Assembly (NCBI RefSeq): GCF_011440375.1
Contig: NZ_JAAOIR010000001.1
Span: 1,302,001 to 1,366,000 of the forward strand
Reading direction: 5' to 3'
Source of the DNA: Halorubellus sp. JP-L1
GTDB taxonomy: Archaea; Halobacteriota; Halobacteria; Halobacteriales; Natrialbaceae
DNA length: 64,000 nucleotides
Shown: positions 1 to 64,000 of the stretch, one piece after another
How the letters are laid out: the number at the start of each line of letters is the position of its first letter
Position numbering within the stretch: the stretch's first letter is position 1
Notes under the pieces: generated by a model
The model's input: the letters and a program-made list of their open reading frames with translations, nothing else
The model's database searches: none
What the model was told of the DNA's origin: nothing
Program-made: the position numbers and the translations under genes

Positions 1-1
1 G

Positions 2-1255
2 GGCTGTCGCGGCCCGCAGGAGACGACGGGTGGCGTGATGTGTCCGACGTACCGCGCGGCCGAGGAAGAGGTGACGAGCACCAGGGGGCGCGCGAACCTG
101 CTCCGGCAGGCGATGAGCGGCGACCTCCCCGACGACGCCCATCTCTCCGAGGAGTTCCGCGAGGAAGTCCTGGACCTCTGCGTGGGCTGCAAGGGCTGTG
201 CGCGGGACTGCCCGAGCGGCGTCGACATGGCGAAGCTGAAGGCGGAGGTGACCCACGCCCACCACGAGCGCGAGGGCGCGACGCTCCGCGAGCGAGCGTT
301 CGCGAACGTCGACGCGCTCGCGACGGCGGGGAGCGCGCTCGCGCCGGTGTCGAACTGGCTGGCGCGCGTACCCGGGGCGCGAACGCTCCTGGAGAAGACG
401 GTCGGCATCGGGACCGAGCGGCCGCTCCCGACGTTCCGGCGGGAGACGTTCCGGGACTGGTTCGAGGCCCGCGGGGGGAGTGCGGTCGACCCGAACGCGG
501 CGACCCGCACGGTCGTCCTCTTCCCGGACACGTACACGAACTACACGAACCCGGAGGCGGGGAAGGCCGCCGTGCGCGTCCTGGAGGCGGCGAACGTGCA
601 CGTCGCGGTCCCGGGCGACGTCACCGATACCGGCCGGCCCGCGCACTCTATGGGATTCCTCGACCAGGCTCGCGAGACCGCGGAGACCGTCGTCGACGCG
701 CTCGCGCCGTACGTTCGCGCCGGCCGGGAGGTCGTCGTCGTCGAGCCCTCCGACGCGGTGATGCTCCAGTCGGACTACCGCGACCTCCTCGGCGACGACG
801 GCGAAGAATTGGACGCGGTCAGCGACAGCGGCGAACTGGAGGCGGTCAGTTCGGCGACCTTCGGCGTCTGCGAGTACCTGGACGCGTTCGGCCTGGACGC
901 CACCGTGGACTGGGCGGCGCCGGACGACCACGTCGCGTACCACGGGCACTGCCACCAGCACGCGACGAAGAAGGACCACCACGCCGTGGGCGTGCTGCGG
1001 CGCGCGGGCTACCGCGTGGACGCCCTGGACTCGGGGTGCTGTGGGATGGCGGGGAGCTTCGGGTACGAGCGCGAGCACGAGGCGATGAGCGACGCCATCG
1101 CGAGCATCCTCTACGAGCAGGTCGATGCGAGCGACGCGGACGGGGTCGTCGCGCCGGGCGCGTCCTGTCGGACGCAGCTCGCGAACCGCGAGAGCGCCGA
1201 CGGCCATCCGCCGACGCCGATCGAGGCGCTCGCGGACGCACTCCCCGGTCGCTGA
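2..1255 (+). CDS. FAD/Fe-S dehydrogenase (lactate/glycolate type), C-terminal part
   Basis: The reading frame is already open at the left edge, so the N-terminal FAD-binding half lies outside the window. What remains is the iron-sulfur half of an FAD-linked D-lactate/glycolate-type dehydrogenase. The visible part starts inside a CRGPQETTGG segment. A ferredoxin-like CVGCKGCARDCPSGVD cluster motif follows at about nt 179-226. A cysteine-rich (CCG) domain follows, with GHCHQHATKK near nt 945 and CCGMAGSFGYERE near nt 1037. Proteins of this family oxidise 2-hydroxy acids and pass electrons through the Fe-S clusters toward the respiratory chain. The exact substrate cannot be told from this half. 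A GTG at 35 is an internal codon, not the start. The TGA stop opens a 17-bp tandem repeat. Confidence 0.85.
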   Translation, partial: GCRGPQETTGGVMCPTYRAAEEEVTSTRGRANLLRQAMSGDLPDDAHLSEEFREEVLDLCVGCKGCARDCPSGVDMAKLKAEVTHAHHEREGATLRERAFANVDALATAGSALAPVSNWLARVPGARTLLEKTVGIGTERPLPTFRRETFRDWFEARGGSAVDPNAATRTVVLFPDTYTNYTNPEAGKAAVRVLEAANVHVAVPGDVTDTGRPAHSMGFLDQARETAETVVDALAPYVRAGREVVVVEPSDAVMLQSDYRDLLGDDGEELDAVSDSGELEAVSSATFGVCEYLDAFGLDATVDWAAPDDHVAYHGHCHQHATKKDHHAVGVLRRAGYRVDALDSGCCGMAGSFGYEREHEAMSDAIASILYEQVDASDADGVVAPGASCRTQLANRESADGHPPTPIEALADALPGR

Positions 1256-1330
1256 CAGCCGCCGGCCGTTGACGCTCATCGGTCGCTGACAGCCGCCGAT
1301 CACTGACAGCCGCCGGTCGCTGCCGCTCAC
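1247..1330. repeat. 17-bp tandem repeat that reiterates the stop codon
   Basis: Imperfect tandem units of 17 bp follow the dehydrogenase stop. The real stop is the TGA at 1253, and TGA recurs at 1270, 1287 and 1304, exactly one repeat length apart. The fifth position, at 1321, is TGC. Three of the copies share CTGACAGCCGCCG. Confidence 0.8.
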
Positions 1331-1674
1331 CGGTCGGGTACGGTCGTCGGTCGTCTCGCCGTCGGTCGGTTCGAGCCGCTGTGCACCCCGTTTGCAGGCC
1401 CCCGAAGGAACTTAGACGATTCGCGTGCAAATGGGTGGCGGACGCACGAGCACGCTCCATGGTTCAGACGTCCCGTGCGTCCACCCCCTTTGTACCGCGT
1501 TTCGGGTCTCGGAACGCCGAAGCCGGTTTCTCCGGGTGCTGACGACCGGTTCTCGGATTGCAGGCGCACAGTTCTCGGACCGCGCGCGCAAGGCCCATCG
1601 AGGCTACGGACGATTCAGGGACCGGCCCGGCGCGGAACCGATGGGTTCAGGCGGGTGGCGGCCAAGCGTCGAGT
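1331..1674. other. Intergenic region without recognisable gene
   Basis: No open frame here looks like a haloarchaeal protein. Predicted frames are arginine-rich and lack acidic composition. A GCTCGTGCG core on the minus strand near 1440 resembles part of the 50-bp hairpin repeat found elsewhere in the window, but no hairpin could be matched. Confidence 0.4.
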
Positions 1675-1881
1675 ATGGTTACGCTCGCGGACGAACGCCT
1701 GCAGGCGGGGCTCACCGTGCTCGCGGGCGTCGTCGGCCCGGGGTTGGCGAAGTTCGCGCTCACCGCCGCGGGGTACTCGCTCCTCGGGACGCTCGCGTGG
1801 ACGTGGGGGTTCGCCGCCATCGTCACGCTGTTCTGGCATCGATGGATTCGCTCGCTGGACTTGACGGGGCCGACGCCCTGA
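1675..1881 (+). CDS. Small membrane protein, unknown function
   Basis: This encodes a protein of about 68 residues. Start is the ATG at 1675, because the frame upstream of it is arginine-rich and unlike a haloarchaeal protein. Two hydrophobic stretches (about residues 10-30 and 33-50) make a helical hairpin, and the tail after HRWIRSLDL is short. No family was recognised. It precedes another small membrane protein on the same strand, separated by 84 bp. Confidence is moderate because the gene is short. Confidence 0.5.
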   Translation: MVTLADERLQAGLTVLAGVVGPGLAKFALTAAGYSLLGTLAWTWGFAAIVTLFWHRWIRSLDLTGPTP

Positions 1882-1965
1882 CCGCGGCCGGCCCGTCTCG
1901 CGAACGCACTGGGGGCGCGGTATCGTTACGTTAAAGACCGCTTCGGGGCGAGATACGACCTAGGA

Positions 1966-2223
1966 ATGATGGACATCGCGCTCCAGATCGTCGACAACTT
2001 CCTGCTCAACTACAACGTGGGGCAGGCTCTGCTCTTGCTGTTGATCGTGTCCGTCCTCGGCGCGCTACCCCTGAAGTCGATGAAGCTCGTCGGGCTGACG
2101 CTGGTCGCGTTCGGCGCGATCTTCGTCCTGACGCCGAGTTCGCTCACCGGGATCGAGTACCGGTTCCTCGGGCTGGCGCTCATCTTCGTCGGCCCGATGA
2201 TCGTCGTCGCGTCCCGCAAGTAA
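1966..2223 (+). CDS. Small membrane protein, unknown function
   Basis: An 85-residue protein with three hydrophobic segments: about residues 18-36, 40-56 and 66-82. It ends in a short basic tail (ASRK). The start is one of two consecutive ATGs (1966 or 1969). A TATA-like GTTACGTTAAAG lies about 30-40 bp upstream. It resembles the compact conserved hypothetical membrane proteins common in haloarchaea, but no function can be assigned. Four 9-bp repeats follow 16 bp after the stop. Confidence 0.65.
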   Translation: MMDIALQIVDNFLLNYNVGQALLLLLIVSVLGALPLKSMKLVGLTLVAFGAIFVLTPSSLTGIEYRFLGLALIFVGPMIVVASRK

Positions 2224-2239
2224 TCCGCGGGATCGATCG

Positions 2240-2275
2240 CGTTCTGGGCGTTCTGGGCGTTCCGGGCGTTCGGGT
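2240..2275. repeat. 9-bp tandem repeat, four copies
   Basis: Four near-identical 9-bp units (consensus CGTTCTGGG) sit just after the small membrane gene. The third and fourth units carry T-to-C and other single changes. Confidence 0.7.
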
Positions 2276-2331
2276 GTTACGGTCGTCGACGCCACGACTG
2301 CCCGGGTCGAGTCGAATCCGACCGTACCGGA

Positions 2332-3363
2332 TCAGTCCACGAGGTTCTCGTACTGCGCGCCGGTCTGCTTCAGGGTCTCCGTCGAGTAGAGGCGTTCGTG
2401 CGCGAACGGCAGGTGGTCGGTCGCGAGTTCGTCTATCTTCTCGTCGACGACGGTCGCCTCGCGGCCGTGAATCATCGTGAAGAGGTTGTACTCCCAGTCG
2501 AGGTCGGGGCGTCGCGGGCGATGATAGCACAGCGTGACGTACGGGAGCGCCCCGACGCGTTCGCCGCGCGCATCGAGTTCGTCGTCGGGGACGTCCCAGA
2601 CGACCATGCAGTTGTTCTCGAATCCGGTGACGACGTGGTTGACGACGCACCCGATGCGCTTGATGCAGTTCCCCGCACGGAGCGCGTCGATGCCCTCGAG
2701 GACGTCCGCGACGTCGGCGTCGAGTGCCGCGGCGAGGTCGCGGTACGGCGTTCGCGAGACGGGGAAGCCGTCCTGGATCGCGAGCAGGAGGTCGGCGTCG
2801 AACGCCGAGAGGTCGCCGGTCGCGTCCTCGCTGATGCGGGTGGCTGAGACGTCCGTCGACTCCAGGCTCTCCCGCGCGAACCGGTCGTCGTTCACGACGG
2901 GGAACTCGAGGTCGATGTAGTAGTCCGTCAGCATCGGGAGCGAGAGCACCGTGCAGCCGGTCTCGGCCTCGATCTCGGCGAGGATCTCGTCGCGTCGCTC
3001 GCGCGACCCGGCGGTGACGACGAACCACATGTTCCACTCGTGGTCCCGCCGGTAGTTGTGGTTCACCTGCCGGTAGGAGTTCACGACGTCCGCGATCTCG
3101 TCGAAGCGGTCCTCGGGGGCGGCGACGGCGGCGAGCGTCGACGACCCGATGACGGGCGGGTTCAGGACCGCGCCGAACCGGCGGAACACGCCGTCGTCGA
3201 GGAGTCGACGCGTGCGGTCGAACGCGTCCGCTTCGGTGGTGCCGATGGCGTCGCCGACCGCCGCGAACGGGCGTTCCTCGATCGGGAAGTCGCTCTGGAA
3301 TCCGTCGACGAGGCGTGCGTCGACGTCGTCGATGCGCTCCCGCCAGTCCCCCGAGTCAGTCAT
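2332..3363 (-). CDS. Siroheme decarboxylase-like protein (AhbA/AhbB, Lrp/AsnC fold)
   Basis: A 343-residue protein built as a tandem of two Lrp/AsnC-type units, each a winged-helix start plus a ferredoxin-like sensor part. It matches the siroheme decarboxylase family (AhbA/AhbB, also called NirDL/GH). That family removes two acetate groups of siroheme to make 12,18-didecarboxysiroheme on the alternative heme pathway. Segments typical of the family are RFGAVLNP, NHNYRRDHEWNMWFV, GFPVSRTPY, RIGCVVNH, and the YHRPRRP and NLFTMIHG blocks near the C-terminus. The start is the ATG at 3363. The longer open frame upstream is only a continuation through GC-rich DNA. A relative lies in the heme operon at 29818, so this genome keeps the two family members apart. 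It could be the AhbA or the AhbB partner. Confidence 0.8.
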   Translation of the reverse strand: MTDSGDWRERIDDVDARLVDGFQSDFPIEERPFAAVGDAIGTTEADAFDRTRRLLDDGVFRRFGAVLNPPVIGSSTLAAVAAPEDRFDEIADVVNSYRQVNHNYRRDHEWNMWFVVTAGSRERRDEILAEIEAETGCTVLSLPMLTDYYIDLEFPVVNDDRFARESLESTDVSATRISEDATGDLSAFDADLLLAIQDGFPVSRTPYRDLAAALDADVADVLEGIDALRAGNCIKRIGCVVNHVVTGFENNCMVVWDVPDDELDARGERVGALPYVTLCYHRPRRPDLDWEYNLFTMIHGREATVVDEKIDELATDHLPFAHERLYSTETLKQTGAQYENLVD

Positions 3364-3485
3364 TGCTCGCGCTTGGCACCCCGTGGGTTTCAACGCCGCG
3401 GAATCGACGCGGCAGCGACCGGGAGACCGCATTCGACGCGGCAGCCACCGCGAGTTCGGAATCGAGCGACGGACGGCCGTGGTCG

Positions 3486-5222
3486 TCAGTCGTCGCGCTT
3501 CGCGGCCGGGTTCGTCACTGCGCCGTTGGCGGCGGAGTCCATGTCGCGGCCGTACTTCGCGAGGACGCCCGACGCGTACGCGGGTTCGGGGTCGTCGCGG
3601 GCGTCGAGGCGCTCCGCTATCTGGGAGTCGGTGAGGTCGACGTCGAGCGTGCGGTCGGGGACGTCGACCGTGATCGTGTCGCCGTCCTCGACGGCGCCGA
3701 TGGGGCCGCCGTCGAACGACTCCGGCGCGACGTGCCCGATCATCGGGCCGCGCGTGCCCCCGGAGAACCTGCCGTCGGTCAGGAGGGCGACGTCGTCCTC
3801 GTGTCCGGCGCCGACGACGGCGGCGGTGACGCCGAGCATCTCGCGCATCCCGGGGCCGCCGCTGGGGCCCTCGTTCCGGATGACGATGACGTCCCCGCTC
3901 TCGATACCGCCCTCCTGGACGTACCGCATGGCGTCCTCCTCGTTCTCGAACACTTTGGCGGGGCCCTCGTGGTGGAAGGCGTCGTCGCCCGTGACCTTCA
4001 GGACGCTCCCCTCGGGCGCGAGGTTGCCCTTGAGGATGCGGATCGCACCCTCGGCCTGGTAGGGGTCGTCGACAGTGTAGAGGAAGTCCGCGTCCGCCGC
4101 TGCGACTTCGTCTCGGGTGGGGAGGCGCCCGGAGTCCTCGAGGTACTCGAGTTCCTCGGCGACGGTGCGACCCGTAATCGTGTTCGCGTCGCCGTGGACG
4201 AGGCCGGCGTCGTGGAGACGCCGGAGGACGACGGGGACGCCGCCGAGCTCGTGGAGGTCGTTCATGACGCGCGTGCCGCCGGGCTGGAGGTTCGCGATCT
4301 TCGGCGTGCGCTGACTGATCGTATCGAAGTCGTCGATGTCCAGCTCGATGCCGGCTTCGGCAGCGAGCGCGAGCAGGTGGAGGACGGCGTTCGTCGACCC
4401 GCCGATGGCGACCTGGAGCGCGATCGCGTTCTCGAAGCTCTCGCGGCTCAGGACGTCGGAGGGGCGGCGGTCGGCGTGGACGGCGTCGAGCGCGAGTTCG
4501 CCCGCGCGCCGGGCCTCTTCGTACCGAGATTCGTCCTCGGCGGGCGGGCTTGCGGAGCCCAGCGGCGCCATCCCGAGCGCCTCCGAGATCGACGCCATCG
4601 TGTTCGCGGTGAACATCCCGCCGCAGGAGCCGGCGCCGGGGCACGCGTGGCGCTCCATCTCGTCGAGTTCGGCCTCGCTCATCGTCCCCTCTGCGACCGC
4701 GCCGACGCCCTCGAAGACGTTCTGGATGGTGACCTCGCGGCCGTCGTGCTCGCCGGGCATGATCGAGCCACCGTAGAGGAAGACGCTCGGGAGGTCCGTG
4801 CGGATGCTCGCCATGAGCATCCCCGGGAGGTTCTTGTCGCAACCGGCGACGGTGACGAGGGCGTCGACGCGCTCGCCGAACGCGACCAGTTCGACGCTGT
4901 CGGCGATGACCTCCCGCGAGATGAGGGACGCCTTCATGCCCTCCGTCCCCATGGAGATGGCGTCCGAGATGGTGATGGTGCCGAACTCTATCGGCATGCC
5001 GTCGGCGCTATCGATGCCCTCGATGGCGGCGTCGGCGACGTCGTCGAGGTGGACGTTACAGGGCGTGATGTCGGCGGCGGGGTTGGCGACGCCGACCATC
5101 GGCGCGGACAGGTCCTCGTCGTCGAATCCCATCGCGCGGAACATCGCTCGATGCGGGGCGCGCTCGGTGCCCTCCGTGACCTCGCGCGACCGGAGGCCCT
5201 CGGGCTTGTCGTGCTCGCTCAT
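3486..5222 (-). CDS. ilvD: Dihydroxy-acid dehydratase
   Basis: This 578-residue protein is full length for IlvD. The enzyme dehydrates 2,3-dihydroxy-isovalerate and 2,3-dihydroxy-3-methylvalerate to 2-oxo acids, the penultimate shared step of valine and isoleucine synthesis in the cytosol. Family signatures are present: [10 protein letters not shown] and [17 protein letters not shown] hold cluster cysteines, and [15 protein letters not shown] lies near the C-terminus. The start ATG at 5222 has a TATA-like element about 28 bp upstream, which fits a leaderless transcript. It lies upstream of the siroheme decarboxylase-like gene on the same strand, with a gap of about 120 bp. No other branched-chain gene is adjacent. 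Confidence 0.96.
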
Positions 5223-5245
5223 ATCCGCAGGTAGCGCCGCGGCGT

Positions 5246-5254
5246 CTTAAGTTA
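5246..5254 (-). promoter_or_regulatory. TATA-like box for ilvD
   Basis: Read on the minus strand, AACTTAAG is centred about 28 bp before the ilvD ATG. That is the usual haloarchaeal distance for a leaderless mRNA. Confidence 0.5.
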
Positions 5255-5360
5255 CGGTACCACGACAGACGTTGCTGGCAGGGCCGTCGTCGACCGAATC
5301 GATTCGGCCGCGCCCCGAAACGGCGACGGATTCTTGACACGAGCGTCTGTGGATCGAGGT

Positions 5361-5681
5361 ATGCGTACGAGTCGACGAGATGGCACGCAGTCGTCGCGCA
5401 CCGCCCTCGCTGCGGGAGTCGCGACCGTGACCGGCGCCGTCCTGCTCGTCCTCACCTTCCACAGAGGCGGTTGCACGGACGCCTTCTGTCCGGGTGCGAC
5501 CGCCGTCGCATTCGAGAGCGTGTCGATCTCGTCGTGGACGATTCGCTGGCAGGAGGGCTGCAACAGCTGCGCGGCGAGCCTGACACCAGCGCTCGCGGGC
5601 GTGGTGCTGTTCGCGCTCGGCGTGCTCTGGCTGACCAGGAGCGTCGTTGCCGAAGACCCGGGGCCGACCGGAGCGGACTGA
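5361..5681 (+). CDS. Small cysteine-containing membrane protein
   Basis: A protein of about 106 residues with two hydrophobic segments (about residues 17-35 and 77-95). They flank a loop holding four cysteines (CTDAFC and CNSC). The cysteine pairs suggest disulfides or a metal site on the outer face; that is inference. The start is the ATG at 5361; an earlier in-frame start at 5334 would add nine residues. No family was recognised. It is divergent from ilvD. Confidence 0.55.
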   Translation: MRTSRRDGTQSSRTALAAGVATVTGAVLLVLTFHRGGCTDAFCPGATAVAFESVSISSWTIRWQEGCNSCAASLTPALAGVVLFALGVLWLTRSVVAEDPGPTGAD

Positions 5682-5753
5682 CCGAGCAGTTCCGTCACCG
5701 GACGTGGTTGCCACCGCCGAAACCCCTTGGACCTCCACTCCCTAGCAGTCGGT

Positions 5754-6764
5754 ATGGTCACGGTCTCGGCGGGTGCCCGCCTGCACTTCGGGTTCCAGAA
5801 CCTCTCGCTCGCGCACGACCGCCTCTACGGTGGCGTGGGCGTCGGACTCGCCGAACCCCGCGTTCAGGTGCGCGCCGAGCCGGTGGACGCGGTCGCGGTG
5901 GACGCGGCCGCGGACGCGATGCCGGCGGTCGGCGGCGACGAGCGCGCGGACCTCGACGCGACCCGCCGGTTCGCCGACCGCGCGGCGAGCGTCCTCGGCG
6001 TCGACGGCGCGCACGTCACCGTCGAGCGCGCGCTCCCCCGGCACGTCGGCCTCGGCAGCGGCACGCAGCTCGCGCTCGCGACGTACGCCGCCGTCGCCCG
6101 CGCGAACGACCGCGAGCCCAGGCCTCGAGAGCACGCGCCCGCGCTCGGTCGCGGCGGCCGCAGTGGCGTCGGCGTCGGGACCTTCGAGGCCGGCGGGTTC
6201 GTCGTCGACGCCGGCCACCCGACCGCCCGGTTCACCACGGACGAACCCGCGCGCGGCGAGTGGGAGACGCCGCCCGTCGTCGCCCGTCACGACCTCCCCG
6301 CGGACTGGCGGTTCGTCGTCGCCGTCCCGGACGTCGACGCGGGCCGGAGCGGCGAGAGCGAGGCCCAGAGCATGCGGACCGTCGTCGAGCACGCCGACGG
6401 CGGCGTCGCCGACGCCGTCGCCGGCACCCTCACGCGCACGCTCCTCCCCGCCGCCGCGACGAACGACCACGCACGCTTCGCGGACGGGATGGCCGAACTC
6501 GGCCGACTGAACGGCGCGTGGTACGCCGACGAACAGGGCGGCGTCTTCCGCCCGCCCGTCGGCGAGATCGTCGACTCGCTCGCCCGCAGCGACGCCGTCG
6601 GCGGCGTCGGCCAGTCCTCGTGGGGGCCCGCCGTCTACGGCCTCTCGGACGAGTCACGCGTCGACGACGCGATCGACGCCGCCCGCGACGCGCTCGACGC
6701 CGCCGGCGTCGACGGTAACGTTCTCGCCACCGCACCCGCCACCACCGGTGCAGACGTCGAATAG
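5754..6764 (+). CDS. Beta-ribofuranosylaminobenzene 5'-phosphate synthase family protein (GHMP fold)
   Basis: This 336-residue GHMP-superfamily protein resembles the RFAP synthase family. In methanogens that enzyme condenses 4-hydroxybenzoate or p-aminobenzoate with PRPP at the start of methanopterin synthesis. The N-terminus RLHFGFQNLS matches the family's RLHFGL-type start. The glycine/serine-rich phosphate loop is PRHVGLGSGTQLALA near residue 93. A second glycine-rich block GVGVGTFEAGGFVVDAG lies near residue 140, and VGGVGQSSWGP lies near 285. The ATG at 5754 was chosen because family homology begins there. Haloarchaea generally use folate, so the product here is uncertain and may be another pterin or aminobenzoate derivative. 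Confidence 0.8.
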   Translation: MVTVSAGARLHFGFQNLSLAHDRLYGGVGVGLAEPRVQVRAEPVDAVAVDAAADAMPAVGGDERADLDATRRFADRAASVLGVDGAHVTVERALPRHVGLGSGTQLALATYAAVARANDREPRPREHAPALGRGGRSGVGVGTFEAGGFVVDAGHPTARFTTDEPARGEWETPPVVARHDLPADWRFVVAVPDVDAGRSGESEAQSMRTVVEHADGGVADAVAGTLTRTLLPAAATNDHARFADGMAELGRLNGAWYADEQGGVFRPPVGEIVDSLARSDAVGGVGQSSWGPAVYGLSDESRVDDAIDAARDALDAAGVDGNVLATAPATTGADVE

Positions 6765-7008
6765 ACCAGATCACCGCCACCGTACCCACAGTACCGACCG
6801 GAGAAAGCGTCACGGGACGACTCGCGAGTGCTTCGTTTCAGCAGTCACCCATCTCACTGTCCGTCACGTGACTGTGCGAACTAAGCACTCGATGTATGCC
6901 TGTACTTCGTAAGCACCGCCAGATTCTCGCTCTCAGGAATCGCCCAGGCTTTGACTCAGTTACTTATTATGCCGCTCCGTTTTTCAATCTCACTCCTCAA
7001 CACTTCCC

Positions 7009-7314
7009 ATGGATGAACGCCCTTACGAAGGGTCAGAAGATCATCAAGGAAGCGACATCGAACACATCCAGAACGAGTATGATTGGAGCAGTACGAATCC
7101 GTCGGTAGCAATCGTAGAGACAGTCGCAGTCACTCTTAATCGTGAACCGAACAAGCTCCCGCCGCTCTATGATTTCATCGATCCAGACGCCATCGATGCT
7201 CTCCTCTCACGACCCAACAGTCGGGGCGTTCACTTGAGCTTCGTGTATGCCGGAGTCCGAATCACAGTAGACGACGACGGGACCGTCACGATCCATCCCC
7301 GTGGTGAAGATTGA
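7009..7314 (+). CDS. HalOD1 output-domain protein
   Basis: A 101-residue protein matching the haloarchaeal HalOD1 output domain, a stand-alone module found in or beside signal-transduction proteins of these archaea. Recognisable parts are SVAIVETVAVTLNR, KLPPLYDFIDPDAIDALL, the strand VHLSFVYAGVRITV, and a final DGTVTIH. Its biochemical role is not established; domain context in the literature points to a regulatory output. The ATG at 7009 is followed by a second in-frame possibility, but homology supports the early part. An AT-rich ACTTATTATG 39-48 bp upstream may be the promoter. A/T-rich codon use marks it as unlike the surrounding core genes. Confidence 0.8.
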   Translation: MDERPYEGSEDHQGSDIEHIQNEYDWSSTNPSVAIVETVAVTLNREPNKLPPLYDFIDPDAIDALLSRPNSRGVHLSFVYAGVRITVDDDGTVTIHPRGED

Positions 7315-7449
7315 AGACGGTATTGCTACAGAGAGATCGTTGCCAGCACCTACGAATCCAGAGTTTCGAAGCTCAACAGCTTTCTGAACCTGACCGACCG
7401 ACGGGAATCAAACTGCATTTTCATACACGGTCCGTTTTTACGTACTCAC

Positions 7450-7632
7450 TCACTGCTCGGTACCACCAGGAGACGGGTCGTGCAGTGTGATTTCTGCATC
7501 ACCGCAGGGACACTCCCCAAGCCCATCCAGACAGAACGATCCGTCGGGGCTTATCTTGGCCACGTAGACCGATTCACAGCTATCGCATCTAGCAACCGTT
7601 CTGGCCACCCCGCTGTCGCGTTTCCCTGACAT
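7450..7632 (-). CDS. Small zinc-ribbon protein
   Basis: A 60-residue protein starting at the ATG at 7632. A longer frame begins at 7698 but overlaps the upstream gene's stop. An A-rich AAAGATAATAAAG precedes the chosen ATG. CDSC near the middle and a later CPCGDAE give three or more cysteines that could bind zinc. It lies just downstream of the winged-helix gene on the same strand, so the two may be cotranscribed. Function is unknown. Confidence 0.55.
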   Translation of the reverse strand: MSGKRDSGVARTVARCDSCESVYVAKISPDGSFCLDGLGECPCGDAEITLHDPSPGGTEQ

Positions 7633-7687
7633 CTTTATTATCTTTCTATGTTGCCGTTGTCGGCGTTTGAATAGGGCTCGGGAGCAG

Positions 7688-8056
7688 TTAATCGACACTC
7701 AGTTCCATCGGCGCTTCGAGGGACGAGTCGGCGTCCAGGATCGTAGACAAAGTTGGCTGCACCTGCGCTAATTGCTCGGTTGGTTCCACGAGTTTGCGCT
7801 CCGGGTCGTAGTCGACGAGTCCTTCCGAACTCAACTTCGGGAAGTGGACGTGATACAGCGAGAGGCGAATATCTGTGAGTACATCCGCAGACGCTTCTGT
7901 GATTGGCGTCTGATGATTGTACTTGAGGACGGCCTGCGTGAGGTCGTTGAGCGTTAACGACCGCTGTTCTCTTGCGAGCACCCCGAGGACGATCCGACGG
8001 TGCTGGTGTTGACAGAGCTCGAGTACCGAATCAAAGGCGATAGAATTCTCACTCAT
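7688..8056 (-). CDS. Winged-helix protein of the haloarchaeal DUF7344 type
   Basis: A 122-residue protein with the layout of the DUF7344-like haloarchaeal winged-helix family. It has an N-terminal VLELCQHQHRRIVLGVL helix, a Q-T-P-I-T linker region, a SLYHVHFPKLSSEGLVDYD recognition-helix/wing segment, and then a short C-terminal helix. Such proteins are presumed small DNA-binding regulators; targets are unknown. The adjacent downstream zinc ribbon on the same strand may be its partner. It lies inside the lower-GC patch. Confidence 0.7.
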   Translation of the reverse strand: MSENSIAFDSVLELCQHQHRRIVLGVLAREQRSLTLNDLTQAVLKYNHQTPITEASADVLTDIRLSLYHVHFPKLSSEGLVDYDPERKLVEPTEQLAQVQPTLSTILDADSSLEAPMELSVD

Positions 8057-8114
8057 TAAACTACCGTAGCCGGCCGACGGGAATCACGGTGACTTTTTCA
8101 GATACAAACCTATT

Positions 8115-8783
8115 TTAAGCCCTCGCTCGGGATTCGACCGAGAAGGTAGAGAGCGTGCCCCCGAGGACGTGCTTGATTCCCCCTCGGAGGCGGGAGCCGA
8201 CGGCCTGCTGGGAGATGCCGAGTTCCTCGCCGAGGTCCTCCAAGGTGACCTCGCGGGGGGACTCGTAGTACCCGCGCTCGTAGGCGAGCACCAGCGCTTC
8301 TTGCTGGGTGTCGGTGAGGCCGGCTTCGGTCGCCGTCTCGACCGGCGTGAGTGCGTGTAACTCCGTCAGCGTGATCGGGATGTCCAGCTCTCGACATCGT
8401 CGCTGGAAGTCCGCGACGTCGCTTCGGTCGTCCCCGCGGATCTCGAACGTCCACTGCTGGTCGGTGCCTGTGGCCGCGATCAGTGGAACCGCTGTCTCCG
8501 CGAGGATGGTCAGCACGTCGGCGTAATCGAGCGCCCACTCGACGCGTAACAGGTACTCGTCCTCGACGGAATCGACGAGTCGAATATTCTTCACGCCCGG
8601 GTGCTCGTTGAACGCGCTTTCGATGTCGTCGACTTTGGTTCCTCGCACCCAGAAGTAGGGGATGACCACGTCCTGTGCGGGGATCAGTCGCTCCAGCGTG
8701 ATCGTCACATCCGGTAGTTGTTCGAATACGGTTCCCAGGGGGAACTGATCGGACGGTACCGTGAACGTCGCTTCGGTCGCCAT
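8115..8783 (-). CDS. Bat-type helix-turn-helix transcriptional regulator
   Basis: A 222-residue protein of the bacterio-opsin activator (Bat-like) family. An N-terminal sensor part (about residues 1-155) precedes an HTH_10 DNA-binding domain. The latter contains LTDTQQEALVLAYERGYY, PREVTLEDLGEELGISQQAV and GSRLRGGIKHVLGG. The pattern is diagnostic for the large haloarchaeal Bat paralogue group, which regulates opsin, carotenoid and redox genes among others. Its own target cannot be named. The start is the ATG at 8783. A gene-free 320-bp stretch with one hairpin repeat separates it from the divergent RAD55-like gene. Confidence 0.85.
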   Translation of the reverse strand: MATEATFTVPSDQFPLGTVFEQLPDVTITLERLIPAQDVVIPYFWVRGTKVDDIESAFNEHPGVKNIRLVDSVEDEYLLRVEWALDYADVLTILAETAVPLIAATGTDQQWTFEIRGDDRSDVADFQRRCRELDIPITLTELHALTPVETATEAGLTDTQQEALVLAYERGYYESPREVTLEDLGEELGISQQAVGSRLRGGIKHVLGGTLSTFSVESRARA

Positions 8784-9103
8784 AGCGAACCGATACGATC
8801 TGTCGGGAAAGGACTATGGCCAATACATCTCGCAGGTGAACTGTCAGAAACACGGTGCTGGCCGATACGTATGCCACCTGCATCTACCACTACCCTGGTG
8901 GCTACGAGAGAGGCCAGCGAGGGATTCGAAGACTCGGTACTGGCGTCGGTTCCTGAGACCAGGCCTTCGCGTTGCCGCACCTCGTGCAGTCGATACCCTC
9001 GTGAGGCCACCGAATCCGAAACGGCGAGCTGGCGGCCGCCGTATGTTCGTGCGGGCGGTTTACTGCCGTAAGACAGTTACCACCTGCTCTCCACCGTGCG
9101 TGC
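8784..9103. other. Divergent intergenic region
   Basis: This stretch separates two divergent genes and holds no convincing ORF. It contains one solo copy of the 50-bp hairpin repeat family at 9018-9057. Presumed promoters for both flanking genes lie here, but no clear TATA box was pinned down. Confidence 0.4.
9018..9057 (+). repeat. Solo copy of the 50-bp hairpin repeat family
   Basis: It begins GAAACGGCGAGCTGGCGGCC and continues GCCGTATGTTCGTGCGGGC, matching the array copies at 41.6 and 42.9 kb. The stem is imperfect here. It sits 46 bp before the RAD55-like start codon. Confidence 0.75.
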
Positions 9104-9940
9104 ATGGACCGGCTCCCGTTCGGGATCTCGCGGCTGGACTCGATGATCGACGGCGGTGCGCCGCCGGGGAGCGTCGTGCTCCTCGCCGGCGAGGTCGGCG
9201 CGGGTGCTCGCGAGTTCGTTTACACGGCCGTGGCGATGAACGGGCTGGCGCACGCGGACGCGGAACTGTTCGACCTCTACTACGGCGGTCTGCACGGCGA
9301 CGCGGTCGTTCCCGACGACATCCACTACATCTCGTTCACGGAGGAACGGGACGCGATCGTCTCCGAGATGCAGTACGCGATGGACGACGACATCGTCGAC
9401 GCGGGCGCCGACGCCGTCTCGTTCGCGGACTTCTCCACGGAGTACTTCGACCTGTCGCAGGTCCCCCGCGAGTGGTACACGGGAAAGACGCGGAAGATCA
9501 CGGAGCTCGGCGACCGGAACGAGCGTCGCGGGACGCTCGACGCCGTCGGCGAGTACATGAACGACCACGCGAGCGGGAGTCTCGTCGTCGTCGACTCCGT
9601 CACCGACCTCCTCTCCGCCGCCTCCGGCGACATGACGTGGAACGAGATCACGCTCCTCATGAAGGGCTTGAAGAAGGCGAGCTACGAGTGGGGCGGACTC
9701 GTCCTCTTGCTCGTGAACACCGAGGCGTTGTCCTCGCAGCAACTCGGCGGGCTCATGGAGTCGACGGACGGCTCGCTCCTGTTCGAGTGGGAGTCCGGCG
9801 GCTCCGAGCGCGCTCGCACCCTCGTCGTCAAGCAGTTCCGCGGCGTGCTCTCGCGGCTCGAGGAGGAGAACATCATCCAGTTCGAGACCGACATCAACGA
9901 CTCCGGGTTCGACATCAGCGACGTCCGGAAGATCCGCTGA
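9104..9940 (+). CDS. RAD55/KaiC-like RecA-superfamily protein with altered P-loop
   Basis: A 278-residue single-domain RecA-superfamily protein of the archaeal RAD55/KaiC type (called HTR-like in some haloarchaea). The start LPFGISRLDSMIDGGAPPGS is the typical opening. The P-loop reads LLAGEVGAGAREF near residues 27-39, so the invariant Lys of GxxxxGK[ST] is Ala and the next residue Arg. A Walker-B-like strand SLVVVDSVTDLLS is kept near residue 165. It may therefore bind nucleotide weakly or not at all; that is inference. It runs in the same direction as an RHH/coiled-coil protein, a conserved protein and TFS. Confidence 0.75.
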   Translation: MDRLPFGISRLDSMIDGGAPPGSVVLLAGEVGAGAREFVYTAVAMNGLAHADAELFDLYYGGLHGDAVVPDDIHYISFTEERDAIVSEMQYAMDDDIVDAGADAVSFADFSTEYFDLSQVPREWYTGKTRKITELGDRNERRGTLDAVGEYMNDHASGSLVVVDSVTDLLSAASGDMTWNEITLLMKGLKKASYEWGGLVLLLVNTEALSSQQLGGLMESTDGSLLFEWESGGSERARTLVVKQFRGVLSRLEEENIIQFETDINDSGFDISDVRKIR

Positions 9941-10016
9941 TCGTCCGCGACCGTCCGCGGCAGCGTCCGTTGCGCGCGTTCTCCACCGGCGTTACACAGG
10001 TCGATTTTGCAACAAC

Positions 10017-10024
10017 CCTTATGC
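10017..10024 (+). promoter_or_regulatory. TATA-like box
   Basis: CCTTATGC is centred about 28 bp before the ATG at 10049, consistent with a leaderless transcript for the RHH/coiled-coil gene and the overlapping gene after it. Confidence 0.5.
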
Positions 10025-10048
10025 ACCCGAGGACCGAAGCAAGCCCGA

Positions 10049-10951
10049 ATGGCGAGCGAGGAGCACGTCGACGTCTCCGTCCGACTGCCGCCGGATCTCG
10101 AGGAGTGGCTCGACGAGCAGGCCGCCGATCGGGACCGGTCCCGCGAGGACGTCGTCCGAGAGCTCGTCGCCGCGTACCGCTCGATGACGGAGAGCGACGC
10201 GAGCGGCGACGTACTCACCGACGGCGACCTCGACGACGTCGTCGACGCAGACGACCTCGATGGTTACGTCGACGAGGGTGATCTCGACGAAGCGCTCGCG
10301 GCGTACGTCGAGTCGGGGACGTTCGAGTCGGCGCTCGACGAGCAGCGCGAGGAGTTCACGGCGCTGCTGGAGGACGTCCGGAAGCGCGTGGTGCAGGTAA
10401 AGCGCGAGGCGGACGCGAAGGCGCCCGCGGACCACGGACACGAGGACGTCGAGGCGCGCGTGGACGCGGTCGAGAGCGACGTTGCGTCGCTGTCGGAGAC
10501 GGTGGACGAGGTGGCGTCGGACCTCGACGCTGGGTTCGAGAACTTCGAGGACGTCCTGGAGTACCTCACCGAGCGGACGGACGAGCTCGAGGAGAAGACG
10601 GGGACGCTGGCGCGCGTGCTCGTGGACCTGCGGTCGGAGGTGAAGCGGTTGCGTGCGACGGAGGCGCGGCGCGCGGAGGCGGAGGCCCTGCAGCTCGCGG
10701 CGAACCGCGAGGGGGTGCGGACGGCGAAGTGCGGCGAGTGCGAGTCGCCGGTGGACGTGTCGCTGTTGTCCGCGCCGGAGTGCCCACACTGTGCGAGCAC
10801 GTTCGGCGACGTCGAGAAGCGCTCTGGGCTGTTCTCGTCGAACCGACTCGTGACCGGCGACCCGCCCGCGCTGCCGGAGAGTCAGAAGGCGGCACTGGAC
10901 GACGACCTGGCTGCGGAGCTCGCCGAGCAGGCGGAGGACGCCCCGGAATGA
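10049..10951 (+). CDS. RHH (CopG-like), coiled-coil and zinc-ribbon protein
   Basis: A 300-residue protein in three parts. Residues about 1-50 form a ribbon-helix-helix start (VDVSVRLPPDLEEWLDEQA then SREDVVRELVAAY). Residues about 95-220 are a long, heptad-rich coiled coil. Then comes a zinc ribbon, CGECESPVDVS...CPHC, near residues 230-255. The start ATG lies 28 bp after a TATA-like box. RHH proteins bind DNA as dimers. The coiled coil could bridge partners, possibly the RAD55-like protein upstream; that is inference. Its TGA overlaps the next ATG (ATGA), so the two are translationally coupled. Confidence 0.75.
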   Translation: MASEEHVDVSVRLPPDLEEWLDEQAADRDRSREDVVRELVAAYRSMTESDASGDVLTDGDLDDVVDADDLDGYVDEGDLDEALAAYVESGTFESALDEQREEFTALLEDVRKRVVQVKREADAKAPADHGHEDVEARVDAVESDVASLSETVDEVASDLDAGFENFEDVLEYLTERTDELEEKTGTLARVLVDLRSEVKRLRATEARRAEAEALQLAANREGVRTAKCGECESPVDVSLLSAPECPHCASTFGDVEKRSGLFSSNRLVTGDPPALPESQKAALDDDLAAELAEQAEDAPE

Positions 10952-11493
10952 CCGGCAAGCACCACGGCGAGCGCGGTGACGGCGACGATGGGCGGATCGA
11001 CGGCGACGCCAGTGAGTCGTCGGCCGAGGAACCCCTCGGTGAGTTCAGCGAGCGCGTCGTCGACGATGCCGACGGGACGGACGACGGCGGCGTGGGAGAC
11101 GAGACGCCGGCGCTGGAGGCGGGCGCGGACGCGGGTCGGTCCGGGCCGCTCGGCGACCTGGCCGCGGACGTCGACGGGCGCCGCGAGCGCAGCCGGAGCG
11201 CAGACGACGAGCTGTTCGACGAGGTCGACGTCGGCGAGGTGGACGCAGACGAGCTCTGGGCGCAGGTCGAGTCCGACGACCGGAACGTCACCGCGGACGG
11301 CGAACGCGCGATCCGGAAGGTCGAGAAGCGCAAGTACTGTCAGGGCTGCCCGCACTTCGCGACGCCACCGGACGTGCATTGCTCGCACGAGGGCACGGAC
11401 ATCATCGAGCAGGTCGACATGGCGCACTTCGAGGTCGCGGACTGTCCGGTCGTGCTCGAGGACGAGCGTCTCGAAGACGTTACAACCGACTAG
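10948..11493 (+). CDS. Conserved haloarchaeal protein with Cys/His cluster
   Basis: A 181-residue protein whose ATG overlaps the stop of the preceding gene. The first 100 residues are very acidic and low in complexity. The C-terminal part carries a likely metal site: CQGCPHF, then VHCSHEG, and a final DCPVVLED. The spacing CxxCxxF...CxH...C suggests zinc or an Fe-S cluster; which one cannot be told. It is followed 16 bp later by TFS, so the three genes probably form one operon with a transcription-related role. Confidence 0.65.
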   Translation: MTGKHHGERGDGDDGRIDGDASESSAEEPLGEFSERVVDDADGTDDGGVGDETPALEAGADAGRSGPLGDLAADVDGRRERSRSADDELFDEVDVGEVDADELWAQVESDDRNVTADGERAIRKVEKRKYCQGCPHFATPPDVHCSHEGTDIIEQVDMAHFEVADCPVVLEDERLEDVTTD

Positions 11494-11509
11494 ACGCGTA
11501 CGTTCGCGC

Positions 11510-11830
11510 ATGGAATTCTGCGACGACTGCGGGTCGATGATGAAGACCGACGGCGACGAGTGGGTTTGCGGGGCCTGTGGCGCGACGACGTCGCGGGGCG
11601 AGGACGAGTCCGAGTTCGTGTCGACCGACTCGCAGGCGGACGAGGAGGTCATCGAGACGGAGGAGAACGCGAGTTTCGAGGGGAAGCCGACGACGACGGA
11701 CGTGCACTGCGACGAGTGTGGTACCGAGAAGGCGTGGTACTACATCCAGCAGACGGCGAGCGCAGACGAACCGCCGACGCGGTTCTTCAAGTGCACGGAG
11801 TGCGGGAAGAAGTGGCGCGGGTACAACTGA
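11510..11830 (+). CDS. tfs: Transcription factor S (TFS, RNA polymerase cleavage factor)
   Basis: A 106-residue protein of the TFS/RPB9/TFIIS type. The N-terminal zinc ribbon has CDDCG and CGACG. The C-terminal zinc ribbon has CDECG and CTECGKKW with the catalytic acidic hairpin TASADEPPTRFFKC. In archaea TFS reaches into the RNA polymerase funnel and stimulates cleavage of backtracked RNA. The length and the DE dipeptide match active TFS. The ATG at 11510 sits 16 bp after the preceding stop. Confidence 0.93.
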   Translation: MEFCDDCGSMMKTDGDEWVCGACGATTSRGEDESEFVSTDSQADEEVIETEENASFEGKPTTTDVHCDECGTEKAWYYIQQTASADEPPTRFFKCTECGKKWRGYN

Positions 11831-11945
11831 TCCCCGCCGTCGGCCCGCTACGTCGTGGAATCGCGACCTTCGATCGATCCCCTACCGACGCGATTCCTCG
11901 ACGTGCTGTGACTCCGAACCCGTCGACGGACGCAGCTGGCAAAAG

Positions 11946-11953
11946 TTTATGTG
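11946..11953 (+). promoter_or_regulatory. TATA-like box
   Basis: TTTATGTG is centred 28 bp before the ATG at 11977, which fits a leaderless transcript. Confidence 0.55.
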
Positions 11954-11976
11954 ACGACAGATATAGTGGTAGTTGC

Positions 11977-12309
11977 ATGCCAGAATCAGTCGAGATCAGC
12001 GACCCGTCGGCATTCAGCGGGCAGTCGCTCGCGACACAAGTCGTATTCACGATAGTAACGTTCGGTCTGTATCCGATATGGTGGTCGTACAAGACCGCGA
12101 AGATGCTCGATAGGGGGACGAACCAGAATCTCAGCCCCATTCTGGCCTTCATCCCCTTCGGGAACATCATCCTGTACTGGCAGATCGCGGAGGCTTCGGA
12201 GCCGCTCACCGACCAGGACGCGATGCCGACGTTCCTGCTGTTCCTCTTCTTCGGCATCATCAGCTGGTATTGGGTCCAGAGCGGCATCAACGCCGCCGTG
12301 GAGTCGTAG
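11977..12309 (+). CDS. DUF4234-like small membrane protein
   Basis: A 110-residue protein with two long hydrophobic regions (about residues 20-36 and 52-70) and a third at 84-103. The first contains the FGLYPIWWSYKTAKML pattern typical of DUF4234/YjgN-like membrane proteins. A TATA-like box lies 28 bp upstream of the ATG. Function of the family is unknown. The next genes are more than 370 bp away and on the opposite strand. Confidence 0.7.
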   Translation: MPESVEISDPSAFSGQSLATQVVFTIVTFGLYPIWWSYKTAKMLDRGTNQNLSPILAFIPFGNIILYWQIAEASEPLTDQDAMPTFLLFLFFGIISWYWVQSGINAAVES

Positions 12310-12683
12310 CGGAGTTCCCGCACGGTCGCTTCCGGCTCTCGGGACCAGGACGCTGTGACTCTGGCTCCGCGTCGAGCTCGTTGTCGGTTGTTCGAGGAGG
12401 TGGTGAGTTGAGCATATCGAGCTCGGCGACAGGACTATCGCTGGCGCTGGCCGACTGTCGCGTTCAGGACCGACCTGTCACTACCGGGTTCGATGCGAGA
12501 GGGGGAGAGTGGCGTCGGTGGCGGCGTCGACGTGGGGGGAGTTCGACGCCGCAGCGGACGCCGGGGGGCAATGGGTGGGGGTGAGTCGTCGGTGACGAAA
12601 CACCAACGTCCCCACGTTCACTTCGAGCGCAATCGACGTAGCCGTGGGTCCTAATACTGTAGGCCGTGCCCCGAGTCCGCTCA
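12310..12683. other. Intergenic region, nothing recognised
   Basis: This is 374 bp between convergent genes. Short ORFs on both strands are arginine-rich and show no family signature. No repeat, tRNA or clear terminator was seen. Confidence 0.4.
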
Positions 12684-13295
12684 TCAGGTGTCGGTGACGG
12701 CGTCCCGTCCCTCCGGATCAGCCTTCGGGACGCCCTCGAGAGCCGCCAGTGCGCGCTCGCGACTCTCGGCGACGCGCTCCCGGAGCGCGGCGAGGTCGTC
12801 GGCCTCGTCCTCGTCGCGGTACGCCGGCCCGGCCTCGAGCACGGCGAGTTTGGACTCGAGCGCGAAGTACTCGCGGAACGCGTCGGCGTGCTCGTCGAGC
12901 GCGAGCAGGGCCTCGACCGTGGACAGGAGGGCGTCGCGACCGACGGGCTTGACGAGGTAGTCGTCGAACGGCATCTCGACGACCGAAAGCGCCGGTTCGA
13001 CGGCGGTGACCATCGCCACGCGCTGGTCGTGGCCGCGGTCCCGCATCGCCGCGAGGAGCGCGTCGCCGGACATCGACGGCATCCGGCGGTCGAGGAGGAC
13101 GACGTCGACGTCGAACGCCGCGAGGGCGTCGAGTGCGTCGGCGCCGTCGAACGCGGTGTGGACGGCGACGTGCTCGCGGAGCCAGAGCGCGTACGTCTCG
13201 GCGAGGTCGGCGTCGTCGTCGACGACGAGCACGGTCGCGTCAGCGGATTCGAGGTCCACGGTGGCGTGTAGCGACGGGTCGTTCGTCCGTGGCAT
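12684..13295 (-). CDS. HalX-type response regulator
   Basis: A 203-residue protein with a receiver domain followed by the haloarchaeal HalX domain. The acidic pair is VLVVDDDAD near residue 26, the phospho-acceptor Asp is residue 69 in VVLLDRRMP, and the conserved Lys is about residue 116 in DYLVKPV. The HalX helices follow (about residues 118-185). HalX regulators respond to histidine kinases, but their outputs are poorly known. No kinase is adjacent; the nearest, at 15874, is a membrane kinase on the other strand. Confidence 0.9.
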   Translation of the reverse strand: MPRTNDPSLHATVDLESADATVLVVDDDADLAETYALWLREHVAVHTAFDGADALDALAAFDVDVVLLDRRMPSMSGDALLAAMRDRGHDQRVAMVTAVEPALSVVEMPFDDYLVKPVGRDALLSTVEALLALDEHADAFREYFALESKLAVLEAGPAYRDEDEADDLAALRERVAESRERALAALEGVPKADPEGRDAVTDT

Positions 13296-13382
13296 GATGT
13301 ACTGGTCTCGCGGTGACCGACTACCCGATACTGGTGACTACGGGGGCACGGGTCCTCCGCCTAGGTAGTTTGGGTACGAGTG

Positions 13383-13433
13383 GCGGGGCGGACCGGGTAG
13401 CGGGGTGGACCGGGTAGCGGGGCGGACCGAGTG
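13383..13433. repeat. 17-bp tandem repeat, three copies
   Basis: Three units of about 17 bp (consensus GCGGGGCGGACCGGGTA) lie between the HalX gene and the YkgJ-family gene. The middle unit differs by one C-to-T change. Confidence 0.7.
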
Positions 13434-13496
13434 GCGGGTCGTCGGAGGAGCTGCGGAAGGGAAGGACACTTCCGCGTTCGCGGCGGAGTACGGGGC

Positions 13497-14003
13497 ATGA
13501 CGGCGGGTACGCGCGTCGAGGTGCATCCGGGTCGCGAGGCGGTCGTGGAGTTCGACCCCGAGTTGACCTTCGAGTGCGTCGACGAGTGCACGTGGTGCTG
13601 TACGCACGGCGTCCTCCTCTACGAGGAGGACTTCTACGAGCTCGCCGAACGCGAGAGCCTCGACGAGTCGACCACGCAGTTCCGCGGCGAGGACTTCGTG
13701 AAGAAGGAGGCGAAGGACCGCGACGAGCACGTCGGCGACGACGGCGAAGCGTGCGTGTTCCTCCGCGACGACGGCCTCTGTTCGCTGCACGCCGAGCACG
13801 ATTGGAAGCCGGCGCGGTGCTCGGTGTACCCGCTCGCGGTGAGCGTCGAGGACGGCGAGATCCACGTGGACGTTCGCGAGTCGGCGTGGGAGCACTGCGA
13901 GGGCATGAACGTCTCAGAGCGGAAGGTGATCGAGAACCTCGACGCGTTCCTCCCGGCGGTGCTCTGGGAGCTCGACGACCCCGCGAGCGACCGCGAACTG
14001 TAA
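13497..14003 (+). CDS. YkgJ-family cysteine cluster protein
   Basis: A 168-residue protein of the YkgJ/Fe-S-cluster-like family. Conserved cysteines occur in FECVDECTWCCTHGVLL near residues 23-39, ACVFLRDDGLCSLH near residue 83, and PARCSVYPLAV near residue 104. A final Cys lies in WEHCEGM. The pattern C...CC...C...C...C is thought to bind zinc or an Fe-S cluster; the reaction is unknown. The ATG at 13497 begins the homologous part. It is convergent with the ZIP transporter gene. Confidence 0.8.
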   Translation: MTAGTRVEVHPGREAVVEFDPELTFECVDECTWCCTHGVLLYEEDFYELAERESLDESTTQFRGEDFVKKEAKDRDEHVGDDGEACVFLRDDGLCSLHAEHDWKPARCSVYPLAVSVEDGEIHVDVRESAWEHCEGMNVSERKVIENLDAFLPAVLWELDDPASDREL

Positions 14004-14046
14004 GGCTGGCGTCGGAGCGGTGGCCGGTGTCGGTCCGCGACTCGAG

Positions 14047-14916
14047 TCAGGCGACGAGCGACCAGGCGACGAAGACGACGAGGCCGCCGAAGCCGGTGCT
14101 GGCGACGGCGTGCAGGCGGAGCGAGTCGAGGAGTTCGTGGGCGTGGTCGCTGGTGTGTGCGACGTCGTAGACGTCGCCGCCGATCTCGCACGTCGGGAGG
14201 AAGTCCATGGCGACGTGGAGGAAGACCCCAGCGGCGAACCCGAACACGAGCGCGTTCGGGACGGGGTCCGGTGGGAGGGCGACGATGGACGCGGGGATGG
14301 CGGTGAGGCCGACGCCGGCGGCGGGCAGGAGGAGGATGCGCGGGTCGCCGTCGTTCGCGGCGAGCCGGCGGGCGGCGGCGTAGCCGGCGGGGCCCTTGTG
14401 GGAGACGATGGCGACGCCGAGGAACGCGCCGAGCGTGGGCATGTTGCCGTAGACGATGCCGATGATGGCGCCTGCGGCGAGGGCGTGCGCAGAAATCTCG
14501 AGGCTGGTGTGGTCGACGTTCGTCTCGTGCGTGAGGCGGTGGCCGACGGTGTGTGCGCCGAAGCCGAGGACGATGCCACTGGCGACGCCGAAGCCGCCCC
14601 AGCGCGGGTGGAGACCGAACGCTTGCGGGAGGAGGAACACGGCGGCGCTGGTGACCATGGCGCCGGCGGCGAGGCCGTACGCCCAGACGAGGCCGTGGGC
14701 GTGCCCGGAGTCGGCGCGTGCGCCGAGCGGGATGGCGACGGCCATCGCGACGAACGCGGTCCAGGCGATGCCGACCACCTTCCAGAGTTCGGGTCGGCCG
14801 TCGAGTGCGGCGGTGACGGCCCACGCGGTGAGCGCGAGGAAGGCGGCGACGGCGAGGACGGCGACCGCGGGCACCCCCACGAGGTTGTTAAATCGGGACT
14901 CTGCGTTAGCAACCAT
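14047..14916 (-). CDS. ZIP-family metal transporter
   Basis: A 289-residue membrane protein with about eight hydrophobic segments. HGLVWAYGLAAGAMVTSAA, EISAHALAAGAIIGIVYGN and HVAMDFLPTCEI mark ZIP-like helices with histidine and acidic residues suited to Zn2+ or Fe2+ passage. The ATG at 14916 is preferred over a TTG at 14928, which would add four residues. ZIP proteins bring divalent metals into the cytosol. Metal selectivity cannot be told. Confidence 0.8.
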   Translation of the reverse strand: MVANAESRFNNLVGVPAVAVLAVAAFLALTAWAVTAALDGRPELWKVVGIAWTAFVAMAVAIPLGARADSGHAHGLVWAYGLAAGAMVTSAAVFLLPQAFGLHPRWGGFGVASGIVLGFGAHTVGHRLTHETNVDHTSLEISAHALAAGAIIGIVYGNMPTLGAFLGVAIVSHKGPAGYAAARRLAANDGDPRILLLPAAGVGLTAIPASIVALPPDPVPNALVFGFAAGVFLHVAMDFLPTCEIGGDVYDVAHTSDHAHELLDSLRLHAVASTGFGGLVVFVAWSLVA

Positions 14917-15030
14917 ATCAGTTAACAAAACGAGGCCGAACGTTAATAATACCGTCGCTCCCGGACGGTCGCGGCGGCGACCACGTTCGGGGGGTTCGCA
15001 CGTCGATTTAGCCCGTCGAGTTCGGTCGCG

Positions 15031-15750
15031 TCAGCGCGTCGCCTGCTTCCACTCGCGGAGACCGACCACCTGGCCGTCGAGGTCGTCGGCTGGGCAGTCC
15101 GTCGCCGCCCAGACGAACAGCTCCGCGACCTCGTCGGGGTCTCTGCCGCCGGGTCCCGAGAGGTCGGTGTCGACCGTCCCTGGGTCGACGCAGCCCGCGA
15201 CGTACTCGGTGTCCGCGGCGAACTGTCGCGCGACCGCCTCCGCGCCCGCCTTCGAGGGCGCGTACCCGCCCAGGCCCGGCTTCGTCTCGCGCGCCACCGA
15301 CCCCGTGGGTACCAGCAGTCGGGCGTCCTCGTTCAGGTGCGCGAGCGCCTCCCGGAACGTCGCGAACACGCCGCGGACGTTCGTCCGGAACTCGTCGTCG
15401 AACGCCGCGTACGAGGTCTCGCCGATGGGCGCCTCGCCCGGCGTCGCGTGGAAGACGCCCGCGTTCGCCACGACCACGTCGACGCCCGCGCGCCCCGTCC
15501 GCGACGCGGTCTCCAGCAGGCGCTCGACGTCGAACTCGTCGCGGACGTCCGCGCGCATGCCCGCGACCTCGCCGTCGCCGGCGCGCTCGAGGTCGTCGGT
15601 CACGGCCTCGACCGCGCTCGCGTCGCGGCCACAGACCACGACCGTCGCGTCAGCCGCCGCGAACGCCGTCGCGACCGCCCGCCCGATACCACTCGTCGCG
15701 CCAGTCACGACCACCGTCGCCCCGTCCGTCGGTCGGATCGTCTCGTCCAT
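15031..15750 (-). CDS. SDR-family oxidoreductase
   Basis: A 239-residue classical short-chain dehydrogenase/reductase. The cofactor motif is TGATSGIG near residues 16-23, followed by VVVCGRDASA. NAGVFH lies near residue 95. The catalytic set is Ser in VPTGSVAR and YAPSK near residue 160, with the usual Tyr-x3-Lys. It reduces or oxidises an alcohol/carbonyl with NAD(P)H; the substrate is unknown. It stands alone, divergent from the histidine kinase. Confidence 0.88.
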   Translation of the reverse strand: MDETIRPTDGATVVVTGATSGIGRAVATAFAAADATVVVCGRDASAVEAVTDDLERAGDGEVAGMRADVRDEFDVERLLETASRTGRAGVDVVVANAGVFHATPGEAPIGETSYAAFDDEFRTNVRGVFATFREALAHLNEDARLLVPTGSVARETKPGLGGYAPSKAGAEAVARQFAADTEYVAGCVDPGTVDTDLSGPGGRDPDEVAELFVWAATDCPADDLDGQVVGLREWKQATR

Positions 15751-15873
15751 ACGGCGTCTTCGCCCCAGGTCGGTAGGAAACCACCGGTCCAGGAACCCAC
15801 CACCCGTCCACGGCGTCGGCTTGGTCTCTCATGCCACACGAATATATCACTATGTATCCAATAAATATCCAGT

Positions 15874-17010
15874 ATGGGGGAGTCCGCCGGACGCTGGCGA
15901 TATAGCCTCGCTGCCATCGGCCTCGCCGGCGTCGGCGCGTTCGCCGTGCTGGCGACGACGACATCGATTCACGTCGAAGACGTACTCGTGAGCGCCGGCC
16001 TGCCACTCGCGATCTATTCTCTCGTCGCCGCCTACGGCCTCAGGCTCGCCGACCGCCAAACACCGACGCACGTCGTTCGCGTCGCCACTATCGCCGTCGG
16101 AACGACGCTCGGTTACCTCGTCCTCACCACCGCTTTCCTCGCACTCGTCGGATACGACCACGGCTTTCTCGACGCGGCGCACGCGCTGTCACTCGGGTAC
16201 GGCACCGCGAGCGCCGGCCTCGCGTTCGGCGCCGTCGGCGGCCACCACTACGTCCGCCAGCGCGAACAGGCCCGCGAACTCGAGCGCGCGAACGCCGAGT
16301 TGCGCGAGCAGAACGAGCGCCTCGACGAGTTCGCGAGCATCCTCGGCCACGACCTCCGGAACCCGCTCGCCGTCGCCAGCGGCTACGTCGACCTCGCAAC
16401 CGAGACCGGGAACATAGAGCACCTCGAGGACGTCCGCGCGTGCCACGACCGCATCGACGCCCTCGTCGAGCAAGTGCTCGCGCTCGCCCGCCTGGAGCGC
16501 GACCCGGACGCAGTCACCGCCGTCGACGTCGCCGGCGTCGCCACCGACGCCCTGGAGACCGTCGACATCGGCGACGGCGAACTCCTCGTGGACGTCGACG
16601 CGACCGTCTGCGTCGAACGAAGCGACCTCCGGCAGGTGTTCGAGAACTGCTACCGGAACGCCGCCGAGCACGCCGGCCCCGACCCGACCGTTCGCGTCAC
16701 CGCCGTCGACGACGGCGCGGGGTTCGCGATCGAGGACGACGGCCCCGGCATCCCCGAGCGCGAGCGCGACACCGTGTTCGACCGCGGGTACTCGAACGGC
16801 GACGGCACCGGCCTCGGACTCGCCATCGTCGGCGAGATCGCGGCGACGTACGAGTGGACGGTCGACGTCGACGAGAGCGCAGCCGGCGGCGCGCGCCTCG
16901 AATTCCGAACCAGTCCCCGCGACGCGGACCACCCCGGGCCCGAGGAGCCGTCGGTCGCCGACGACGACGTCGACCGCGGCCACCGCGCGAGCGTCGCCCC
17001 CGGGACCTGA
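15874..17010 (+). CDS. Membrane histidine kinase
   Basis: A 378-residue sensor kinase. About four hydrophobic segments fill residues 10-125. A short coiled coil (QAREL...LREQNERLDEF) leads to the HisKA domain, with the phospho-acceptor His159 in ASILGHDLRNPLAV. The ATP-binding domain has an N box FENCYRNAAEHAG near residue 255, a G1 box EDDGPGIPE near 288, and GDGTGLGLAIV near 310. It probably autophosphorylates and passes phosphate to a response regulator encoded elsewhere. The signal is unknown. Confidence 0.9.
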   Translation: MGESAGRWRYSLAAIGLAGVGAFAVLATTTSIHVEDVLVSAGLPLAIYSLVAAYGLRLADRQTPTHVVRVATIAVGTTLGYLVLTTAFLALVGYDHGFLDAAHALSLGYGTASAGLAFGAVGGHHYVRQREQARELERANAELREQNERLDEFASILGHDLRNPLAVASGYVDLATETGNIEHLEDVRACHDRIDALVEQVLALARLERDPDAVTAVDVAGVATDALETVDIGDGELLVDVDATVCVERSDLRQVFENCYRNAAEHAGPDPTVRVTAVDDGAGFAIEDDGPGIPERERDTVFDRGYSNGDGTGLGLAIVGEIAATYEWTVDVDESAAGGARLEFRTSPRDADHPGPEEPSVADDDVDRGHRASVAPGT

Positions 17011-17171
17011 CGCGGCCGAGGTCGCCGTCGCCGCATCTGCGGACCACTCGCCGCGTCCGTCCACCACTCACTTCGTCCGGATACCACTCGCCGACACGGG
17101 AGTGTGCCGGGTTCGCACACCTACCGAGTCGTGGCGGCTCTTTAAGTTCGTCTCGCCAGTAGTCTCCCGAC

Positions 17172-18677
17172 ATGAACGGGCTCTCCGGAACCTCGGTTCT
17201 CGTCGTCGGTGCCGGGTTCGGCGGACTGTCGACGGCGTGCTACCTCGCGGACGCCGGCGCGGACGTAACCGTCGTCGAGAAGAACGACGGCCTCGGTGGT
17301 CGCGCCTCGACCCTCGAACGCGACGGCTTCCGGTTCGACATGGGGCCGTCGTGGTACCTGATGCCGGACGTCTTCGAGCGGTTCTTCGGCGAGTTCGACC
17401 GGGAGCCGACGGACTACTACGGCCTCGAGCACCTCGACCCGCACTATCGCATCTTCTTCAAGGACGGCGACCGCGTCGACGTGACGCCGGACCTCGAACG
17501 GTCGAAGGAGGTGTTCGAGTCCTACGAGGACGGCGCCGGCGACGCCCTCGAGCGCTACCTCGAGCAGAGCGCGGAGAACTACGAAGTCGGGATGGAGCAC
17601 TTCGTGTACGAGGACCGACCGCGCCTCCGGGACTGGCTCGACGGCGACGTCGCGAAGCAAGCCCGCGGCCTCACGCTACTGGGATCGATGCAGGACCACG
17701 TCGAGAACTACTTCGACCACCCGAAGCTCCAGCAGATCATGCAGTACACGCTCGTCTTCCTCGGCGGGTCCCCGAACAACACGCCCGCGCTCTACAACCT
17801 CATGAGTCACGTCGACTTCGAGCTCGGCGTCTGGTACCCCGAGGGCGGCATGGGCGGCGTCGTCGACGGCATGGCCGACCTCGGCCGGGAACTCGGCGTC
17901 GAGTTCGTCACGGACACGCCCGTTTCCGAGATCATGGGTCGCCGCGGCGGGTTCAAGGTTACCACGGAGCCGGGGGAGACGTTCTTCCCCGACCTCGTCG
18001 TGAGCGACGCGGACTACGCGCACACCGAACTGGAACTCCTCGACGAGGGCAAGCGGGCCTACGACGCGGACTACTGGGAGTCGAGGACGTACGCGCCGTC
18101 GGCGTTCCTCATGTACATGGGCGTCGAGGGCGACGTCGAGGAACTGGAACACCACACGCTCGTGCTGCCGACGGACTGGCAGCAGCACTTCGACGAGATA
18201 TTCGAGGACCCGGCGTGGCCCGAGGACCCCGCGTACTACCTCTGCGTCCCCTCGAAGACGGACGACTCGGTCGCGCCCGACGGCCACTCGAACCTGTTCG
18301 CGCTCGTCCCCGTCGCGCCCGGGCTCCACGACGACTCCGAGACGCGCGAGTACTACCGCGACCTCGTGCTCGACGACGTCGCCGAGAACACGGGCGTCGA
18401 CCTCCGCGACCGCATGGTCGTCGAGGAGACGTTCACCATCTCGGACTTCGCCGACCGCTACAACGCGTACGGCGGGTCCGCGCTCGGGCTCGCGCACACG
18501 CTCCGCCAGACGTCGCTGTTCCGGCCGTCGCGGCGCTCCGAGAGCGTCGACGGCCTCTACTACACGGGGTCGTACACGACGCCCGGCATCGGCGTTCCGA
18601 TGTGTCTCATCAGCGGGGAACTGACCGCGGACGCGGTCCGCGAAGACGCCGGTCTCGACCCCGTCCGCCAGGGATGA
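17172..18677 (+). CDS. crtD: Carotenoid 3,4-desaturase (CrtI/CrtD family)
   Basis: A 501-residue FAD-dependent carotenoid desaturase. The dinucleotide site is VLVVGAGFGGLSTACYLA near residues 10-27. The GGRAS segment is at about 43-47, and the C-terminal FAD region YTGSYTTPGIGVPM is near residue 460. It is followed by lyeJ and cruF in the same order as the bacterioruberin cluster described in Haloarcula japonica. It is therefore more likely the 3,4-desaturase acting on dihydro-C50 intermediates than the phytoene desaturase CrtI. Its stop lies inside a 47-bp tandem duplication and overlaps the ATG of a 16-codon mini-ORF. Confidence 0.88.
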   Translation: MNGLSGTSVLVVGAGFGGLSTACYLADAGADVTVVEKNDGLGGRASTLERDGFRFDMGPSWYLMPDVFERFFGEFDREPTDYYGLEHLDPHYRIFFKDGDRVDVTPDLERSKEVFESYEDGAGDALERYLEQSAENYEVGMEHFVYEDRPRLRDWLDGDVAKQARGLTLLGSMQDHVENYFDHPKLQQIMQYTLVFLGGSPNNTPALYNLMSHVDFELGVWYPEGGMGGVVDGMADLGRELGVEFVTDTPVSEIMGRRGGFKVTTEPGETFFPDLVVSDADYAHTELELLDEGKRAYDADYWESRTYAPSAFLMYMGVEGDVEELEHHTLVLPTDWQQHFDEIFEDPAWPEDPAYYLCVPSKTDDSVAPDGHSNLFALVPVAPGLHDDSETREYYRDLVLDDVAENTGVDLRDRMVVEETFTISDFADRYNAYGGSALGLAHTLRQTSLFRPSRRSESVDGLYYTGSYTTPGIGVPMCLISGELTADAVREDAGLDPVRQG

Positions 18678-18762
18678 CCACCGAACGAGCGCAGGGTTCG
18701 ACCGGCGAGGGAGCGCAGGGATGACCGCCGAGCGAACGCCAAAATCGACCACGACAGCGGTC
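18669..18762 (+). repeat. 47-bp tandem duplication at the crtD-lyeJ junction
   Basis: CAGGGATGACC starts at 18669 and again at 18716. The following bases (CACCGAACGAGCGCAGGGTT against CGCCGAGCGAACGCCAAAAT) remain similar, as does a final TCGACC. The unit length of 47 is not a multiple of three, so both TGA and ATG are recreated in new frames. Confidence 0.75.
18674..18724 (+). other. 16-codon mini-ORF linking crtD and lyeJ
   Basis: ATG at 18674 overlaps the crtD stop (ATGA), and its own TGA at 18722 overlaps the lyeJ ATG (ATGA). Its peptide MTTERAQGST... mimics the LyeJ N-terminus MTAERTPKST. It may be a decayed duplicate start that still couples translation of the two genes. Whether the peptide is made is unknown. 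Confidence 0.45.
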
Positions 18763-19599
18763 GGCGAGGCGCTCGCGTCCCTGCTCACGCTCTCGCGGCC
18801 CCGGTTCTGGTTCTACCTCGCCGGACCGGTCGTCGTCGGCGTCGCGTACGCCGCCGCGGACGTCCCCGACCTGTTCGCGCCCGTCGCGCTCGCGCTGTTC
18901 GCGTACTTCCTCGTCCCGGCGAACGTCTACCTGTACGGCGTCAACGACGTCTTCGACCGGGACGTCGACGAAGCGAACCCGAAGAAGGACGGTCGCGAGG
19001 CGCGGTTCTCGGGCGAGACGTGGGTCGCGGTGGTCGTCGCCGCCTGCGGCCTCCTGCTCGTTCCGGTCGCCGCGTTCGCGCCGCCGCTCGCGTGGCCGTA
19101 CCTCGCCGCGTACGCCGTCCTCGCCACCGAGTACAGCGCGCCGCCGCTGCGGTTCAAGACGACGCCGTTCCTGGACTCGCTCTCGAACGGCCTCTACGTC
19201 CTCCCCGGCGCGGCCGCGTACGCCGCCGTCGCCGGCCAGCACCCACCACTTGCGGCGCTCGTCGGTGCGTGGCTGTGGACGATGGCGATGCACACGTTCT
19301 CCGCCATCCCCGACATCGAACCCGACCGCGAGGCCGGCATCAGTACCCTCGCGACCGTCCTCGGCGAGACGCGGACGTACGCGTACTGCTTCGCGACCTG
19401 GACCGCCGCCGCGGTCGCGTTCGCCGCAGTCGACTTCCGCCTGGGCGCGCTCCTCGCGGTCTACCCCGTCTTCGTCGCGTGGGTCGCGCGCTCGTCGGTC
19501 GCCGTCGACCGCGCGTACTGGTGGTTCCCGTACCTGAACACCGTGATCGGCACGATGCTCACGCTCGGCGCGCTCTGGAGGCTGACGAATGGCGTCTGA
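18721..19599 (+). CDS. lyeJ: Lycopene elongase/hydratase (UbiA-family prenyltransferase)
   Basis: A 292-residue UbiA-type membrane prenyltransferase with about eight hydrophobic segments. The first Asp-rich motif is NDVFDRDVDEANPKKDGR near residue 77. The second is DIEPDREAGISTLAT near residue 198. LyeJ adds C5 units from DMAPP to both ends of lycopene and hydrates them on the way from C40 lycopene to C50 bacterioruberin. The start is the ATG overlapping the mini-ORF stop. Its end overlaps the cruF start by 11 nt, so the genes are translationally coupled. Confidence 0.92.
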   Translation: MTAERTPKSTTTAVGEALASLLTLSRPRFWFYLAGPVVVGVAYAAADVPDLFAPVALALFAYFLVPANVYLYGVNDVFDRDVDEANPKKDGREARFSGETWVAVVVAACGLLLVPVAAFAPPLAWPYLAAYAVLATEYSAPPLRFKTTPFLDSLSNGLYVLPGAAAYAAVAGQHPPLAALVGAWLWTMAMHTFSAIPDIEPDREAGISTLATVLGETRTYAYCFATWTAAAVAFAAVDFRLGALLAVYPVFVAWVARSSVAVDRAYWWFPYLNTVIGTMLTLGALWRLTNGV

Positions 19600-20509
19600 C
19601 GGCCCCAGCGCCGACTCGCGGTCGCTCGCGGACGCGACCGCCGACTCGTCCGAGCGCGAGCGCCTGCAGGCGCGACTCGACGAACTCGTCCGCGAGCACC
19701 GGTTCACGATCGCGGTCGTGTTCCCGCTCGTCGGCGCGGTCTCGCTCGTCGCGAGCGCCGAAGGCTGGTACCCCGACCCCGTCGTCTTCCTCGAGTTCAA
19801 TCCGCTCTTCGTGCTGTTCGGCGTCCTCGTGATGCGGCTCCCGCTCGTCGCCGGCGTCGCCCCGCTCGTCGACCGGAAGGCCGGCGTCGCGCTCGCGCTC
19901 CTGACGGCGTACGCGTACGGCATCGAGTACGTCGGCGCCACCACCGGCTGGCCGTACGGCGCGTTCGAGTACACCGTCCCCCTCGGACCGATGATTGCTG
20001 ACACCATTCCCGTCGCCCTCCCCGTGTTCTTCTTCCCGCTCGTCCTGAACGCGTACCTCCTCACGCTCCTCCTGCTCGGCGACCGCGCCGACAGCACGCC
20101 GATACGGCTCGGTGCGACCATCGCCGCCGTCCTCGCGACCGACCTCGTCCTCGACCCCGGCGCCGTCGCCGTCCGGTTCTGGGCGTACGACTGCGCCGCG
20201 ACCGGCACCTGCGGCTACTACGGCGTGCCGTGGTCGAACTACGCGGGCTGGGTGCTCTCCGCGACCGTCGCCGTCCTCGCGTTCGACCGCGGCCTCGACC
20301 GCGCCGGCCTCGGGCGTCGCCTCCGCGAGTGCGAGTTCATGCTCGACGACCTCGTGAGCTTCGTCCTCCTCTGGGGGGGAATCAACGCCCTCTACGGGAA
20401 CTGGATCCCCGTCGCCATCGCGGCCGCCCTCGGCGTCGGCCTCCTCCGAACCGACCGCTTCGACTTCGCCGTCGGCGACAGCGCACTCCTCAGGGCCGTC
20501 CGACGCTGA
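19589..20509 (+). CDS. cruF: Bisanhydrobacterioruberin hydratase
   Basis: A 306-residue polytopic membrane protein of the CruF carotenoid hydratase family. About seven hydrophobic segments are seen. Family-like blocks are LTAYAYGIEYVGATTGWPYG and GYYGVPWSNYAGW, and the DLVLDPGAV segment keeps the acidic residue typical of the group. It performs the last hydration steps to bacterioruberin. Its ATG lies inside the end of lyeJ. The first 40 residues are soluble and acidic. Confidence 0.9.
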   Translation: MASDGPSADSRSLADATADSSERERLQARLDELVREHRFTIAVVFPLVGAVSLVASAEGWYPDPVVFLEFNPLFVLFGVLVMRLPLVAGVAPLVDRKAGVALALLTAYAYGIEYVGATTGWPYGAFEYTVPLGPMIADTIPVALPVFFFPLVLNAYLLTLLLLGDRADSTPIRLGATIAAVLATDLVLDPGAVAVRFWAYDCAATGTCGYYGVPWSNYAGWVLSATVAVLAFDRGLDRAGLGRRLRECEFMLDDLVSFVLLWGGINALYGNWIPVAIAAALGVGLLRTDRFDFAVGDSALLRAVRR

Positions 20510-20625
20510 CGGCGACGACGACCGACTCCAACGTCAGCGTGCGCGCGTCGAGCGAAGTCGAAGGGCGGAGCAGGGGCCACGTGCCGTAGAACGCCAGTAG
20601 AAGTGCTCGCATCTCTCCGCTTGCC

Positions 20626-21630
20626 CTACCACGACGGCAGCCAGCCGCGGACGCGACCGAGCGCTTCGCGGTAGTCGAAGTCCGTGCACGAGGACTGCTC
20701 GGCGCGCTCCTCGGTGCGGTCGTCGCCGTACGGAACCGCCGACACGCGCCGGAAGACGGCCTCGGGGTCCCTGTTCCACTGCCAGTGCCAGCGCGTGCGA
20801 ACGAGACACCAGAGCTTCCGCCACGTCGGCAGGTCCACGTCCACGCTCACGGTGTCGTAGTCGCGACGTCGCACCACGCGGTGGTGTTCGGCGTACAGGA
20901 CCGCCGCGAGCAGGACCGCGAGCTGGCAGTCCTCGGGCAGGTACCGGATGCCGGCGACGCCCTCGCGGTACAGCGAATCCGCGCGCGCGGTCTCCGTCGC
21001 GATGGCGTCCCGAATCTCCGGCGTGAACTCGAGACGCTCGACGTCCTCGACGGTCGCACCGTGGCGCTCGAGGGTCGCCTCGGGGAGGTAGACGCGGTCG
21101 CGGTCGACGACGTCCTCGCGGACGTCCCGGACGAAGTTCGACAACTGGAACGCCTCCCCGAGCGCGATCGCGTGCGGGAGCGCCTGCTCGTGGGCGTCGT
21201 CGTCGAGGTGCATGATCTCCGTCATCATCACGCCGACGGCCGCCGCCGACCCGCGCATGTACGCCTCGAGGTCCGCGTACGTCTCGTAGCGGTCCGTGTC
21301 GACGTCCGCCGCCATCGCGTCGACGAACTCGTTCACCCACTCGTCGTCGATGCCGTACTCCTCGCATAGCTCCGCGAACGCCTCCAGCACCGCGTCGTCC
21401 GCGGGCGCCTCGCCGAGTGCTTGCGCGCGCAACTCCTCGAGTCGCCGCGCACGCTCCTCGCGAGACCGACCGTCGGGGTCGTCGACGACCTCGTCCGCGA
21501 TCCGGAAGAACCCGTAGAGGACGTACGTCGGGTGCCTGATGCGTTCGGGGAGCAATCGGGTCGCGATGTGGAAGGTCTTCCCAGTCTCCCGCTGGATCGC
21601 CTTCCCTTCCTCCACGTGTTCGTCGTGCAT
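20626..21630 (-). CDS. crtB: Phytoene synthase
   Basis: A 334-residue trans-isoprenyl diphosphate synthase of the squalene/phytoene type. The two Asp-rich motifs are DEVVDD (about residue 47) and NFVRDVREDVVDRDRVYLP (about residue 163). The enzyme joins two geranylgeranyl diphosphates to phytoene, the first committed carotenoid step. It is convergent with crtD-lyeJ-cruF and so has its own promoter. Start is the ATG at 21630. Confidence 0.93.
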   Translation of the reverse strand: MHDEHVEEGKAIQRETGKTFHIATRLLPERIRHPTYVLYGFFRIADEVVDDPDGRSREERARRLEELRAQALGEAPADDAVLEAFAELCEEYGIDDEWVNEFVDAMAADVDTDRYETYADLEAYMRGSAAAVGVMMTEIMHLDDDAHEQALPHAIALGEAFQLSNFVRDVREDVVDRDRVYLPEATLERHGATVEDVERLEFTPEIRDAIATETARADSLYREGVAGIRYLPEDCQLAVLLAAVLYAEHHRVVRRRDYDTVSVDVDLPTWRKLWCLVRTRWHWQWNRDPEAVFRRVSAVPYGDDRTEERAEQSSCTDFDYREALGRVRGWLPSW

Positions 21631-21793
21631 CGTGTGTACTCCGGCGAGGTCCCGATCGGTGGGCGTCTCTCCGTGTCATGATAGGGGAGACGTTAGGAAA
21701 TAACTGGCCTACACAACAGGTTAGGAACGGTCGGTCACGGACGCCGGCCGCAGGCGGACGCGAACCGCAGACGGCGGGATGCCGGCGCCGAGG

Positions 21794-22606
21794 TCACTCC
21801 GCCGCGGCGTGCGCGTACACGAACGCCCGCAGGAGTTTCGCGGCGAGGGTCGCGGCCTGGCCGTCGTCGCGGTCGTTCACCTCGACGACGTCGAACCCGT
21901 CGACGCACCCCGTCGCCGCGACCGACCGGACGACGTCCCGGAGCGTCGCCGCGTCCAGCCCGAACGGCTCGGGCGTCCCCGTCCCCGGCGCGAACGCCGG
22001 GTCCGCCGCGTCCACGTCCACGGACAGGTACACCGACGCGTCCGCATCGAACGACGGCTCCCACGCGGGAACGGCCGCCGGCTCGACGACGGTCACGTCG
22101 CCCTCGCTCGCGCGCTCGTACTCCGCTTCGCTCCCCGCACGCGCCCCGAGGACGACCGCACGGTCAGCGGTCTCCAGCGCGTGACGCGTCACCGTCGCGT
22201 GACTCAACTCGTTCCCGTCGTACTCGGTCTTGAGGTCGAGGTGTGCGTCGAGACAGACGAACACGTCCGGGTCGACCGCGCGAACGCCCGCGACCGACAC
22301 CGTGTGCTCGCCGCCGACGACGAGCGGGACCGCATCGTCCCACAGGACGTCCGTACAGACGCCCTCGAGGTACTCCAGGTACTCGACGGCGTCGTCCCAC
22401 GCGCGGACGTCGCCGTGGTCGGCGACGTCCAGCGCAGTAAAGTGCGTGCCGGTGGCGTGGTCGTAGTCGTCGAACGCGCGCGCGTACCGGCGGACGCGCT
22501 CGGGCCCGAACCGCGTCCCGGGCTGGAACGACGTCGAGACGTCGAGCGGTGCGCCGACGACGACGTACTCCGCGGCGTCGCGGTCGACGCCCGCGCCCGG
22601 GAACAT
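21794..22606 (-). CDS. speB: Agmatinase / ureohydrolase
   Basis: A 270-residue ureohydrolase with manganese-binding motifs GGEHTV (about residue 105), DAHLDLKTEYDG (about 126) and SVDVDAADPAFAPG (about 204). It hydrolyses agmatine to putrescine and urea in most members. Only 5 bp separate it from the aIF5A gene upstream on the same strand. In Haloferax volcanii the agmatinase beside aIF5A was linked to hypusine formation through agmatine-modified aIF5A, so the same role is likely here. Start is the ATG at 22606. Confidence 0.93.
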   Translation of the reverse strand: MFPGAGVDRDAAEYVVVGAPLDVSTSFQPGTRFGPERVRRYARAFDDYDHATGTHFTALDVADHGDVRAWDDAVEYLEYLEGVCTDVLWDDAVPLVVGGEHTVSVAGVRAVDPDVFVCLDAHLDLKTEYDGNELSHATVTRHALETADRAVVLGARAGSEAEYERASEGDVTVVEPAAVPAWEPSFDADASVYLSVDVDAADPAFAPGTGTPEPFGLDAATLRDVVRSVAATGCVDGFDVVEVNDRDDGQAATLAAKLLRAFVYAHAAAE

Positions 22607-22611
22607 CTACC

Positions 22612-22989
22612 TCAAAGGACCTTCCGCTGGCCCTCGAACTCGAGGAACTCGATCTCGTCGTCGGGACTGAGCTCCTGGTCCTCGGGCACCTTCATCGAGA
22701 ACGTGTCGTACGTCTCGAGGTCCATCACCTGAACGACCGTCGAGGACTCGACGGAGACGACCTGGCCCTGCTTGCGTTCGATGATCGGGACCCAGCACTT
22801 CTGGTCGACCGGCTGACTCATCGAGCGCTTCTTGCCGTCGAACACGCCCTCCGCTTCCACGCGCGCCTTCGCACTGCCGTGCTTCCCGGGCTTGGCCGTG
22901 GAGTACGCGTTGATCTTGCACGGGACGTCGTCGAGCATGACGTACGAGCCCTCCTGGAGGTCTCGTACTTCCTGCTGCTGCGTAGCCAT
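22612..22989 (-). CDS. eif5A: Translation initiation factor aIF5A
   Basis: A 125-residue protein of the eIF5A/aIF5A family. The N-terminal SH3-like domain holds the hypusination loop KPGKHGSAK near residues 33-41, and the C-terminal OB-fold domain follows. It assists the ribosome on difficult sequences once the loop Lys is converted to (deoxy)hypusine. The ATG at 22989 was chosen because the longer frame upstream is not homologous. A TATA-like box lies 27 bp upstream. It is cotranscribed with agmatinase. Confidence 0.96.
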
Positions 22990-23003
22990 GCACGGCCGTT
23001 CTG

Positions 23004-23019
23004 GCCACGTGGCTATAAA
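23004..23019 (-). promoter_or_regulatory. TATA-like box with adjoining palindrome for aIF5A
   Basis: On the minus strand TTTATAGC (23012-23019) is about 27 bp before the ATG. The perfect 10-bp palindrome GCCACGTGGC (23004-23013) overlaps it on the start-codon side and could be a regulator site. Confidence 0.5.
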
Positions 23020-23137
23020 CCGTTTGGAACGCCACGGCCGCCGACGAGGGTGGATTCCCCAGACGCGGCCGCGGTCGCGGGACCGTGCCAGCACGCATCA
23101 GCGCACGAATATGTCGACTGGGCACGTCTACGGAGAC

Positions 23138-23434
23138 ATGAATACCACCGACGTCGACGACGCCGACCCGAACCGGACGGTCGCGAAGATCTACTACGAC
23201 GACGACCAGCCCGTCCAGGTCGACGCCGCGTTCATCATCGAGGACTGGCCGTGGGTCGTCGGCTTCGACCAGGTCGGGACCGACGGCCACGACTACGTCT
23301 CCATCCCGAGCGAACGCGTCGTCGGCGTCATGAGCCCCCTGTACTCGCAGTTCTCGCGGAACGGCCGACGCGTCACCGCGTACGGCATCGAGACCGACGA
23401 GATCGAGGAGTACGTTTCCCTCCTCCCACTGTAG
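23138..23434 (+). CDS. Conserved haloarchaeal protein, unknown function
   Basis: A 98-residue acidic soluble protein. Recognisable blocks are VAKIYYDDDQPVQVDAAFI, EDWPWVVGFDQ and DYVSIPSERVVGVM. The composition and the beta-rich pattern suggest a folded domain. An ATG at 23111 would add nine residues. No family function was recognised. Confidence 0.65.
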   Translation: MNTTDVDDADPNRTVAKIYYDDDQPVQVDAAFIIEDWPWVVGFDQVGTDGHDYVSIPSERVVGVMSPLYSQFSRNGRRVTAYGIETDEIEEYVSLLPL

Positions 23435-23483
23435 ACGCCGGACCGCCCGTTCCCTCGTCGACCGCACGACCGCCGCGAGCCCG

Positions 23484-25148
23484 TCAGTCGTCGCCACGGC
23501 GCTTGCGCATCTCCTGGCGCGTGAACTGCGGGCGAGCACGGATCCCCTTCTTCGTGCGGAACGACCGCCAGAGCGCGATCGCACCACCCACCCCGATGAC
23601 CGCCGAGACGACCGTCGCGTACGGCGCACCGCCCTGATAGAGATACGCCGTCGACAGCAGACTGAACCCGAACACGAGCCCGTACACGATGCGGCGCGCG
23701 AGCATGTCGATGACCGCCTTGTCGTCGCCGAGCTCCACCTGCACCGTCAGGTTCCCGCGCTGGGCCGAATCCAGGGTGTCCTCGAGCTTCGGCGGGACGC
23801 GAACGATCGAGCGCGCCGAGTCCTGGACCTGGTCGCTCGCGCCCGCGAGGTACTGGCGGACGGTCTCCTCGCGGTACCCCTGCTCGGTGAGGTACGTCGT
23901 CGCCGTCTCGATGAAGTCGAACGTCGGGTCGAGCGTGACGCAGACGCCCTCGACGACCGTCGCGACGCGGAGGACGAGCGCGAGGTTCGGCGGCAGCCGG
24001 AACGGGAACTCGTAGATCGAGTTCTCGATCTGGCCGATGATCTGCTGCACGCGGTACTGCTCGATGTCCTCGCCGCGGGCGTCCGCGATCGCGAGCTCCA
24101 TCACGTTCCCCATCACCTCGCGGTCCGCCTCCGGACTCAGCGTCCCGATCGCGACCAGGGCGTCGAGGATCGCGTCGATGTCCTGGTTCGCGACCGCGAC
24201 GTAGAAGTCCACGATCTTGTCCTGCACGTAGTCGTTCACGCGCCCGCTCATCCCGAAGTCGTAGAAGACGATCGCGCCGTCGTCGAGCACCGCGAGATTC
24301 CCAGGGTGCGGGTCCGCGTGGAACACGCCGTCGTCGATGATCATCTTGAGGTACGCGCGCTGGAGCGTCTCCGCGACGCGCTCGCGGTCGATGCCGCGCG
24401 CGTCGAGTTCGTCGACGTCGTTGATCTTCGTCCCCGGCAGGTACTCCATCGTGAGCACGCGCGGCCCCGAGTACTCCCCGACGACGCCCGGAACGCGGAC
24501 GTCCTCGGCGTCGGCGAAGTTCGCCTTGATCTCCGTGAGCATCCGGGCCTCGCGCTCGTAGTCCATCTCCTCGCGGATGGTCTTCGCGAACTCGTCGGCG
24601 AGGTTCTCGAGACTGAACGCCTGCGCGTCGCCGACGAAGCGGAGGAGCAGCGGGAGGCTCCAGCGGATGACGCGCAAGTCAGCCTCGACGAGGTCCTCGA
24701 CGCCGGGGCGACGCACCTTCACGGCGACGTCGGTCCCGTCGACGCTCGCCCGGTACACCTGCCCGAGGCTCGCGCCACTGATCGGGTCGGTGTCGAACTC
24801 GTCGAACGCCGCGCCGACCTCGCCGACCTCTTCCTCGAGGACCGCGCGCGCACCCGCCCACTCTGCGGGCGGGACGTCGTCCTGGAGCGAGGACAGGACG
24901 TCGATGTACGCCGGCGGGAGGACGTCGGGGCGCGTCGACAGCAACTGGCCGAGCTTGATGAACGTCGGCCCGAGCGCCAGGAGCGACTCCAGGAGGCGCT
25001 CGGCGCGCTCCTCCTGGGTCTCCGTGTCGACGCGCCGCGCTCCACCGAAGAGGAGGTAGCGCCGGCGGTCGCGAGCGTACGCGAGCAACAGCGGCAGGAA
25101 CTGGCGTGCGACGACGAGGAACCGCCAGTACGCCCGAAGGGTGACCAG
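23484..25148 (-). CDS. ABC1/UbiB-family atypical kinase, probable CTG start
   Basis: A UbiB/ABC1 (AarF) atypical kinase of about 554 residues. Signatures are the FIKLGQLLSTRPDVLPP KxGQ motif, the alanine-rich loop SGASLGQVYRA, the VAVKVRRPG lysine, and the catalytic HADPHPGNLAVLDD and VFYDFGMSG. Two hydrophobic helices lie near the C-terminus. UbiB-like proteins support isoprenoid quinone synthesis. The first in-frame ATG/GTG/TTG is a TTG at 25088, but homologous sequence (LVTLRAYWRFLVVARQFLP) continues upstream to a CTG at 25148, then a stop. A GAGGTGAG lies a few bases before that CTG, so CTG is the likely start. It follows the Hsp20 gene by 16 bp. Confidence 0.85.
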   Translation of the reverse strand: MVTLRAYWRFLVVARQFLPLLLAYARDRRRYLLFGGARRVDTETQEERAERLLESLLALGPTFIKLGQLLSTRPDVLPPAYIDVLSSLQDDVPPAEWAGARAVLEEEVGEVGAAFDEFDTDPISGASLGQVYRASVDGTDVAVKVRRPGVEDLVEADLRVIRWSLPLLLRFVGDAQAFSLENLADEFAKTIREEMDYEREARMLTEIKANFADAEDVRVPGVVGEYSGPRVLTMEYLPGTKINDVDELDARGIDRERVAETLQRAYLKMIIDDGVFHADPHPGNLAVLDDGAIVFYDFGMSGRVNDYVQDKIVDFYVAVANQDIDAILDALVAIGTLSPEADREVMGNVMELAIADARGEDIEQYRVQQIIGQIENSIYEFPFRLPPNLALVLRVATVVEGVCVTLDPTFDFIETATTYLTEQGYREETVRQYLAGASDQVQDSARSIVRVPPKLEDTLDSAQRGNLTVQVELGDDKAVIDMLARRIVYGLVFGFSLLSTAYLYQGGAPYATVVSAVIGVGGAIALWRSFRTKKGIRARPQFTRQEMRKRRGDD

Positions 25149-25164
25149 CCTTTCTCACCTCGAG

Positions 25165-25521
25165 TCAGGCGTCCCGGATCTCGATGCGGGTCTCGTCGTC
25201 CCTGGTGCGCTTCGGTATCGCCAGTTCGAGGACGCCACGGGAGATCTCGGCGTCGGCGTGCTCGGGGTCGGCGTCCGGCGGGAGCGGGAGGTCGGCGTCG
25301 AGGAACAGCGACCGGTCCTCGCGCTCGTAGCGGTACTCGGCCGGAACGTCCTTCTCGCGTCGCGCTTCGATGGAGACGCGTCCGTCGCGTGCGACGACGT
25401 CGAGCGTGTCTGCGGTGACGCCCGGGAGGTCGACGACGAGCATATAGCCGTCGTCGCTCTCCAGGAGGTCTGCGAACACGGCGTCGGGGAGGTCGGCGAA
25501 CGCCTCTCGGAGCGCGGACAT
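25165..25521 (-). CDS. Hsp20/alpha-crystallin family small heat-shock protein
   Basis: A 118-residue small heat-shock protein. The alpha-crystallin core runs from about residue 23. LVVDLPGVTADTLDVV, RREKDVPAEYRYEREDRS and EISRGVLELAIPKR match successive core strands; the last contains the A/G-x-L-like segment. It should hold unfolding proteins and oligomerise. The ATG at 25521 is used. It is the first gene of a probable pair with the UbiB-like kinase. Confidence 0.88.
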   Translation of the reverse strand: MSALREAFADLPDAVFADLLESDDGYMLVVDLPGVTADTLDVVARDGRVSIEARREKDVPAEYRYEREDRSLFLDADLPLPPDADPEHADAEISRGVLELAIPKRTRDDETRIEIRDA

Positions 25522-25722
25522 GACCGGGACTAAGAGCCCTGGGTCGAAAAACCCACGGGTAGCGGGTCGGGGAGAGCGACGCGACGGCCGACTGGAGCGG
25601 ACGCGACCCACGGACCGGGACGCCCCGGACGAACCCGCGGACGTGCGACGCGAGTAACCGTCGATTTCCGCCGAGTAAGACGGTTATTCCTCGCGAAAAC
25701 GATCGTGACCGGTCCACGCCAG

Positions 25723-25743
25723 TTATACCACGGGTCGTGGTAT
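25723..25743 (+). promoter_or_regulatory. TATA-like box overlapped by a perfect inverted repeat
   Basis: TTATACC lies about 34 bp before the ATG at 25760. The inverted repeat ATACCACG-ggt-CGTGGTAT (25725-25743) has a perfect 8-bp stem and 3-nt spacer covering the TATA element. It could serve as an operator for a repressor. Confidence 0.6.
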
Positions 25744-25759
25744 CTGGGAGCGATACACA

Positions 25760-25939
25760 ATGTCGATCATCGACCGCGTCAAGTCCATGTTCGGGACCGA
25801 ACAGCGGACGTTCGAGTACTGGTGCACGAACTGCGAGTCGACGTTCGAATCGCCGAAGTCGGACATGTCCACGGTGAGCTGTCCCAGCTGCGGCGAGACG
25901 CGCGTCCGGTCGGCCGCGACCGTCAAAACCGCTCAGTGA
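25760..25939 (+). CDS. Small zinc-ribbon protein (59 aa)
   Basis: This encodes 59 residues: a short amphipathic start (MSIIDRVKSMFG) and then a four-cysteine zinc ribbon with CTNC and CPSC spaced 19 residues apart. A TATA-like element overlapped by a dyad lies upstream. The stop TGA is the first of a 14-bp tandem repeat in which TGA recurs. Such small ribbon proteins are numerous in haloarchaea; function is unknown, possibly protein or nucleic-acid binding. Confidence 0.75.
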   Translation: MSIIDRVKSMFGTEQRTFEYWCTNCESTFESPKSDMSTVSCPSCGETRVRSAATVKTAQ

Positions 25940-25985
25940 ACCCCGCTCAGTGAACCCCGCTCAGTGAACCCCGCTTAGTGAACCG
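25932..25985 (+). repeat. 14-bp tandem repeat that reiterates the stop codon
   Basis: The unit CTCAGTGAACCCCG starts at 25932 and is present three times, with a fourth diverged copy (CTTAGTGAACCGCC). The genuine stop of the 59-aa zinc-ribbon gene is the TGA in the first unit. Confidence 0.85.
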
Positions 25986-26121
25986 CCTCGGAGTCAAGCT
26001 CCGGGGCACTCGCTCGCTCATCTGTAGAGACCACTGCGACGAAACCGGCGGGGGCGACGGGAACGGTGAGACGGGACCGTGACCTGGTGGTCGGCTACGT
26101 GAGACGGGACCGGATGGTGTA

Positions 26122-26760
26122 CTACTGTCCTTCCAGAACGTCCGTGAACGCCTCGACGCGGTAGTCGCCGCGCACGCAGTGCCCGCGGCGCTCGTGGCCG
26201 TGCCGTTCGACGTGGATGGCGTCGAGGCCGGCGTTCCACGCCGCGCCGACGTCGTTGCTGCCGTCGCCCGCGAGCACGCCAGCGTCGTCGCCGTCCACGC
26301 CGAGGCCGTCGCGAGCGAGTTCCACGGGCGCCGGGTCGGGCTTCCAGCCGGTGTCGTCGTCGCAGCAGACGACCACGTCGAACCAGTCCGCGACGTCCAG
26401 GTGCTCGAGGACGGGATCGGCGAGGAACCGCTGGCAGTGCGTGACCAACCCGACCGGCCGGTCGAGATCGCCGACGAACGCCGCGTCCTCGTGCAGGAAC
26501 GTGTGCTCGGCGCGCGTCTGCGGGTCCTCCTCGGCGTGGAACGCCCGCCAGAACGCCTCCGGATCGATACCGTACTCGTGGAGCTGTGGGTTACGCGGCC
26601 CCGTGAGACCGTGCCAGAGCACGTACGCCTCCCGGTCCGAGAACTCGCGACCGAGGCGGTCCCCGACCCGATCGAAGACGTCGCGCGTGTACGACCACTC
26701 CGCGTCCACGAGCGTCCCATCGAGGTCGAACAACCAGTAATCGTACGCGTCGGCAACCAT
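26122..26760 (-). CDS. HAD-superfamily hydrolase
   Basis: A 212-residue HAD phosphatase. Motif I is WLFDLDGTLVDAEW near residue 9, with the nucleophile Asp and the acid Asp. Motif II is GLVTHCQRF near 105. Motif III is WKPDPAPVELA near 139, and motif IV is VLAGDGSNDVGAAWNAG near 160. The helical cap follows motif I, as in phosphoglycolate phosphatase-like proteins. The substrate is unknown. Start is the ATG at 26760. Confidence 0.85.
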   Translation of the reverse strand: MVADAYDYWLFDLDGTLVDAEWSYTRDVFDRVGDRLGREFSDREAYVLWHGLTGPRNPQLHEYGIDPEAFWRAFHAEEDPQTRAEHTFLHEDAAFVGDLDRPVGLVTHCQRFLADPVLEHLDVADWFDVVVCCDDDTGWKPDPAPVELARDGLGVDGDDAGVLAGDGSNDVGAAWNAGLDAIHVERHGHERRGHCVRGDYRVEAFTDVLEGQ

Positions 26761-26832
26761 CGGACGGAACTAGCGCCGGCAGCGATAAAGTGTCTTCCGG
26801 AGGGCTGCGAAACGTTCGCGTGGACACGGACA

Positions 26833-26874
26833 GTCGGGACCCAGGGCCGGTCAGTCCGAACCCAGGCTCGGTCA
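26833..26874 (-). repeat. 21-bp tandem repeat that reiterates the stop codon
   Basis: On the minus strand the LWR-salt stop TGA begins a 21-bp unit (TGACCGAGCCTGGGTTCGGAC). It is followed by a second unit (TGACCGGCCCTGGGTCCCGAC), again starting with TGA. A third start is TGTCCG. Confidence 0.8.
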
Positions 26875-27246
26875 GTCAGTAGCGACGACGTCGATGCTGC
26901 TCCCGAGGTACTTGGAGAGCGCGTCGTCGACCGAGTCCGCCTTGAAGGGCTCGAGGTCGTCGGCGACGGCGTCCCGGAGCGCGGCGACGTACTCGCGGTC
27001 CGCGCGGAGGCTCCGGAAGTCGACGGACTCGACCGGCACGCCGAGTTCGTCCTCGACGATCCGACGCGCGTGCTCGTGGTCGTTCACCTCGCCGCGCCAG
27101 AGGGTGTCGCGGAAGAACAGCCAGCCGTCGGTCCCGGGCTCGGGCGCCGCGTACCGGAGCGTCGTCTCGAACGACGACGGCGACAGCGAGACGCGGTCGC
27201 TCGCGTCCGCGCGGAACCGAACCCGGAACACGTACGCCCCCCGCAT
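26872..27246 (-). CDS. LWR-salt protein
   Basis: A 124-residue protein matching the halophile-specific family named after its LWR motif. The motif appears here as WLFFRDTLWRGEVND near residues 42-56. It begins MRGAYVFRVRFRADAS, a beta strand. Function is unknown. It is followed on the other side by the PCD-like gene, 22 bp upstream on the same strand. Its stop codon opens a 21-bp tandem repeat. Confidence 0.8.
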   Translation of the reverse strand: MRGAYVFRVRFRADASDRVSLSPSSFETTLRYAAPEPGTDGWLFFRDTLWRGEVNDHEHARRIVEDELGVPVESVDFRSLRADREYVAALRDAVADDLEPFKADSVDDALSKYLGSSIDVVATD

Positions 27247-27268
27247 GCTCGACGCTCGAGAAACGCCG

Positions 27269-27547
27269 TCAGGCGGTCTCCTTGTTGAGAATCTCCGCCA
27301 TCTCGACGTCCTTCTCCGTGATCCCGCCCTCCTCGTGACTCGTGAGGCGAACCTCGACCTCCTCGTACCGGATGCGGATCTCGGGGTGGTGGTACTGGGC
27401 TTCGGCGATCTCGCCCGTGAGCTGCGCGAAGTTCACGCCCTTCATGTAGTCGTCGAACTCGAAAGTTCGAACGATCTCGTCGCCCTCCTGCGACCAGCCC
27501 TCGGGGAGCCGTTCCTCGATCTCGTCGTCGTCCAGCACGTCTGCCAT
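27269..27547 (-). CDS. 4a-hydroxytetrahydrobiopterin dehydratase (PCD/DCoH family)
   Basis: A 92-residue protein of the pterin-4a-carbinolamine dehydratase family. The catalytic AEAQYHHPEIRI block with the HHP motif lies near residues 48-59, and TSHEEGGITEKD follows. The enzyme recycles hydroxylated tetrahydrobiopterin. Many archaea carry it without a known aromatic amino acid hydroxylase, so it may have another pterin role. The ATG at 27547 was preferred over one 33 nt upstream that lacks homology. Confidence 0.9.
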   Translation of the reverse strand: MADVLDDDEIEERLPEGWSQEGDEIVRTFEFDDYMKGVNFAQLTGEIAEAQYHHPEIRIRYEEVEVRLTSHEEGGITEKDVEMAEILNKETA

Positions 27548-27661
27548 GCGCCGAACATCGTGACCAGAGGGCATAATCATTGGGGCGCAGGCTGCGCGTC
27601 GCCGCCCTCGAGTCGTCGAAAGCGACGTCAGTCGCCGGTTCGCCGGCGCGACCGCGAGCCG

Positions 27662-28582
27662 TCAGTCCGCCGGTTCGCTCCCAGCGAGGTCCTCCGCGTC
27701 CGCTCGCTCGCGCTGTGGGAGCGCGTCCCGGAACCGGTCGACGACCGCGCGCGCCTCCTCGAGTTCCGCGTTCCCGAACGCTCGAACGAGCGCGAGCGCT
27801 CGCCGCGCTCGCGTCCGCCGCCAGGACTGCTCGCGGTTCTCGTACGTGCGGATCGCCCTGAGGAAGTCGACCTTCGAGAACTCCGGCCAGTACGGCGCAC
27901 AGAAGAACACCGCCGCCTCGTTCCCGTTCGCGTGCCACGGCAGGAAGTTCGACGTCCGCTCGTCCCCGCCCGTGCGGATGATGAGGTCGACGTCACGCAC
28001 CGGACAGTCGTACAGCCGGTCCTCGACCGTCGCCACGTCCACGTCCCCCGGCGCGAGTTCGCCAGCGGCGACGTCCTCGACGACGCCACGAGCGGCGTGC
28101 AGGAGCTCGTTCCGGCCGCCGTACGCGACCGCGACGTTCAGCACGAACCGGTCGTGCTCTCGCGTTCGTTCCTCCGCGTACCGCGCCGCCGACCGGACGC
28201 GCTCGGGGAGCATCTCGTCGTCGCCGATGACGCGCACGCACACCTCGTTGTCGTGCACGCCCTCGGCGTCCGCGAACTCGCGGAGCTTCTTCGCGAGCAG
28301 GTCGAACAGCGGTTCGCGCTCCTCGGGCGGCCGGTCGAAGTTCTCCGTCGAGAACGCGTACAGCGTCAGTTCCTCGACGCCGACGTCCTGGCACCACTTG
28401 AGGACGTCCTCGGTCGTCTGCGCTCCCGCCCGATGGCCGTCTGGGGCGTCGTCGCCGCGCTTCCGAGCGTACCGCCGGTTCCCGTCCATGATGACGGCGA
28501 CGTGCGTCGGCGACCCAGAGATCTCGCGCCGAAGCAGGTGCTCGTAGCCCGCCTGCAGTCGGTCCTCGAGCCACGTTCGCAT
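27662..28582 (-). CDS. uppS: cis-Prenyltransferase (undecaprenyl diphosphate synthase family)
   Basis: A 306-residue cis-isoprenyl diphosphate synthase. The catalytic P-loop-like block is HVAVIMDGNRRYARKRG near residues 27-43, then DGHRAGAQTTEDVLKWC, and YAFSTENFDRP near 81. The conserved C-terminal RTGGDERTSNFLPW follows near residue 205. It makes long-chain polyprenyl diphosphates for dolichol-type lipid carriers used in glycosylation. Residues after about 250 form a helical extension. A TATA-like ACATATCC lies 28 bp before the ATG at 28582. Confidence 0.93.
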   Translation of the reverse strand: MRTWLEDRLQAGYEHLLRREISGSPTHVAVIMDGNRRYARKRGDDAPDGHRAGAQTTEDVLKWCQDVGVEELTLYAFSTENFDRPPEEREPLFDLLAKKLREFADAEGVHDNEVCVRVIGDDEMLPERVRSAARYAEERTREHDRFVLNVAVAYGGRNELLHAARGVVEDVAAGELAPGDVDVATVEDRLYDCPVRDVDLIIRTGGDERTSNFLPWHANGNEAAVFFCAPYWPEFSKVDFLRAIRTYENREQSWRRTRARRALALVRAFGNAELEEARAVVDRFRDALPQRERADAEDLAGSEPAD

Positions 28583-28605
28583 CTACAGTATGCATGTTCG
28601 ACCGC

Positions 28606-28613
28606 GGATATGT
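28606..28613 (-). promoter_or_regulatory. TATA-like box for uppS
   Basis: ACATATCC on the minus strand is centred about 27 bp before the uppS ATG. Confidence 0.5.
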
Positions 28614-28794
28614 GTCTTCTGCTTGGCATCGCCCTCTCACGCACCGACCGAGTTCGTTCGGGACTGGGTTCGTTCGCGACCGACTCCGGTTCGACGCCGC
28701 CTTTCGCGCTGGCCCCGACCCATTTCTCACGCCAGAAGCCGCCGTACGTCCAGGTAGCCCCCCCGATACCCGCGAGAACGGCGTTTCGGACAAA

Positions 28795-28804
28795 TTTATG
28801 TATT
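28795..28804 (+). promoter_or_regulatory. TATA-like box for the cold-shock gene
   Basis: TTTATGTATT is centred about 28 bp before the ATG at 28828, fitting a leaderless transcript. Confidence 0.6.
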
Positions 28805-28827
28805 AGGACTCCCTCTCTCGGGGTGCA

Positions 28828-29022
28828 ATGGCGAAAGGCGAGGTTGACTTCTTCAACGACACTGGTGGCTACGGTTTCATCGATACCGACGAATCCGACG
28901 AGGACGTGTTCTTCCACATGGAGGACATCGGCGGTCCGGACCTCGAAGAGGGGCAGGAGGTCGAGTTCGACATCGTGCAGGCCGACAAGGGCCCGCGCGC
29001 CGAGAACCTGACCCGCCTCTAA
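28828..29022 (+). CDS. cspA: Cold-shock protein
   Basis: A 64-residue OB-fold cold-shock domain. RNP1-like GGYGFIDTD and RNP2-like VFFHMEDI are present, and the length is typical. Lys is replaced by many acidic residues, as in other haloarchaeal Csp proteins. It binds single-stranded RNA/DNA and may act as an RNA chaperone. A strong TATA-like box precedes it. A hairpin with about 6+8 bp stems lies 90 bp downstream. Confidence 0.94.
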   Translation: MAKGEVDFFNDTGGYGFIDTDESDEDVFFHMEDIGGPDLEEGQEVEFDIVQADKGPRAENLTRL

Positions 29023-29114
29023 GTCGGTTCGATACCACCAGTTGCGGTAGCGGTTCCGGGCGGTGGCGGTACTCGTCTCCTCTCGCGAAGCGGACTTCGG
29101 TTATTTTCGACACG

Positions 29115-29147
29115 CCCCGGGCGAGCGCGTTCGCGCTCGCTCCGGGG
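29115..29147. repeat. Strong hairpin downstream of the cold-shock gene
   Basis: An inner perfect stem GCGAGCGCG-tt-CGCGCTCGC is continued outward by CCCCGG paired with CCGGGG. It may be a transcription end or processing structure. Confidence 0.65.
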
Positions 29148-29167
29148 GTGTCCCGGTCCTCGCAGTC

Positions 29168-29220
29168 GAAGAGCGACGGCTCCTCGCGGTTCGCGAGCGA
29201 CGGCTCCTCGCGACGGGGAA
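29168..29220 (+). repeat. Direct repeats of GAGCGACGGCTCCTCGCG
   Basis: Two near-perfect copies of an 18-bp unit (GAGCGACGGCTCCTCGCG) lie between the cspA hairpin and the next gene. A third, degenerate form (GAAGCGAGGGCTCGC) follows. No gene is seen between 29023 and 29295. Confidence 0.6.
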
Positions 29221-29295
29221 GCGAGGGCTCGCAGCGAGGCAGCCGGCGTGCGCGAATCGTGAAGCGTTTACTCTCGGCCCCGGAACGGTCGTGAC

Positions 29296-29703
29296 ATGAC
29301 CGAGACGCTCGACGACGACCTCTATCGGCGGACGAAAGCGCTCCTCGAACCCGGCGACGTGGCGCTGAACGGCGTCGTCGTCCACACCGACTACGACGGC
29401 CAGTCCGACGTCCAGATGATGCAGGCGACGCTCGACGTCGCGGACGTCATCGCCGAACACAGCGGCCACGACCCCGAGGACGTGTACGTCGAGAGCGGGA
29501 ACGACGACCCGAACTTCTCCTCGAACCAGCACCAGGGCCTCACCATCGACGACGAGGAGTTCGTGTGGGAGTGCCAGCAACTCCTGCGCGAGGGGAGCTT
29601 CGACATCGTCATCTACTACCTCGCCGAGGCGGACCACGACGCGATCGTCGCCGGCGTCGAGGACCTCGGGTTCGACGTGACGGGCGTCCGCGGCGACGAG
29701 TAG
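29296..29703 (+). CDS. Conserved haloarchaeal protein (DUF5778-like)
   Basis: A 135-residue acidic protein resembling the haloarchaeal DUF5778 family. Its core YRRTKALLEPGDVALNG, SGNDDPNFSSNQHQGLTI and EEFVWECQQLLREG are strongly patterned. The C-terminus alternates strands and helix (FDIVIYYLAEADHDAI). Function is unknown. It precedes the heme operon by 115 bp on the same strand. Confidence 0.75.
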   Translation: MTETLDDDLYRRTKALLEPGDVALNGVVVHTDYDGQSDVQMMQATLDVADVIAEHSGHDPEDVYVESGNDDPNFSSNQHQGLTIDDEEFVWECQQLLREGSFDIVIYYLAEADHDAIVAGVEDLGFDVTGVRGDE

Positions 29704-29786
29704 GCCGCGAGCCATCGGGGACTCCGTTTGGCGGGTGTTTCGAGCCAGATGCGTCTGGTTTCGCGTGCTCGAAAGACCCGCGTTCC

Positions 29787-29792
29787 TTATAC
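29787..29792 (+). promoter_or_regulatory. TATA-like box of the heme operon
   Basis: TTATAC is centred 28 bp before the ATG at 29818 and probably drives the three-gene operon. Confidence 0.6.
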
Positions 29793-29817
29793 GGTCTCGG
29801 GACTGACAGCCTAGGAA

Positions 29818-30990
29818 ATGGGACGGGGAGAGGTCGACTACGAGCTGGACGACGTGGATCGCGCGGTCGTGAACGCGTTCCAGGGCGGGTTCCCCGTCGT
29901 GGAGCGGCCGTTCGAGCCGGCGGCGGCGGCGCTGCGCGAGCGCGCGATCGACGTCGAGGCCGACGAGCTGCTGGCGCGCGTTCGGACGCTGGACGACGAG
30001 GGCGTGCTGTCGCGGTTCGGGCCGCTCGTGAACGCCCAGGAGATCGGTGGGGCGGCGACGCTCGTCGCGATGCACGCGCCGGAGGACCGCTTCGAGGAGG
30101 TCGTCGAGGCGGTGAACGCGCATCGGGAGGTCGCGCACAACTACAAGCGCGAGCATCCCCACCTGAACGTGTGGTTCGTCGTGAGCGTCGCGGACCCCGA
30201 GCGCGTCGAGTCGGTGCTCGCGGAGATCGAGGCCGAGACCGGTCAGGAGACGTACAACCTGCCGAAGCAGGAGGAGTTCCGCGTGGAGGCGAAGTTCCTC
30301 GTCGACGGGCCGGTTCCCGAGGGCGACGTCGACCTCGCCTCGCTCGGGCCGAGTCCGGCGCCGTCGGGCCGCGGGACGCTGACGCCCGAGGAGCGCGACC
30401 TCGTGCTCGAGGTCCAGGACGGCCTGCCGGTGACGGCGACGCCGTACCGGGACGTCGCCGAGCGCATCGGCGCGGACGTCACCTGGGTCCTGGAGACGCT
30501 CCGGCGGTTCGAGGTCGAGGGGAAGATCCGACGCATCGGGGTGGTGCCGAACCACTACGCGCTCGGGTACACGGAGAACGGGATGACGGTCTGGAACGTC
30601 CCGGACGACGTCGTAAGCGAGGTCGGACCGGCGGTCGCGAGTCTCGAGTTCGTGACGCACTGCTACGAGCGACCGCGCCACGAGGGCGTGTGGCCGTACA
30701 ACTTCTTCGCGATGACCCACGGCCGTAGCGAGGAAGAGAGCGCCGAGCGCGTCGAGCAGGTCCGAGAGGTGATGAGCGAGTACTGGGACGTCGGCGACGA
30801 GGACTGGGACACGCTGTTCTCGACGCGCATCCTGAAGAAGACGGGCATCCGGATGGCCGAGCGCGCGGACGCGAACACCGACGCGGACGCTGGCAAGGAG
30901 TCATCCTCGGACGAATCGACGGACGCGAACGAATCGTCGAACGCGGACGGATCGCCGACGGAGGAGTCGGCGGTGGACGCGTCGAGGTGA
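29818..30990 (+). CDS. Siroheme decarboxylase-like protein (AhbA/AhbB, Lrp/AsnC fold)
   Basis: A 390-residue protein with two Lrp/AsnC-type halves, matching siroheme decarboxylase subunits. Parts parallel the gene at 2332: GGFPVVERPFEP, RFGPLVNAQEIGG, AHNYKREHPHLNVWFV, GLPVTATPYRDV, RRIGVVPNHYALGY, CYERPRHEG and NFFAMTHG. The last 45 residues are a low-complexity acidic/serine tail absent from the other copy. Operon position before the precorrin-2 dehydrogenase-like gene and hemA supports a role on the siroheme-to-heme route. The two copies could be AhbA and AhbB acting as one enzyme. Confidence 0.85.
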   Translation: MGRGEVDYELDDVDRAVVNAFQGGFPVVERPFEPAAAALRERAIDVEADELLARVRTLDDEGVLSRFGPLVNAQEIGGAATLVAMHAPEDRFEEVVEAVNAHREVAHNYKREHPHLNVWFVVSVADPERVESVLAEIEAETGQETYNLPKQEEFRVEAKFLVDGPVPEGDVDLASLGPSPAPSGRGTLTPEERDLVLEVQDGLPVTATPYRDVAERIGADVTWVLETLRRFEVEGKIRRIGVVPNHYALGYTENGMTVWNVPDDVVSEVGPAVASLEFVTHCYERPRHEGVWPYNFFAMTHGRSEEESAERVEQVREVMSEYWDVGDEDWDTLFSTRILKKTGIRMAERADANTDADAGKESSSDESTDANESSNADGSPTEESAVDASR

Positions 30991-30994
30991 CCCT

Positions 30995-31648
30995 TTGATC
31001 CCGCTCTCCCACGACTTCGAGGGCGAGCGCGTGCTCGTCGTCGGCGGCGGTCGGGTCGGCGCGCGGAAGGCCCGCCGGTTCGCTGCCGAGGCCGACGTCG
31101 TGGTGGTGTCGCCGGGGTTCGCGGACGCGGCCTTCGGCGGCGCCGAGCGGATTCGTGCCGAGGTCGCGCCCGGGGACGTCCCCGGGTGGTTCGACCGCGT
31201 CGACCCCGTGCTCGCGGTCGCCGCGACCGACGACGGCGCGCTGAACGCGCGCGTCGAGAGCGTGGCGCACGAGCGGGGCGTGCTCGTGAACCGGACCGAC
31301 ACGCACGGCGGCCGTGATGCAGGGAGCGTCGTCGTGCCGGCGACGGTCCGGGACGACCCCGTGGTCGTCTCCATCGCGACCGGGGGCACGAGTCCCGCAC
31401 TCTCCCGGTACCTCCGCGAGCGCGTCGAGGACGAACTCGACGGCGCGGGCGCGATGGCCGAACTCACGGGCGCGCTCCGCGAGGACCTGCAGGCTCGCGG
31501 CGTCGACCCGGAGCGACGACGGGACGTGGTACGTGCTGTCGTGCGGTCGCCGGACGTTTGGACAACTTTACGTACCGGTAACGCGAAACCACGACAACTG
31601 ATTGACGACGTCCTCGCGGACGTCGCACCCGATCTCGCTAACTCATGA
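30995..31648 (+). CDS. Precorrin-2 dehydrogenase / sirohydrochlorin ferrochelatase-like protein, TTG start
   Basis: A 217-residue protein of the CysG N-terminal/Met8 type. The NAD site is VLVVGGGRVGARKARRFA near residues 13-30, and the catalytic region VPATVRDDPVVVSIATGGTSP lies near 113-133. It oxidises precorrin-2 to sirohydrochlorin with NAD and may insert iron, giving siroheme for the preceding enzyme. No ATG or GTG is in frame near the start, so the TTG at 30995, five bases after the previous stop, is the best start. Its stop overlaps the hemA ATG (ATGA). Confidence 0.88.
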   Translation: MIPLSHDFEGERVLVVGGGRVGARKARRFAAEADVVVVSPGFADAAFGGAERIRAEVAPGDVPGWFDRVDPVLAVAATDDGALNARVESVAHERGVLVNRTDTHGGRDAGSVVVPATVRDDPVVVSIATGGTSPALSRYLRERVEDELDGAGAMAELTGALREDLQARGVDPERRRDVVRAVVRSPDVWTTLRTGNAKPRQLIDDVLADVAPDLANS

Positions 31649-32976
31649 AGGACACAGGCGTCATCACGGGCGTTCGCGTCACACACAGCACCGGGAGCGT
31701 CGACGACGTGGCCGCGGCGAGTCGACGCGAGTCCGCGGCGGTGCTCGGGACGCTCGCCGCGACCGACGGGGTCGAGGAGGCGTTCGTCCTCCAGACGTGC
31801 AACCGGGCGGAAGCGTACGTCGTGACGACCGACGTGGGAACCGGCCGGGCGGCACTCGCCGAGTACGGCGCGGACGCCGCCGAGGACGCGCGCGTCGAGA
31901 TGAGCCACGAGGAGAGCCTCGAGCACCTGCTGCGGGTCGCGGCGGGCCTGGATTCGCTCGTACTCGGCGAGGATCAGGTGCTCGGGCAGGTCCGGGACGC
32001 CCTGGAGACCGCCCAGCAGGTCGGGACGGCGTCGGACATCCTGGAGGACGCGGTCCTGAAGGCGGTGCACGTCGGCGAGCGAGCGCGGACGGAGACGGAC
32101 GTGAACGAGGGCGTCGTGAGCCTCGGGTCGGCGGCGGCCGAGCGCGTCGCCGCCGAGCGAGACCTCGCGGGGGCGACGGCAGTGGTCGTGGGCGCGGGCG
32201 AGATGGGGACGCTCGCGGCGCGCGCGCTCGCCGACCGCGGCGTGGGCCGGGTCGTCGTCGCGAACCGCACCGTCTCGAACGCCGAGCACGTCGCGGGCGA
32301 ACTGGACGTCGAGACGGAGCCGGTTCCCTTGTCCGCACTCGATACCGTCCTGGACCGGGCGGACGTGGTGCTATCGGCGACGTCGAGCGACGAGTTCGTC
32401 GTCGAGGCGGGCGACCTCGACGGGGAGCGCGACGTGACGGTCGTCGACCTGGCGCAGCCCCGCGACGTCGACCCCGCGGTGGGCGACCTGTCGTCGGTGA
32501 GCGTGCACGACCTGGACACGCTCGAGGACCTGACCGCGGAGACCCGCGAGAACCGGCGGGAGGCGGCGGACGCGGTCGAGCGCATCGTCGGTCGCGAACT
32601 GGAGAACCTCCTCGAGCAGTTCAAGCGCCAGCGCGCGGACGAGGTCATCGCGGCGATGTACGAGTCCGCCGAGCGCGTCAAGGAGCGAGAGCTCGAGACG
32701 GCGCTGTCGAAGCTCGACCTCGACGACGCGGAGGCCGAGGTCGTCGAGTCGATGGCGGATTCGCTCGTCTCCCAGTTGCTGTCCGCGCCGACGAAGAGCC
32801 TGCGGGACGCGGCGGCGGACGACGACTGGTCGACGATCAACACGGCCCTACAGCTGTTCGACCCCGAGTTCGGGAGCGAGGGGATGCCGCCCGCTGTCGC
32901 AGCGATGCTGGCGGCCGACGACAGCGATGACGCGCCGAGCGAGCCGCCGCTCGGTGCGTTCACGGACGACGACTAG
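31645..32976 (+). CDS. hemA: Glutamyl-tRNA reductase
   Basis: A 443-residue glutamyl-tRNA reductase. The catalytic Cys lies in VLQTCNRAEAY near residue 52. The substrate site is SLVLGEDQVLGQVRDA near residue 105. The NADPH domain has VVVGAGEMGTLAARAL near residue 184, and the C-terminal dimerisation helices follow (about 300-400). It makes glutamate-1-semialdehyde, the first step of tetrapyrrole synthesis in archaea. Its ATG overlaps the preceding stop. The last 30 residues are an acidic tail. Confidence 0.96.
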   Translation: MKDTGVITGVRVTHSTGSVDDVAAASRRESAAVLGTLAATDGVEEAFVLQTCNRAEAYVVTTDVGTGRAALAEYGADAAEDARVEMSHEESLEHLLRVAAGLDSLVLGEDQVLGQVRDALETAQQVGTASDILEDAVLKAVHVGERARTETDVNEGVVSLGSAAAERVAAERDLAGATAVVVGAGEMGTLAARALADRGVGRVVVANRTVSNAEHVAGELDVETEPVPLSALDTVLDRADVVLSATSSDEFVVEAGDLDGERDVTVVDLAQPRDVDPAVGDLSSVSVHDLDTLEDLTAETRENRREAADAVERIVGRELENLLEQFKRQRADEVIAAMYESAERVKERELETALSKLDLDDAEAEVVESMADSLVSQLLSAPTKSLRDAAADDDWSTINTALQLFDPEFGSEGMPPAVAAMLAADDSDDAPSEPPLGAFTDDD

Positions 32977-33005
32977 GCGGTTCCGCGACGCGGTCGATCT
33001 CGATT

Positions 33006-34514
33006 CTACCGGCGCCGGAGTCTGGTAGCGACGGTGCTGACGACGCCGGCGAGTGCGGCGAGGGCGCCGAAGCCCGGGCTCTCGCCGGCCGCTGGCGTGT
33101 CGTCTGCGGTCGCCGCGTCGCCGGCCGTGGTCGCCGCGTCGCCGGCCGTTGTCGTCGCGTCGCCGGCCGTTGTCGTCGCGTCGCCGTCGTCGCCCGCGGC
33201 GGTGCCGTCGGTCGTCGTGGTCCCGGTCGAGTCGTCCGCGGGCGCGAACTTCGAGAGCTGCCCGCTGTCCCCTCCGGGGCCACTGTCGGCGTCGGTGGCG
33301 ACGTAGAGTTCGCCGTCGTGGTCCGCGCCGAACGCGAGCACGAACCGGTCGAAGCCGCCGCCTGGTGCGACCGCGAGGTCTTCGCGCGTCCACGTCTCGC
33401 CCGTCGGGTCGGCGACGAACAGGCGCTGTCGCCAGTCGCCGAAGACGTACTGGCCTTCGACTGCGGGGACGTCGCTCCCGCGATAGACGTGGCCGCCGAC
33501 GACGGCGATGCCGACGTCGTGGTCGTACTCGAGCACGGGGTCGACGAGCGGGTCGCCGTCTGGCGTCTCCGTCGGACAGTCCTCGGCGTCGAAGCAGTGT
33601 CGGCCCTCGCGGACGTTCCAGCCGTAGTTGCCGCCCGCTTCGATCACGTTCACCTCCTCGTAGCGGTTCTGGCCGACGTCCGCGGCGATCAGGCGGTCGT
33701 CGTCGAAGCTCAGCCGCCACGGGTTCCGGAGGCCCCACGCGTACTGCTCGGGGAGGCCCTCGCGGTCGACGAGCGGGTTGTCGTCGGGGATGCCGTAGGG
33801 TTTGCCGTCGGTACTGCCGTCCACGTCGATGCGGAGGATACTCCCGAGGAGGTTCTCGGTGACGTCCTGGCCGTTCCCGCCGGCGTTCGCGTCGTACCAG
33901 TCCTCGACGTGACCGGTGCCGCGGTCGCCGCCACCGCCGCCGTCGCCGACGGCGACGTAGAGGTAGTCGTCGGGGCCGAACGCGACGTCGCCGCCGTTGT
34001 GGTTGCCCTGGGGCTGTGGGATCTCGAGGAGCGTGCGTTCGTCGTCGACGGCGAGCGCGCCGTCGTCGTCGACCGGGAGTTCGTCGAGGACGAACGTGTG
34101 CGAGTACCCGCTCGGGGTGCCGTCGCGTCGCGGGGCGCTGTACCGGACGTACGCGCGAGAGCCGTCGGGGTGGAAGGCGAGCCCGAGCAGTCCCCGCTCG
34201 GTGTAGCCGGAGCCGACGTCGACCACGCGGTCTGTGAGGTCGGCGACCGGAGTGGGGCCGTCGGCGTCGACGCGGTAGACGGTCCCGGGCTGGTCGGCGA
34301 CGTACGGGCGGTCGTCGCCGGGCCGGAACGCGACAGCGGCCGGCGACCCGAACCCCTCGGCGACGGTCTCGAGCGCGACGACGGCGTCCGCGTCTGCGTC
34401 GCTGGAATCGAGGCCACCGAACGGGAGGTCGAGACAGCCGGCGAGTGCGCCAGCACCGGCGCTAGCACTCGCGGCGGCGCTCGCGAGCACGTCGCGCCTG
34501 CGCAGCGGAGTCAT
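33006..34514 (-). CDS. PQQ-dependent sugar dehydrogenase-like lipoprotein with PGF-CTERM tail
   Basis: A 502-residue six-bladed propeller protein of the soluble aldose/glucose dehydrogenase (Gdh-B/YliI) type. FGSPAAVAFRPGDDRPYVAD, GLLGLAFHPDG, GGDVAFGPDDYLYVAVGDG and NPWRLSFDDDRLIAADVGQN are typical blade segments. The N-terminus carries a Tat-like PLRRRDVLAS and a lipobox LAGC. The C-terminus has a threonine/alanine-rich spacer of TAGDATT-type repeats and then SPGFGALAALAGVVSTV followed by RLRRR, an archaeosortase PGF-CTERM signal. It should be exported and oxidise sugars or aldehydes outside the cell. Having both lipobox and PGF-CTERM is unusual. Confidence 0.86.
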   Translation of the reverse strand: MTPLRRRDVLASAAASASAGAGALAGCLDLPFGGLDSSDADADAVVALETVAEGFGSPAAVAFRPGDDRPYVADQPGTVYRVDADGPTPVADLTDRVVDVGSGYTERGLLGLAFHPDGSRAYVRYSAPRRDGTPSGYSHTFVLDELPVDDDGALAVDDERTLLEIPQPQGNHNGGDVAFGPDDYLYVAVGDGGGGGDRGTGHVEDWYDANAGGNGQDVTENLLGSILRIDVDGSTDGKPYGIPDDNPLVDREGLPEQYAWGLRNPWRLSFDDDRLIAADVGQNRYEEVNVIEAGGNYGWNVREGRHCFDAEDCPTETPDGDPLVDPVLEYDHDVGIAVVGGHVYRGSDVPAVEGQYVFGDWRQRLFVADPTGETWTREDLAVAPGGGFDRFVLAFGADHDGELYVATDADSGPGGDSGQLSKFAPADDSTGTTTTDGTAAGDDGDATTTAGDATTTAGDAATTAGDAATADDTPAAGESPGFGALAALAGVVSTVATRLRRR

Positions 34515-34605
34515 ACCCGAACGTACGGCGTCGTCGCACTTAGTGGCACGCGAGGCGGCGAGAGGCGAGTGTTCCCCCCCAATACGCCTCGGTTCGCCGA
34601 CGGCC

Positions 34606-35445
34606 CTACAGGCGCGCGACGTACCGTGCGGTCGCGTCGAGCGTCGCCGGCGACAGCGCGTACGTGTGCCCCCACCAGTCCGGGTCGTAGCCGACGTCCC
34701 GCGAGAACCGCCCGAGACAGCCCGACCCCGGCCACTGGGTCTCGCCGCCGGCGGTCGTCTCAGCGTACGCGGTCGCGAGCGGCGTCGCGATGGCGCCGCT
34801 TCGACCGTCGCCGACCGGAATCACCGCGCCGAGGTCGTGCTCGCAGCCGCGGTCGACGACCTCGCGCGCCTCGGACGGCGTGACGAGCCCGTGCAGGACC
34901 TCGTGTATCGCCATGTTGGCCGTGACCGCGGCGTCGTCCCAGCGCTCGGTCGCGCCGACGTTCGCGAACGACACCGGCCCGCCGTCGAGGAGGTGCGTGC
35001 GATTCCCGCCGTACCCGATCGACTGACCGAACGGCGCGTCGACGAGCATCAGGTGGAGGGCGTCGGGGTCCCGGCGGTCGGTCGCGTCGAGCCAGTCCGC
35101 GGTCGACTCCCACACCGCCTGGCTCGTGTTCGTCACGACAGTCCGATCGCCGGCCGTCGCACCCGCGACGACGTCGTGGTCGACGCGCCGGTCGAGCGCG
35201 GCGTTCGCGTTCCGCGCGACCTGCTCGACGCCGCTGTCGACCGCCCGCCGGACCCGCCGGTAGACGGCGTCGTCGATCGAGGGGACGCGATGCACGGCCA
35301 CGCCGACGGTCACGGCGTCCTCGTCGGCGTCAGCGCGGTCGGCGCGGTCGTCGCGCGACCCGGTTCGAGTATCGAATCGGCCGGCAGGCTGGATGGCGGG
35401 CACTCCCGCCGCGATGCCTCGGAGGAGCGAGCGTCTGGACGGCAC
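34606..35445 (-). CDS. Tat-exported putative zinc metalloprotease, unknown family
   Basis: A 279-residue protein starting at a GTG (35445), because the Tat motif SRRSLLRGIAAG begins just after it. A zinc-peptidase-like HEVLHGL (HExxH) lies near residue 180 within TANMAIHEVLHGLVTP. A Glu or His later (RGCEHDL) could be the third ligand. The N-terminal signal suggests export through the Tat route. No peptidase family was recognised, so activity is inference from the motif. It lies among other exported or surface proteins. Confidence 0.6.
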   Translation of the reverse strand: MPSRRSLLRGIAAGVPAIQPAGRFDTRTGSRDDRADRADADEDAVTVGVAVHRVPSIDDAVYRRVRRAVDSGVEQVARNANAALDRRVDHDVVAGATAGDRTVVTNTSQAVWESTADWLDATDRRDPDALHLMLVDAPFGQSIGYGGNRTHLLDGGPVSFANVGATERWDDAAVTANMAIHEVLHGLVTPSEAREVVDRGCEHDLGAVIPVGDGRSGAIATPLATAYAETTAGGETQWPGSGCLGRFSRDVGYDPDWWGHTYALSPATLDATARYVARL

Positions 35446-35542
35446 GCCACCGCCTTCTCGTCGGACCGGCGTAAGTCTCCTCCCCGGAGCGGGCGCGGCG
35501 CGCGCTCAAGTGCGGCGTCCGCTCGCGGTCGCACCGCGGCGC

Positions 35543-36058
35543 TCAGGCGTCCTTTCGCATCTTCACGTGCGGGATGCCCGCCTCGTCGAACTCGTCGCCG
35601 AAGCGCTCGTACCCGAGTCGCTCGTAGAACCCTGCGGCCTGCGTCTGTGAGTGCAGGAGGAACGCGTCGAACCCGCGGTCGCGACCCACGGCCTCCAGTT
35701 CGTCCATCAGCGCCCGTCCGACGCCCGTGCCGCGGACCGACTCGACGACGGCGACGCGCTCGACCTTCCCCACCGCCGCCTCGTCGCGGTCCTTCGGCCG
35801 CAGTCGGGCGGCGCCGACGGGACGCTCGCGGTCGATCGCGTCCGCGTCGGCGCCCTCGTCCACGTCGTCCTCGACGTCGACCGCCTCGACGGCCGTCGCG
35901 TACGCGGCGACGTGCGTCGTCGCCGCGTCGTCGTCCCAGTCGTCCCACTCCAGGTGCTCGTCGACGTCCTGCTCGTCGACGAACACCGCCTGCCGGACGG
36001 CGAACGCGTCCTCGCGCTCGCCGTCCGAGTCGGCGGTCGTCACGCGTACGTCGGTCAT
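35543..36058 (-). CDS. GNAT-family N-acetyltransferase
   Basis: A 171-residue GNAT protein. The N-terminal AFAVRQAVFVDEQDVDEHLEW and the acetyl-CoA loop VVESVRGTGVGRALMDELE (about residue 115) match the family, as does the following GFYERLGYERFGDEF. The VDEEQDV-type N-terminal pattern occurs in the ElaA-like subgroup. Acceptor is unknown. Start is the ATG at 36058. Confidence 0.85.
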   Translation of the reverse strand: MTDVRVTTADSDGEREDAFAVRQAVFVDEQDVDEHLEWDDWDDDAATTHVAAYATAVEAVDVEDDVDEGADADAIDRERPVGAARLRPKDRDEAAVGKVERVAVVESVRGTGVGRALMDELEAVGRDRGFDAFLLHSQTQAAGFYERLGYERFGDEFDEAGIPHVKMRKDA

Positions 36059-36128
36059 GCGAGAGGCGACGGCGGCGACGACCGAAGGGGTTTCGCTCCC
36101 GGAATCCACTCGCCGCCCGCGGCCGGTG

Positions 36129-36845
36129 TCAGACGAGTCCGCCGCCGGTCGCGACCACCATCGACGCGTACACGTCGCCGTCGGGGTCGACGTGGACGTC
36201 CACGCCCGCGTTCGAGAACCGCTCGTTCAGGAGGAACGCGCGGACGTCGTCGTTCGCGAAGAACGATTCGACGAACGTCGACGCCACGGCGTCCGCGTCC
36301 GCGAACCCGTCGATGCCCCGCTGGGAGCCGTCGCCGGAGACGACGCGGCGGACGACCTGGAACCGACCGATGCGGAACTCGTCGAGTCGCCCGTAGAGCT
36401 CGCGCGCGCTCCCGTCGCCCTCGACGACCGTGTACGCGGTCGCGTACCGCGCCGCCGACCGCGCCGACTCGGTCGCGGAAAGCGGCGTCTCTCGCTGGTC
36501 GTTCACGGCCGCGAGAATCTCGTCCGCCGCGGCCGACAGCGAGATGCCGCCCGCGCGCTCGCTGTTCCCGGGCGCGTCGGGGATCTCCGGCGGCGTGTAC
36601 GCGTCCCAGAGGAGGTAGCCGCCGCCGACGGCCGCCACCGCACCGGCCGCGCCGTACCCGAGGAGCGCGCGCCGCGTCGTCGGCACGAGCGACTCCGCCG
36701 CCTCGACGTCCGCAGCCGAGTTCACCGGCACCTGCTCGAACTGCATCCCCCCACAGTTCGAACACGGCGGATTGTGCTTCGGCGAGCGGTCCCCGCAGTG
36801 CTCGCAGCGCCACTCGAACCCAACACCGTCTCCCGCGTCGTCCAT
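36129..36845 (-). CDS. Zinc-ribbon, single-TM protein with CAP-like extracellular domain
   Basis: A 238-residue protein. Residues about 10-35 form a zinc ribbon (CEHCGDRS...CSNCGG). One hydrophobic segment near residues 60-80 (LLGYGAAGAVAAVGGGYLLW) follows. The rest resembles a divergent CAP/SCP-like domain: EILAAVNDQRETPLSATESA then FVESFFANDDVRAFLLNE and a final VDPDGDVYASMVVA. The ribbon would be cytosolic and the CAP-like part outside. Start is the ATG at 36845; a longer frame to 36908 has no homology. Confidence 0.65.
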   Translation of the reverse strand: MDDAGDGVGFEWRCEHCGDRSPKHNPPCSNCGGMQFEQVPVNSAADVEAAESLVPTTRRALLGYGAAGAVAAVGGGYLLWDAYTPPEIPDAPGNSERAGGISLSAAADEILAAVNDQRETPLSATESARSAARYATAYTVVEGDGSARELYGRLDEFRIGRFQVVRRVVSGDGSQRGIDGFADADAVASTFVESFFANDDVRAFLLNERFSNAGVDVHVDPDGDVYASMVVATGGGLV

Positions 36846-36955
36846 CGTCCACAGCAAACGACCGAGCGCCCAAACCGCTACCGACTCGCCGCGCACGCGC
36901 CAGCCCACCGACTACGCGCGTCGAAGAACGGAGAGAAAAACCGGGGCGGCTCTAC

Positions 36956-37090
36956 GAGAAACCGCCTCCGACAGTTTCTCGATGTTTTCGCGGCTCCGCC
37001 GCGAAAGGACGAGCGGCTCTACGAGAGTCGCTCGATATTCCCGGAAATCGAAGATTTCCGGGCGCTCGAAAAGCTCAGGAGAGCTTTTCG
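36956..37090 (-). terminator. Five consecutive hairpins at the icd 3' end
   Basis: Five inverted repeats follow each other at 36956-36980, 36986-37006, 37011-37033, 37040-37062 and 37067-37090. Stems are 7, 8, 10 (one G-T), 10 and 10 bp, about 27 nt apart. The last one includes the icd stop. A T-run TTTTTCTC follows on the minus strand. They may end or process the icd transcript. Confidence 0.55.
36969..36989 (-). repeat. Synonymous copy of the icd C-terminal codons
   Basis: On the minus strand GAAAACATCGAGAAACTGTC plus G encodes ENIEKLS, the same seven residues that end Icd at 37078-37098. The two 21-nt stretches differ at five sites, all third codon positions. Confidence 0.6.
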
Positions 37091-38352
37091 ATGTTCTCGA
37101 TGACTTCGTTCGCGAACTCGGTCGTGGAGACCTTCTGGGCGTCGTCGAGGTTGCGGGCGAAGTCGTACGTTACGACGCCGCTGGAGATGGTTTCCTCGAC
37201 GGCGTCGCGGACGAGCGTGGCGGCGTCCGTCCAGCCCATGTAGTCGAACATGAGTTCGCCGGAGAGGATGAGCGCGCTCGGGTTCGCCTGGTCCTGGCCG
37301 GCGCGCTTCGGGGCGCTGCCGTGGACGGGTTCGGCGAGGACGCGCGCGTCACCGAAGTTCGCGCCGGGTGCGATGCCGAGGCCGCCGATCTGGGCGCCCG
37401 CGGCGTCGCTGAGGTAGTCGCCGTTGAGGTTCGGCATCGCGAGGACGTCGAACTCGTCGGTGCGGAGCTGCATCCACTGGAGCATCGCGTCGGCGAGGCG
37501 TTCCTCGACCATGACGGCGTCCTCGGGGATGTCGATCTCGTCCTGGGTCTCCCAGAGCGAGTCGGGTGCGGCGAACACTTCGTCGTCGTCGTACTCTTCT
37601 TCGGCGACCTCCATGCCCCACTCGGAGAACTGGCCTTCGGTGAACTTCATGATGTTCCCCTTGTGGACGAGCGTGACCGTGTCGCGGTCGTGCTCGATCG
37701 CGTAGTCGATCGCTTTGCGGACGAGGCGCTTGCTGCCCTTCTCCGTGATGGGCTTGAGGCCGATGCCGATCTCGCCCTCGTGCATGACGTCGTCGAAGCC
37801 CATGTCGTCCTCGACGAAGTCCCGGACCTGCTCGACTTCGTCGGTGCCGGCTTCCCACTCGATGCCGGCGTAGACGTCTTCGGTGTTCTCGCGGAACGAC
37901 ACCATGTTCATCTCCTCGGGCGCTTTCATCGGCGACGGGACGCCGTCGAGGTAGTACGTGGGGCGGACGTTCGCGTAGAAGTCCAGCGTCTGGCGGAGCG
38001 CGACGTTCAGCGAGCGGAAGCCGGCGCCGACGGGTGTCGTGAGCGGGCCCTTGATGGCGACGCGGAACTCGTCGATCGCGCGGACGGTGTCCTCGGGGAG
38101 GTTCTCGTCGTAGCGCTCGCGAGCGGACTCGCCGGCGTAGACGCGCATCCACTCGATGTTGCGGCCGGTCGCGTCCGCGGCGGCGGAGAGCACCTTCTGG
38201 GCTGCCGGTCCGACGTCCTTCCCGATACCGTCCCCGTGAACGATGGGGATGATGGGGTTCTCGGGGATGTCGAGTTCGTCAGCCTCCTCGTCGACGACTT
38301 CGATCGGCTCGCCGTCCGACGGCACGTCGACCTTCTCGTACTCGTGGCTCAT
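37075..38352 (-). CDS. icd: NADP-dependent isocitrate dehydrogenase
   Basis: A 425-residue monomer of the dimeric NADP isocitrate dehydrogenase family, full length. IPIVHGDGIGKDVG near residue 34, the phosphorylation-loop segment GFRSLNVALRQTLDFYANVRP near residue 110, and the Mg/isocitrate segment NLNGDYLSDAAGAQIGG near 305 are seen. AEPVHGSAPKRAGQDQANPSA follows. It converts isocitrate to 2-oxoglutarate in the citric acid cycle. Start is the ATG at 38352. Its 3' end is followed by five hairpins and a synonymous copy of its last seven codons. Confidence 0.97.
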   Translation of the reverse strand: MSHEYEKVDVPSDGEPIEVVDEEADELDIPENPIIPIVHGDGIGKDVGPAAQKVLSAAADATGRNIEWMRVYAGESARERYDENLPEDTVRAIDEFRVAIKGPLTTPVGAGFRSLNVALRQTLDFYANVRPTYYLDGVPSPMKAPEEMNMVSFRENTEDVYAGIEWEAGTDEVEQVRDFVEDDMGFDDVMHEGEIGIGLKPITEKGSKRLVRKAIDYAIEHDRDTVTLVHKGNIMKFTEGQFSEWGMEVAEEEYDDDEVFAAPDSLWETQDEIDIPEDAVMVEERLADAMLQWMQLRTDEFDVLAMPNLNGDYLSDAAGAQIGGLGIAPGANFGDARVLAEPVHGSAPKRAGQDQANPSALILSGELMFDYMGWTDAATLVRDAVEETISSGVVTYDFARNLDDAQKVSTTEFANEVIENIEKLS

Positions 38353-38635
38353 AGTCGGTTAGATGGTCGGAATACCCGCCTAAAAGGGCTATCATTTGCT
38401 CGCGAGACCTGCGGTGTCGGGGAGTTCGCGCCGACTCACGGACCGGTCGGTGGGGTGGTTTTCACGGGTCGGTCACGGCGAAAACAGCGCACGGTCGCGG
38501 CGACGAGTTCCCCGGCGGCAGCGACGTGGTCGGCGCAACTGTGGCGACGACGGCGACGACGATAGCAGCGACGAATCAGCGCGACTGCGGCGACGTGATC
38601 GGCAGGCAACTGGCTTCGAGCGCGGCGTCGGTTCG

Positions 38636-38692
38636 GGCGTCGAACGGCGGGTCGGGCGTCGAACGGCGGATCGGGGTCGAGCGGCGGGTCGT
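38636..38692 (+). repeat. 19-bp tandem repeat, three copies
   Basis: Consensus GGGCGTCGAACGGCGGGTC repeats nearly perfectly; the third copy is diverged. Confidence 0.7.
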
Positions 38693-38872
38693 TCGCGGAC
38701 GACGGTCGGAATGTGGTGTGCGTGCGGTACCGGTCGGCGGTCGATGCTGGTTGGTGGTGTGGGCCCGGTCGGCTGCGGCGTGGCCTGCGCCGCGTTGGAC
38801 CGGGGGACGTGCGTGGTCGGCCACGACGTCTGCGTCTCCGTCGTGGGGTGGTCGGGGTTCGGTGCGAGTCGG

Positions 38873-39160
38873 CCGCGGTGCAGGCGGTTCACCGCGGGGG
38901 TCGCGGGTCGGCGTCGTGGTGTCGGTTCGAGTCTGTACGGTTCGTGGTTCCGGTCCGGGTCTGTGCGTTTCGTGGTCTCGATCGTCGGCTGTGCGAATTC
39001 GTGGGGTCGACCGCGGTGCGTGCAATTCACCGCGGGCGTCTCGCGTCGAGGTAGTCGGCATGCGGTACGGGCGGCCGCGGCGCAGGCAATTCGCCGCGGC
39101 GGTCGACTTCGTGCCGGTTCGGGTTCGAACGGTGACCGCGGTGCAGGTGATTCACCGCGG
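38873..39160 (+). repeat. Four hairpins with 8-bp stem and 9-nt loop
   Basis: Copies at 38873-38897, 39011-39035, 39075-39099 and 39136-39160 read CCGCGGTG-N9-CACCGCGG. The third reads CCGCGGCG-N9-CGCCGCGG, a compensatory T-A to C-G pair change. Loops are caggcggtt, cgtgcaatt, caggcaatt and caggtgatt. Copies 2-4 start 64 and 61 nt apart. Between copies 1 and 2 three 28-bp repeats (GTCTGTACGGTTCGTGG type, starting 38931, 38959, 38987) share part of the sequence. Confidence 0.8.
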
Positions 39161-39424
39161 GCGTCGTTGGTCGGAGGCCCGTTGGTCGGCGGTCGGTCGG
39201 TGCGTTCGTGGGTGTCGCCCGCTGCGTCGTGGTCGCGCGGACGACGTCACGGTCGTCGCAAGCGTATTGTCCGCATCACATCCAAGACAACAGTTAGCAC
39301 ACGTCAAGTACTTTGGGGCCGAATTGATCGTGGCCCACGACTCGACGCTCCCGCAGCCGGAAGTCCCGACTCCGGCCGAGCCCGAGCGGCAACCATTAAA
39401 TCGCCGCGGGCCGCGTCCCCGGTC

Positions 39425-40351
39425 GTGCAAGTCATCCTCCACGGCGGGGCCGGCAGCGCCCCCGACGACCCGGAGCCCAGACAGCGAGTGCTCGACGACG
39501 CCGCGGCAGCGGGCGCGGCCGCGGAGACGCCCCTCGACGCGGTCGAGACGGCTATCCACGAGTTGGAGTCGTCGCCGCGGTTCAACGCCGGCGTCGGCGG
39601 CGCGGTCCAGTCCGACGGCGTCGTCCGCACCGACGCTGGCGTCATGACCGACGACCGCGCGGCGGGCGCGGCGTGCTCGATGCCCGGCGTCGAGCACGCC
39701 GTCAGCGCCGCGCGCGTCGTCCTCGAGGAGACCCCGCACGTCCTCGTCTCCGGCGAGCACGCCGTCTCGCTCGCCGACGCGTACGGCGTCGAGACCGACG
39801 TCGACCTCCACACCGAGCGCACGCGCGAGAAGTTCGACGACGCCGACCCACCCTCGGGGTCGCCGCGCGAACACCTCGCGTGGCTCGCCGACCGGTTCGG
39901 CGGGATGGAGCGCGCGTCGACCGACCCAGGGAGCGCCGGCCGCGACGGGGACGACGAGTGTGGCCGCGACCACACCGACCACGACACGGTCGGTGCGGTG
40001 GCGCGCGACGGCGACCGGCTCGCCGCCGCGACGTCCACAGGCGGGCGCTGGTTCGCGCTCGCGGGTCGCGTCGGCGACGTCCCCCAGATCGGGAACGGGT
40101 TCTACTGCGCGCCCGCGGGCGGTGCGAGCGCGACCGGCGCCGGCGAGGACATCGCACGCACGACGCTCGCGCGACGCGCTGTCCGGCACGTCGAGGCCGG
40201 CCGCGACGCGGACGCGGCCGCCAGCCTCGCCATCGAGGAGTTCGGCGAACTCACCGGCTCGTCGGCGGGCCTCATCGTGCTCGACGCCGACGGCAACGCC
40301 GGGAGCGCGTACAACTCCGAGCGGATGCAGACCGCCGTGGCCATCGAGTAA
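39425..40351 (+). CDS. Isoaspartyl peptidase/L-asparaginase (Ntn hydrolase)
   Basis: A 308-residue Ntn-type asparaginase. It begins MQVILHGGAGSAPDD with the typical HGGAG. The autocleavage site is Asp-Thr in HTDHDTVGAVARDGD near residue 185, where the new N-terminal Thr becomes the nucleophile. STGG and GNGFYCAPAGGASATGAGED follow. It cleaves isoaspartyl dipeptides or asparagine. The GTG at 39425 was chosen because homology begins there, although the frame stays open far upstream. Confidence 0.9.
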   Translation: MQVILHGGAGSAPDDPEPRQRVLDDAAAAGAAAETPLDAVETAIHELESSPRFNAGVGGAVQSDGVVRTDAGVMTDDRAAGAACSMPGVEHAVSAARVVLEETPHVLVSGEHAVSLADAYGVETDVDLHTERTREKFDDADPPSGSPREHLAWLADRFGGMERASTDPGSAGRDGDDECGRDHTDHDTVGAVARDGDRLAAATSTGGRWFALAGRVGDVPQIGNGFYCAPAGGASATGAGEDIARTTLARRAVRHVEAGRDADAAASLAIEEFGELTGSSAGLIVLDADGNAGSAYNSERMQTAVAIE

Positions 40352-40480
40352 CGCGATACCGCGGGCCACGTTCGTCGCGCCGTTGGCGACGTCGCGACGT
40401 GAACCCGTCGCCATCCGTCGCGAAACGGCACCGACGCGACGGCACTCGTACGAGGATTTCGACTATCGTCGTACCCCATC

Positions 40481-40488
40481 TTTATCAT
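40481..40488 (+). promoter_or_regulatory. TATA-like box
   Basis: TTTATCAT lies about 26 bp before the ATG of the 37-residue zinc ribbon at 40510. Confidence 0.5.
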
Positions 40489-40509
40489 CGTCGATTTCGA
40501 TATAGGGAT

Positions 40510-40623
40510 ATGCTCGAACAGCCCCAGTTCCGCGGCGAAGTCTGCCCCGAATGCGACACACGGACCATCAACGTCCAGGGCGTGGACGCCTGCCCGGACT
40601 GCGCGTGGATCGCAGAGGACTGA
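40510..40623 (+). CDS. 37-residue zinc-ribbon protein
   Basis: This very short protein is supported by a TATA-like box and by a close relative at 60240. It holds two cysteine pairs, CPEC and CPDC, on either side of the segment NVQGVDA, and ends CAWIAED. The other protein has CPAC, NVQGVPA and CTRC, and ends CAWNAN. The shared pattern C-P-x-C-(8)-NVQGVxACxxCAW marks a mini zinc finger family. Its partner or target is unknown. No Shine-Dalgarno sequence is seen. Confidence 0.75.
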   Translation: MLEQPQFRGEVCPECDTRTINVQGVDACPDCAWIAED

Positions 40624-40704
40624 CCCGCGCCAACCGCGGGAGAGACTGCCGGCCGTCGATGCGGAGACGCAACCTCTTTCTCGCCGACTGATGTACGCTG
40701 GTGC

Positions 40705-41601
40705 ATGAGCGACGTCGACCTCGACGCCGAGCAGTACGAGAAGCATCGCGAGGCCGGTGAGATCCTCGCGCAGGTACGCGACGAGGCAGCCGACCGCCTG
40801 GAGGTCGGCACGAGCTACCTCGAGATATCGGAGTGGACCGAGGACCGCATCCGCGAACTCGGCGGGACGCCGGCGTTCCCCGTGAACGTGAGCGTCGACG
40901 AGGAGGCCGCACACGGGGCCGCCGGCCCGGACGACGACCGCGTCGTCGGCGAGGAGATGGTGAAACTCGACATCGGCGTGCACATCGACGGCTGGCTCGC
41001 CGACACCGCCGTCACCGTCGACTTCTCGGGGAACCAGGAGCTCGTCGAGGCCGCCGAAGAGGCGCTCGACGCCGGCCTCGACGTCGTCGAAGCGGGCGTC
41101 GACGCGGGCGAGATCGGCGCGGCCATCGAGGACGTCATCGACGGCTACGGCTACAATCCCGTCGTGAACCTCACCGGCCACGGCCTCGGGCACTGGGAAC
41201 AGCACACGTCGCCGACCATCCCGAACCGCGCGGTCTCCCAGGGAGCGACGCTCGAAGCGGGCGACGTCGTCGCCATCGAGCCGTTCGCGACCGACGGCTC
41301 CGGGAAGGTCTCCGAAGGCCAGCAAGAAGAGATCTACATGCTGGAACGCGAGGCATCCGTCCGCGACCGGAGCGCCCGACAGGCCCTCGAGCAGATCACC
41401 GAGGAGTTCAAGACGCTCCCGTTCGCGACGCGCTGGCTGGACGTCTCGCGCCCCGAGATGGCGCTCCGCCGCCTGAAGATGAACGACATCGTCCACGGCT
41501 ACCCCGTCCTGAAAGAAGAAGACGGGTGCCTCGTCAGCCAACGCGAACACACCATCATCGTGACCGAAGACGGTTGCGAGATCACCACGCGCTCGCGATA
41601 G
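40705..41601 (+). CDS. map: Methionine aminopeptidase (type II)
   Basis: A 298-residue type II methionine aminopeptidase. Five metal ligands are present: Asp in VKLDIGVHI, Asp in WLADTAVTV, His in TGHGLGHWEQH, Glu in VVAIEPFAT and Glu in QREHTII near the C-terminus. The inserted helical part typical of type II enzymes follows VAIEPFATDGSG. It removes the initiator methionine from nascent proteins. ATG at 40705 fits the family start. Three 50-bp hairpin repeats follow the stop. Confidence 0.96.
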   Translation: MSDVDLDAEQYEKHREAGEILAQVRDEAADRLEVGTSYLEISEWTEDRIRELGGTPAFPVNVSVDEEAAHGAAGPDDDRVVGEEMVKLDIGVHIDGWLADTAVTVDFSGNQELVEAAEEALDAGLDVVEAGVDAGEIGAAIEDVIDGYGYNPVVNLTGHGLGHWEQHTSPTIPNRAVSQGATLEAGDVVAIEPFATDGSGKVSEGQQEEIYMLEREASVRDRSARQALEQITEEFKTLPFATRWLDVSRPEMALRRLKMNDIVHGYPVLKEEDGCLVSQREHTIIVTEDGCEITTRSR

Positions 41602-41641
41602 GACAGCCACCCAGAGTCACAGTCGACGCGATATCACTTCG

Positions 41642-41791
41642 GAAACGTCGACCTGGCGGTCGTCGTATGCTCGTGCGGCCACCTTCCCCCTGAAACGCCG
41701 ACCTGGCGGTCGCCGTATGCTCGTGCGGCCACCTTCCCCCTGAAACGCCGACCTGGCGGTCGCCGTATGCTCGTGCGGCCACCTTTTCCAA
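41642..41791 (+). repeat. Array of the 50-bp hairpin repeat, three copies
   Basis: Copies start at 41642, 41692 and 41742 with a period of exactly 50 bp. Each reads GAAACG[T/C]CGACCTGGCGG then TCG[T/C]CGTATGCTCGTGCGG. The inner stem CGACC-tggc-GGTCG is perfect; the next position is T-T in copy 1 and C-C in copies 2 and 3. Confidence 0.88.
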
Positions 41792-41867
41792 AAAATCGTG
41801 TTGCCGCCGTCACCCCAGTGCCGGCGGCGATTGGTCTGTCTTGGACACCCCCGTGCCCACCGATGCG

Positions 41868-42068
41868 TCAGGCGTTGTTCATGCGTTGGCTCGAGCGATT
41901 CCCACAGCGTTGGCATTCGGCCACGCGGTAGGGTTCGCGCGAGAACTCCGCATTTTCCTCCTTCAGGCTCTCTGTACGGATCTGCACGGACACCTGGTGC
42001 AGCGTGTTGGTGTCGCAGTCGGTGCAGTGCTCCGTCAGGCCGTCGAAGGAGTTGTCAGTCGTTGCCAT
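41868..42068 (-). CDS. Small zinc beta-ribbon protein (DUF7835-like)
   Basis: A 66-residue protein of the haloarchaeal DUF7835-type putative zinc-ribbon family. CTDC near residue 15 and CQRC near residue 53 would bind zinc. Between them is the conserved RTESLKEENAEFSREPYRV. A TATA-like TTTATTACC lies about 31 bp before the ATG. Function is unknown. Confidence 0.8.
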   Translation of the reverse strand: MATTDNSFDGLTEHCTDCDTNTLHQVSVQIRTESLKEENAEFSREPYRVAECQRCGNRSSQRMNNA

Positions 42069-42377
42069 CTACAAACCACATGTTACCCCGATTGGTAATA
42101 AATCGATTCGTCGGTTTTCGTAGCGGAAGGGCGAAAAATAGCAGACGGGACCGCCGTAGGTGGCTTCGAAGGCAAGAGATAGTTCTATACCGTCTAAAAC
42201 ACCCTCTCGGGCGTTCGTCCGGCGCTAACGGAAAGCATCTCAGTCGGTTGTCAATGGTTTTCACGTAGTTATGGGCTGGTTAATGTCCACGAAATTTTAC
42301 TTTCGAGCGGCGGAGCGGCGGCCCTTTAGATCGCGGTCGATGCGTGGTTTCAAACCCACGACCCCCCATGTCCGCGT
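42069..42377. other. Intergenic region between divergent genes
   Basis: The left part is A/T-richer and holds the promoter of the zinc-ribbon gene (TTTATTACC near 42100). The right part should hold that of the HIT gene, though no clear TATA box was found. No gene or repeat was recognised. Confidence 0.4.
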
Positions 42378-42911
42378 ATGGACCAGGTGTTCGCGCCGTG
42401 GCGCATCGAGTGGGTCGAACGCGACGACAAGAACCCAGACGTCGACTGTGTGTTCTGCGAGTTCCCCAACCGCGACGACGCCCGGAACGCGCTCGTCGTC
42501 GCACGCAACGACGACGCCGTCGTCATGCTCAACAACTACCCGTACAATCCCGGGCACGCAATGGTCATCCCCGCCGCGCACGAGGGCGACTGGCGCGCAC
42601 TCGACGACGACCAACTGCTCGCACACGCCCGCCTCAAACAGCGCACGATCGACGCGATGGACGACGCGTTCGACCCCGACGGCTACAACGCCGGCGAGAA
42701 CCTCGGCGGAAGCGCCGCCGGCGGCAGCATCGACGACCACCTCCACACGCACGTCGTCCCCCGCTGGACCGGCGACACGAACTTCATGCCCGTCCTCTCG
42801 GACACGACCGTCATCGTCGAAGCCGTCACCGACACCTACGACCGCCTCCACGACGCATTCGCCGCCCAAGACGACGCGACCGTCGCCGACGCCGGCTACG
42901 TCCAGTTCTGA
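42378..42911 (+). CDS. HIT-family protein
   Basis: A 177-residue histidine-triad protein. A zinc-type Cys pair (CVFCEF) lies near residue 24, NNYPYNPGHAMVIP near 51, and the catalytic triad DDHLHTHVVPRW near residue 117. HIT proteins hydrolyse nucleoside phosphoramidates or Ap4A-type dinucleotides. The ATG at 42378 matches the usual start. Four 50-bp hairpin repeats begin 15 bp after its stop. Confidence 0.92.
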   Translation: MDQVFAPWRIEWVERDDKNPDVDCVFCEFPNRDDARNALVVARNDDAVVMLNNYPYNPGHAMVIPAAHEGDWRALDDDQLLAHARLKQRTIDAMDDAFDPDGYNAGENLGGSAAGGSIDDHLHTHVVPRWTGDTNFMPVLSDTTVIVEAVTDTYDRLHDAFAAQDDATVADAGYVQF

Positions 42912-42925
42912 CGCAGCCGACGCAC

Positions 42926-43125
42926 GAAACGACCCCCTGCCGGGAGCCGTACGCTCGTGCGGGCAGCTCCACTCCGAAACGGCTCCCTGACGGGAGACGT
43001 ACGCTCGTCCGGGCAGCTCCACTCCGAAACGGCGACCTGGCGGTCGCCGTATGCTCGTGCGGGCAAATACACCCAGAAACGGCGACCTAGCGGTCGCCGT
43101 ACGCTCGTGCGAGCAGGGGAGTCGA
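42926..43125 (+). repeat. Array of the 50-bp hairpin repeat, four copies
   Basis: Copies start at 42926, 42976, 43026 and 43076, again with a period of 50 bp. Copies 3 and 4 have a perfect 9-bp stem ACGGCGACC-N4-GGTCGCCGT. Copy 2 has CTCCC paired with GGGAG in place of CGACC paired with GGTCG, two paired substitutions. After the stem each keeps (T/C)G(C)TCGT(G/C)CGGGCA-like sequence. Confidence 0.9.
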
Positions 43126-43160
43126 CACGCCCTTGACACCCCACGCCGTAGCCGGACGCG

Positions 43161-44084
43161 ATGAGTGACGCGACGACGATGCGCAGGGTGGGTGCGCTCG
43201 TCCTCGCCGTGAACCTCGCGCTCGCCGTCGGGAAGACCGTCGTCTACCTCGACGGCGGGAGTCTCGCCGTCGGCGGCGAGGCCGTCAACAGCTTCGCGGA
43301 CGCCGCCTACAGCGTGTTCGTGATCGTCGGACTCTACCTCACCACGCAGCCGCCCGACTTCGAGCATCCCCATGGCCACGAGCGCATCGAGCCGTTCGTC
43401 GCGCTGTTCGTCGCGACCGGCGTGTTCGCCGCCGGCGGCGCCATCCTCTACCAGGCCGGGCAGGCGCTGCTCGCGGGCGAGACGACCGTCGACTTCGGGC
43501 TGTCAGCGGTCGGTATCCTGGTCGCGTCCGCCGTCACGAAGTACGTCCTCTATCGGTACGTGTACGCGAAGGGGCAGGAGACGCATTCGCCGGCGCTGAA
43601 AGCGGCCGCGCTCGACAACCGCAACGACGTCCTCACCGCGTGCGCGGCGCTCGTCGGCGTGCTCGGCGTCCGCGCCGGCTACCCACTGCTAGACCCCATC
43701 GCTGCGGGGTTCGTCGCGCTCGCCGTCCTCTACACGGGCGTCGAGATCGTCCGCGACAACGTCGGCTACCTCGTCGGGAGCGCCCCGCCAGAAGCGTTGC
43801 GCGCGGAGATAATCGAGCGCGCACTCGCCCACCCCGAGGTCGAGGGCGCGCACGACGTCGTCGCGCACTACGTCGGCCCGGAGGTCGACGTCTCGCTCCA
43901 CATCGAGGTCGAGGGCGACCACACGCTCTTCGAGGCCCACGACATCGAGACGGACGTGATGGAGGCGATCCGAGACCTCCCCGAGGTCGACGACGTGTTC
44001 GTCCACGTCGACCCGAAGGAACTCGGCGAGTGGAAGGCGGACGCGGACGTCGACCGGCTCGCAGAGGGTCGCCGCGAGGACTGA
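43161..44084 (+). CDS. Cation diffusion facilitator transporter
   Basis: A 307-residue CDF protein with about six membrane segments. Metal-binding acidic residues lie in NSFADAAYSVF near residue 43 and ALDNRNDVLTACAAL near residue 153. FEHPHGHERIEPFVALF carries the family histidine/glutamate stretch. The C-terminal cytosolic domain (about 215-300) has the ferredoxin-like metal-sensing pattern. It exports Zn2+, Fe2+ or Mn2+ in exchange for protons; the metal is unknown. ATG at 43161. Confidence 0.92.
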   Translation: MSDATTMRRVGALVLAVNLALAVGKTVVYLDGGSLAVGGEAVNSFADAAYSVFVIVGLYLTTQPPDFEHPHGHERIEPFVALFVATGVFAAGGAILYQAGQALLAGETTVDFGLSAVGILVASAVTKYVLYRYVYAKGQETHSPALKAAALDNRNDVLTACAALVGVLGVRAGYPLLDPIAAGFVALAVLYTGVEIVRDNVGYLVGSAPPEALRAEIIERALAHPEVEGAHDVVAHYVGPEVDVSLHIEVEGDHTLFEAHDIETDVMEAIRDLPEVDDVFVHVDPKELGEWKADADVDRLAEGRRED

Positions 44085-44168
44085 GCGCTCCGCGGACGTC
44101 GTCGACGCGTCGGCCGTGACTGGTCCGACCGGGTTAGCGTTTTGTCGTCGCCGCCCCTGGCTGGGGGT

Positions 44169-44825
44169 ATGCCTTCGACGCTCGTTCACGTGGCACTCGG
44201 TGGGCTGGTCGGGTGTGCGCTCCTCGGGGCGGCGTTCTCGCCGCGCGCGATCGCGGTCGTGCTGGTGGCCGTCGCGGCGGTCGACCTCGACACGTTCCTC
44301 GGGTGGGTGGTGCTCGGCGCGCATCGGTCTGCGTTCCACACCGTCCTCCTCCCACTGGTTCTCGGCGCGGTCGTCGCGTGGGACGCCTGGGGACGCGAGG
44401 AGTCGTTCCTGCGAGCGCGCGTCGGTGAGACGGCACCGCGGGTCGCCGGCGTCTCCGTGGTCGCAGTCGCGTTCGCCGGCATCGGGCCGGACCTCGTCAC
44501 GAACGGCGTGAACGTGCTCTGGCCGGTGCACGACCAGTTCTACGAGGTGACGGGGAAGACGTACCTCAGCGACCGGAAGGGATTCGTCCAGACGTTCGTC
44601 GACCTCGGGAACGAGGAACCAGTACAGGACGCGAACCTGGGGTCGTCGAGGGAACGCCAGTACTACACGGGCGCGGACAGGGACCCCGGGCAGTCGGGCG
44701 AACCCGTGGTCGAGGAGCGAGTCTTCCCGCTCGCGAACTCGGGGACGCAACTGTTGCTCGTCGCCACGGGCGCGCTCGTCGTCGCAAGCCGGGTCGTCGA
44801 GGACGTCCGCGAGCGGCGGGCGTGA
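44169..44825 (+). CDS. YdjM/DUF457-like membrane-bound protein
   Basis: A 218-residue membrane protein with about four hydrophobic segments. It begins MPSTLVHVALGGLVGCALLG, the opening of the YdjM-like (LexA-binding, membrane-bound hydrolase) family, with LDTFLGWVVLGAHRSAFHT following. The His and Asp residues in that region are kept. Despite the family name, enzymatic activity is not established. Start is the ATG at 44169; its stop overlaps a possible GTG of the next frame. Confidence 0.75.
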   Translation: MPSTLVHVALGGLVGCALLGAAFSPRAIAVVLVAVAAVDLDTFLGWVVLGAHRSAFHTVLLPLVLGAVVAWDAWGREESFLRARVGETAPRVAGVSVVAVAFAGIGPDLVTNGVNVLWPVHDQFYEVTGKTYLSDRKGFVQTFVDLGNEEPVQDANLGSSRERQYYTGADRDPGQSGEPVVEERVFPLANSGTQLLLVATGALVVASRVVEDVRERRA

Positions 44826-44920
44826 ACTGGTCGCCAGCGACGACCGCGGCGGCCCCAGCAGGCGACCCGGTCGCTACCGGGACCGGAAGGTTCGTCGTCG
44901 CGCCGCTGGACGCTTCGTGC

Positions 44921-45430
44921 ATGGACGTCACGATTCGACCGTACGACCCGAACCGGGACCGGGACGCGCTCTGGGAGCTGAAGGCGGGGTTCGAGCGCGG
45001 TCTCGGCGCGGGGACGGGCGACGACGCGAAGGAGGCGACGTACGAGGACAAGCTCACGGCGGCGTATCGCGCGGACTGGCTCGCGTGGGTGGAGCGCTGC
45101 GTCGGGGACGACGAGCGGTGCGTGACGGTCGCGAGCGCGCCCGACGAAGCCGGCGAGGACGCACTTCTCGGGTACGTGTTCGTGCTCCCCGAGCGCCTCG
45201 CGTTCGTGTGGGACGCCGCCGTCCTCAACGAGGTGTTCGTCGTCCCCGACGCCAGAGGGACCGGGGTCGCGGACGACCTCGTGGACGCCGCGGTGTCGCT
45301 CGCGCGCGACCAGTCGCTCCCGCTCGACAGGCTGGTACTGGACGTCGACCGCGAGAACGAGCGCGCGAAGGCGTTCTACGACCGCCACGGGTTCGCGCAC
45401 TGGGGCGAAATGGTCGCGAAGGAACTGTAG
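44921..45430 (+). CDS. GNAT-family N-acetyltransferase
   Basis: A 169-residue GNAT protein that begins MDVTIRPYDPNRDRDALWEL. The acetyl-CoA region is VFVVPDARGTGVADDLVDAA near residue 106, and NERAKAFYDRHGFAHWGE follows. A frame open to 44822 would add 33 residues without homology, so the ATG at 44921 was chosen. Acceptor is unknown. Confidence 0.85.
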   Translation: MDVTIRPYDPNRDRDALWELKAGFERGLGAGTGDDAKEATYEDKLTAAYRADWLAWVERCVGDDERCVTVASAPDEAGEDALLGYVFVLPERLAFVWDAAVLNEVFVVPDARGTGVADDLVDAAVSLARDQSLPLDRLVLDVDRENERAKAFYDRHGFAHWGEMVAKEL

Positions 45431-45459
45431 CGACTGTCGCGACGCTCGCGTCGCCCCGG

Positions 45460-46083
45460 TCAGGTCGCGTCGGCGACGACGCCGCCGATCGCGCCGAACG
45501 CGACGGGGTAGACGACCCCGGCGAGGATGACGGCGTTCGGGAGGGAGACGCCGAGGCTCGCGCCGTCGCCCTCGGCGGCGAAGACGAGGGCGCCGACGAC
45601 GACGAGCGCGAGCTGGCCGATGGCGACGAGCGCGCCCGCGACGGCGGACTGGCTGGTGCCGCGGACGCTCGGCGAGGACGCGGCGAGGTAGCCGGCGGCC
45701 GCGAGGCACAGCGGCGGGACGACGTACGCGAGCGCGAGCGCCGACCCGCTCGCGAGGTCGATGACGCTGAACGTGGACTCGGTGAGCGCGCCCTCGTAGG
45801 TCAGTTCGACGAACTGCGCGTTGAACAGCACGTAGCCCGCGGCCTTCCAGGCGGGGACGGTATCGCGGAGTGCACCGAGGACAGCCTGGTTGAACGCCTC
45901 CCCGAAGCTGTCGGGGTCGGGGAGTTCGACGAACGTCCAGAGGAGGAACGAGACGAGGTACGAGGCGACGAACGCGCTTGCACCGGCAGCTGCTCCCCTG
46001 ATCGCGGTCGACCCGTTGATGCCGCTGCGGATGGCTCCCTGCCCGGTACCCGTGCCGTCGCGCGTCGTCGAACGTGCACACAT
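45460..46083 (-). CDS. Multi-pass membrane protein, unknown function
   Basis: A 207-residue protein with about five hydrophobic segments (starting near residues 30, 110, 138, 160 and 185). The loop after the first is acidic and amphipathic. Start is the ATG at 46083; a frame open to 46164 adds 27 residues. No family was recognised. It is convergent with the GNAT gene and divergent from the M24-like gene. Confidence 0.6.
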   Translation of the reverse strand: MCARSTTRDGTGTGQGAIRSGINGSTAIRGAAAGASAFVASYLVSFLLWTFVELPDPDSFGEAFNQAVLGALRDTVPAWKAAGYVLFNAQFVELTYEGALTESTFSVIDLASGSALALAYVVPPLCLAAAGYLAASSPSVRGTSQSAVAGALVAIGQLALVVVGALVFAAEGDGASLGVSLPNAVILAGVVYPVAFGAIGGVVADAT

Positions 46084-46205
46084 ATCGGATGTCAGTCGGA
46101 ACCACGCGGTAATAAACCGGGGGCTAGCTGGCAGGTCGTCAACTGGTCGCCGGGGCGAGTGCACGAACCGACGGGGTTACGGCGGCGGCGGGCGAGACTC
46201 CGAGC

Positions 46206-47282
46206 ATGGAACGACGGCGACTCGACGAGTACCTCGAGGCCGAGGGACTGGCGTCGGTGTGGTTCGCGCGCCCGGAGGGGTTCGCGTGGGTCACCGGCGG
46301 CGACAGTCGCGTCGACCGCGAGGCCGGCGTCGGCGTTGCGGCGGCGGGCTACGACGGCGACGGCGTGACGGTCGTCGCGCCGAACAACGAGACCGAGCGC
46401 CTGCGGGACGAGGAGCTCCCGGAGGACGTCGCGGTGGTGTCGTACCCGTGGCACGAACGAGACCTGTCGGAGGCGGTCGCGGCTGTCGCGAGCCAGCCGG
46501 CGGCTGCCGACGTCGACGTCCCCGGGTTCGGGGGCGTGGACGCGAGCGCACTCCGCCAGCCGCTCTCGGACCGCGACCGGGAGGCGTACGCGGACGTCGG
46601 CCGACGGACGGCCGCGGCCGTCGAGGCAGTGTGCAAGGAGCTGCAGTCGACGGACACCGAGGGCGAGGTCGCGTCCGCGCTCTCGGTCGCGCTCTCCGTG
46701 CGAGAACTGACCGCGCCCGTCGTACTCGTCGGTGGCGCCGACCGCGTCGGCCCGTACCGGCACTTCACGCCCACCGAGAGCCAGCTCGGCGACTACGCCG
46801 CGATATCGGTGACGGCGTACGACGACGGCCTGTACGCCTCGTGTACGCGGACGGTCGACTTCGACGCGCCCGAGTGGCTCGCCGAGCGCCACGCGGCGGC
46901 GGCGCGCGTCGAGACGACGGCGCTCGCCGCGACGCGCGCGGTCGGCCGCGAGGACGGCACCGCCGCGGACGTCTTTGAGGCCGTACAGGACGCGTACGCC
47001 GAGGTCGGGTGGCCCGACGAGTGGCGCGAGCACCACCAGGGCGGCGCCGCCGGCTACGCCGGCCGGGAGTGGATCGCGACGCCGACGAGCACCGAACCCG
47101 TCCACCTCCCGCAGGGGTACGCGTGGAATCCGACCGTCGAGGGGGCCAAGAGCGAAGGCACCGTGCTCGTCGACGAGGACGGCTTCGACCCGCTGACGAC
47201 GACCGACGACTGGCCGACGATCGAGGCCGACGCCGTCGGGTTCGACGTCTCCCTCGACCGGCCCGCGACCTACGACGCCTGA
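46206..47282 (+). CDS. M24-family peptidase-like protein lacking metal ligands
   Basis: A 358-residue protein with the aminopeptidase P-type layout: an N-terminal creatinase-like domain (about 1-115) and a C-terminal pita-bread domain. ISVTAYDDGLYASCTRT aligns with the two Asp ligands, but the first is not kept and the second is Cys. The HHQGGAAGYAGREW block keeps the His. GYAWNPT has Asn where the family has Glu, and only the Glu in KSEGTVLV remains. It is probably a pseudoenzyme; function unknown. A TATA box was not obvious. Confidence 0.75.
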   Translation: MERRRLDEYLEAEGLASVWFARPEGFAWVTGGDSRVDREAGVGVAAAGYDGDGVTVVAPNNETERLRDEELPEDVAVVSYPWHERDLSEAVAAVASQPAAADVDVPGFGGVDASALRQPLSDRDREAYADVGRRTAAAVEAVCKELQSTDTEGEVASALSVALSVRELTAPVVLVGGADRVGPYRHFTPTESQLGDYAAISVTAYDDGLYASCTRTVDFDAPEWLAERHAAAARVETTALAATRAVGREDGTAADVFEAVQDAYAEVGWPDEWREHHQGGAAGYAGREWIATPTSTEPVHLPQGYAWNPTVEGAKSEGTVLVDEDGFDPLTTTDDWPTIEADAVGFDVSLDRPATYDA

Positions 47283-47377
47283 GCGGGGCTCCGTCTCGAA
47301 ACCGCCACATGCCTTTCGACGGACGTCGAATGTTCCTTTCGATTACCTTTTAGTCCGCCCCGACGGTGGGTTCTGGC

Positions 47378-49639
47378 ATGGGACTCGACGAGGACTCACT
47401 GGACTATCACGCGGAGGACCCACCCGGGAAGCTGGAGATATCGACGACGAAGCCGACGAACACCCAGCGAGACCTCTCGCTGGCGTACTCGCCGGGCGTC
47501 GCCGCACCCTGCGAGCACATCGCCGCCGACCCCGACGACGCGTACAAGTACACCGCGAAGGGGAACCTCGTGGGCGTCGTCTCGAACGGCAGCGCCGTCC
47601 TTGGACTGGGCGACATCGGCGCACAGGCATCCAAGCCCGTCATGGAGGGCAAGGGCGTCCTCTTCAAGCGCTTCGCCGACATCGACGTCTTCGACATCGA
47701 ACTCGACCAGGACGACCCCGAGAAGATAATCGAAGCCGTCGACGCGATGGAACCGACGTTCGGCGGCATCAACCTGGAGGACATCAAGGCCCCCGAGTGC
47801 TTCCAGATCGAGGAGACGCTCCGGGAGTCCATGGACATCCCCGTGTTCCACGACGACCAGCACGGGACCGCCATCATCTCCGGTGCAGCGCTCGTCAACG
47901 CCGCCGAGATCGCCGGGAAGGACCTCGAGGACCTCGACATCGTGTTCTCCGGGGCCGGCGCGTCCGCGATCGCGACCGCGCGGTTCTACGTCTCGCTCGG
48001 CGCGAAGAAGGAGAACATCACGATGTGCGACTCCTCGGGCATCATCACGACCGAGCGCGCTCGCGACGGCGGCGTCAACGAGTTCAAGCAGGAGTTCGCG
48101 CGCGACGTCCCCGGCGGCGACCTCGCGGACGCGATGGCGGGCGCGGACGTGTTCGTCGGCCTCTCCATCGGCGGGCTCGTCGACGAGGACATGGTCCGGT
48201 CGATGGCCGACGACCCGATCGTGTTCGCGATGGCGAACCCCGACCCCGAGATCGGGTACGAGGCCGCGAAGAACGCCCGGGACGACACCGTCATCATGGC
48301 GACCGGGCGCTCTGACTACCCGAACCAGGTGAACAACGTCCTCGGGTTCCCGTTCATCTTCCGCGGCGCGCTCGACGTGCGTGCGACGGAAATCAACGAG
48401 GAGATGAAGGTCGCGGCGGCGAAGGCACTCGCGGAGCTCGCACGCAAGGACGTGCCGGACGCGGTCGTGAAGGCGTACGGCGACCAGCCGCTGCAGTTCG
48501 GGTCGGAGTACATCATCCCGAAGCCGCTCGACCCACGCGTGCTGTTCGAGGTCGCGCCCGCGGTCGCGGAGGCGGCGATGGACGCGGACTGTGCGCGCGT
48601 CGAGGTCGACCTGGAGGCGTACGAGGAGCGCCTGGAGGCGCGCCTCGGGAAGTCCCGCGAGATGATGCGCGTCGTCCTGAACAAGGCGAAGTCGGACCCG
48701 AAGCGCATCGCGCTCGCCGAGGGGACCGACGAGAAGATGATCCGGGCGGCGTACCAGCTCGAGGAGCAAGGGATCGCGGAGCCGGTGCTCATCGGGAACC
48801 CGAAGACCATCGCGAAGACGACTCAGCGGCTCGGACTGGACTTCGAGCCGGAGGTCGCGAACCCGCGGGAGGCCGACGAGTACGAGGAGTACGCAAAGCG
48901 CCTGCACGACATCCGTAAACGCAAGGGTCTCACGGAGAACGAGGCGCGGGACCTCGTGCGTCGGGACTCGAACTACTTCGGGAGCGTGATGGTGGAGTCC
49001 GGCGACGCGGACGCGCTCATGACGGGGCTGACCCATCACTACCCGAGCGCGCTCCGGCCGCCGCTGCAGGTCATCGGGACCGCCGAGGACGCGGACTACG
49101 CGGCGGGCGTATACATGTTGACGTTCAAGAACCGCGTGATATTCTGTGCGGACGCGACCGTGAACCAGGACCCGGACGCGAAGGTGCTCGCGGAGGTCGC
49201 CGAGCACACCGCGGACCTCGCTCGCGAGTTCAACGTCGACCCGAGGGTCGCGATGCTTAGCTACTCGAACTTCGGGAGCGTCGACAACCCCGGCACCAGG
49301 AAGCCCCGCAGGGCGGCGAAGATGCTCCGCGAGAACCCCGAGTTCGACGCGCCCGTGGACGGCGAGATGCAGGCGGACACCGCCGTCGTCGAGGACATCC
49401 TCGAGGGCACGTACGACTTCAGCGACCTGGAGGGGCCGGCGAACGTGCTCGTGTTCCCGAACCTCGAAGCCGGGAACATCGGGTACAAGCTCCTCCAGCG
49501 CCTCGGCGGCGCGGACGCCATCGGCCCGATGCTCGTCGGGATGGACAAGCCCGTGCACGTCCTCCAGCGCGGCGACGAGGTCAAGGACATCGTGAACCTG
49601 GCCGGCGTCGCGGTCGTCGACGCCCAGGAAGAAGACTAA
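47378..49639 (+). CDS. maeB: NADP-malic enzyme fused to phosphate acetyltransferase-like domain
   Basis: A 753-residue malic enzyme of the MaeB type. The N-terminal malic domain starts [15 protein letters not shown], and the NAD(P)-binding part has [13 protein letters not shown] near residue 192. From about residue 430 a PTA-like domain follows ([20 protein letters not shown] then [17 protein letters not shown]). It decarboxylates malate to pyruvate. In bacterial MaeB the PTA domain is regulatory (acetyl-CoA), not catalytic. A TATA-like TTACCTTTTA lies about 30 bp upstream. Its 3' end and downstream T-runs are duplicated 837 bp further on. Confidence 0.95.
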
Positions 49640-49680
49640 CGACGCGAGCTTACGCGTCCCCTTTTCGCCCACGTTTTGCG
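49604..49680 (+). repeat. Direct repeat, left copy (maeB tail and terminator)
   Basis: 77 nt covering the last codons of maeB, its stop and two T-runs (CCCCTTTT and ACGTTTTG). It is about 92% identical (6 differences) to 50441-50517. The last 39 nt are identical. Confidence 0.85.
49650..49678 (+). terminator. T-rich terminator after maeB
   Basis: Two T4 runs within GTCCCCTTTTCGCC and CACGTTTTG follow the maeB stop by 15-40 nt, as in archaeal T-run termination. Confidence 0.5.
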
Positions 49681-49837
49681 CGGACCGAGCGTAGCGAGGC
49701 GACGCAGTCGCCTCGATGGCGAACGGGCATCGCCCGTGAGCCGAAGCGAGCGGGTCGACAAACGTTGGTACGTGGTGAGTCAAAGGGGCGTTTGTGCCTT
49801 CGGCTGGTTTTTCGCAGTGGGGTTCGTCTGTAATGGT

Positions 49838-50311
49838 GTGAAGCGACGGGAACTGGTGGCGGCGGGCGTGAGCGTGGTGTGTGCCGGAGTGGTTGGTGCG
49901 TCGCGTGCGGACGAGTTCGAGTCGGTCGTGAATCGACCCGATCGACTCGACGGCGCGGGTGCGTCGTCGGGCGAGGCAGAGGCTGAGGGTTCGTCGAGTG
50001 GTGACGGGACGAGCGAGGACGGCGACGACCTGGCGCCGCGGTCGACGCTGGAGGTGGTGTCGACGGCGTCGGGCGAGACGTCCGTTCGGTTCCGCCTGAC
50101 GCGCGCGGAGACGGGCGAGGTCGTCCACGACCGCGTGCGTTCGATGGCGTACGGCGAACGCGCGTACCTCTCGGGACTCCTCTCGCGCGGTGAGTCGTTC
50201 GTGTTCGCGCTCGCGGTCGACGACGCGACGCTCGTCCGCGAGACCGTAGAGCCGGGCGAACAGGCGGTGTTCGAACTGGTCGACGAGACGACGGTGTCCG
50301 TCGTCGCGTAG
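49838..50311 (+). CDS. Putative exported protein, unknown function
   Basis: A 157-residue protein that begins at a GTG with MKRRELVAAGVSVVCAG, a Tat-like or Sec-like signal start. The body is acidic and beta-rich (STLEVVSTASGETSVRFRL) and resembles a small Ig-like or surface domain. The gene lies between two copies of a 77-bp sequence from the maeB 3' end, so it may have been inserted. No family was recognised. A longer frame starting at 49676 has an atypical, less acidic N-terminus. Confidence 0.55.
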   Translation: MKRRELVAAGVSVVCAGVVGASRADEFESVVNRPDRLDGAGASSGEAEAEGSSSGDGTSEDGDDLAPRSTLEVVSTASGETSVRFRLTRAETGEVVHDRVRSMAYGERAYLSGLLSRGESFVFALAVDDATLVRETVEPGEQAVFELVDETTVSVVA

Positions 50312-50440
50312 GGCCGAATCGCCGGTAGCACCGGCGATCGCTGCGTGAGTCCTCCTGCGGGAGTAGCGAATCGAGAGCGAGAGACGGGTCCGTGGGTGGA
50401 CCGCGAGCGGCTCGACAAAAGGTGGTCGTGCGACCTCGCG

Positions 50441-50517
50441 GGCGTCGCCGTCGTCGACGCCCATGAAGAAGACTCGGAACGCGAGCTTACGCGTCCCCTT
50501 TTCGCCCACGTTTTGCG
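50441..50517 (+). repeat. Direct repeat, right copy of the maeB tail
   Basis: This copy encodes [12 protein letters not shown] in a frame like the MaeB C-terminus [12 protein letters not shown], but its stop is replaced by CGG. The T-runs are kept. It lies 837 bp right of the original. Confidence 0.85.
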
Positions 50518-50559
50518 GGCCGCGACCGAAGGGAGCGGCCCGACAAAAGGTGGGTGTGT

Positions 50560-51183
50560 CTAGTCCGAGGCGTGGCGGTCGGCGCGGCTCGGCGGCGGGT
50601 ACTGCGGGCCGGAACCCGGGGACTCGGGGATCACGCACCGGTCGGGTTCGTCGTTGACGTGCGCGTACTCGCGGGGTGCGTTCGCGAGCGGATGCGCGGG
50701 GTTGTCCGCCGAGTGGATTCGCGCGGCGCGGCACTCGGTGAACCCGGAGACGCGGGCGCGGATACCGCGCCAGTGGAACTGGCTCGCGCGCGGGACGTCG
50801 ATGCTTGCTGTCGGCTGCCAGTCGGGGTGCCGGCCGGCGAGGACGGCGTTGTTCACGTTCGCGGCGAGTTCGTCGTGGTCCACGAGGACGCCGACGCTCG
50901 CCGACGCGGGTGCGCGTTCGGCGACGACGTCCAGCCCGAGGTGGAGTGCGCGGTACTCCGCGACGTTGTTGTCGGGGGCGTCGTCGCTCGCGGCGATGCG
51001 AGCGACGCGCTCGCCGTCGCGAGTCTCGATGACGGCGCCGATCCCACCGTCGTCGTCCGCGCGGAACGACCCGTCCGTCGCCACGTAGAAGTCGCGGTGG
51101 TGGGTCCGGGGCGGGTGTGCGATGTGAGGAGTCGGCGACTCGTCGAACAGATCCCGCAGCGCGGGACGGCCGTGAGCGGCCAT
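50560..51183 (-). CDS. rnhA: Ribonuclease HI
   Basis: A 207-residue archaeal RNase HI. Acidic active-site residues lie in FYVATDGSFR near residue 37, NNVAEYRALHLGLD near residue 72 and GVLVDHDELAAN near residue 99. The last Asp is in RIHSADNPAHPLAN near residue 160. It degrades RNA in RNA-DNA hybrids. The ATG at 51183 was preferred over a start at 51276, which has no homology. The first 25 residues form a basic/histidine-rich arm. Confidence 0.9.
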   Translation of the reverse strand: MAAHGRPALRDLFDESPTPHIAHPPRTHHRDFYVATDGSFRADDDGGIGAVIETRDGERVARIAASDDAPDNNVAEYRALHLGLDVVAERAPASASVGVLVDHDELAANVNNAVLAGRHPDWQPTASIDVPRASQFHWRGIRARVSGFTECRAARIHSADNPAHPLANAPREYAHVNDEPDRCVIPESPGSGPQYPPPSRADRHASD

Positions 51184-51323
51184 GTGCGACGGAACGATAT
51201 TCGCGGACTTAAATCCATCCCCCGTGCGGTTCGATGGCACGCGCGAGCGGCCCGGAGTTTCGGTACCGGCAGACACCCCTTCGAATCGAAGGCTTCACGC
51301 CACGGCCAGTCGTCGCTACCCAC

Positions 51324-52256
51324 GTGAGCCGGTATCGAGACGTCGCGCTGTTCGTACTGCTCGCCGCGATCTGGGGGAGCGCGTTCCTCGCCATCAAGAC
51401 CGGTCTCGAGGCGGGACTCCCACCGGTCCTGTTCGCGGCGCTCAGGTACGACGTCGCGGGCGTCATCATGCTCGCGTACGCCGCCTGGCGCGTCGACCAC
51501 TGGATCCCGAGCGGTCGCGCCGAGTGGGCGACGGTCGCCGCCGGCGCGACCCTCATGATCGCCGCGTACCACGCGCTGCTGTTCGTCGGCGAGACCGACC
51601 CCGCCGTGACGAGCGCCGCCGCGGCCGTGCTCGTCGCGCTCTCGCCCGTCCTCACGACGGGATTCTCGCGCGTGTTCATCCCCGACGAACCGGTGACGGC
51701 CGCGACCGTCGGCGGCACGCTCCTGTCCCTCGTCGGCGTCGTCGTCCTCGTCAGGCCCGACCCCGCGAACCTGCTCGCCGGCGGTGCCGTGGCCAAGACG
51801 CTCGTGTTCCTCGCCGCGGGCTCGTTCGCGCTCGGGAGCGTCCTGACGAAGGTCCCCGACGCCGACCTCCCCATCGAGACGATGCAGGCGTGGTCGATGA
51901 CCGGCGGCGCCGTACTCATGCACGTCGTCAGCCTCGCCATGGGCGAGACGCAGACGTTCGGCGTCCAGTGGACGACGGGCGCGCTCGTGTCGCTCGCATA
52001 CCTCGCGCTCGCCGCGTCCGCGCTCGGGTTCCTCCTGTACTTCTACCTCCTGGACCGCCTCGGCCCGATCGAGATCAACATGGTGAGCTACGTCGCGCCC
52101 ATCTTCGCGGCGCTCTCGGGGTGGGCGGTCCGAGGGGAGGTACCGACGCCGTACACCGTCGTCGGGTTCCTCGTCATCTTCGCCGGGTTCGCGGTCGTCA
52201 AACGCAGTGCGCTTCGCGCGGAAGTGGCCTCGCTCCGGGACGTGCTCGGGTCCTGA
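51324..52256 (+). CDS. EamA-family transporter (DMT superfamily)
   Basis: A 310-residue membrane protein with about ten hydrophobic segments in two EamA repeats. It begins VSRYRDVALFVLLAAIWGSA, so the GTG at 51324 is the likely start; an ATG at 51234 adds 30 residues without homology. The second repeat begins near KTLVFLAAGSFALGSV, and MVSYVAPIFAALSGW is the typical late helix. It probably moves small metabolites. Substrate is unknown. It is divergent from rnhA. Confidence 0.85.
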   Translation: MSRYRDVALFVLLAAIWGSAFLAIKTGLEAGLPPVLFAALRYDVAGVIMLAYAAWRVDHWIPSGRAEWATVAAGATLMIAAYHALLFVGETDPAVTSAAAAVLVALSPVLTTGFSRVFIPDEPVTAATVGGTLLSLVGVVVLVRPDPANLLAGGAVAKTLVFLAAGSFALGSVLTKVPDADLPIETMQAWSMTGGAVLMHVVSLAMGETQTFGVQWTTGALVSLAYLALAASALGFLLYFYLLDRLGPIEINMVSYVAPIFAALSGWAVRGEVPTPYTVVGFLVIFAGFAVVKRSALRAEVASLRDVLGS

Positions 52257-52280
52257 CGGGGGTTGGACTCCGAGGCGAGT

Positions 52281-52514
52281 TCAGGCCTCACCGTGCGGGT
52301 GTCCGACGAGGAGGGCGAGGACGTTCAACACGAAGAGTGCGAGGAACGCGAACGTGTCCGACGCGCCGTCCAGACCCGTGAGCAGGAGGGGGATGTGGAG
52401 GAACGGGAGGGCGACGGCGGTCCAGAAGCCGAGGACGCGGACCGGCTTGAGTACTGAGCGAGTGACGCGCCGCGAACCGGGGAGGGCGTGGGAGTCCGGG
52501 AGCGGGAAGGGCAT
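52281..52514 (-). CDS. Small membrane protein, unknown function
   Basis: A 77-residue protein with two hydrophobic segments (about residues 28-45 and 55-70) and a basic N-terminal arm. It ends VGHPHGEA. No family was recognised. It is convergent with the EamA gene. Confidence 0.6.
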   Translation of the reverse strand: MPFPLPDSHALPGSRRVTRSVLKPVRVLGFWTAVALPFLHIPLLLTGLDGASDTFAFLALFVLNVLALLVGHPHGEA

Positions 52515-52699
52515 CGTAGTTCACGCATCGACCGACTGGCGCATATAATGGCGCGATTATTCGACCCGTTTCGCCTCTCTTCACACCCCACAGGTCAACA
52601 GTAAAACGTTTCACGAACGGTCGAGAGCGGCCGAGACGTTTTACAAACGTCACAACGCCGCTCGTTGTAACTGGACTACAAGCCGAACGTAGGTGGTCG

Positions 52700-54454
52700 C
52701 TACTCGCGCAGGATCGGAGTCGTTGCGCTGAAGGCTGCGCTCGCATCGGTGATCGCCGTCCGTGGCGTCTCGCGCGCGCTCGTCGCTCCCGGTGCGCGCT
52801 CCCCGCGCGCACTCGCCGTCGGGCCAACGCTCGACGCGGTCGCGGTCGGCAGTTCGTTCGGCACAGTCGACTCCCTCCCCGCAATCGACTCGTTCGTCGC
52901 AGTCGACTCGTTCGTTGCAGTCAATTCGTTCGTTGCAGTAGATTCGTTCGTCGCAGTCGATTCGTTCGCCTCGGAGTCGACGAGATCGACGGTACGGGTC
53001 GCCGCGACCTCCTCGTACGCGACCGAGACCGAGACATTCCCGGTGGCGTCCGGGGTGCGGACGCGCCAGGAGACCGTCGTCGTCTCGCCCGCCGCGACCG
53101 ACGTCGGGACGCGCGTCGTCCGAGAGCCGACGACAACGACCGCGTCACCCGTCGCGTCGGCGGTGCCAGCGTTCGAGAGCGTCGCGTTCACGCGCATCGC
53201 GTCGTTCGCGCGCGCCGACGCCGGCACCGACAGCGACTCGAGGACGATTTCGGGGCCCTCGACGCGGAACGACGAGTTCGCCGACCGGTATCGCTCGCGT
53301 ACCGTCGAGGCCTTCGTCGCTCGAACCGTCGCGTCGCCCGGGACGTGGAACGGGAACGACACCCGGCCATCGGAGCCGGTCGCGTACGTCGTCCCGAACA
53401 GCGAGACGTTGGCTGCGACGCGCTCGCCGGTGTCCGTCCGGCGCACGACGAACCGCGCGCGCTCGCCCTCCCGGACCGGGTTCGGCGACACCCACACCGA
53501 GAGGTTCACCGGGATCCGCTCGACGTCGACCCGCGTCTCAGCGGCGAGGAATCGCACCGCTGGCGTCCGGTTCGCACGAACCTCGATGCCGACTCGATCC
53601 GCTTCGGCGAACGTCACGTTCGCCACGCCGTCCGCGCCCGTCGATATCGTCCGGGTCCCGACCGAGAGCGTCGCGTTCACCGCCGCCCCCGTGTCCCGTC
53701 GCGTCACCGACACCGCCACCGGGTCGTCGACCCGCGGCGCGCTCTCGTTCACGGCAACCCGCAGTCGAACCGGCCGTCGGTCGACCGCGACCGTCGCCGT
53801 CCCGTCCACGAACCGGTACCGGTCGGTCGGCGAGCGCGACGCCCGCACCTCGTACTCGCCTGCAGCGTCGAACGTCACGTTCGCCACGCCGTCCCCGCCC
53901 GTTTCGACCGTCCGGCCCGCGACCGACACCGTCGCCGACACCGGTCCGCCGTCCGCGCGCCCGACCCGCACCGGCACCGACTCGTTCGTCACCACGCCCC
54001 GCGGCGTCGACACAACGAGTTCGGTCTCGTACCGGCGGACGCGCACCGTCGTCGACGCCGTCCGGTTCCCGTCCGGACCCGTCGCCGCGACGTCGTACGT
54101 CCCCGGCTCCGCGAGCGACACAACCACCGTTCCGTCCTCGCCCGTCGTGTGCGACTCGCCCGCGACGACCACCGACGCACCGCTGCGCGGCCGCCGGTCG
54201 ACAGATACCGTCACCGCGACCGACTCGCCCGGCGAGACCGTCGACGCGTTCACCGACACCGACACCTGCCCGTCCTCGCTCTGGTCGCCGAACGGAAACA
54301 CCGGCGAACTCTCGCCGCCAGCGAGCGTCGCCGGCGACATCACGCCGACGACCCACAGGCCGACGACCGCGACGACGATGCCGACGAGCAACAGCACCTG
54401 GGGGTCACGCGTCGGCCGATAGGGGCCCTTCGACGTGCGACGAGTCTTCGACAC
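52700..54454 (-). CDS. Membrane-anchored Ig-like repeat surface protein
   Basis: A 584-residue protein starting at the GTG at 54454, because it is followed by a basic arm (VSKTRRTSKGPYRPTRDP) and one hydrophobic anchor (VLLLVGIVVAVVGLWVVGV). Then come about four Ig-like/CARDB-type beta domains with recurring phrases such as TGGDGVANVTFDAAGEYEVR and TGADGVANVTFAEADRVGIE. The tail is a low-complexity stretch with repeated NESTATNE-type units encoded by short DNA repeats near 52890-52975. It likely sits outside the cell and binds other surface partners. No PGF-CTERM signal is seen. The longer frame upstream of the GTG is not used. Confidence 0.72.
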   Translation of the reverse strand: MSKTRRTSKGPYRPTRDPQVLLLVGIVVAVVGLWVVGVMSPATLAGGESSPVFPFGDQSEDGQVSVSVNASTVSPGESVAVTVSVDRRPRSGASVVVAGESHTTGEDGTVVVSLAEPGTYDVAATGPDGNRTASTTVRVRRYETELVVSTPRGVVTNESVPVRVGRADGGPVSATVSVAGRTVETGGDGVANVTFDAAGEYEVRASRSPTDRYRFVDGTATVAVDRRPVRLRVAVNESAPRVDDPVAVSVTRRDTGAAVNATLSVGTRTISTGADGVANVTFAEADRVGIEVRANRTPAVRFLAAETRVDVERIPVNLSVWVSPNPVREGERARFVVRRTDTGERVAANVSLFGTTYATGSDGRVSFPFHVPGDATVRATKASTVRERYRSANSSFRVEGPEIVLESLSVPASARANDAMRVNATLSNAGTADATGDAVVVVGSRTTRVPTSVAAGETTTVSWRVRTPDATGNVSVSVAYEEVAATRTVDLVDSEANESTATNESTATNELTATNESTATNESIAGRESTVPNELPTATASSVGPTASARGERAPGATSARETPRTAITDASAAFSATTPILRE

Positions 54455-54572
54455 TGGCGCGACGTAGGACGGGGGCAGGTAAAGTCGTTTTCGCAGACAC
54501 GCCGACCAAGCGGCGAAAGTACGAGTCGAAGCAACGGCCGACGACGAGTACGCGATCCGGCCGCCAGCCCAG

Positions 54573-56795
54573 TTACTGGAAGCCGATTCGGCCACCCGCG
54601 CGGTCGCGGGACTCCGCACCGCCGCCCTGGAACTGGTCCTCGATCTCGGCGTAGTACTCGAGGAGGTCGTCCGTGATCGTCGGGCGCACGGAGTCCATCG
54701 CCGTCCGGAAGTGCTTCATCGTCACGCCCGTCGGTTCCTCCGTCTCGCGGAGCGCCTCGATGGCGGCCTCGCGCGCGATCGACTCCAGGTCGCTCCCGAC
54801 GTAGCCGTCGGTCATCTCCGCGATCTCGCGGAGGCTGACGTCCGCCGACAGCGGCGTGTCCTGCGTGTGGATGCGCAGGATCTGTTCGCGGCCCTCGACG
54901 TCGGGCTGGCCGACCATCACGAGCCGGTCGAACCGGCCGCTCCGGATGAGCGCCGGGTCGATCATGTCCGGGCGGTTCGTCGCCCCGATCACCATCACCT
55001 CGCCCATCTCCTCGAGGCCGTCGAGTTCGGTCAGCAGCTGGTTGACGACGCGCTCGCTGACGTTCGACCCGACCTCGCCGCCGCGTGCGGGTGCGAGCGA
55101 GTCGAGCTCGTCGAAGAAGATCACGGTGGGGGAGACCTGGCGGGCCTTCCGGAACGTCTGCCGGATCGCCTTCTCGGACTCGCCGACCCACTTCGAGAGC
55201 AGCTGCGGGCCGCGGACGCTGATGAAGTTCGCGTTCGTCTCGTTCGCGACCGCCTTCGCCATCAGGGTCTTGCCCGTCCCCGGCGGCCCGTACAGGAGCA
55301 CGCCAGCCGGCGGGTCGATGCCCATCCGCTCGAACTTCTCGGGGTTGTTGAGCGGCCACTGGATGGACTCCTCGATGTTCTGCTTCGCGGTGTCGAGCCC
55401 GCCGACGTCGTCCCACGTGATCTTCGGGAGTTCGACGAGCACCTCCCGCATCGCGCTCGGTTCGACCTCGTTGAGCGCGCCACGGAAGTCGTCGCGCTTG
55501 ACGATCATGCGGTCGATGAGCGACGGGGGGATGTCCTCCTCGTCGAGGTCGATCTCGGGGAGGTAGCGCCGCAGCGCCTTCATCGCCGCCTCCTTCGTCA
55601 GGCTCTCGATGTCCGCGCCGACGAAGCCGTGGGTCTCGCTCGCGAGGTTCTGGAGGTTCACGTCGTCGCTCAGCGGCATTCCGCGCGTGTGGATCTGGAG
55701 GATCTCCTCGCGACCGGTCTCGTCGGGCACGCCGATCTCGATCTCGCGGTCGAACCGGCCGGGCCGCCGGAGGGCGGGGTCGACGGAGTCGACGCGGTTC
55801 GTCGCGGCGATGACGATGACCTGCCCCCTCGATTCGAGGCCGTCCATCATCGTCAGTAGCTGGGCGACGACGCGACGCTCGACCTCGCCCGTGACGTCCT
55901 CGCGCTTGGGCGCGATGGAGTCGAGTTCGTCGATGAAGATGATAGAGGGCGACTCCTCGGTCGCGTCCTCGAAGATCTCCCGCAACTGCTGTTCGGACTC
56001 GCCGTAGTACTTCGAGATGATCTCCGGGCCGGCGATGGAGAAGAAACTCGCCGACGTCTCGTTCGCGACCGCCTTCGCGAGCAGCGTCTTCCCGGTGCCC
56101 GGCGGGCCGTGCAGGAGCACGCCCTGTGGCGGCTCGATGCCGAGCTTCTTGAAGATCTGGGGGTGCTTCATCGGGAGTTCGACCATCTCCCGGACGCGCT
56201 GAATCTCGCCCTGGAGGCCGCCGATGTCCTCGTACGTGATCCCGCCCCCGGTCTTCTCGAACCCGCTGATGGGCTCCTCGCGGAGTTCGACGTCGGTGTC
56301 CTCGGTGATGAGGACGACGCCCTCGGGCTGGGTCTCGACCGCGATGAGCGGGATCGCCTGCCCGGGCGACCGCATGAACGGATGGTTCGTGGAGGACATC
56401 ACGGGCACGATGTCGCGCTCGACGACCGGCCGCTTGAGGATCTGTCGCTTCACCATCCCGGCGGCGTCGCTCCCGAACTGCACGGACGCCTCCTCGGGCG
56501 GGGCGAGCGTGAGCTTGTCCGCCTTCGTCGCCTCCGCCTTCCGGATCGTCACGCGTTCGCCGATGCCCACGTCGGCGTTCTGTCGCGTGAACCCGTCGAT
56601 GCGGACGGTGTCGGTGTTCCAGTCCTGTCGGTCCGCACGCCACACCTTCGCCGCGGTCGTGTCCGCGCCCTCTATCTCGATGATGTCGCCGGGACTCAGC
56701 TTCAGATGCAACAGCGTGTCCGGGTCGAGTCGCGCGATACCGCGCCCCGAGTCGTTCGGGTACGCCTTCGCCACCTCCAGTTGGACTTCGTTCAT
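54573..56795 (-). CDS. cdc48: Cdc48/VAT-type AAA+ ATPase
   Basis: A 740-residue archaeal Cdc48/VAT. The N domain (about 1-185) starts [20 protein letters not shown]1 has GPPGTGKT near residue 227 and [12 protein letters not shown] near 283. D2 has [13 protein letters not shown] near 500 and [16 protein letters not shown] near 558, with arginine fingers in RRPGRFD and RSGRFDR. As a hexamer it unfolds proteins for the proteasome or remodels complexes. Start is the ATG at 56795. A TATA-like GACATATCG lies about 45-52 bp upstream. Confidence 0.97.
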
Positions 56796-57009
56796 GATTG
56801 GGGGACTGCCTGGATGGTCGAACGTGGGTCTCGGGCCCCGATATGTCTTTTGCTCAGACGGGGTCGTGCGTTCGCCCGCACGCCGTCGGTCGCCGACGAC
56901 CCACCCGCTGTGATACTCTGTAGCATCGTTGTGCCGGCGGGCACAAATCCCTGTCGTCGCTGGCCACCAACTGGACACGAGTACCGAAGCCACGACTCCG
57001 GCCTCGGGG

Positions 57010-57053
57010 TCACTCCGCGAACGAGAACCGGTCACTCCGCGAACGAGAACCGG
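57010..57053 (-). repeat. 22-bp tandem repeat that reiterates the stop codon
   Basis: On the minus strand TGACCGGTTCTCGTTCGCGG plus AG repeats perfectly twice, immediately after GAG. The genuine stop of the gene at 57054 is the TGA that opens the first unit, and a third TGA follows the second. Confidence 0.85.
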
Positions 57054-57356
57054 TCACTCTTCGGCTGGCGCTCGCGGTTCGTCGAACCACTCCACGTCGA
57101 CGACGTGCCCCTCCGGGTCGAAGTGGACCGTCGCGACCTCGTGCCCGACCGGCGTCGACCGGATGTCGAACCGCTCCATCGCATTCTCGTGGAGGTCCTC
57201 GACGTCCCGCCAGTCGGGCTGCCAGCCCTTCGCCTCGCCGAGCTTCACGCCGAACACCTCGCGGCCGCGCTTCTGGACGACGCCGAGCGGGCGCGAGTGC
57301 GCCGGTCCGTCCTCGCCGCGCCACGCCGACAGCCGCTCCCAGAGACCCTCGAACAC
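57054..57356 (-). CDS. Conserved haloarchaeal protein, unknown function
   Basis: A 100-residue protein. It begins MFEGLWERLSAWRGED. The middle GVVQKRGREVFGVKLGEAKGW and the terminal GHEVATVHFDPEGHVVDVEW are patterned as strands. No function was recognised. Its stop opens a 22-bp tandem repeat. It is divergent from the PQQ-propeller lipoprotein gene. Confidence 0.6.
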   Translation of the reverse strand: MFEGLWERLSAWRGEDGPAHSRPLGVVQKRGREVFGVKLGEAKGWQPDWRDVEDLHENAMERFDIRSTPVGHEVATVHFDPEGHVVDVEWFDEPRAPAEE

Positions 57357-57468
57357 GCTCGAACCGTTCGACCCCCGCGTACTTAACGACTCGCTGGAAC
57401 GCGACCGTCACGGCCAGCGAGCCGCCGGTTCCAGAGACGTTAAACCACCCGTCCATCAATGCCGCGTC

Positions 57469-58704
57469 ATGAAGCGACGGGAGTACCTCGCCGCGGCCCT
57501 TGTGGGGGCCACCGCCGGCTGTCTCCGTCTCACGAACGAGACGACGGAGACGGCGACGATGGCGCCGTCGACCGCGACGGACCGACCACAGACCGGTTCG
57601 ACGACCGACACGGCGGACGGCGGCCCGACGAATAGCGAGGCGGAGGACGCGGAGTCGACCGACGGGCAGGGGGCGGTCGCGAGGTTCGACGTCGCGTGGA
57701 CGCACGAGGACGCCGGCCTCGACGTGAACTTCCGACCGGACGCCCTCGTCGCCGACGACGACGAACTGCTCGCGTTCGGCCCGCAGGTCGCTCGCGTCGA
57801 CCCGAGCGAGCCGGCGACGCTGGCGCGAACCGCTCGCCCGGACGGGAACGTCGGCCTGGTCAGCGTCCAGTCGACCGCGGTCGCCGACGACGTCTGCTAC
57901 GTCGGGTACCGGAGCGACCCGGTGCAGGTCGTGCGCGTCGCTCACGACGCATCCGCGGTCGAGTGGCGGTTCGAGGCGGACGCGAACCTGGAGGACGTCA
58001 GCGCGCTCGCCGTCCACGACGGCGTCGTCTACGCCGGGACGCGAGCACGCCAGACGTCAGGGCGTGCGACGCTCTACGCCCTCGACGCCACCAGCGGCGA
58101 GGTGCTGTTCTCCCACGAGTACGCCGAGGACCACGAGATAACGACCGCGTCGGTCCACGACGACGTCGTGTTCCTCGGGATCGACGGGGACGACCCGTAC
58201 CCGAACGCAGTCGATACGACGAGCCGGGAGCTGTTCGACACCGCGATCGAGTACGGCGTCGCCGCCGGTCGCCTGGTCAACGCGACCGCGGACGCCCTGT
58301 TCGTCGTCGACGACCAGACGCTCGTCGCCCGGGAGTGGGAGTCCTTCGACGTGCGGTTCGAGCAGTCCCTCTACGACTACCCGACGCGACCGCCAGCGTT
58401 GCACGACGGCGTGCTCTACCTCTCGAACGACCCCGGCGTTCGCGCCTTCGACCCCGAGAGCGGCGAGGAGCGGTGGCTCGCACGGACGACGGCGCGCGTC
58501 CGCCGCCCCCCGACGTTCGACGGCGACGGCGTCGCGTTCGTCGGCGACGACGAGGGGATACTGTACGCGCTCGACGCGAAGAGCGGCGAGATACGCCACG
58601 AGGCTGCGCCGTTCGAGTACCACCTCGCGGACCAGGTATTCGTCGACGGCCAGCTCGTCGCCGCGATGAACGGCCTCCGCGGCCTCGACGTCGTCCGCGA
58701 GTAA
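57469..58704 (+). CDS. PQQ-like beta-propeller lipoprotein
   Basis: A 411-residue protein. KRREYLAAALVGATAGC is a Tat/lipobox-like signal with a likely modified Cys18. A Thr/Ser/Asp-rich linker (about 20-65) leads to a PQQ-like propeller. Blade repeats include ALYALDATSGEVLFSH-type (YALDATSGEVLFSHEY), FDPESGEERWLARTT and YALDAKSGEIRHEA. It lacks an obvious active-site signature, so it may be a structural or binding propeller attached to the outer membrane face. ATG at 57469. Confidence 0.8.
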   Translation: MKRREYLAAALVGATAGCLRLTNETTETATMAPSTATDRPQTGSTTDTADGGPTNSEAEDAESTDGQGAVARFDVAWTHEDAGLDVNFRPDALVADDDELLAFGPQVARVDPSEPATLARTARPDGNVGLVSVQSTAVADDVCYVGYRSDPVQVVRVAHDASAVEWRFEADANLEDVSALAVHDGVVYAGTRARQTSGRATLYALDATSGEVLFSHEYAEDHEITTASVHDDVVFLGIDGDDPYPNAVDTTSRELFDTAIEYGVAAGRLVNATADALFVVDDQTLVAREWESFDVRFEQSLYDYPTRPPALHDGVLYLSNDPGVRAFDPESGEERWLARTTARVRRPPTFDGDGVAFVGDDEGILYALDAKSGEIRHEAAPFEYHLADQVFVDGQLVAAMNGLRGLDVVRE

Positions 58705-58775
58705 CCGACCGCGGTCCGGGCGTCCCCTCGCCGCCGACCGCGGCGCTTTTCGCGCTCGCCGACGCTCTTGGTGGT

Positions 58776-60095
58776 ATGCGAACGCTCGCGTTCGACGGCC
58801 GGACGGGCGCCAGCGGCGACATGCTCCTGGGTGCACTCGTCGCCGCCGGCGCCGACCCCGGCGTCCTCGACGCACTCGAAGCCGACCTCCCCGTCACGTA
58901 CGACGTCCGCGAGGTCGACCGGAACGGCATCACCGCGACGAAGGTCGACGTCGTCCACGACGACGCCGAGGGCGGCGACGACGGAAACGACCACGACCAC
59001 CCCCACGGCGACGACCACTCGCACGGCCACTCCCACGGCGACGACCACTCGCACGGCCACTCCCACGGCGACGACCACTCGCACGGCGACGCGGAGGGTC
59101 ACGGCCCGAGTCGGTCGTATCGCGAGGTCGTCGAGTTCGTCGAGGGCCTGGACGTCGCGGCGGGCGTCCGAGAGGACGCGCTCGCGGTGTTCGAGCTGCT
59201 GGGGGAGGCGGAGGCGAGCGTGCACGGCGTCGACCTCGCGGAGACGCACTTCCACGAGGTCGGTGCCGACGACGCGATCGCGGACGTCGTCGGCGTGTGC
59301 GCGCTCCTCGCGGATCTGGACGTCGAGCGCGTGGTGACGACCCCGGTCGCGGTCGGTGGTGGGTCGGTCGAGATGGCTCACGGGACGTACCCGGTGCCGG
59401 CGCCGGCGGTCGTGGAGCTCACCGAGCGCGCCGACTGGCGGGTCCGCGGGGGTCCCATCGACGCCGAGCTGCTGACGCCGACTGGCGCGGCACTCCTCGC
59501 ACACTTCGCCGAGGGCGTCGAGTCGCTCCCGTCGACGACCGTCGACGCGTCCGGGTACGGCGCGGGAACGAAGTCCTTCGAGCGGCACCCGAACGTGCTC
59601 CGGGCGACCGTCGGCGACGCTGGGGAGGGCCTCGCGCGAGAGGACGTCGCGGTACTGGAGACGAATCTCGACGACGCCACGCCGGAAGTCCTCGGCGGTC
59701 TCCAGGAGTCCCTGAAGGCAGCGGGCGCGTACGACGTGACGATCCTCCCGACGACGATGAAGAAGGCCCGGCCCGGCCACCTCGTGAAGGTCGTCTGTGC
59801 GCCCACGGACGCGGAGGCGGTCGCACGACGGCTCGCCGAGGAGACCGGCACGCTCGGCGTTCGCGCGGCGAGCACGAGCCATCGCTGGGTCGCGGAACGG
59901 GCGTTCGAGCCCGTCTCCATAGACGTCGACGGCGAGTCGTACGCGGTCGACGTGAAGGTCGCGAGCGACCGCGACGGCGTCGTCTACGACGCAAGCGCCG
60001 AGTACGAGGACGCTGCGGCGGTCTCGCGCGAGACCGGACTACCGACGCGAGAGGTCGTCCGACGGGCCGAGAACGCCTACCACGAGGATGCGTGA
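58776..60095 (+). CDS. larC: LarC-like nickel insertion protein (nickel pincer cofactor)
   Basis: A 439-residue LarC-family protein. It begins MRTLAFDGRTGASGDMLLGAL as in LarC, which inserts nickel into the pincer nucleotide cofactor of lactate racemase-type enzymes. Residues about 70-105 form a histidine-rich stretch of GDDHSHGHSH-type repeats, as in several LarC proteins, which may hold nickel. HFHEVGADDAIADVVG near residue 150 and ETNLDDATPEVLGG near 290 are family blocks. The gene is one uninterrupted frame, unlike the programmed-frameshift larC of Lactobacillus. No larA, larB or larE is nearby. Confidence 0.88.
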   Translation: MRTLAFDGRTGASGDMLLGALVAAGADPGVLDALEADLPVTYDVREVDRNGITATKVDVVHDDAEGGDDGNDHDHPHGDDHSHGHSHGDDHSHGHSHGDDHSHGDAEGHGPSRSYREVVEFVEGLDVAAGVREDALAVFELLGEAEASVHGVDLAETHFHEVGADDAIADVVGVCALLADLDVERVVTTPVAVGGGSVEMAHGTYPVPAPAVVELTERADWRVRGGPIDAELLTPTGAALLAHFAEGVESLPSTTVDASGYGAGTKSFERHPNVLRATVGDAGEGLAREDVAVLETNLDDATPEVLGGLQESLKAAGAYDVTILPTTMKKARPGHLVKVVCAPTDAEAVARRLAEETGTLGVRAASTSHRWVAERAFEPVSIDVDGESYAVDVKVASDRDGVVYDASAEYEDAAAVSRETGLPTREVVRRAENAYHEDA

Positions 60096-60239
60096 CGAAG
60101 TAACAATAGTCTACGCCGCCACTCTATAGACGGTTGCGATCCACTCCAACGTATCCCTAATACACCTCTAGGAATCTCCATGCGCATATATCCATGCAGA
60201 CATAGCCTTATACTCCACGCGCTGCCATCACTGGGTGAG
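60096..60239. promoter_or_regulatory. Leader with TATA-like box of the zinc-ribbon gene
   Basis: CTTATAC at 60207-60213 is centred 30 bp before the ATG at 60240. The rest of the gap holds no gene. Confidence 0.45.
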
Positions 60240-60458
60240 ATGACCCACCCCACCGAAGCCCACGAATTCACGTTCGGCTGCTACCGCACCGAGGAGGTCC
60301 CGGACGTCGACGACGCCGAGAACGCGACCACCGACGACCCGACGGTCGTCACCGACGGCGGCCCCGGCGGCGCGACCACGTGCCCCGCTTGCGAGAACGA
60401 CCTCGCGAACGTCCAGGGCGTCCCCGCCTGCACACGCTGCGCCTGGAACGCGAACTGA
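60240..60458 (+). CDS. 72-residue protein with zinc-ribbon C-terminus
   Basis: A 72-residue protein. An acidic N-terminal part (about 1-46) of unclear fold leads to a C-terminal zinc ribbon CPACENDLANVQGVPACTRC and then AWNAN. This ribbon is closely related to the 37-residue protein at 40510. The TATA-like box and the shared motif support it as a real gene. Function is unknown. Confidence 0.78.
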   Translation: MTHPTEAHEFTFGCYRTEEVPDVDDAENATTDDPTVVTDGGPGGATTCPACENDLANVQGVPACTRCAWNAN

Positions 60459-60632
60459 CCGGACGATCCGCCGCACCGAACCGACCGCGAACTCGCCCAC
60501 CGCACCACGGCCGTCGCGACCGCACCGTCTCCGGACGGACACCGCCCACCTCGGACGTCCTCGTTCCGTCCGTCCGCGACGGCGGGGCGTCGCGACCGCT
60601 TCTCACGACACCCGACGCCGGCCATTTACCCG

Positions 60633-61469
60633 TCACTCCTCGCTTCCCGACTCGTCGTCGCCGCACCCATCGTTGGCGGACTCGTCGTCGCACCCGCCGT
60701 CGCCGAACTCGTCGCCGCGTTCCCCGGCGTCGTCGGCGTCGTCCCTCGCGCGGTGTTCGTCGAGCGCGGTCTCGACGTCGAGTTCGCCGCGTGCGACGCG
60801 GCGCGCAAGCGCGGTGTCGACGGCGCGGTTCTCCGGCGATAGCTCTCGCGACCGGTGCTTGACGCGCTGTATCTCGCCGTCGGTAGGTTCGAAGTCGCGG
60901 GACTCGACGATCTCGCCCTCGGTGCGGGCGATGTTCACCGCCGCGAGGACGTCCCCCATCCCGCGAGCGCCCGTCCCGAGGGATGGCGTCGTCCCCGTCT
61001 CGTCGACGAGTTCCACGCGGGCGTCGGAGAGGCCGCCGATCACCTTCGCACCCTCGCGGCGCGCGCCGTCGCCGACGCGGACCACGGCGTCGGCCTCGTC
61101 CGCGACCTCCTCGCGGACGACGTCCGCGGCCTCGCTCGCCGGCACCTGGAACGCCGCCACCACGACGTCGCCCGCGAGCACCGCGATCCCGGGCTTCCGG
61201 CCGGGGTCGACGCCGACGACCGTCCGGCCGTCGCCGCCGCGGAGGTACGCGAGCGCCGCCTCGACCGCGCGGCGTGGCGCGTCCGGCTCGGCCTCCACGA
61301 CGTGGGGGCCGTCGAACTCGTCGCCCTCGCCGGGACCGGTGACGACGACCGCGGTCTCCTCGGGGAGGTCGGCATCTGGTTCGACGGTCGTGAACGCCAC
61401 CCCGCGGTCGCGGAGCTCCCCGACCACGTCGTGATACACCTCGAAGTCAGCCGTCGCGACCACTATCAC
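60633..61469 (-). CDS. RNase H/RuvC-fold-like predicted nuclease (DUF460-like)
   Basis: A 278-residue protein that begins MIVVATADFEVYHDVVGELR at a GTG (61469). The frame is open to 61589, but the added part is basic and not homologous. TVVGVDPGRKPGIAVLAGD near residue 108 is a RuvC/RNase H-like first strand with the catalytic Asp. RVGDGARREGAKVIGG follows. The last 70 residues are an acidic tail. It may be a DUF460-like RNase H fold; activity is not shown. Confidence 0.68.
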   Translation of the reverse strand: MIVVATADFEVYHDVVGELRDRGVAFTTVEPDADLPEETAVVVTGPGEGDEFDGPHVVEAEPDAPRRAVEAALAYLRGGDGRTVVGVDPGRKPGIAVLAGDVVVAAFQVPASEAADVVREEVADEADAVVRVGDGARREGAKVIGGLSDARVELVDETGTTPSLGTGARGMGDVLAAVNIARTEGEIVESRDFEPTDGEIQRVKHRSRELSPENRAVDTALARRVARGELDVETALDEHRARDDADDAGERGDEFGDGGCDDESANDGCGDDESGSEE

Positions 61470-61587
61470 GCCGCGTGAATTCGAGAGCCGGCGAGATAAG
61501 TCCCGGTCACCGGCCGTGGCGACGCACCCCCGCCCGACCGGCGCGCGACGCCGAACGCTCTTCCCGCTCGCTCTCCTAGTCCCTGAC

Positions 61588-61872
61588 ATGGCGAGTTACG
61601 AGGTCGCGTGCGTGAGCATGGACTACGACGCCGACGTGGACGACTGTCGGTGCATCGAGGAGATCGGGTTCACGACGCGGTCGGGAACGATCACGACGCG
61701 GACGCCCGCGGAGGTGCACGAGATGATCGCCGAAGACGGGAAGACCATCGTCGTCTCGTACAAGCACGAGCGCTTCGAGCTGGCGGCGGTCGAACGCGGC
61801 GGCCAGCGGTACGTGCGGACCGCGGACGCGGACACGGGCGAGGACACGCTCCTGAAGAAACCCAGTTGCTGA
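61588..61872 (+). CDS. DUF3892-family protein
   Basis: A 94-residue protein with DUF3892-like pattern: CRCIEEIGFTTRSGTITTRT followed by IAEDGKTIVVSY and YVRTADADTGEDTLLKKP. It probably folds as a small beta-rich domain. Function is unknown. ATG at 61588 was used; the frame is open to 61516. Confidence 0.75.
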   Translation: MASYEVACVSMDYDADVDDCRCIEEIGFTTRSGTITTRTPAEVHEMIAEDGKTIVVSYKHERFELAAVERGGQRYVRTADADTGEDTLLKKPSC

Positions 61873-61916
61873 CGGTCGAAGCGTAGGTCCGCGGCGGTCT
61901 CGGCGTCTATCCGAGG

Positions 61917-62192
61917 GTGCGGGAAGCACCAGAGCTCACCTACCGCGGGCACGAGGTTGAAGTGGAGCGACTCGTCGGACGCCTGGGCGCGGTACTCGAC
62001 CGCGCAGCGGTTGAGGCTGCCAAGGAGTCGGCGCTGTCGACGCTGGGCGAACGAGACGCCGTTGACGTGGTCGTAGAGGCATTCGCGGACCGTGTGCTGC
62101 TGTGGTTCGGGTGCGAGGACGCCCTAGAAGAGTACGACGGCACCGGGCCGGACGACCACCTCGATGTGGGCGCGCTGAAGGCGGCGTACTGA
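61917..62192 (+). CDS. Hypothetical protein, uncertain
   Basis: A 91-residue frame from a GTG. It is mildly acidic and helical (EAAKESALSTLGERDAVDVV), with composition like a haloarchaeal protein. No family or TATA box was recognised. It follows the DUF3892 gene by 44 bp on the same strand. It may be a real gene or chance. Confidence 0.4.
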   Translation: MREAPELTYRGHEVEVERLVGRLGAVLDRAAVEAAKESALSTLGERDAVDVVVEAFADRVLLWFGCEDALEEYDGTGPDDHLDVGALKAAY

Positions 62193-62284
62193 GACGAGGG
62201 CCTGGCGCCGGAGACGATGCCGGTGGTATGCGGCCTGTTGTTTCTCGGTTTCTAAGAGTTACTACACCACTCCACATTTCGAAA

Positions 62285-62294
62285 TTATTATATG
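62285..62294 (+). promoter_or_regulatory. TATA-like box for the SMR transporter
   Basis: TTATTATATG is centred 28 bp before the ATG at 62318. Confidence 0.6.
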
Positions 62295-62317
62295 CTGTTC
62301 GCCTGCCGCGATGTTGT

Positions 62318-62653
62318 ATGAGGGAGTACCTGTATCTGGGTGCGGCGATCGCGGCCGAGGTGTCCGGCACGACCGCCCTGAAATTCACCTCTGGGTTCAC
62401 GAACCCCGTGCCCACGGCCGTCGTCGTTGTCGGGTACCTCAGTTCGTTCTACCTGCTCAGCCTAACGCTCCAGGAGCTACCGGTCGGCCTGGTGTACGCG
62501 ACGTGGTCGGCGGTCGGTATCGTCGCGGCAGCGCTGGTGGGGGTGGTGATGTTCGACGAGGCAGTCGACACGGCCGGAATCGCGGGCATATGCCTCATCA
62601 TCGCCGGTGTGGTCGTACTGAACGTCGTGTCGGACGCGTACACGCCCCACTAG
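62318..62653 (+). CDS. Small multidrug resistance (SMR) family transporter
   Basis: A 111-residue four-helix SMR protein. The essential Glu14 is present in AAEVSGTTALKFTSGF, and the later YATWSAVGIVAAALVG keeps the GxG-type helix-3 pattern. Family members work as antiparallel dimers. They export quaternary cations or guanidinium in exchange for protons; which applies here is unknown. A strong TATA-like box precedes the ATG. Confidence 0.92.
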   Translation: MREYLYLGAAIAAEVSGTTALKFTSGFTNPVPTAVVVVGYLSSFYLLSLTLQELPVGLVYATWSAVGIVAAALVGVVMFDEAVDTAGIAGICLIIAGVVVLNVVSDAYTPH

Positions 62654-62769
62654 CCATGTGCCGATCCGAAGTCGTGTCCGGGATCTGCGGGGGACACCCC
62701 AGGCACCTGTTCGACGACGGGCCCGAACCGACGGACGAACGTATGCATCAACGGGGGCCCTGGAGTTCG

Positions 62770-62806
62770 AGCCCGAGTCCGGGTTCGAGCCCGAGTCCGG
62801 GTTCGA
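62770..62806 (+). repeat. 18-bp tandem repeat, two copies
   Basis: The unit CGAGCCCGAGTCCGGGTT occurs twice in a row downstream of the SMR gene. Confidence 0.7.
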
Positions 62807-62903
62807 ATGAATCGCGAGCTGTTCGGTTCGTCTTTTCACTCGTTTGAACAGTGTCCGCGAAGCTTCCCGTGAGTTTTAGTGGTGGCCCGCCCCGAGTACC
62901 GTC

Positions 62904-63611
62904 GTGAACGACGGCGTCATCTCGACGGGCTGTGAAGCCATCGACGACCTCCTCGGCGGCGGGCTGGAGCGCGGCACCGTCACGCAAGTCTACGGGCCGC
63001 CGGCGGCCGGGAAGACGAACGTCGCGCTGTCGGCGGCCGTCGCGGTCGCCGCGAACGACGGCCTCGTCGTGTACGTCGACACCGAGGGGCTCTCCCTGGA
63101 CCGGTTCGAGGCGGTGGCGACCGCTGCCGCGTCCGCTGCCGGCCGCGACGTCGAGGAGGTGACGGGGAACGTCGTGGTGAAGGACGCGTACGACTTCGAG
63201 GAACAGGCCGAAGCGGTCCGGGACGTCTCCGAGTTCGCCGAGCAAGCGGACCTCGTCGTGCTCGACTCCGCGACGGGATTCTACCGGCTCGCGCGCGGGA
63301 ACGACGCCGAGGGCGGGGATTCGCTCCGCGAGGTCGCGAGCCAGGTCACGCACCTCCTGAGTCTCGCGCGCCGGCACGACCTCGCGGTCGTCGTCACGAA
63401 CCAGGTGTTCAGCGACCCGGACAGCGACCGCACGCGCCCGCTCGGCGGGCACACGCTCGAGCACTGGACGGGGACGGTCGTCCGCATCGACCGCTACCGG
63501 GGCGGGAACCGGAAGGCGACCCTGGAGAAGCATCGCGCGAAGGCCGCCGGGGAGAGCGTCCAGTTCCAGATCACGGACGCCGGCATCGAGGCGAGCGACG
63601 GCACGCCGTAG
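62904..63611 (+). CDS. radB: DNA repair and recombination protein RadB
   Basis: A 235-residue RecA-core protein of the RadB type, without the RadA N-terminal HhH domain. Walker A is YGPPAAGKTNVAL near residues 30-42, and Walker B is ADLVVLDSATGF near 112. QVFSDPDSDRTRPLGGHTLEH follows. RadB is a RadA paralogue that assists homologous recombination. Start is the GTG at 62904, with a TATA-like GTTTTAGT 28 bp upstream. Four 29-bp tandem repeats begin 9 bp after its stop. Confidence 0.93.
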   Translation: MNDGVISTGCEAIDDLLGGGLERGTVTQVYGPPAAGKTNVALSAAVAVAANDGLVVYVDTEGLSLDRFEAVATAAASAAGRDVEEVTGNVVVKDAYDFEEQAEAVRDVSEFAEQADLVVLDSATGFYRLARGNDAEGGDSLREVASQVTHLLSLARRHDLAVVVTNQVFSDPDSDRTRPLGGHTLEHWTGTVVRIDRYRGGNRKATLEKHRAKAAGESVQFQITDAGIEASDGTP

Positions 63612-63620
63612 CTCGCCGGT

Positions 63621-63745
63621 GTCGCGGCCGGCGTCGACGGGCCGCAATGGTCGCGGCCGGCGTCGACGGGCCGCAATGGTCGCGGCCGGCGTCGACGGGC
63701 CGCAATGGTCGCGGCCGGCGTCGACGAGCCGCAACGGTCGCGGAC
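63621..63745 (+). repeat. 29-bp tandem repeat, four copies and a partial
   Basis: Units start at 63621, 63650, 63679 and 63708, each GTCGCGGCCGGCGTCGACGG plus GCCGCAATG. The fourth has two substitutions, and a partial fifth begins at 63737. Confidence 0.9.
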
Positions 63746-63763
63746 GCCCTCGTCGACCGCTGC

Positions 63764-64000
63764 CTATAGTTCGTTGAGCTTGCGCTTGAGCTGGCCCTCG
63801 TACTCCTCGTCCGCGCGGTACTCCTTCATCTCGAGGACGTTCCGCTCGAGCTTGTCGAGCGCGACGCGGAACGCGTTCTCGGCGCCGTAGCCCTCGCCGG
63901 ACCCGGCGACCTGGCCGTTGTTGGTGCGGATCCGGATCTGCGAGTAGATCAACGGCGTTCCGCGGAGCTTCTCCTTGTGCTCCTGGAAGCGGACGTTGAC
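63764..64000 (-). CDS. Truncated gene at the right edge, unknown protein
   Basis: An open frame that enters from the right edge and stops at TAG 63764-63766. About 78 C-terminal residues are visible. They include VNVRFQEHKEKLRG, LIYSQIRIRTNNGQVAGSG, GYGAENAFRVALDKLERN and DEEYEGQLKRKLNEL. The pattern is beta strand then two amphipathic helices. Its N-terminus is outside the window. No family was recognised with confidence. Confidence 0.6.
   Translation of the reverse strand, partial: VNVRFQEHKEKLRGTPLIYSQIRIRTNNGQVAGSGEGYGAENAFRVALDKLERNVLEMKEYRADEEYEGQLKRKLNEL

Follow-up and report, generated by a model that had tools for sequence, protein, structure and literature searches.

In Halorubellus sp. 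JP-L1, the pigment genes crtD and lyeJ are separated by a 16-codon mini-ORF that shares an ATGA with each of its two neighbors, and this mini-ORF probably acts as a ribosome relay by which translation of lyeJ is kept coupled to that of crtD, a reading that draws on the sequence itself and on the comparison of related junctions. The locus lies in a 64,000-nucleotide stretch of this haloarchaeal genome (here, the window), where the opposite strand carries a phytoene synthase-like gene and the forward strand the following features:

17141-17145, + strand: TTTAA, a TATA-box-like word observed 31 nt upstream of the crtD start
17172-18677, + strand: crtD, encoding a bifunctional phytoene desaturase/3,4-desaturase (NF058655 CrtID)
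18721-19599, + strand: lyeJ, encoding a UbiA-family lycopene elongase/hydratase, with a start homologous to that in the sister species
19589-20509, + strand: cruF, encoding a bisanhydrobacterioruberin hydratase and overlapping lyeJ by 11 nt, as also in the sister species

The TTTAA word is a probable leaderless promoter for crtD-lyeJ-cruF. In the excerpted Haloarcula japonica study, the transcript of the two genes behind the crtD gene c0507 was lowered on its disruption (PMC11946383), a result that fits a crtD operon. No TATA-like word was present at the usual distance near lyeJ in the window or in any of the 123 junctions of the family (0/123), and a separate lyeJ promoter was ruled out on that ground. 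A lyeJ start farther upstream, in the frame of the mini-ORF, is impossible because the phases differ, and the sister species also favors 18721. At the lyeJ/cruF overlap (19589-19599), a GGAGG-containing stretch precedes cruF (duplex, -11.2).

An earlier note on this DNA had described a 47-bp duplication, with CAGGGATGACC at 18669 and again at 18716, 47 apart, that sets an ATGA overlap at both ends of a 16-codon frame (18674-18724); these coordinates proved exact, and both overlaps are present. The duplication resolves into a triplication of units of 23, 24, and 23 bp (TRF: 18669-18739, period 23, 3.0 copies, 77% matches, score 91), giving the junction these features:

18669-18691, + strand: repeat unit A, 23 bp, holding the ATGA of the crtD stop and mini-ORF start
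18674-18677, + strand: ATGA, in which the mini-ORF start overlaps the crtD stop (-4)
18674-18724, + strand: candidate relay mini-ORF, 16 aa, MTTERAQGSTGEGAQG followed by a stop
18692-18715, + strand: repeat unit B, 24 bp, its ATGA lost (TTCGA) and its extra base keeping the relay phase
18710-18713, + strand: GGAG, Shine-Dalgarno-like, 7 nt before the lyeJ start
18716-18738, + strand: repeat unit C, 23 bp, holding the mini-ORF stop and lyeJ start
18721-18724, + strand: ATGA, in which the lyeJ start overlaps the mini-ORF stop TGA, 18722-18724 (-4)

The crtD stop TGA (18675-18677) thus falls within the first ATGA, and both joins of the mini-ORF are -4 stop/start overlaps of the kind found in pairs coupled by termination-reinitiation, while 43 nt separate the crtD stop from the lyeJ start. 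Units A and C agree at 20/23 positions, A and B at 18/23 with 1 gap, and B and C at 19/23 with 1 gap; if all units originally measured 23 bp, closure of the 16-codon frame on lyeJ would be owed to the additional base in B. The likeness of the mini-ORF peptide to the LyeJ N-terminus, which the earlier note had pointed out, is a by-product of the DNA having been duplicated and does not count as separate evidence.

Halorubellus salinus, the only other genome of the genus compared (LyeJ, 83%), has one plain ATGA overlap between crtD and lyeJ and no mini-ORF. Outside the junction the two genomes are colinear; between the crtD stop and the lyeJ start the window has 47 extra bases, which the aligner split in two, placing a 43-base gap at the junction itself and the remaining 4 bases, in compensation, close by within the CrtD tail. 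The CrtD tail past EDAG is equally long in both, and the LyeJ starts are similar (MTAEGTHESTTTAV vs MTAERTPKSTTTAV in the window/sister comparison). With two genomes of the genus compared, the polarity of gain or loss rests on parsimony, which favors but does not prove a duplication gained in the window lineage. Given the single overlap in H. salinus, the relay would have arisen by duplication of that overlap, and because the sister's overlap is direct, the mini-ORF looks like a bridge preserving an older coupling, not a new coupling.

Coupling by overlap is itself well known. In excerpts of the Haloferax volcanii work, coupling was strict in 9/9 tested close pairs (PMC6728339) and near zero at 22 to 23 nt in 3/3 pairs (PMC10666635). 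Few gene pairs have been used to measure whether archaeal post-termination ribosomes require the overlap to be direct. In Escherichia coli, coupling needed no more of the upstream gene than its final 15 nt (excerpt of PMC10666635), so that a short frame can plausibly act as an upstream gene. We propose that the ancestral-type state was a single crtD/lyeJ ATGA overlap as in the sister, an arrangement that is strictly coupled in a haloarchaeon, and that the roughly 23-bp unit holding this overlap was tandemly multiplied in the window lineage (+47 bp, three units). If the Haloferax rules extend to Halorubellus, the resulting 43-nt gap would lie beyond direct reinitiation. Since 47 is 2 mod 3, the frame opened by the ATG at the crtD stop closes exactly on the lyeJ ATGA, and a ribosome would terminate at crtD, reinitiate to make a 16-residue peptide, and after a second termination start again on lyeJ. 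With no promoter-like word near lyeJ, such a relay would be the simplest route to preserved coupling over the 43-nt gap.

The haloarchaeal termination-reinitiation pairs of Huber et al. (2019, 2023; PMC6728339 and PMC10666635, as excerpted) share with this junction the ATGA/GTGA overlaps, alike here at both joins, and the strong need of an overlap or a very short gap. They differ in that the known pairs are protein genes, whereas what stands between two genes here is a short frame lacking a coding signature, and in that two to eight serial reinitiations would be required here. In the open-access literature, we found no paper on a crtD-lyeJ mini-ORF relay or on a conserved archaeal relay like it.

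The arrangement was not confined to the window. The family comprised 125 genomes, of which G047 (distant match only) and G124 (no match) were left out, for a total of 123 usable junctions including that of the window (30 + 93 loci). Under a strict chain rule, by which stop and start had to overlap at -4 or -1 in every join and each start had to be ATG or GTG, 24 of these junctions were direct overlaps, 64 were spanned by mini-ORF chains (one mini-ORF at 57 junctions, two at 6, and seven at 1), and 35 were neither. Comparison with relatives, which the earlier note had suggested, thus recovered the same architecture at 63 of the 122 other family junctions, unrelated in sequence and length: the mini-ORFs spanned 2 to 50 residues and the gaps 4 to 168 nt, with 229 nt in the seven-step case. 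At L028, L148, L152, L154, and L158, the relay begins at a GTG 2 bases past the crtD stop, outside the strict count. Among named junctions, mostly from other haloarchaea, 36 of 68 distinct ones were direct, 2 were relays, and 30 were neither (80 named loci, from which 4 weak or truncated ones, L107-L110, were dropped, and then 8/76 as repeats of counted junctions). The loci outside the family that a first pass flagged as relays, L041 and L081, are from Halobium salinum and a Halobacteriales MAG.

The family-wide relay pattern is not chance; the single case of the window could be. When gap sequences were shuffled and their phase randomized, with end codons preserved, the 63 relays observed at 99 non-direct junctions compared with a mean of 19.7 (s.d. 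3.9; maximum of 33 in 1000 shuffles). As the choice of lyeJ start could itself favor relays, starts were picked again blind to the relay (the most upstream ATG, else GTG; more than one candidate at 55/123 loci), and 59 relays at 104 junctions were found vs a mean of 19.0 and a maximum of 31. The clearest sign against chance was the gap phase: where both ends were NTGA (n = 70), residues 1, 0, and 2 of the gap length modulo 3 stood at 60:7:3, and at the other junctions (n = 34) at 13:13:8. On a CrtD+LyeJ tree, the 70 NTGA junctions underwent at least 39 gap-length changes and 9 phase changes, random phases giving a mean of 20.6 changes (minimum of 12 in 300); for the 34 control junctions, there were 26 length changes and 10 phase changes, with a random mean of 12.6 and a minimum of 8. 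Counted by genus, the excess was modest (16/28 genera vs a null mean of 10.0 and maximum of 16). Avoidance of stops in the relay frame was ruled out as the signal: that frame was open in 62/70 junctions and the other frames in 57 and 61, with no frame-specific avoidance, and the signal is the phase. By phase and by chain counts, the arrangement is kept in relatives beyond expectation, as for a coupled pair, and the proposal that ribosomes could pass from crtD through the mini-ORF to lyeJ gains support, at the level of sequence, from the family architecture and from a gap phase so far from random. The tuning of pigment enzyme ratios that the earlier note also suggested is conjectural.

This phase also weighs against a neutral origin, by which slippage duplication in a tolerant stretch kept the frame by luck and lyeJ is translated otherwise or less. 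We regard such an origin as unlikely, albeit with several observations in its favor. Both proteins are at their least conserved where they flank the junction (the variable tail of CrtD and the variable N-terminus of LyeJ); tandem repeats are plentiful in the window, where 13 of 145 TRF rows score 91 or more; and where both ends are NTGA, one third of random gap lengths will by themselves bring the frame to a close at lyeJ. Nor is the window case beyond chance by itself: in 464 kb sampled from its own genome, relays occurred at 8/121 non-overlapping pairs (gaps of 7 to 130 nt, window junction included), near the 5.3 expected. A neutral origin leaves unaccounted for, however, a phase bias that runs over 123 family junctions and is absent where the end codons forbid a relay, and it sits poorly with the lack of a promoter-like word near lyeJ.

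Counts at other gene pairs bear on how special the junction is. Relays were found at 6/57 pairs in genome G060 vs 1.5 expected and at 24/300 control pairs near the carotenoid cluster vs 10.0 expected (gaps of 7 to 130 nt), with one of these 24, L159, actually being a crtD-lyeJ junction; in the same comparison, for which gene starts were called by our own ORF caller, crtD-lyeJ pairs had 41/63 relays vs 12.7 expected. The control, own-genome, and G060 counts together indicate at most a weak general excess, and the relay as a genome-wide habit was ruled out by them. With no clear excess in the genome itself and a strong one at crtD-lyeJ, it is the junction that is special, not the genome.

The GGAG of unit B could instead be the useful product of the repeat, a Shine-Dalgarno motif for independent initiation at lyeJ to which the mini-ORF is incidental. 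The predicted lyeJ duplex is indeed -7.3 in the window vs -0.1 in the sister (pairing with the anti-Shine-Dalgarno sequence), and duplexes of -6 or stronger occur at 30/64 relay lyeJ starts vs 4/24 direct ones. Yet 34/64 relay junctions have no such motif, de novo initiation was not supported by Shine-Dalgarno motifs in Haloferax (excerpt of PMC6728339), and the phase is left unexplained, which together make this account very unlikely in our estimate.

If the mini-ORF is a relay, its peptide should matter little, and the composition of the gaps is consistent with this. GC content by codon position was flat across the mini-ORFs (.655/.679/.669, vs.673/.457/.854 in the crtD tail), and their peptides were unrelated between genera, so that neither the conserved peptide nor the coding composition of a small-protein gene was found. 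We therefore give almost no credence to the mini-ORF being the gene of a functional small protein: the frame is uninterrupted and bears start and stop signals, but from genus to genus the peptides are entirely different in length (2 to 50 aa) and sequence, coding composition is lacking, and the sister has no mini-ORF. Since many relatives have chains with unrelated peptides, what is kept would be translation of the gap and not its product. In two pairs of near relatives, a base has been lost from the gap and a second overlap re-forms the chain: L024 has a one-base deletion relative to L026 and retains a two-step chain, and L158 shows the like relative to L154 (its first start lying outside the strict count).

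Translation of the gap might instead shield the intergenic RNA with ribosomes, and so guard against transcriptional polarity, with no delivery of ribosomes to lyeJ. Archaeal polarity, probably via FttA, has been described (excerpt of PMC12548453), and a relay would cover the gap equally well. For such protection an open frame would be enough, without any need of a precise stop/start join, yet it is the exact join and its phase that are preserved; at 43 nt, the gap would also be short for polarity, and we see little probability in this explanation.

The proposed ribosome relay finds its most extended form in another genus, where a perfect 29-bp array of 6.6 copies (L183:8753-8942) runs across the crtD-lyeJ junction. 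It makes up seven chained mini-ORFs, of which six all read MIETTREDHG and the other is 20 residues long, each joined by ATGA and the last one joined so to lyeJ; as the unit contains the CrtD tail, the overlap was multiplied there too. Junction arrays that hold the overlap and have a period of 2 mod 3 were detected by TRF in the window (23) and in L183 (29). The crtD stop is likewise crossed by weaker arrays, with a period of 13 in L195 and of 12 in L080.

Tentatively, such junctions may form a class of ribosome relays, peptide-indifferent mini-ORFs that are kept by selection and carry termination-reinitiation over gaps, born in at least two lineages by duplication of an overlap, and the arrays could be a copy-number rheostat. 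In such a rheostat, each added unit of the 29-bp type would cost one reinitiation step, lowering LyeJ while leaving it coupled to CrtD, which would make the tandem repeat a possible dial for setting enzyme ratios in the pigment pathway. With more than 60 natural junctions, gaps of 4 to 229 nt, and one seven-step array, the efficiency of serial reinitiation becomes directly testable, and the series points to an operon that can absorb insertions without loss of coupling.

The nearest parallels lie in mycobacterial MIRUs and in uORFs (both from excerpts of PMC12548453). In MIRUs, too, a short repeat unit at a gene junction carries an ORF whose coupling to the gene is at -4, and the units of the window and of L183 do carry an ORF with -4 overlaps to its neighbors. 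MIRUs are described as mobile, however, whereas the window and L183 units were made from the junction itself, and searches of both genomes revealed no dispersal over many loci: the own genome (G000) has two exact units, both at the junction, plus one match with 3 mismatches elsewhere, and the L183 unit occurs at 6 places in its genome, all within its junction. Origin from a dispersed, MIRU-like element was ruled out by these searches. As with short ORFs of the uORF type, the function here would lie in being translated and not in the peptide; uORFs start upstream of a gene, whereas a relay would be entered by ribosomes reinitiating after another gene and would span a gap.

Other tandem arrays were observed in the same genome. 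One at L225:4466-4671, built from 8.8 copies of a 23-bp unit at 95%, looked intergenic; another, at L229:1476-1569, has 31-bp repeats from a gene's stop codon (GAGTGACC...) that repeat the gene's last codons. Both lie near NTGA and, as far as inspected, are apparently not overlap relays. Within the window, arrays of seemingly related 50-bp units occur about 1.1 kb apart at 41642-41785 and 42925-43116 (TRF scores of 274 and 237), and a 29-bp unit is repeated at 63621-63743 (4.2 copies at 97%; TRF score of 232).

Follow-up and report, generated by a model that had tools for sequence, protein, structure and literature searches.

Known systems with a comparable layout

Sponge RNAs of the CsrB/RsmZ type, found in Gammaproteobacteria, display one recognition hairpin several times, with single-stranded linkers between the copies. 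The intergenic sRNAs described in haloarchaea (Haloferax; PMC4983044, PMC6560208) lie between genes and are expected to have a promoter of their own. A locus of Halorubellus sp., located in the window (i.e. the whole stretch of 64,000 nucleotides that was analysed), resembles the former by its repeated hairpin and the latter by its intergenic location and the promoter proposed here. It also recalls a CRISPR array, as it displays directional 25-nt palindromic repeats, two of which are followed by gaps of 36–39 nt. A limited literature search found no described family with such a repeated-hairpin layout. We consider it slightly more probable than the contrary that this locus is a noncoding RNA gene, so far found in Halorubellus only, that would run on the minus strand from ~39280 to ~38650 and whose repeated hairpin would be the site of an RNA-binding protein, the RNA acting as a sponge or scaffold.

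The locus and its hairpins

The setting of the locus is chromosomal. It occupies the gap between two genes:

37075–38352, minus strand: icd, isocitrate dehydrogenase (flanking gene; Pfam Iso_dh, 3e-88)
39425–40351, plus strand: gene of the Asparaginase_2 family (flanking gene; Pfam Asparaginase_2, 8.6e-60)

A preliminary description of this DNA had treated 38353–39424 as gene-free. Such an interval exists but is somewhat narrower, as the divergent promoters of icd and asparaginase sit inside it, one at each edge. In a scan of the region with a matrix built from the tRNA promoters of the Halorubellus sp. genome, the asparaginase promoter (~39389–39402) ranks first and the icd promoter (~38379–38392), which is kept in Halorubellus salinus, ranks second. 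The claim that the region is non-coding is supported: the substitutions between the two species are evenly distributed over the three codon positions (29/28/27) and the indels (1, 2, 9, 16, 17 and 22 nt) mostly break the frames, so that a protein-coding reading is rejected.

The gap contains four copies of a 25-nt unit:

39136–39160, minus strand: hairpin unit 4 (first on the proposed RNA), CCGCGGTG-AATCACCTG-CACCGCGG
39075–39099, minus strand: hairpin unit 3, variant, CCGCGGCG-AATTGCCTG-CGCCGCGG; same variant in H. salinus (L030:3027)
39011–39035, minus strand: hairpin unit 2, CCGCGGTG-AATTGCACG-CACCGCGG
38873–38897, minus strand: hairpin unit 1 (last on the proposed RNA), CCGCGGTG-AACCGCCTG-CACCGCGG

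These units all match CCGCGGYG-N9-CRCCGCGG exactly and share one orientation. Only 0.01 unit would be expected from dinucleotide shuffles, and none of 100 shuffles reached four. The preliminary description was accurate on these copies, including their 9-nt loops (the GC stems being of 8 bp), the 61–64 nt that separate copies 2–4 and the compensatory change in one stem, which is the replacement of TG/CA by a CG/CG pair in unit 3 (39075). The loops are also similar among copies (RAYYRCMYR on the minus strand, for the eight units of both species); on the proposed RNA, the loop of the repeated hairpin is given as AAYYRCCUG. As the units resemble one another within a genome while most of the intervening linkers have diverged, the 25-nt unit itself seems to be kept.

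Other elements surround or separate the units:

38821–38846, minus strand: additional conserved hairpin, CCACGACG-GAGACGCAGA-CGTCGTGG; in H. salinus, stem invariant and one loop change
38775–38793, minus strand: terminal hairpin GCGGCG-CAGGCCA-CGCCGC, i.e. a fifth copy, shortened and inverted; invariant in H. salinus
38914–38976, no strand assigned: imperfect tandem repeat with a 28-bp period, located in the unit 1–unit 2 linker; linker shorter in H. salinus
38629–38691, no strand assigned: 19-bp tandem repeat, 3.4 copies; outside the conserved block, where the alignment is poor

The 19-bp repeat had been reported and is real. Three 28-bp tandem units had also been proposed; this repeat scores 2.2 copies, and a third unit could only be a very diverged one. 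Elsewhere in the window, 50-bp tandem repeats including a 22-nt near-palindrome (ACGGCGACCTGGCGGTCGCCGT...) are found at 41589–41827 and 42923–43161, directly downstream of Peptidase_M24 and HIT genes. They belong to a dispersed family of the genus, with 30 matches in the Halorubellus sp. genome and 27 in that of H. salinus.

The loop of the terminal hairpin (38775–38793) is complementary to the loops of units 1–4, and this inverted copy shows a 12-bp perfect match to unit 3. The predicted duplex energy is -42 to -43 kcal/mol with unit 3 vs -27 to -37 kcal/mol with the other units, unit 3 being the best partner because of its variant base pair. According to these energies, a long-range pairing or a switch between the inverted copy and unit 3 is possible, and would explain why unit 3 alone carries the variant.

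Conservation in Halorubellus salinus

The comparison within the genus involves two genomes, those of Halorubellus sp. (window) and H. salinus GX3. In the latter, icd and asparaginase also flank this locus, which contains four units whose order is unchanged and whose third is again the CG/CG variant. In the orthologue alignment of the two species, the stems are identical (64/64) whereas identity is 240/311 (77%) in the linkers and 24/36 (67%) in the loops; the probability of such a difference between stems and linkers arising by chance is ~6e-8. The loops differ by 11 transitions and 1 transversion vs 33 and 38 in the linkers (Fisher p 0.004). This excess of transitions could result from recognition of a purine/pyrimidine pattern, from G-U tolerant pairing or from mutation in exposed loops. 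Within two genomes, sequence covariation is limited to the shared pair of unit 3 and a few G-U changes. The change in unit 3 is symmetric and would suit a DNA palindrome as well; furthermore, the stem sequence is conserved beyond pairing alone, as would be expected of a DNA site. The spacing of units 1–4 differs between the species (138/64/61 in the window vs 91/81/63 in H. salinus) and is not in helical phase. The stretch 38400–38650 is poorly conserved.

Strand, 5' domain and putative promoter

The features assigned to the proposed RNA and its upstream region are as follows:

39305–39320, minus strand: promoter-like box GGCCCCAAAGTACTTG (putative BRE and TATA) of the proposed RNA; invariant in H. 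salinus
39279–39285, minus strand: predicted transcription start, 25–30 nt downstream of the ACTT box
39247–39276, minus strand: speculative mini-ORF of 9 codons (MRTIRLRRP*) where the RNA is predicted to begin; invariant in both species
39186–39279, minus strand: conserved 5' domain, folding as a long imperfect hairpin; nearly invariant, with nearly the same fold in both species
38650–39280, minus strand: proposed RNA body, AC-rich and U-poor linkers with hairpins; AT skew +0.50, 3' end only tentatively placed

Within the 64 kb, the A-over-T skew is strongest on the minus strand from ~38650 to ~39280: it reaches +0.50 over 540 nt (+0.42 in H. salinus) and never exceeds 0.32 elsewhere. It fades at ~38650, and its onset at ~39280 coincides with the predicted start, as does that of the block of near-complete identity, which begins at 39280. 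No transversion separates the two species over 39225–39280. On the minus strand, the two species share nearly the same minimum-energy fold of the 94-nt 5' domain; on the plus strand, their folds differ. The stability of this domain is no greater than that of shuffled sequences; its stem substitutions (A>G and C>T) keep pairing as G-U on the minus strand (U-A to U-G and G-C to G-U). The mini-ORF overlaps a hairpin and could be due to chance.

Folding predictions leave 50% of the linkers unpaired on the minus strand vs 24–30% on the plus strand. The whole region folds little or no better than shuffled sequences (z -2.0 here and -0.2 in H. salinus), and an argument based purely on RNA stability fails with such weak z-scores. 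Alternative local folds rival some of the hairpins, and the unconstrained consensus fold of the whole block shows more double changes on the plus strand, which is G- and U-rich. As the overall fold scores do not separate the strands, the strand call rests on composition, on the 5' domain and on the promoter-like box.

The haloarchaeal BRE and TATA motifs are given in PMC4983044 as CGAAA and TTWT. The GGCCCCAAAGTACTTG box lies 25–30 nt ahead of the conserved block, and the bases on either side of it differ in H. salinus. Its core, CAAAGTACTTG, has a single match in the 64 kb (0.07 expected). This conserved upstream box (CCAAAGTACTTG) is off-consensus for tRNA promoters and scores low on the tRNA-promoter matrix. 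It resembles CGAAAGGCACTTAC, the promoter of the SRP RNA in both Halorubellus genomes; 25 nt separate this CGAAAGGCACTTAC box from the start of the SRP RNA model. This likeness is suggestive of a promoter for the proposed RNA. A search for a terminator of this RNA found none.

Distribution outside the genus

The preliminary description had made its case depend on relatives that share the flanking genes. Within the genus, H. salinus keeps the hairpins; outside Halorubellus, many haloarchaeal genera have retained icd and asparaginase as a divergent pair, but there the gap between them is short or is taken up by different small genes, and it showed no repeated unit. In several related genera (e.g. 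L057, L054 and L049), this gap is filled by a small membrane-like gene of ~85 aa (MTPVVFLAVFCATMAAIAAIRLAL...) that is absent from it in Halorubellus. The possibility that the region is a remnant of this gene was rejected, as tblastn found nothing.

DNA searches and two covariance-model searches of 125 genomes of the family and 392 of the order recovered the locus in Halorubellus only, weak scattered matches aside; those of blastn were all short. With the hairpin model, no other multi-copy cluster was found outside the genus at a significant E-value: the best matches examined are isolated and chance-like, and one genome (G082) has a pair of weak matches 118 nt apart (E 0.037 each). The 5'-domain model scores 121–126 bits in Halorubellus, and no match elsewhere exceeds 33 bits. 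When named genomes were scanned for the pattern, only H. salinus GX3 and two isolated single sites from bacteria were retrieved. No unit was found on plasmids and viral contigs, nor any further clear site elsewhere in either Halorubellus genome.

A candidate RNA and its alternatives

Among the three roles offered by the preliminary description, a multi-hairpin RNA fits best, given the strand asymmetry, the conserved 5' domain and the promoter-like box. A function in partition or replication finds no support, as the setting is chromosomal and no Orc1/Cdc6 gene is near. A haloarchaeal replication origin was likewise rejected: the nearest sizeable Orc1/Cdc6-type match is ~250 kb off and below cut-off, and the full-scoring Orc1/Cdc6 genes are farther away or on other contigs.

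The remaining role, a regulator-binding array, corresponds to the main rival, to which we give a real but minor chance: the 25-bp units would be directional inverted repeats recognised by a DNA-binding protein, which would act between the divergent icd and asparaginase promoters. The location between these promoters, the single orientation of the four units, the perfect sequence-specific conservation of both arms of the palindrome and the symmetry of the variant all agree with such an operator array. However, its spacing is neither conserved between the two genomes nor helically phased, the units lie roughly 230–750 bp from the two promoters, and no further clear site exists in either genome although a regulon would have some. 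It also leaves the strand-asymmetric AC-rich linkers and the conserved 5' domain unexplained. In another alternative, the hairpins would be regulatory elements of a very long icd 5' leader (~930 nt) starting from the same upstream box. Strand and direction are shared with icd, no clear terminator intervenes and a possible mini-ORF occurs at the 5' end, but icd has its own conserved promoter, the stretch 38400–38650 is poorly conserved, and among the haloarchaeal 5' UTRs cited in PMC4983044 the longest has 145 nt. Such a leader is improbable. A relic or selfish repeat, i.e. tandemly duplicated palindromes devoid of function, appears slightly more improbable still. The setting is rich in repeats (19-bp and 28-bp tandem repeats) and other dispersed palindromic repeats occur in the genus; however, the stems have remained unchanged (64/64) while their neighbours diverged by 23%, the number, order and variant of the units are the same in both species, and neither genome contains copies elsewhere.

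For the noncoding RNA, strand, anatomy and stem constraint are supported by the comparisons above. The best reading is an RNA of ~0.5–0.6 kb transcribed leftwards, with both start and end predicted. It would begin with the structured 5' domain, followed by four copies of one hairpin along AC-rich, largely unpaired tethers and then by two more hairpins, the last of which, the inverted copy, could close the array or switch it by pairing with unit 3. We infer the transcript, its ends, its partner and its function as follows: each hairpin would be a recognition site for an RNA-binding protein, several molecules of which would be gathered by the RNA as a sponge or scaffold. As one element is repeated with free spacing, the partner would bind each copy separately, hence this proposal. 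A more specific version, in which a genus-specific archaeal sponge RNA titrates an RNA-binding protein through its four near-identical hairpins and in which the inverted fifth copy and the variant unit 3 control release or closure, is doubtful.

Comparison with known systems

The region 38300–39500 has no match in Rfam 15 at E-values up to 10, and none reaches the gathering score in the window. Archaeal RNase P RNA and SRP RNA were rejected as identities, as both are found elsewhere with high scores in both genomes. A CRISPR array was also rejected: here, the gaps are irregular in both species, the spacers are homologous and align between species, the repeat loops vary and there are only four units. 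Unlike CsrB/RsmZ-type RNAs, the Halorubellus candidate has AAYYRCCTG loops without GGA, long GC stems and an archaeal host; a repeated GGA loop motif is absent from the eight units, the single GGAC (L030:3199) borrowing its G from the stem. Like the haloarchaeal intergenic ncRNAs, the candidate lacks protein-coding signal, but it is longer than the intergenic sRNAs and carries repeated identical hairpins. Transcription of the locus would make it a previously undescribed RNA of haloarchaea whose repeated hairpins are arranged in the manner of bacterial sponge RNAs, and the hairpin itself would be a ready bait for finding its protein partner.
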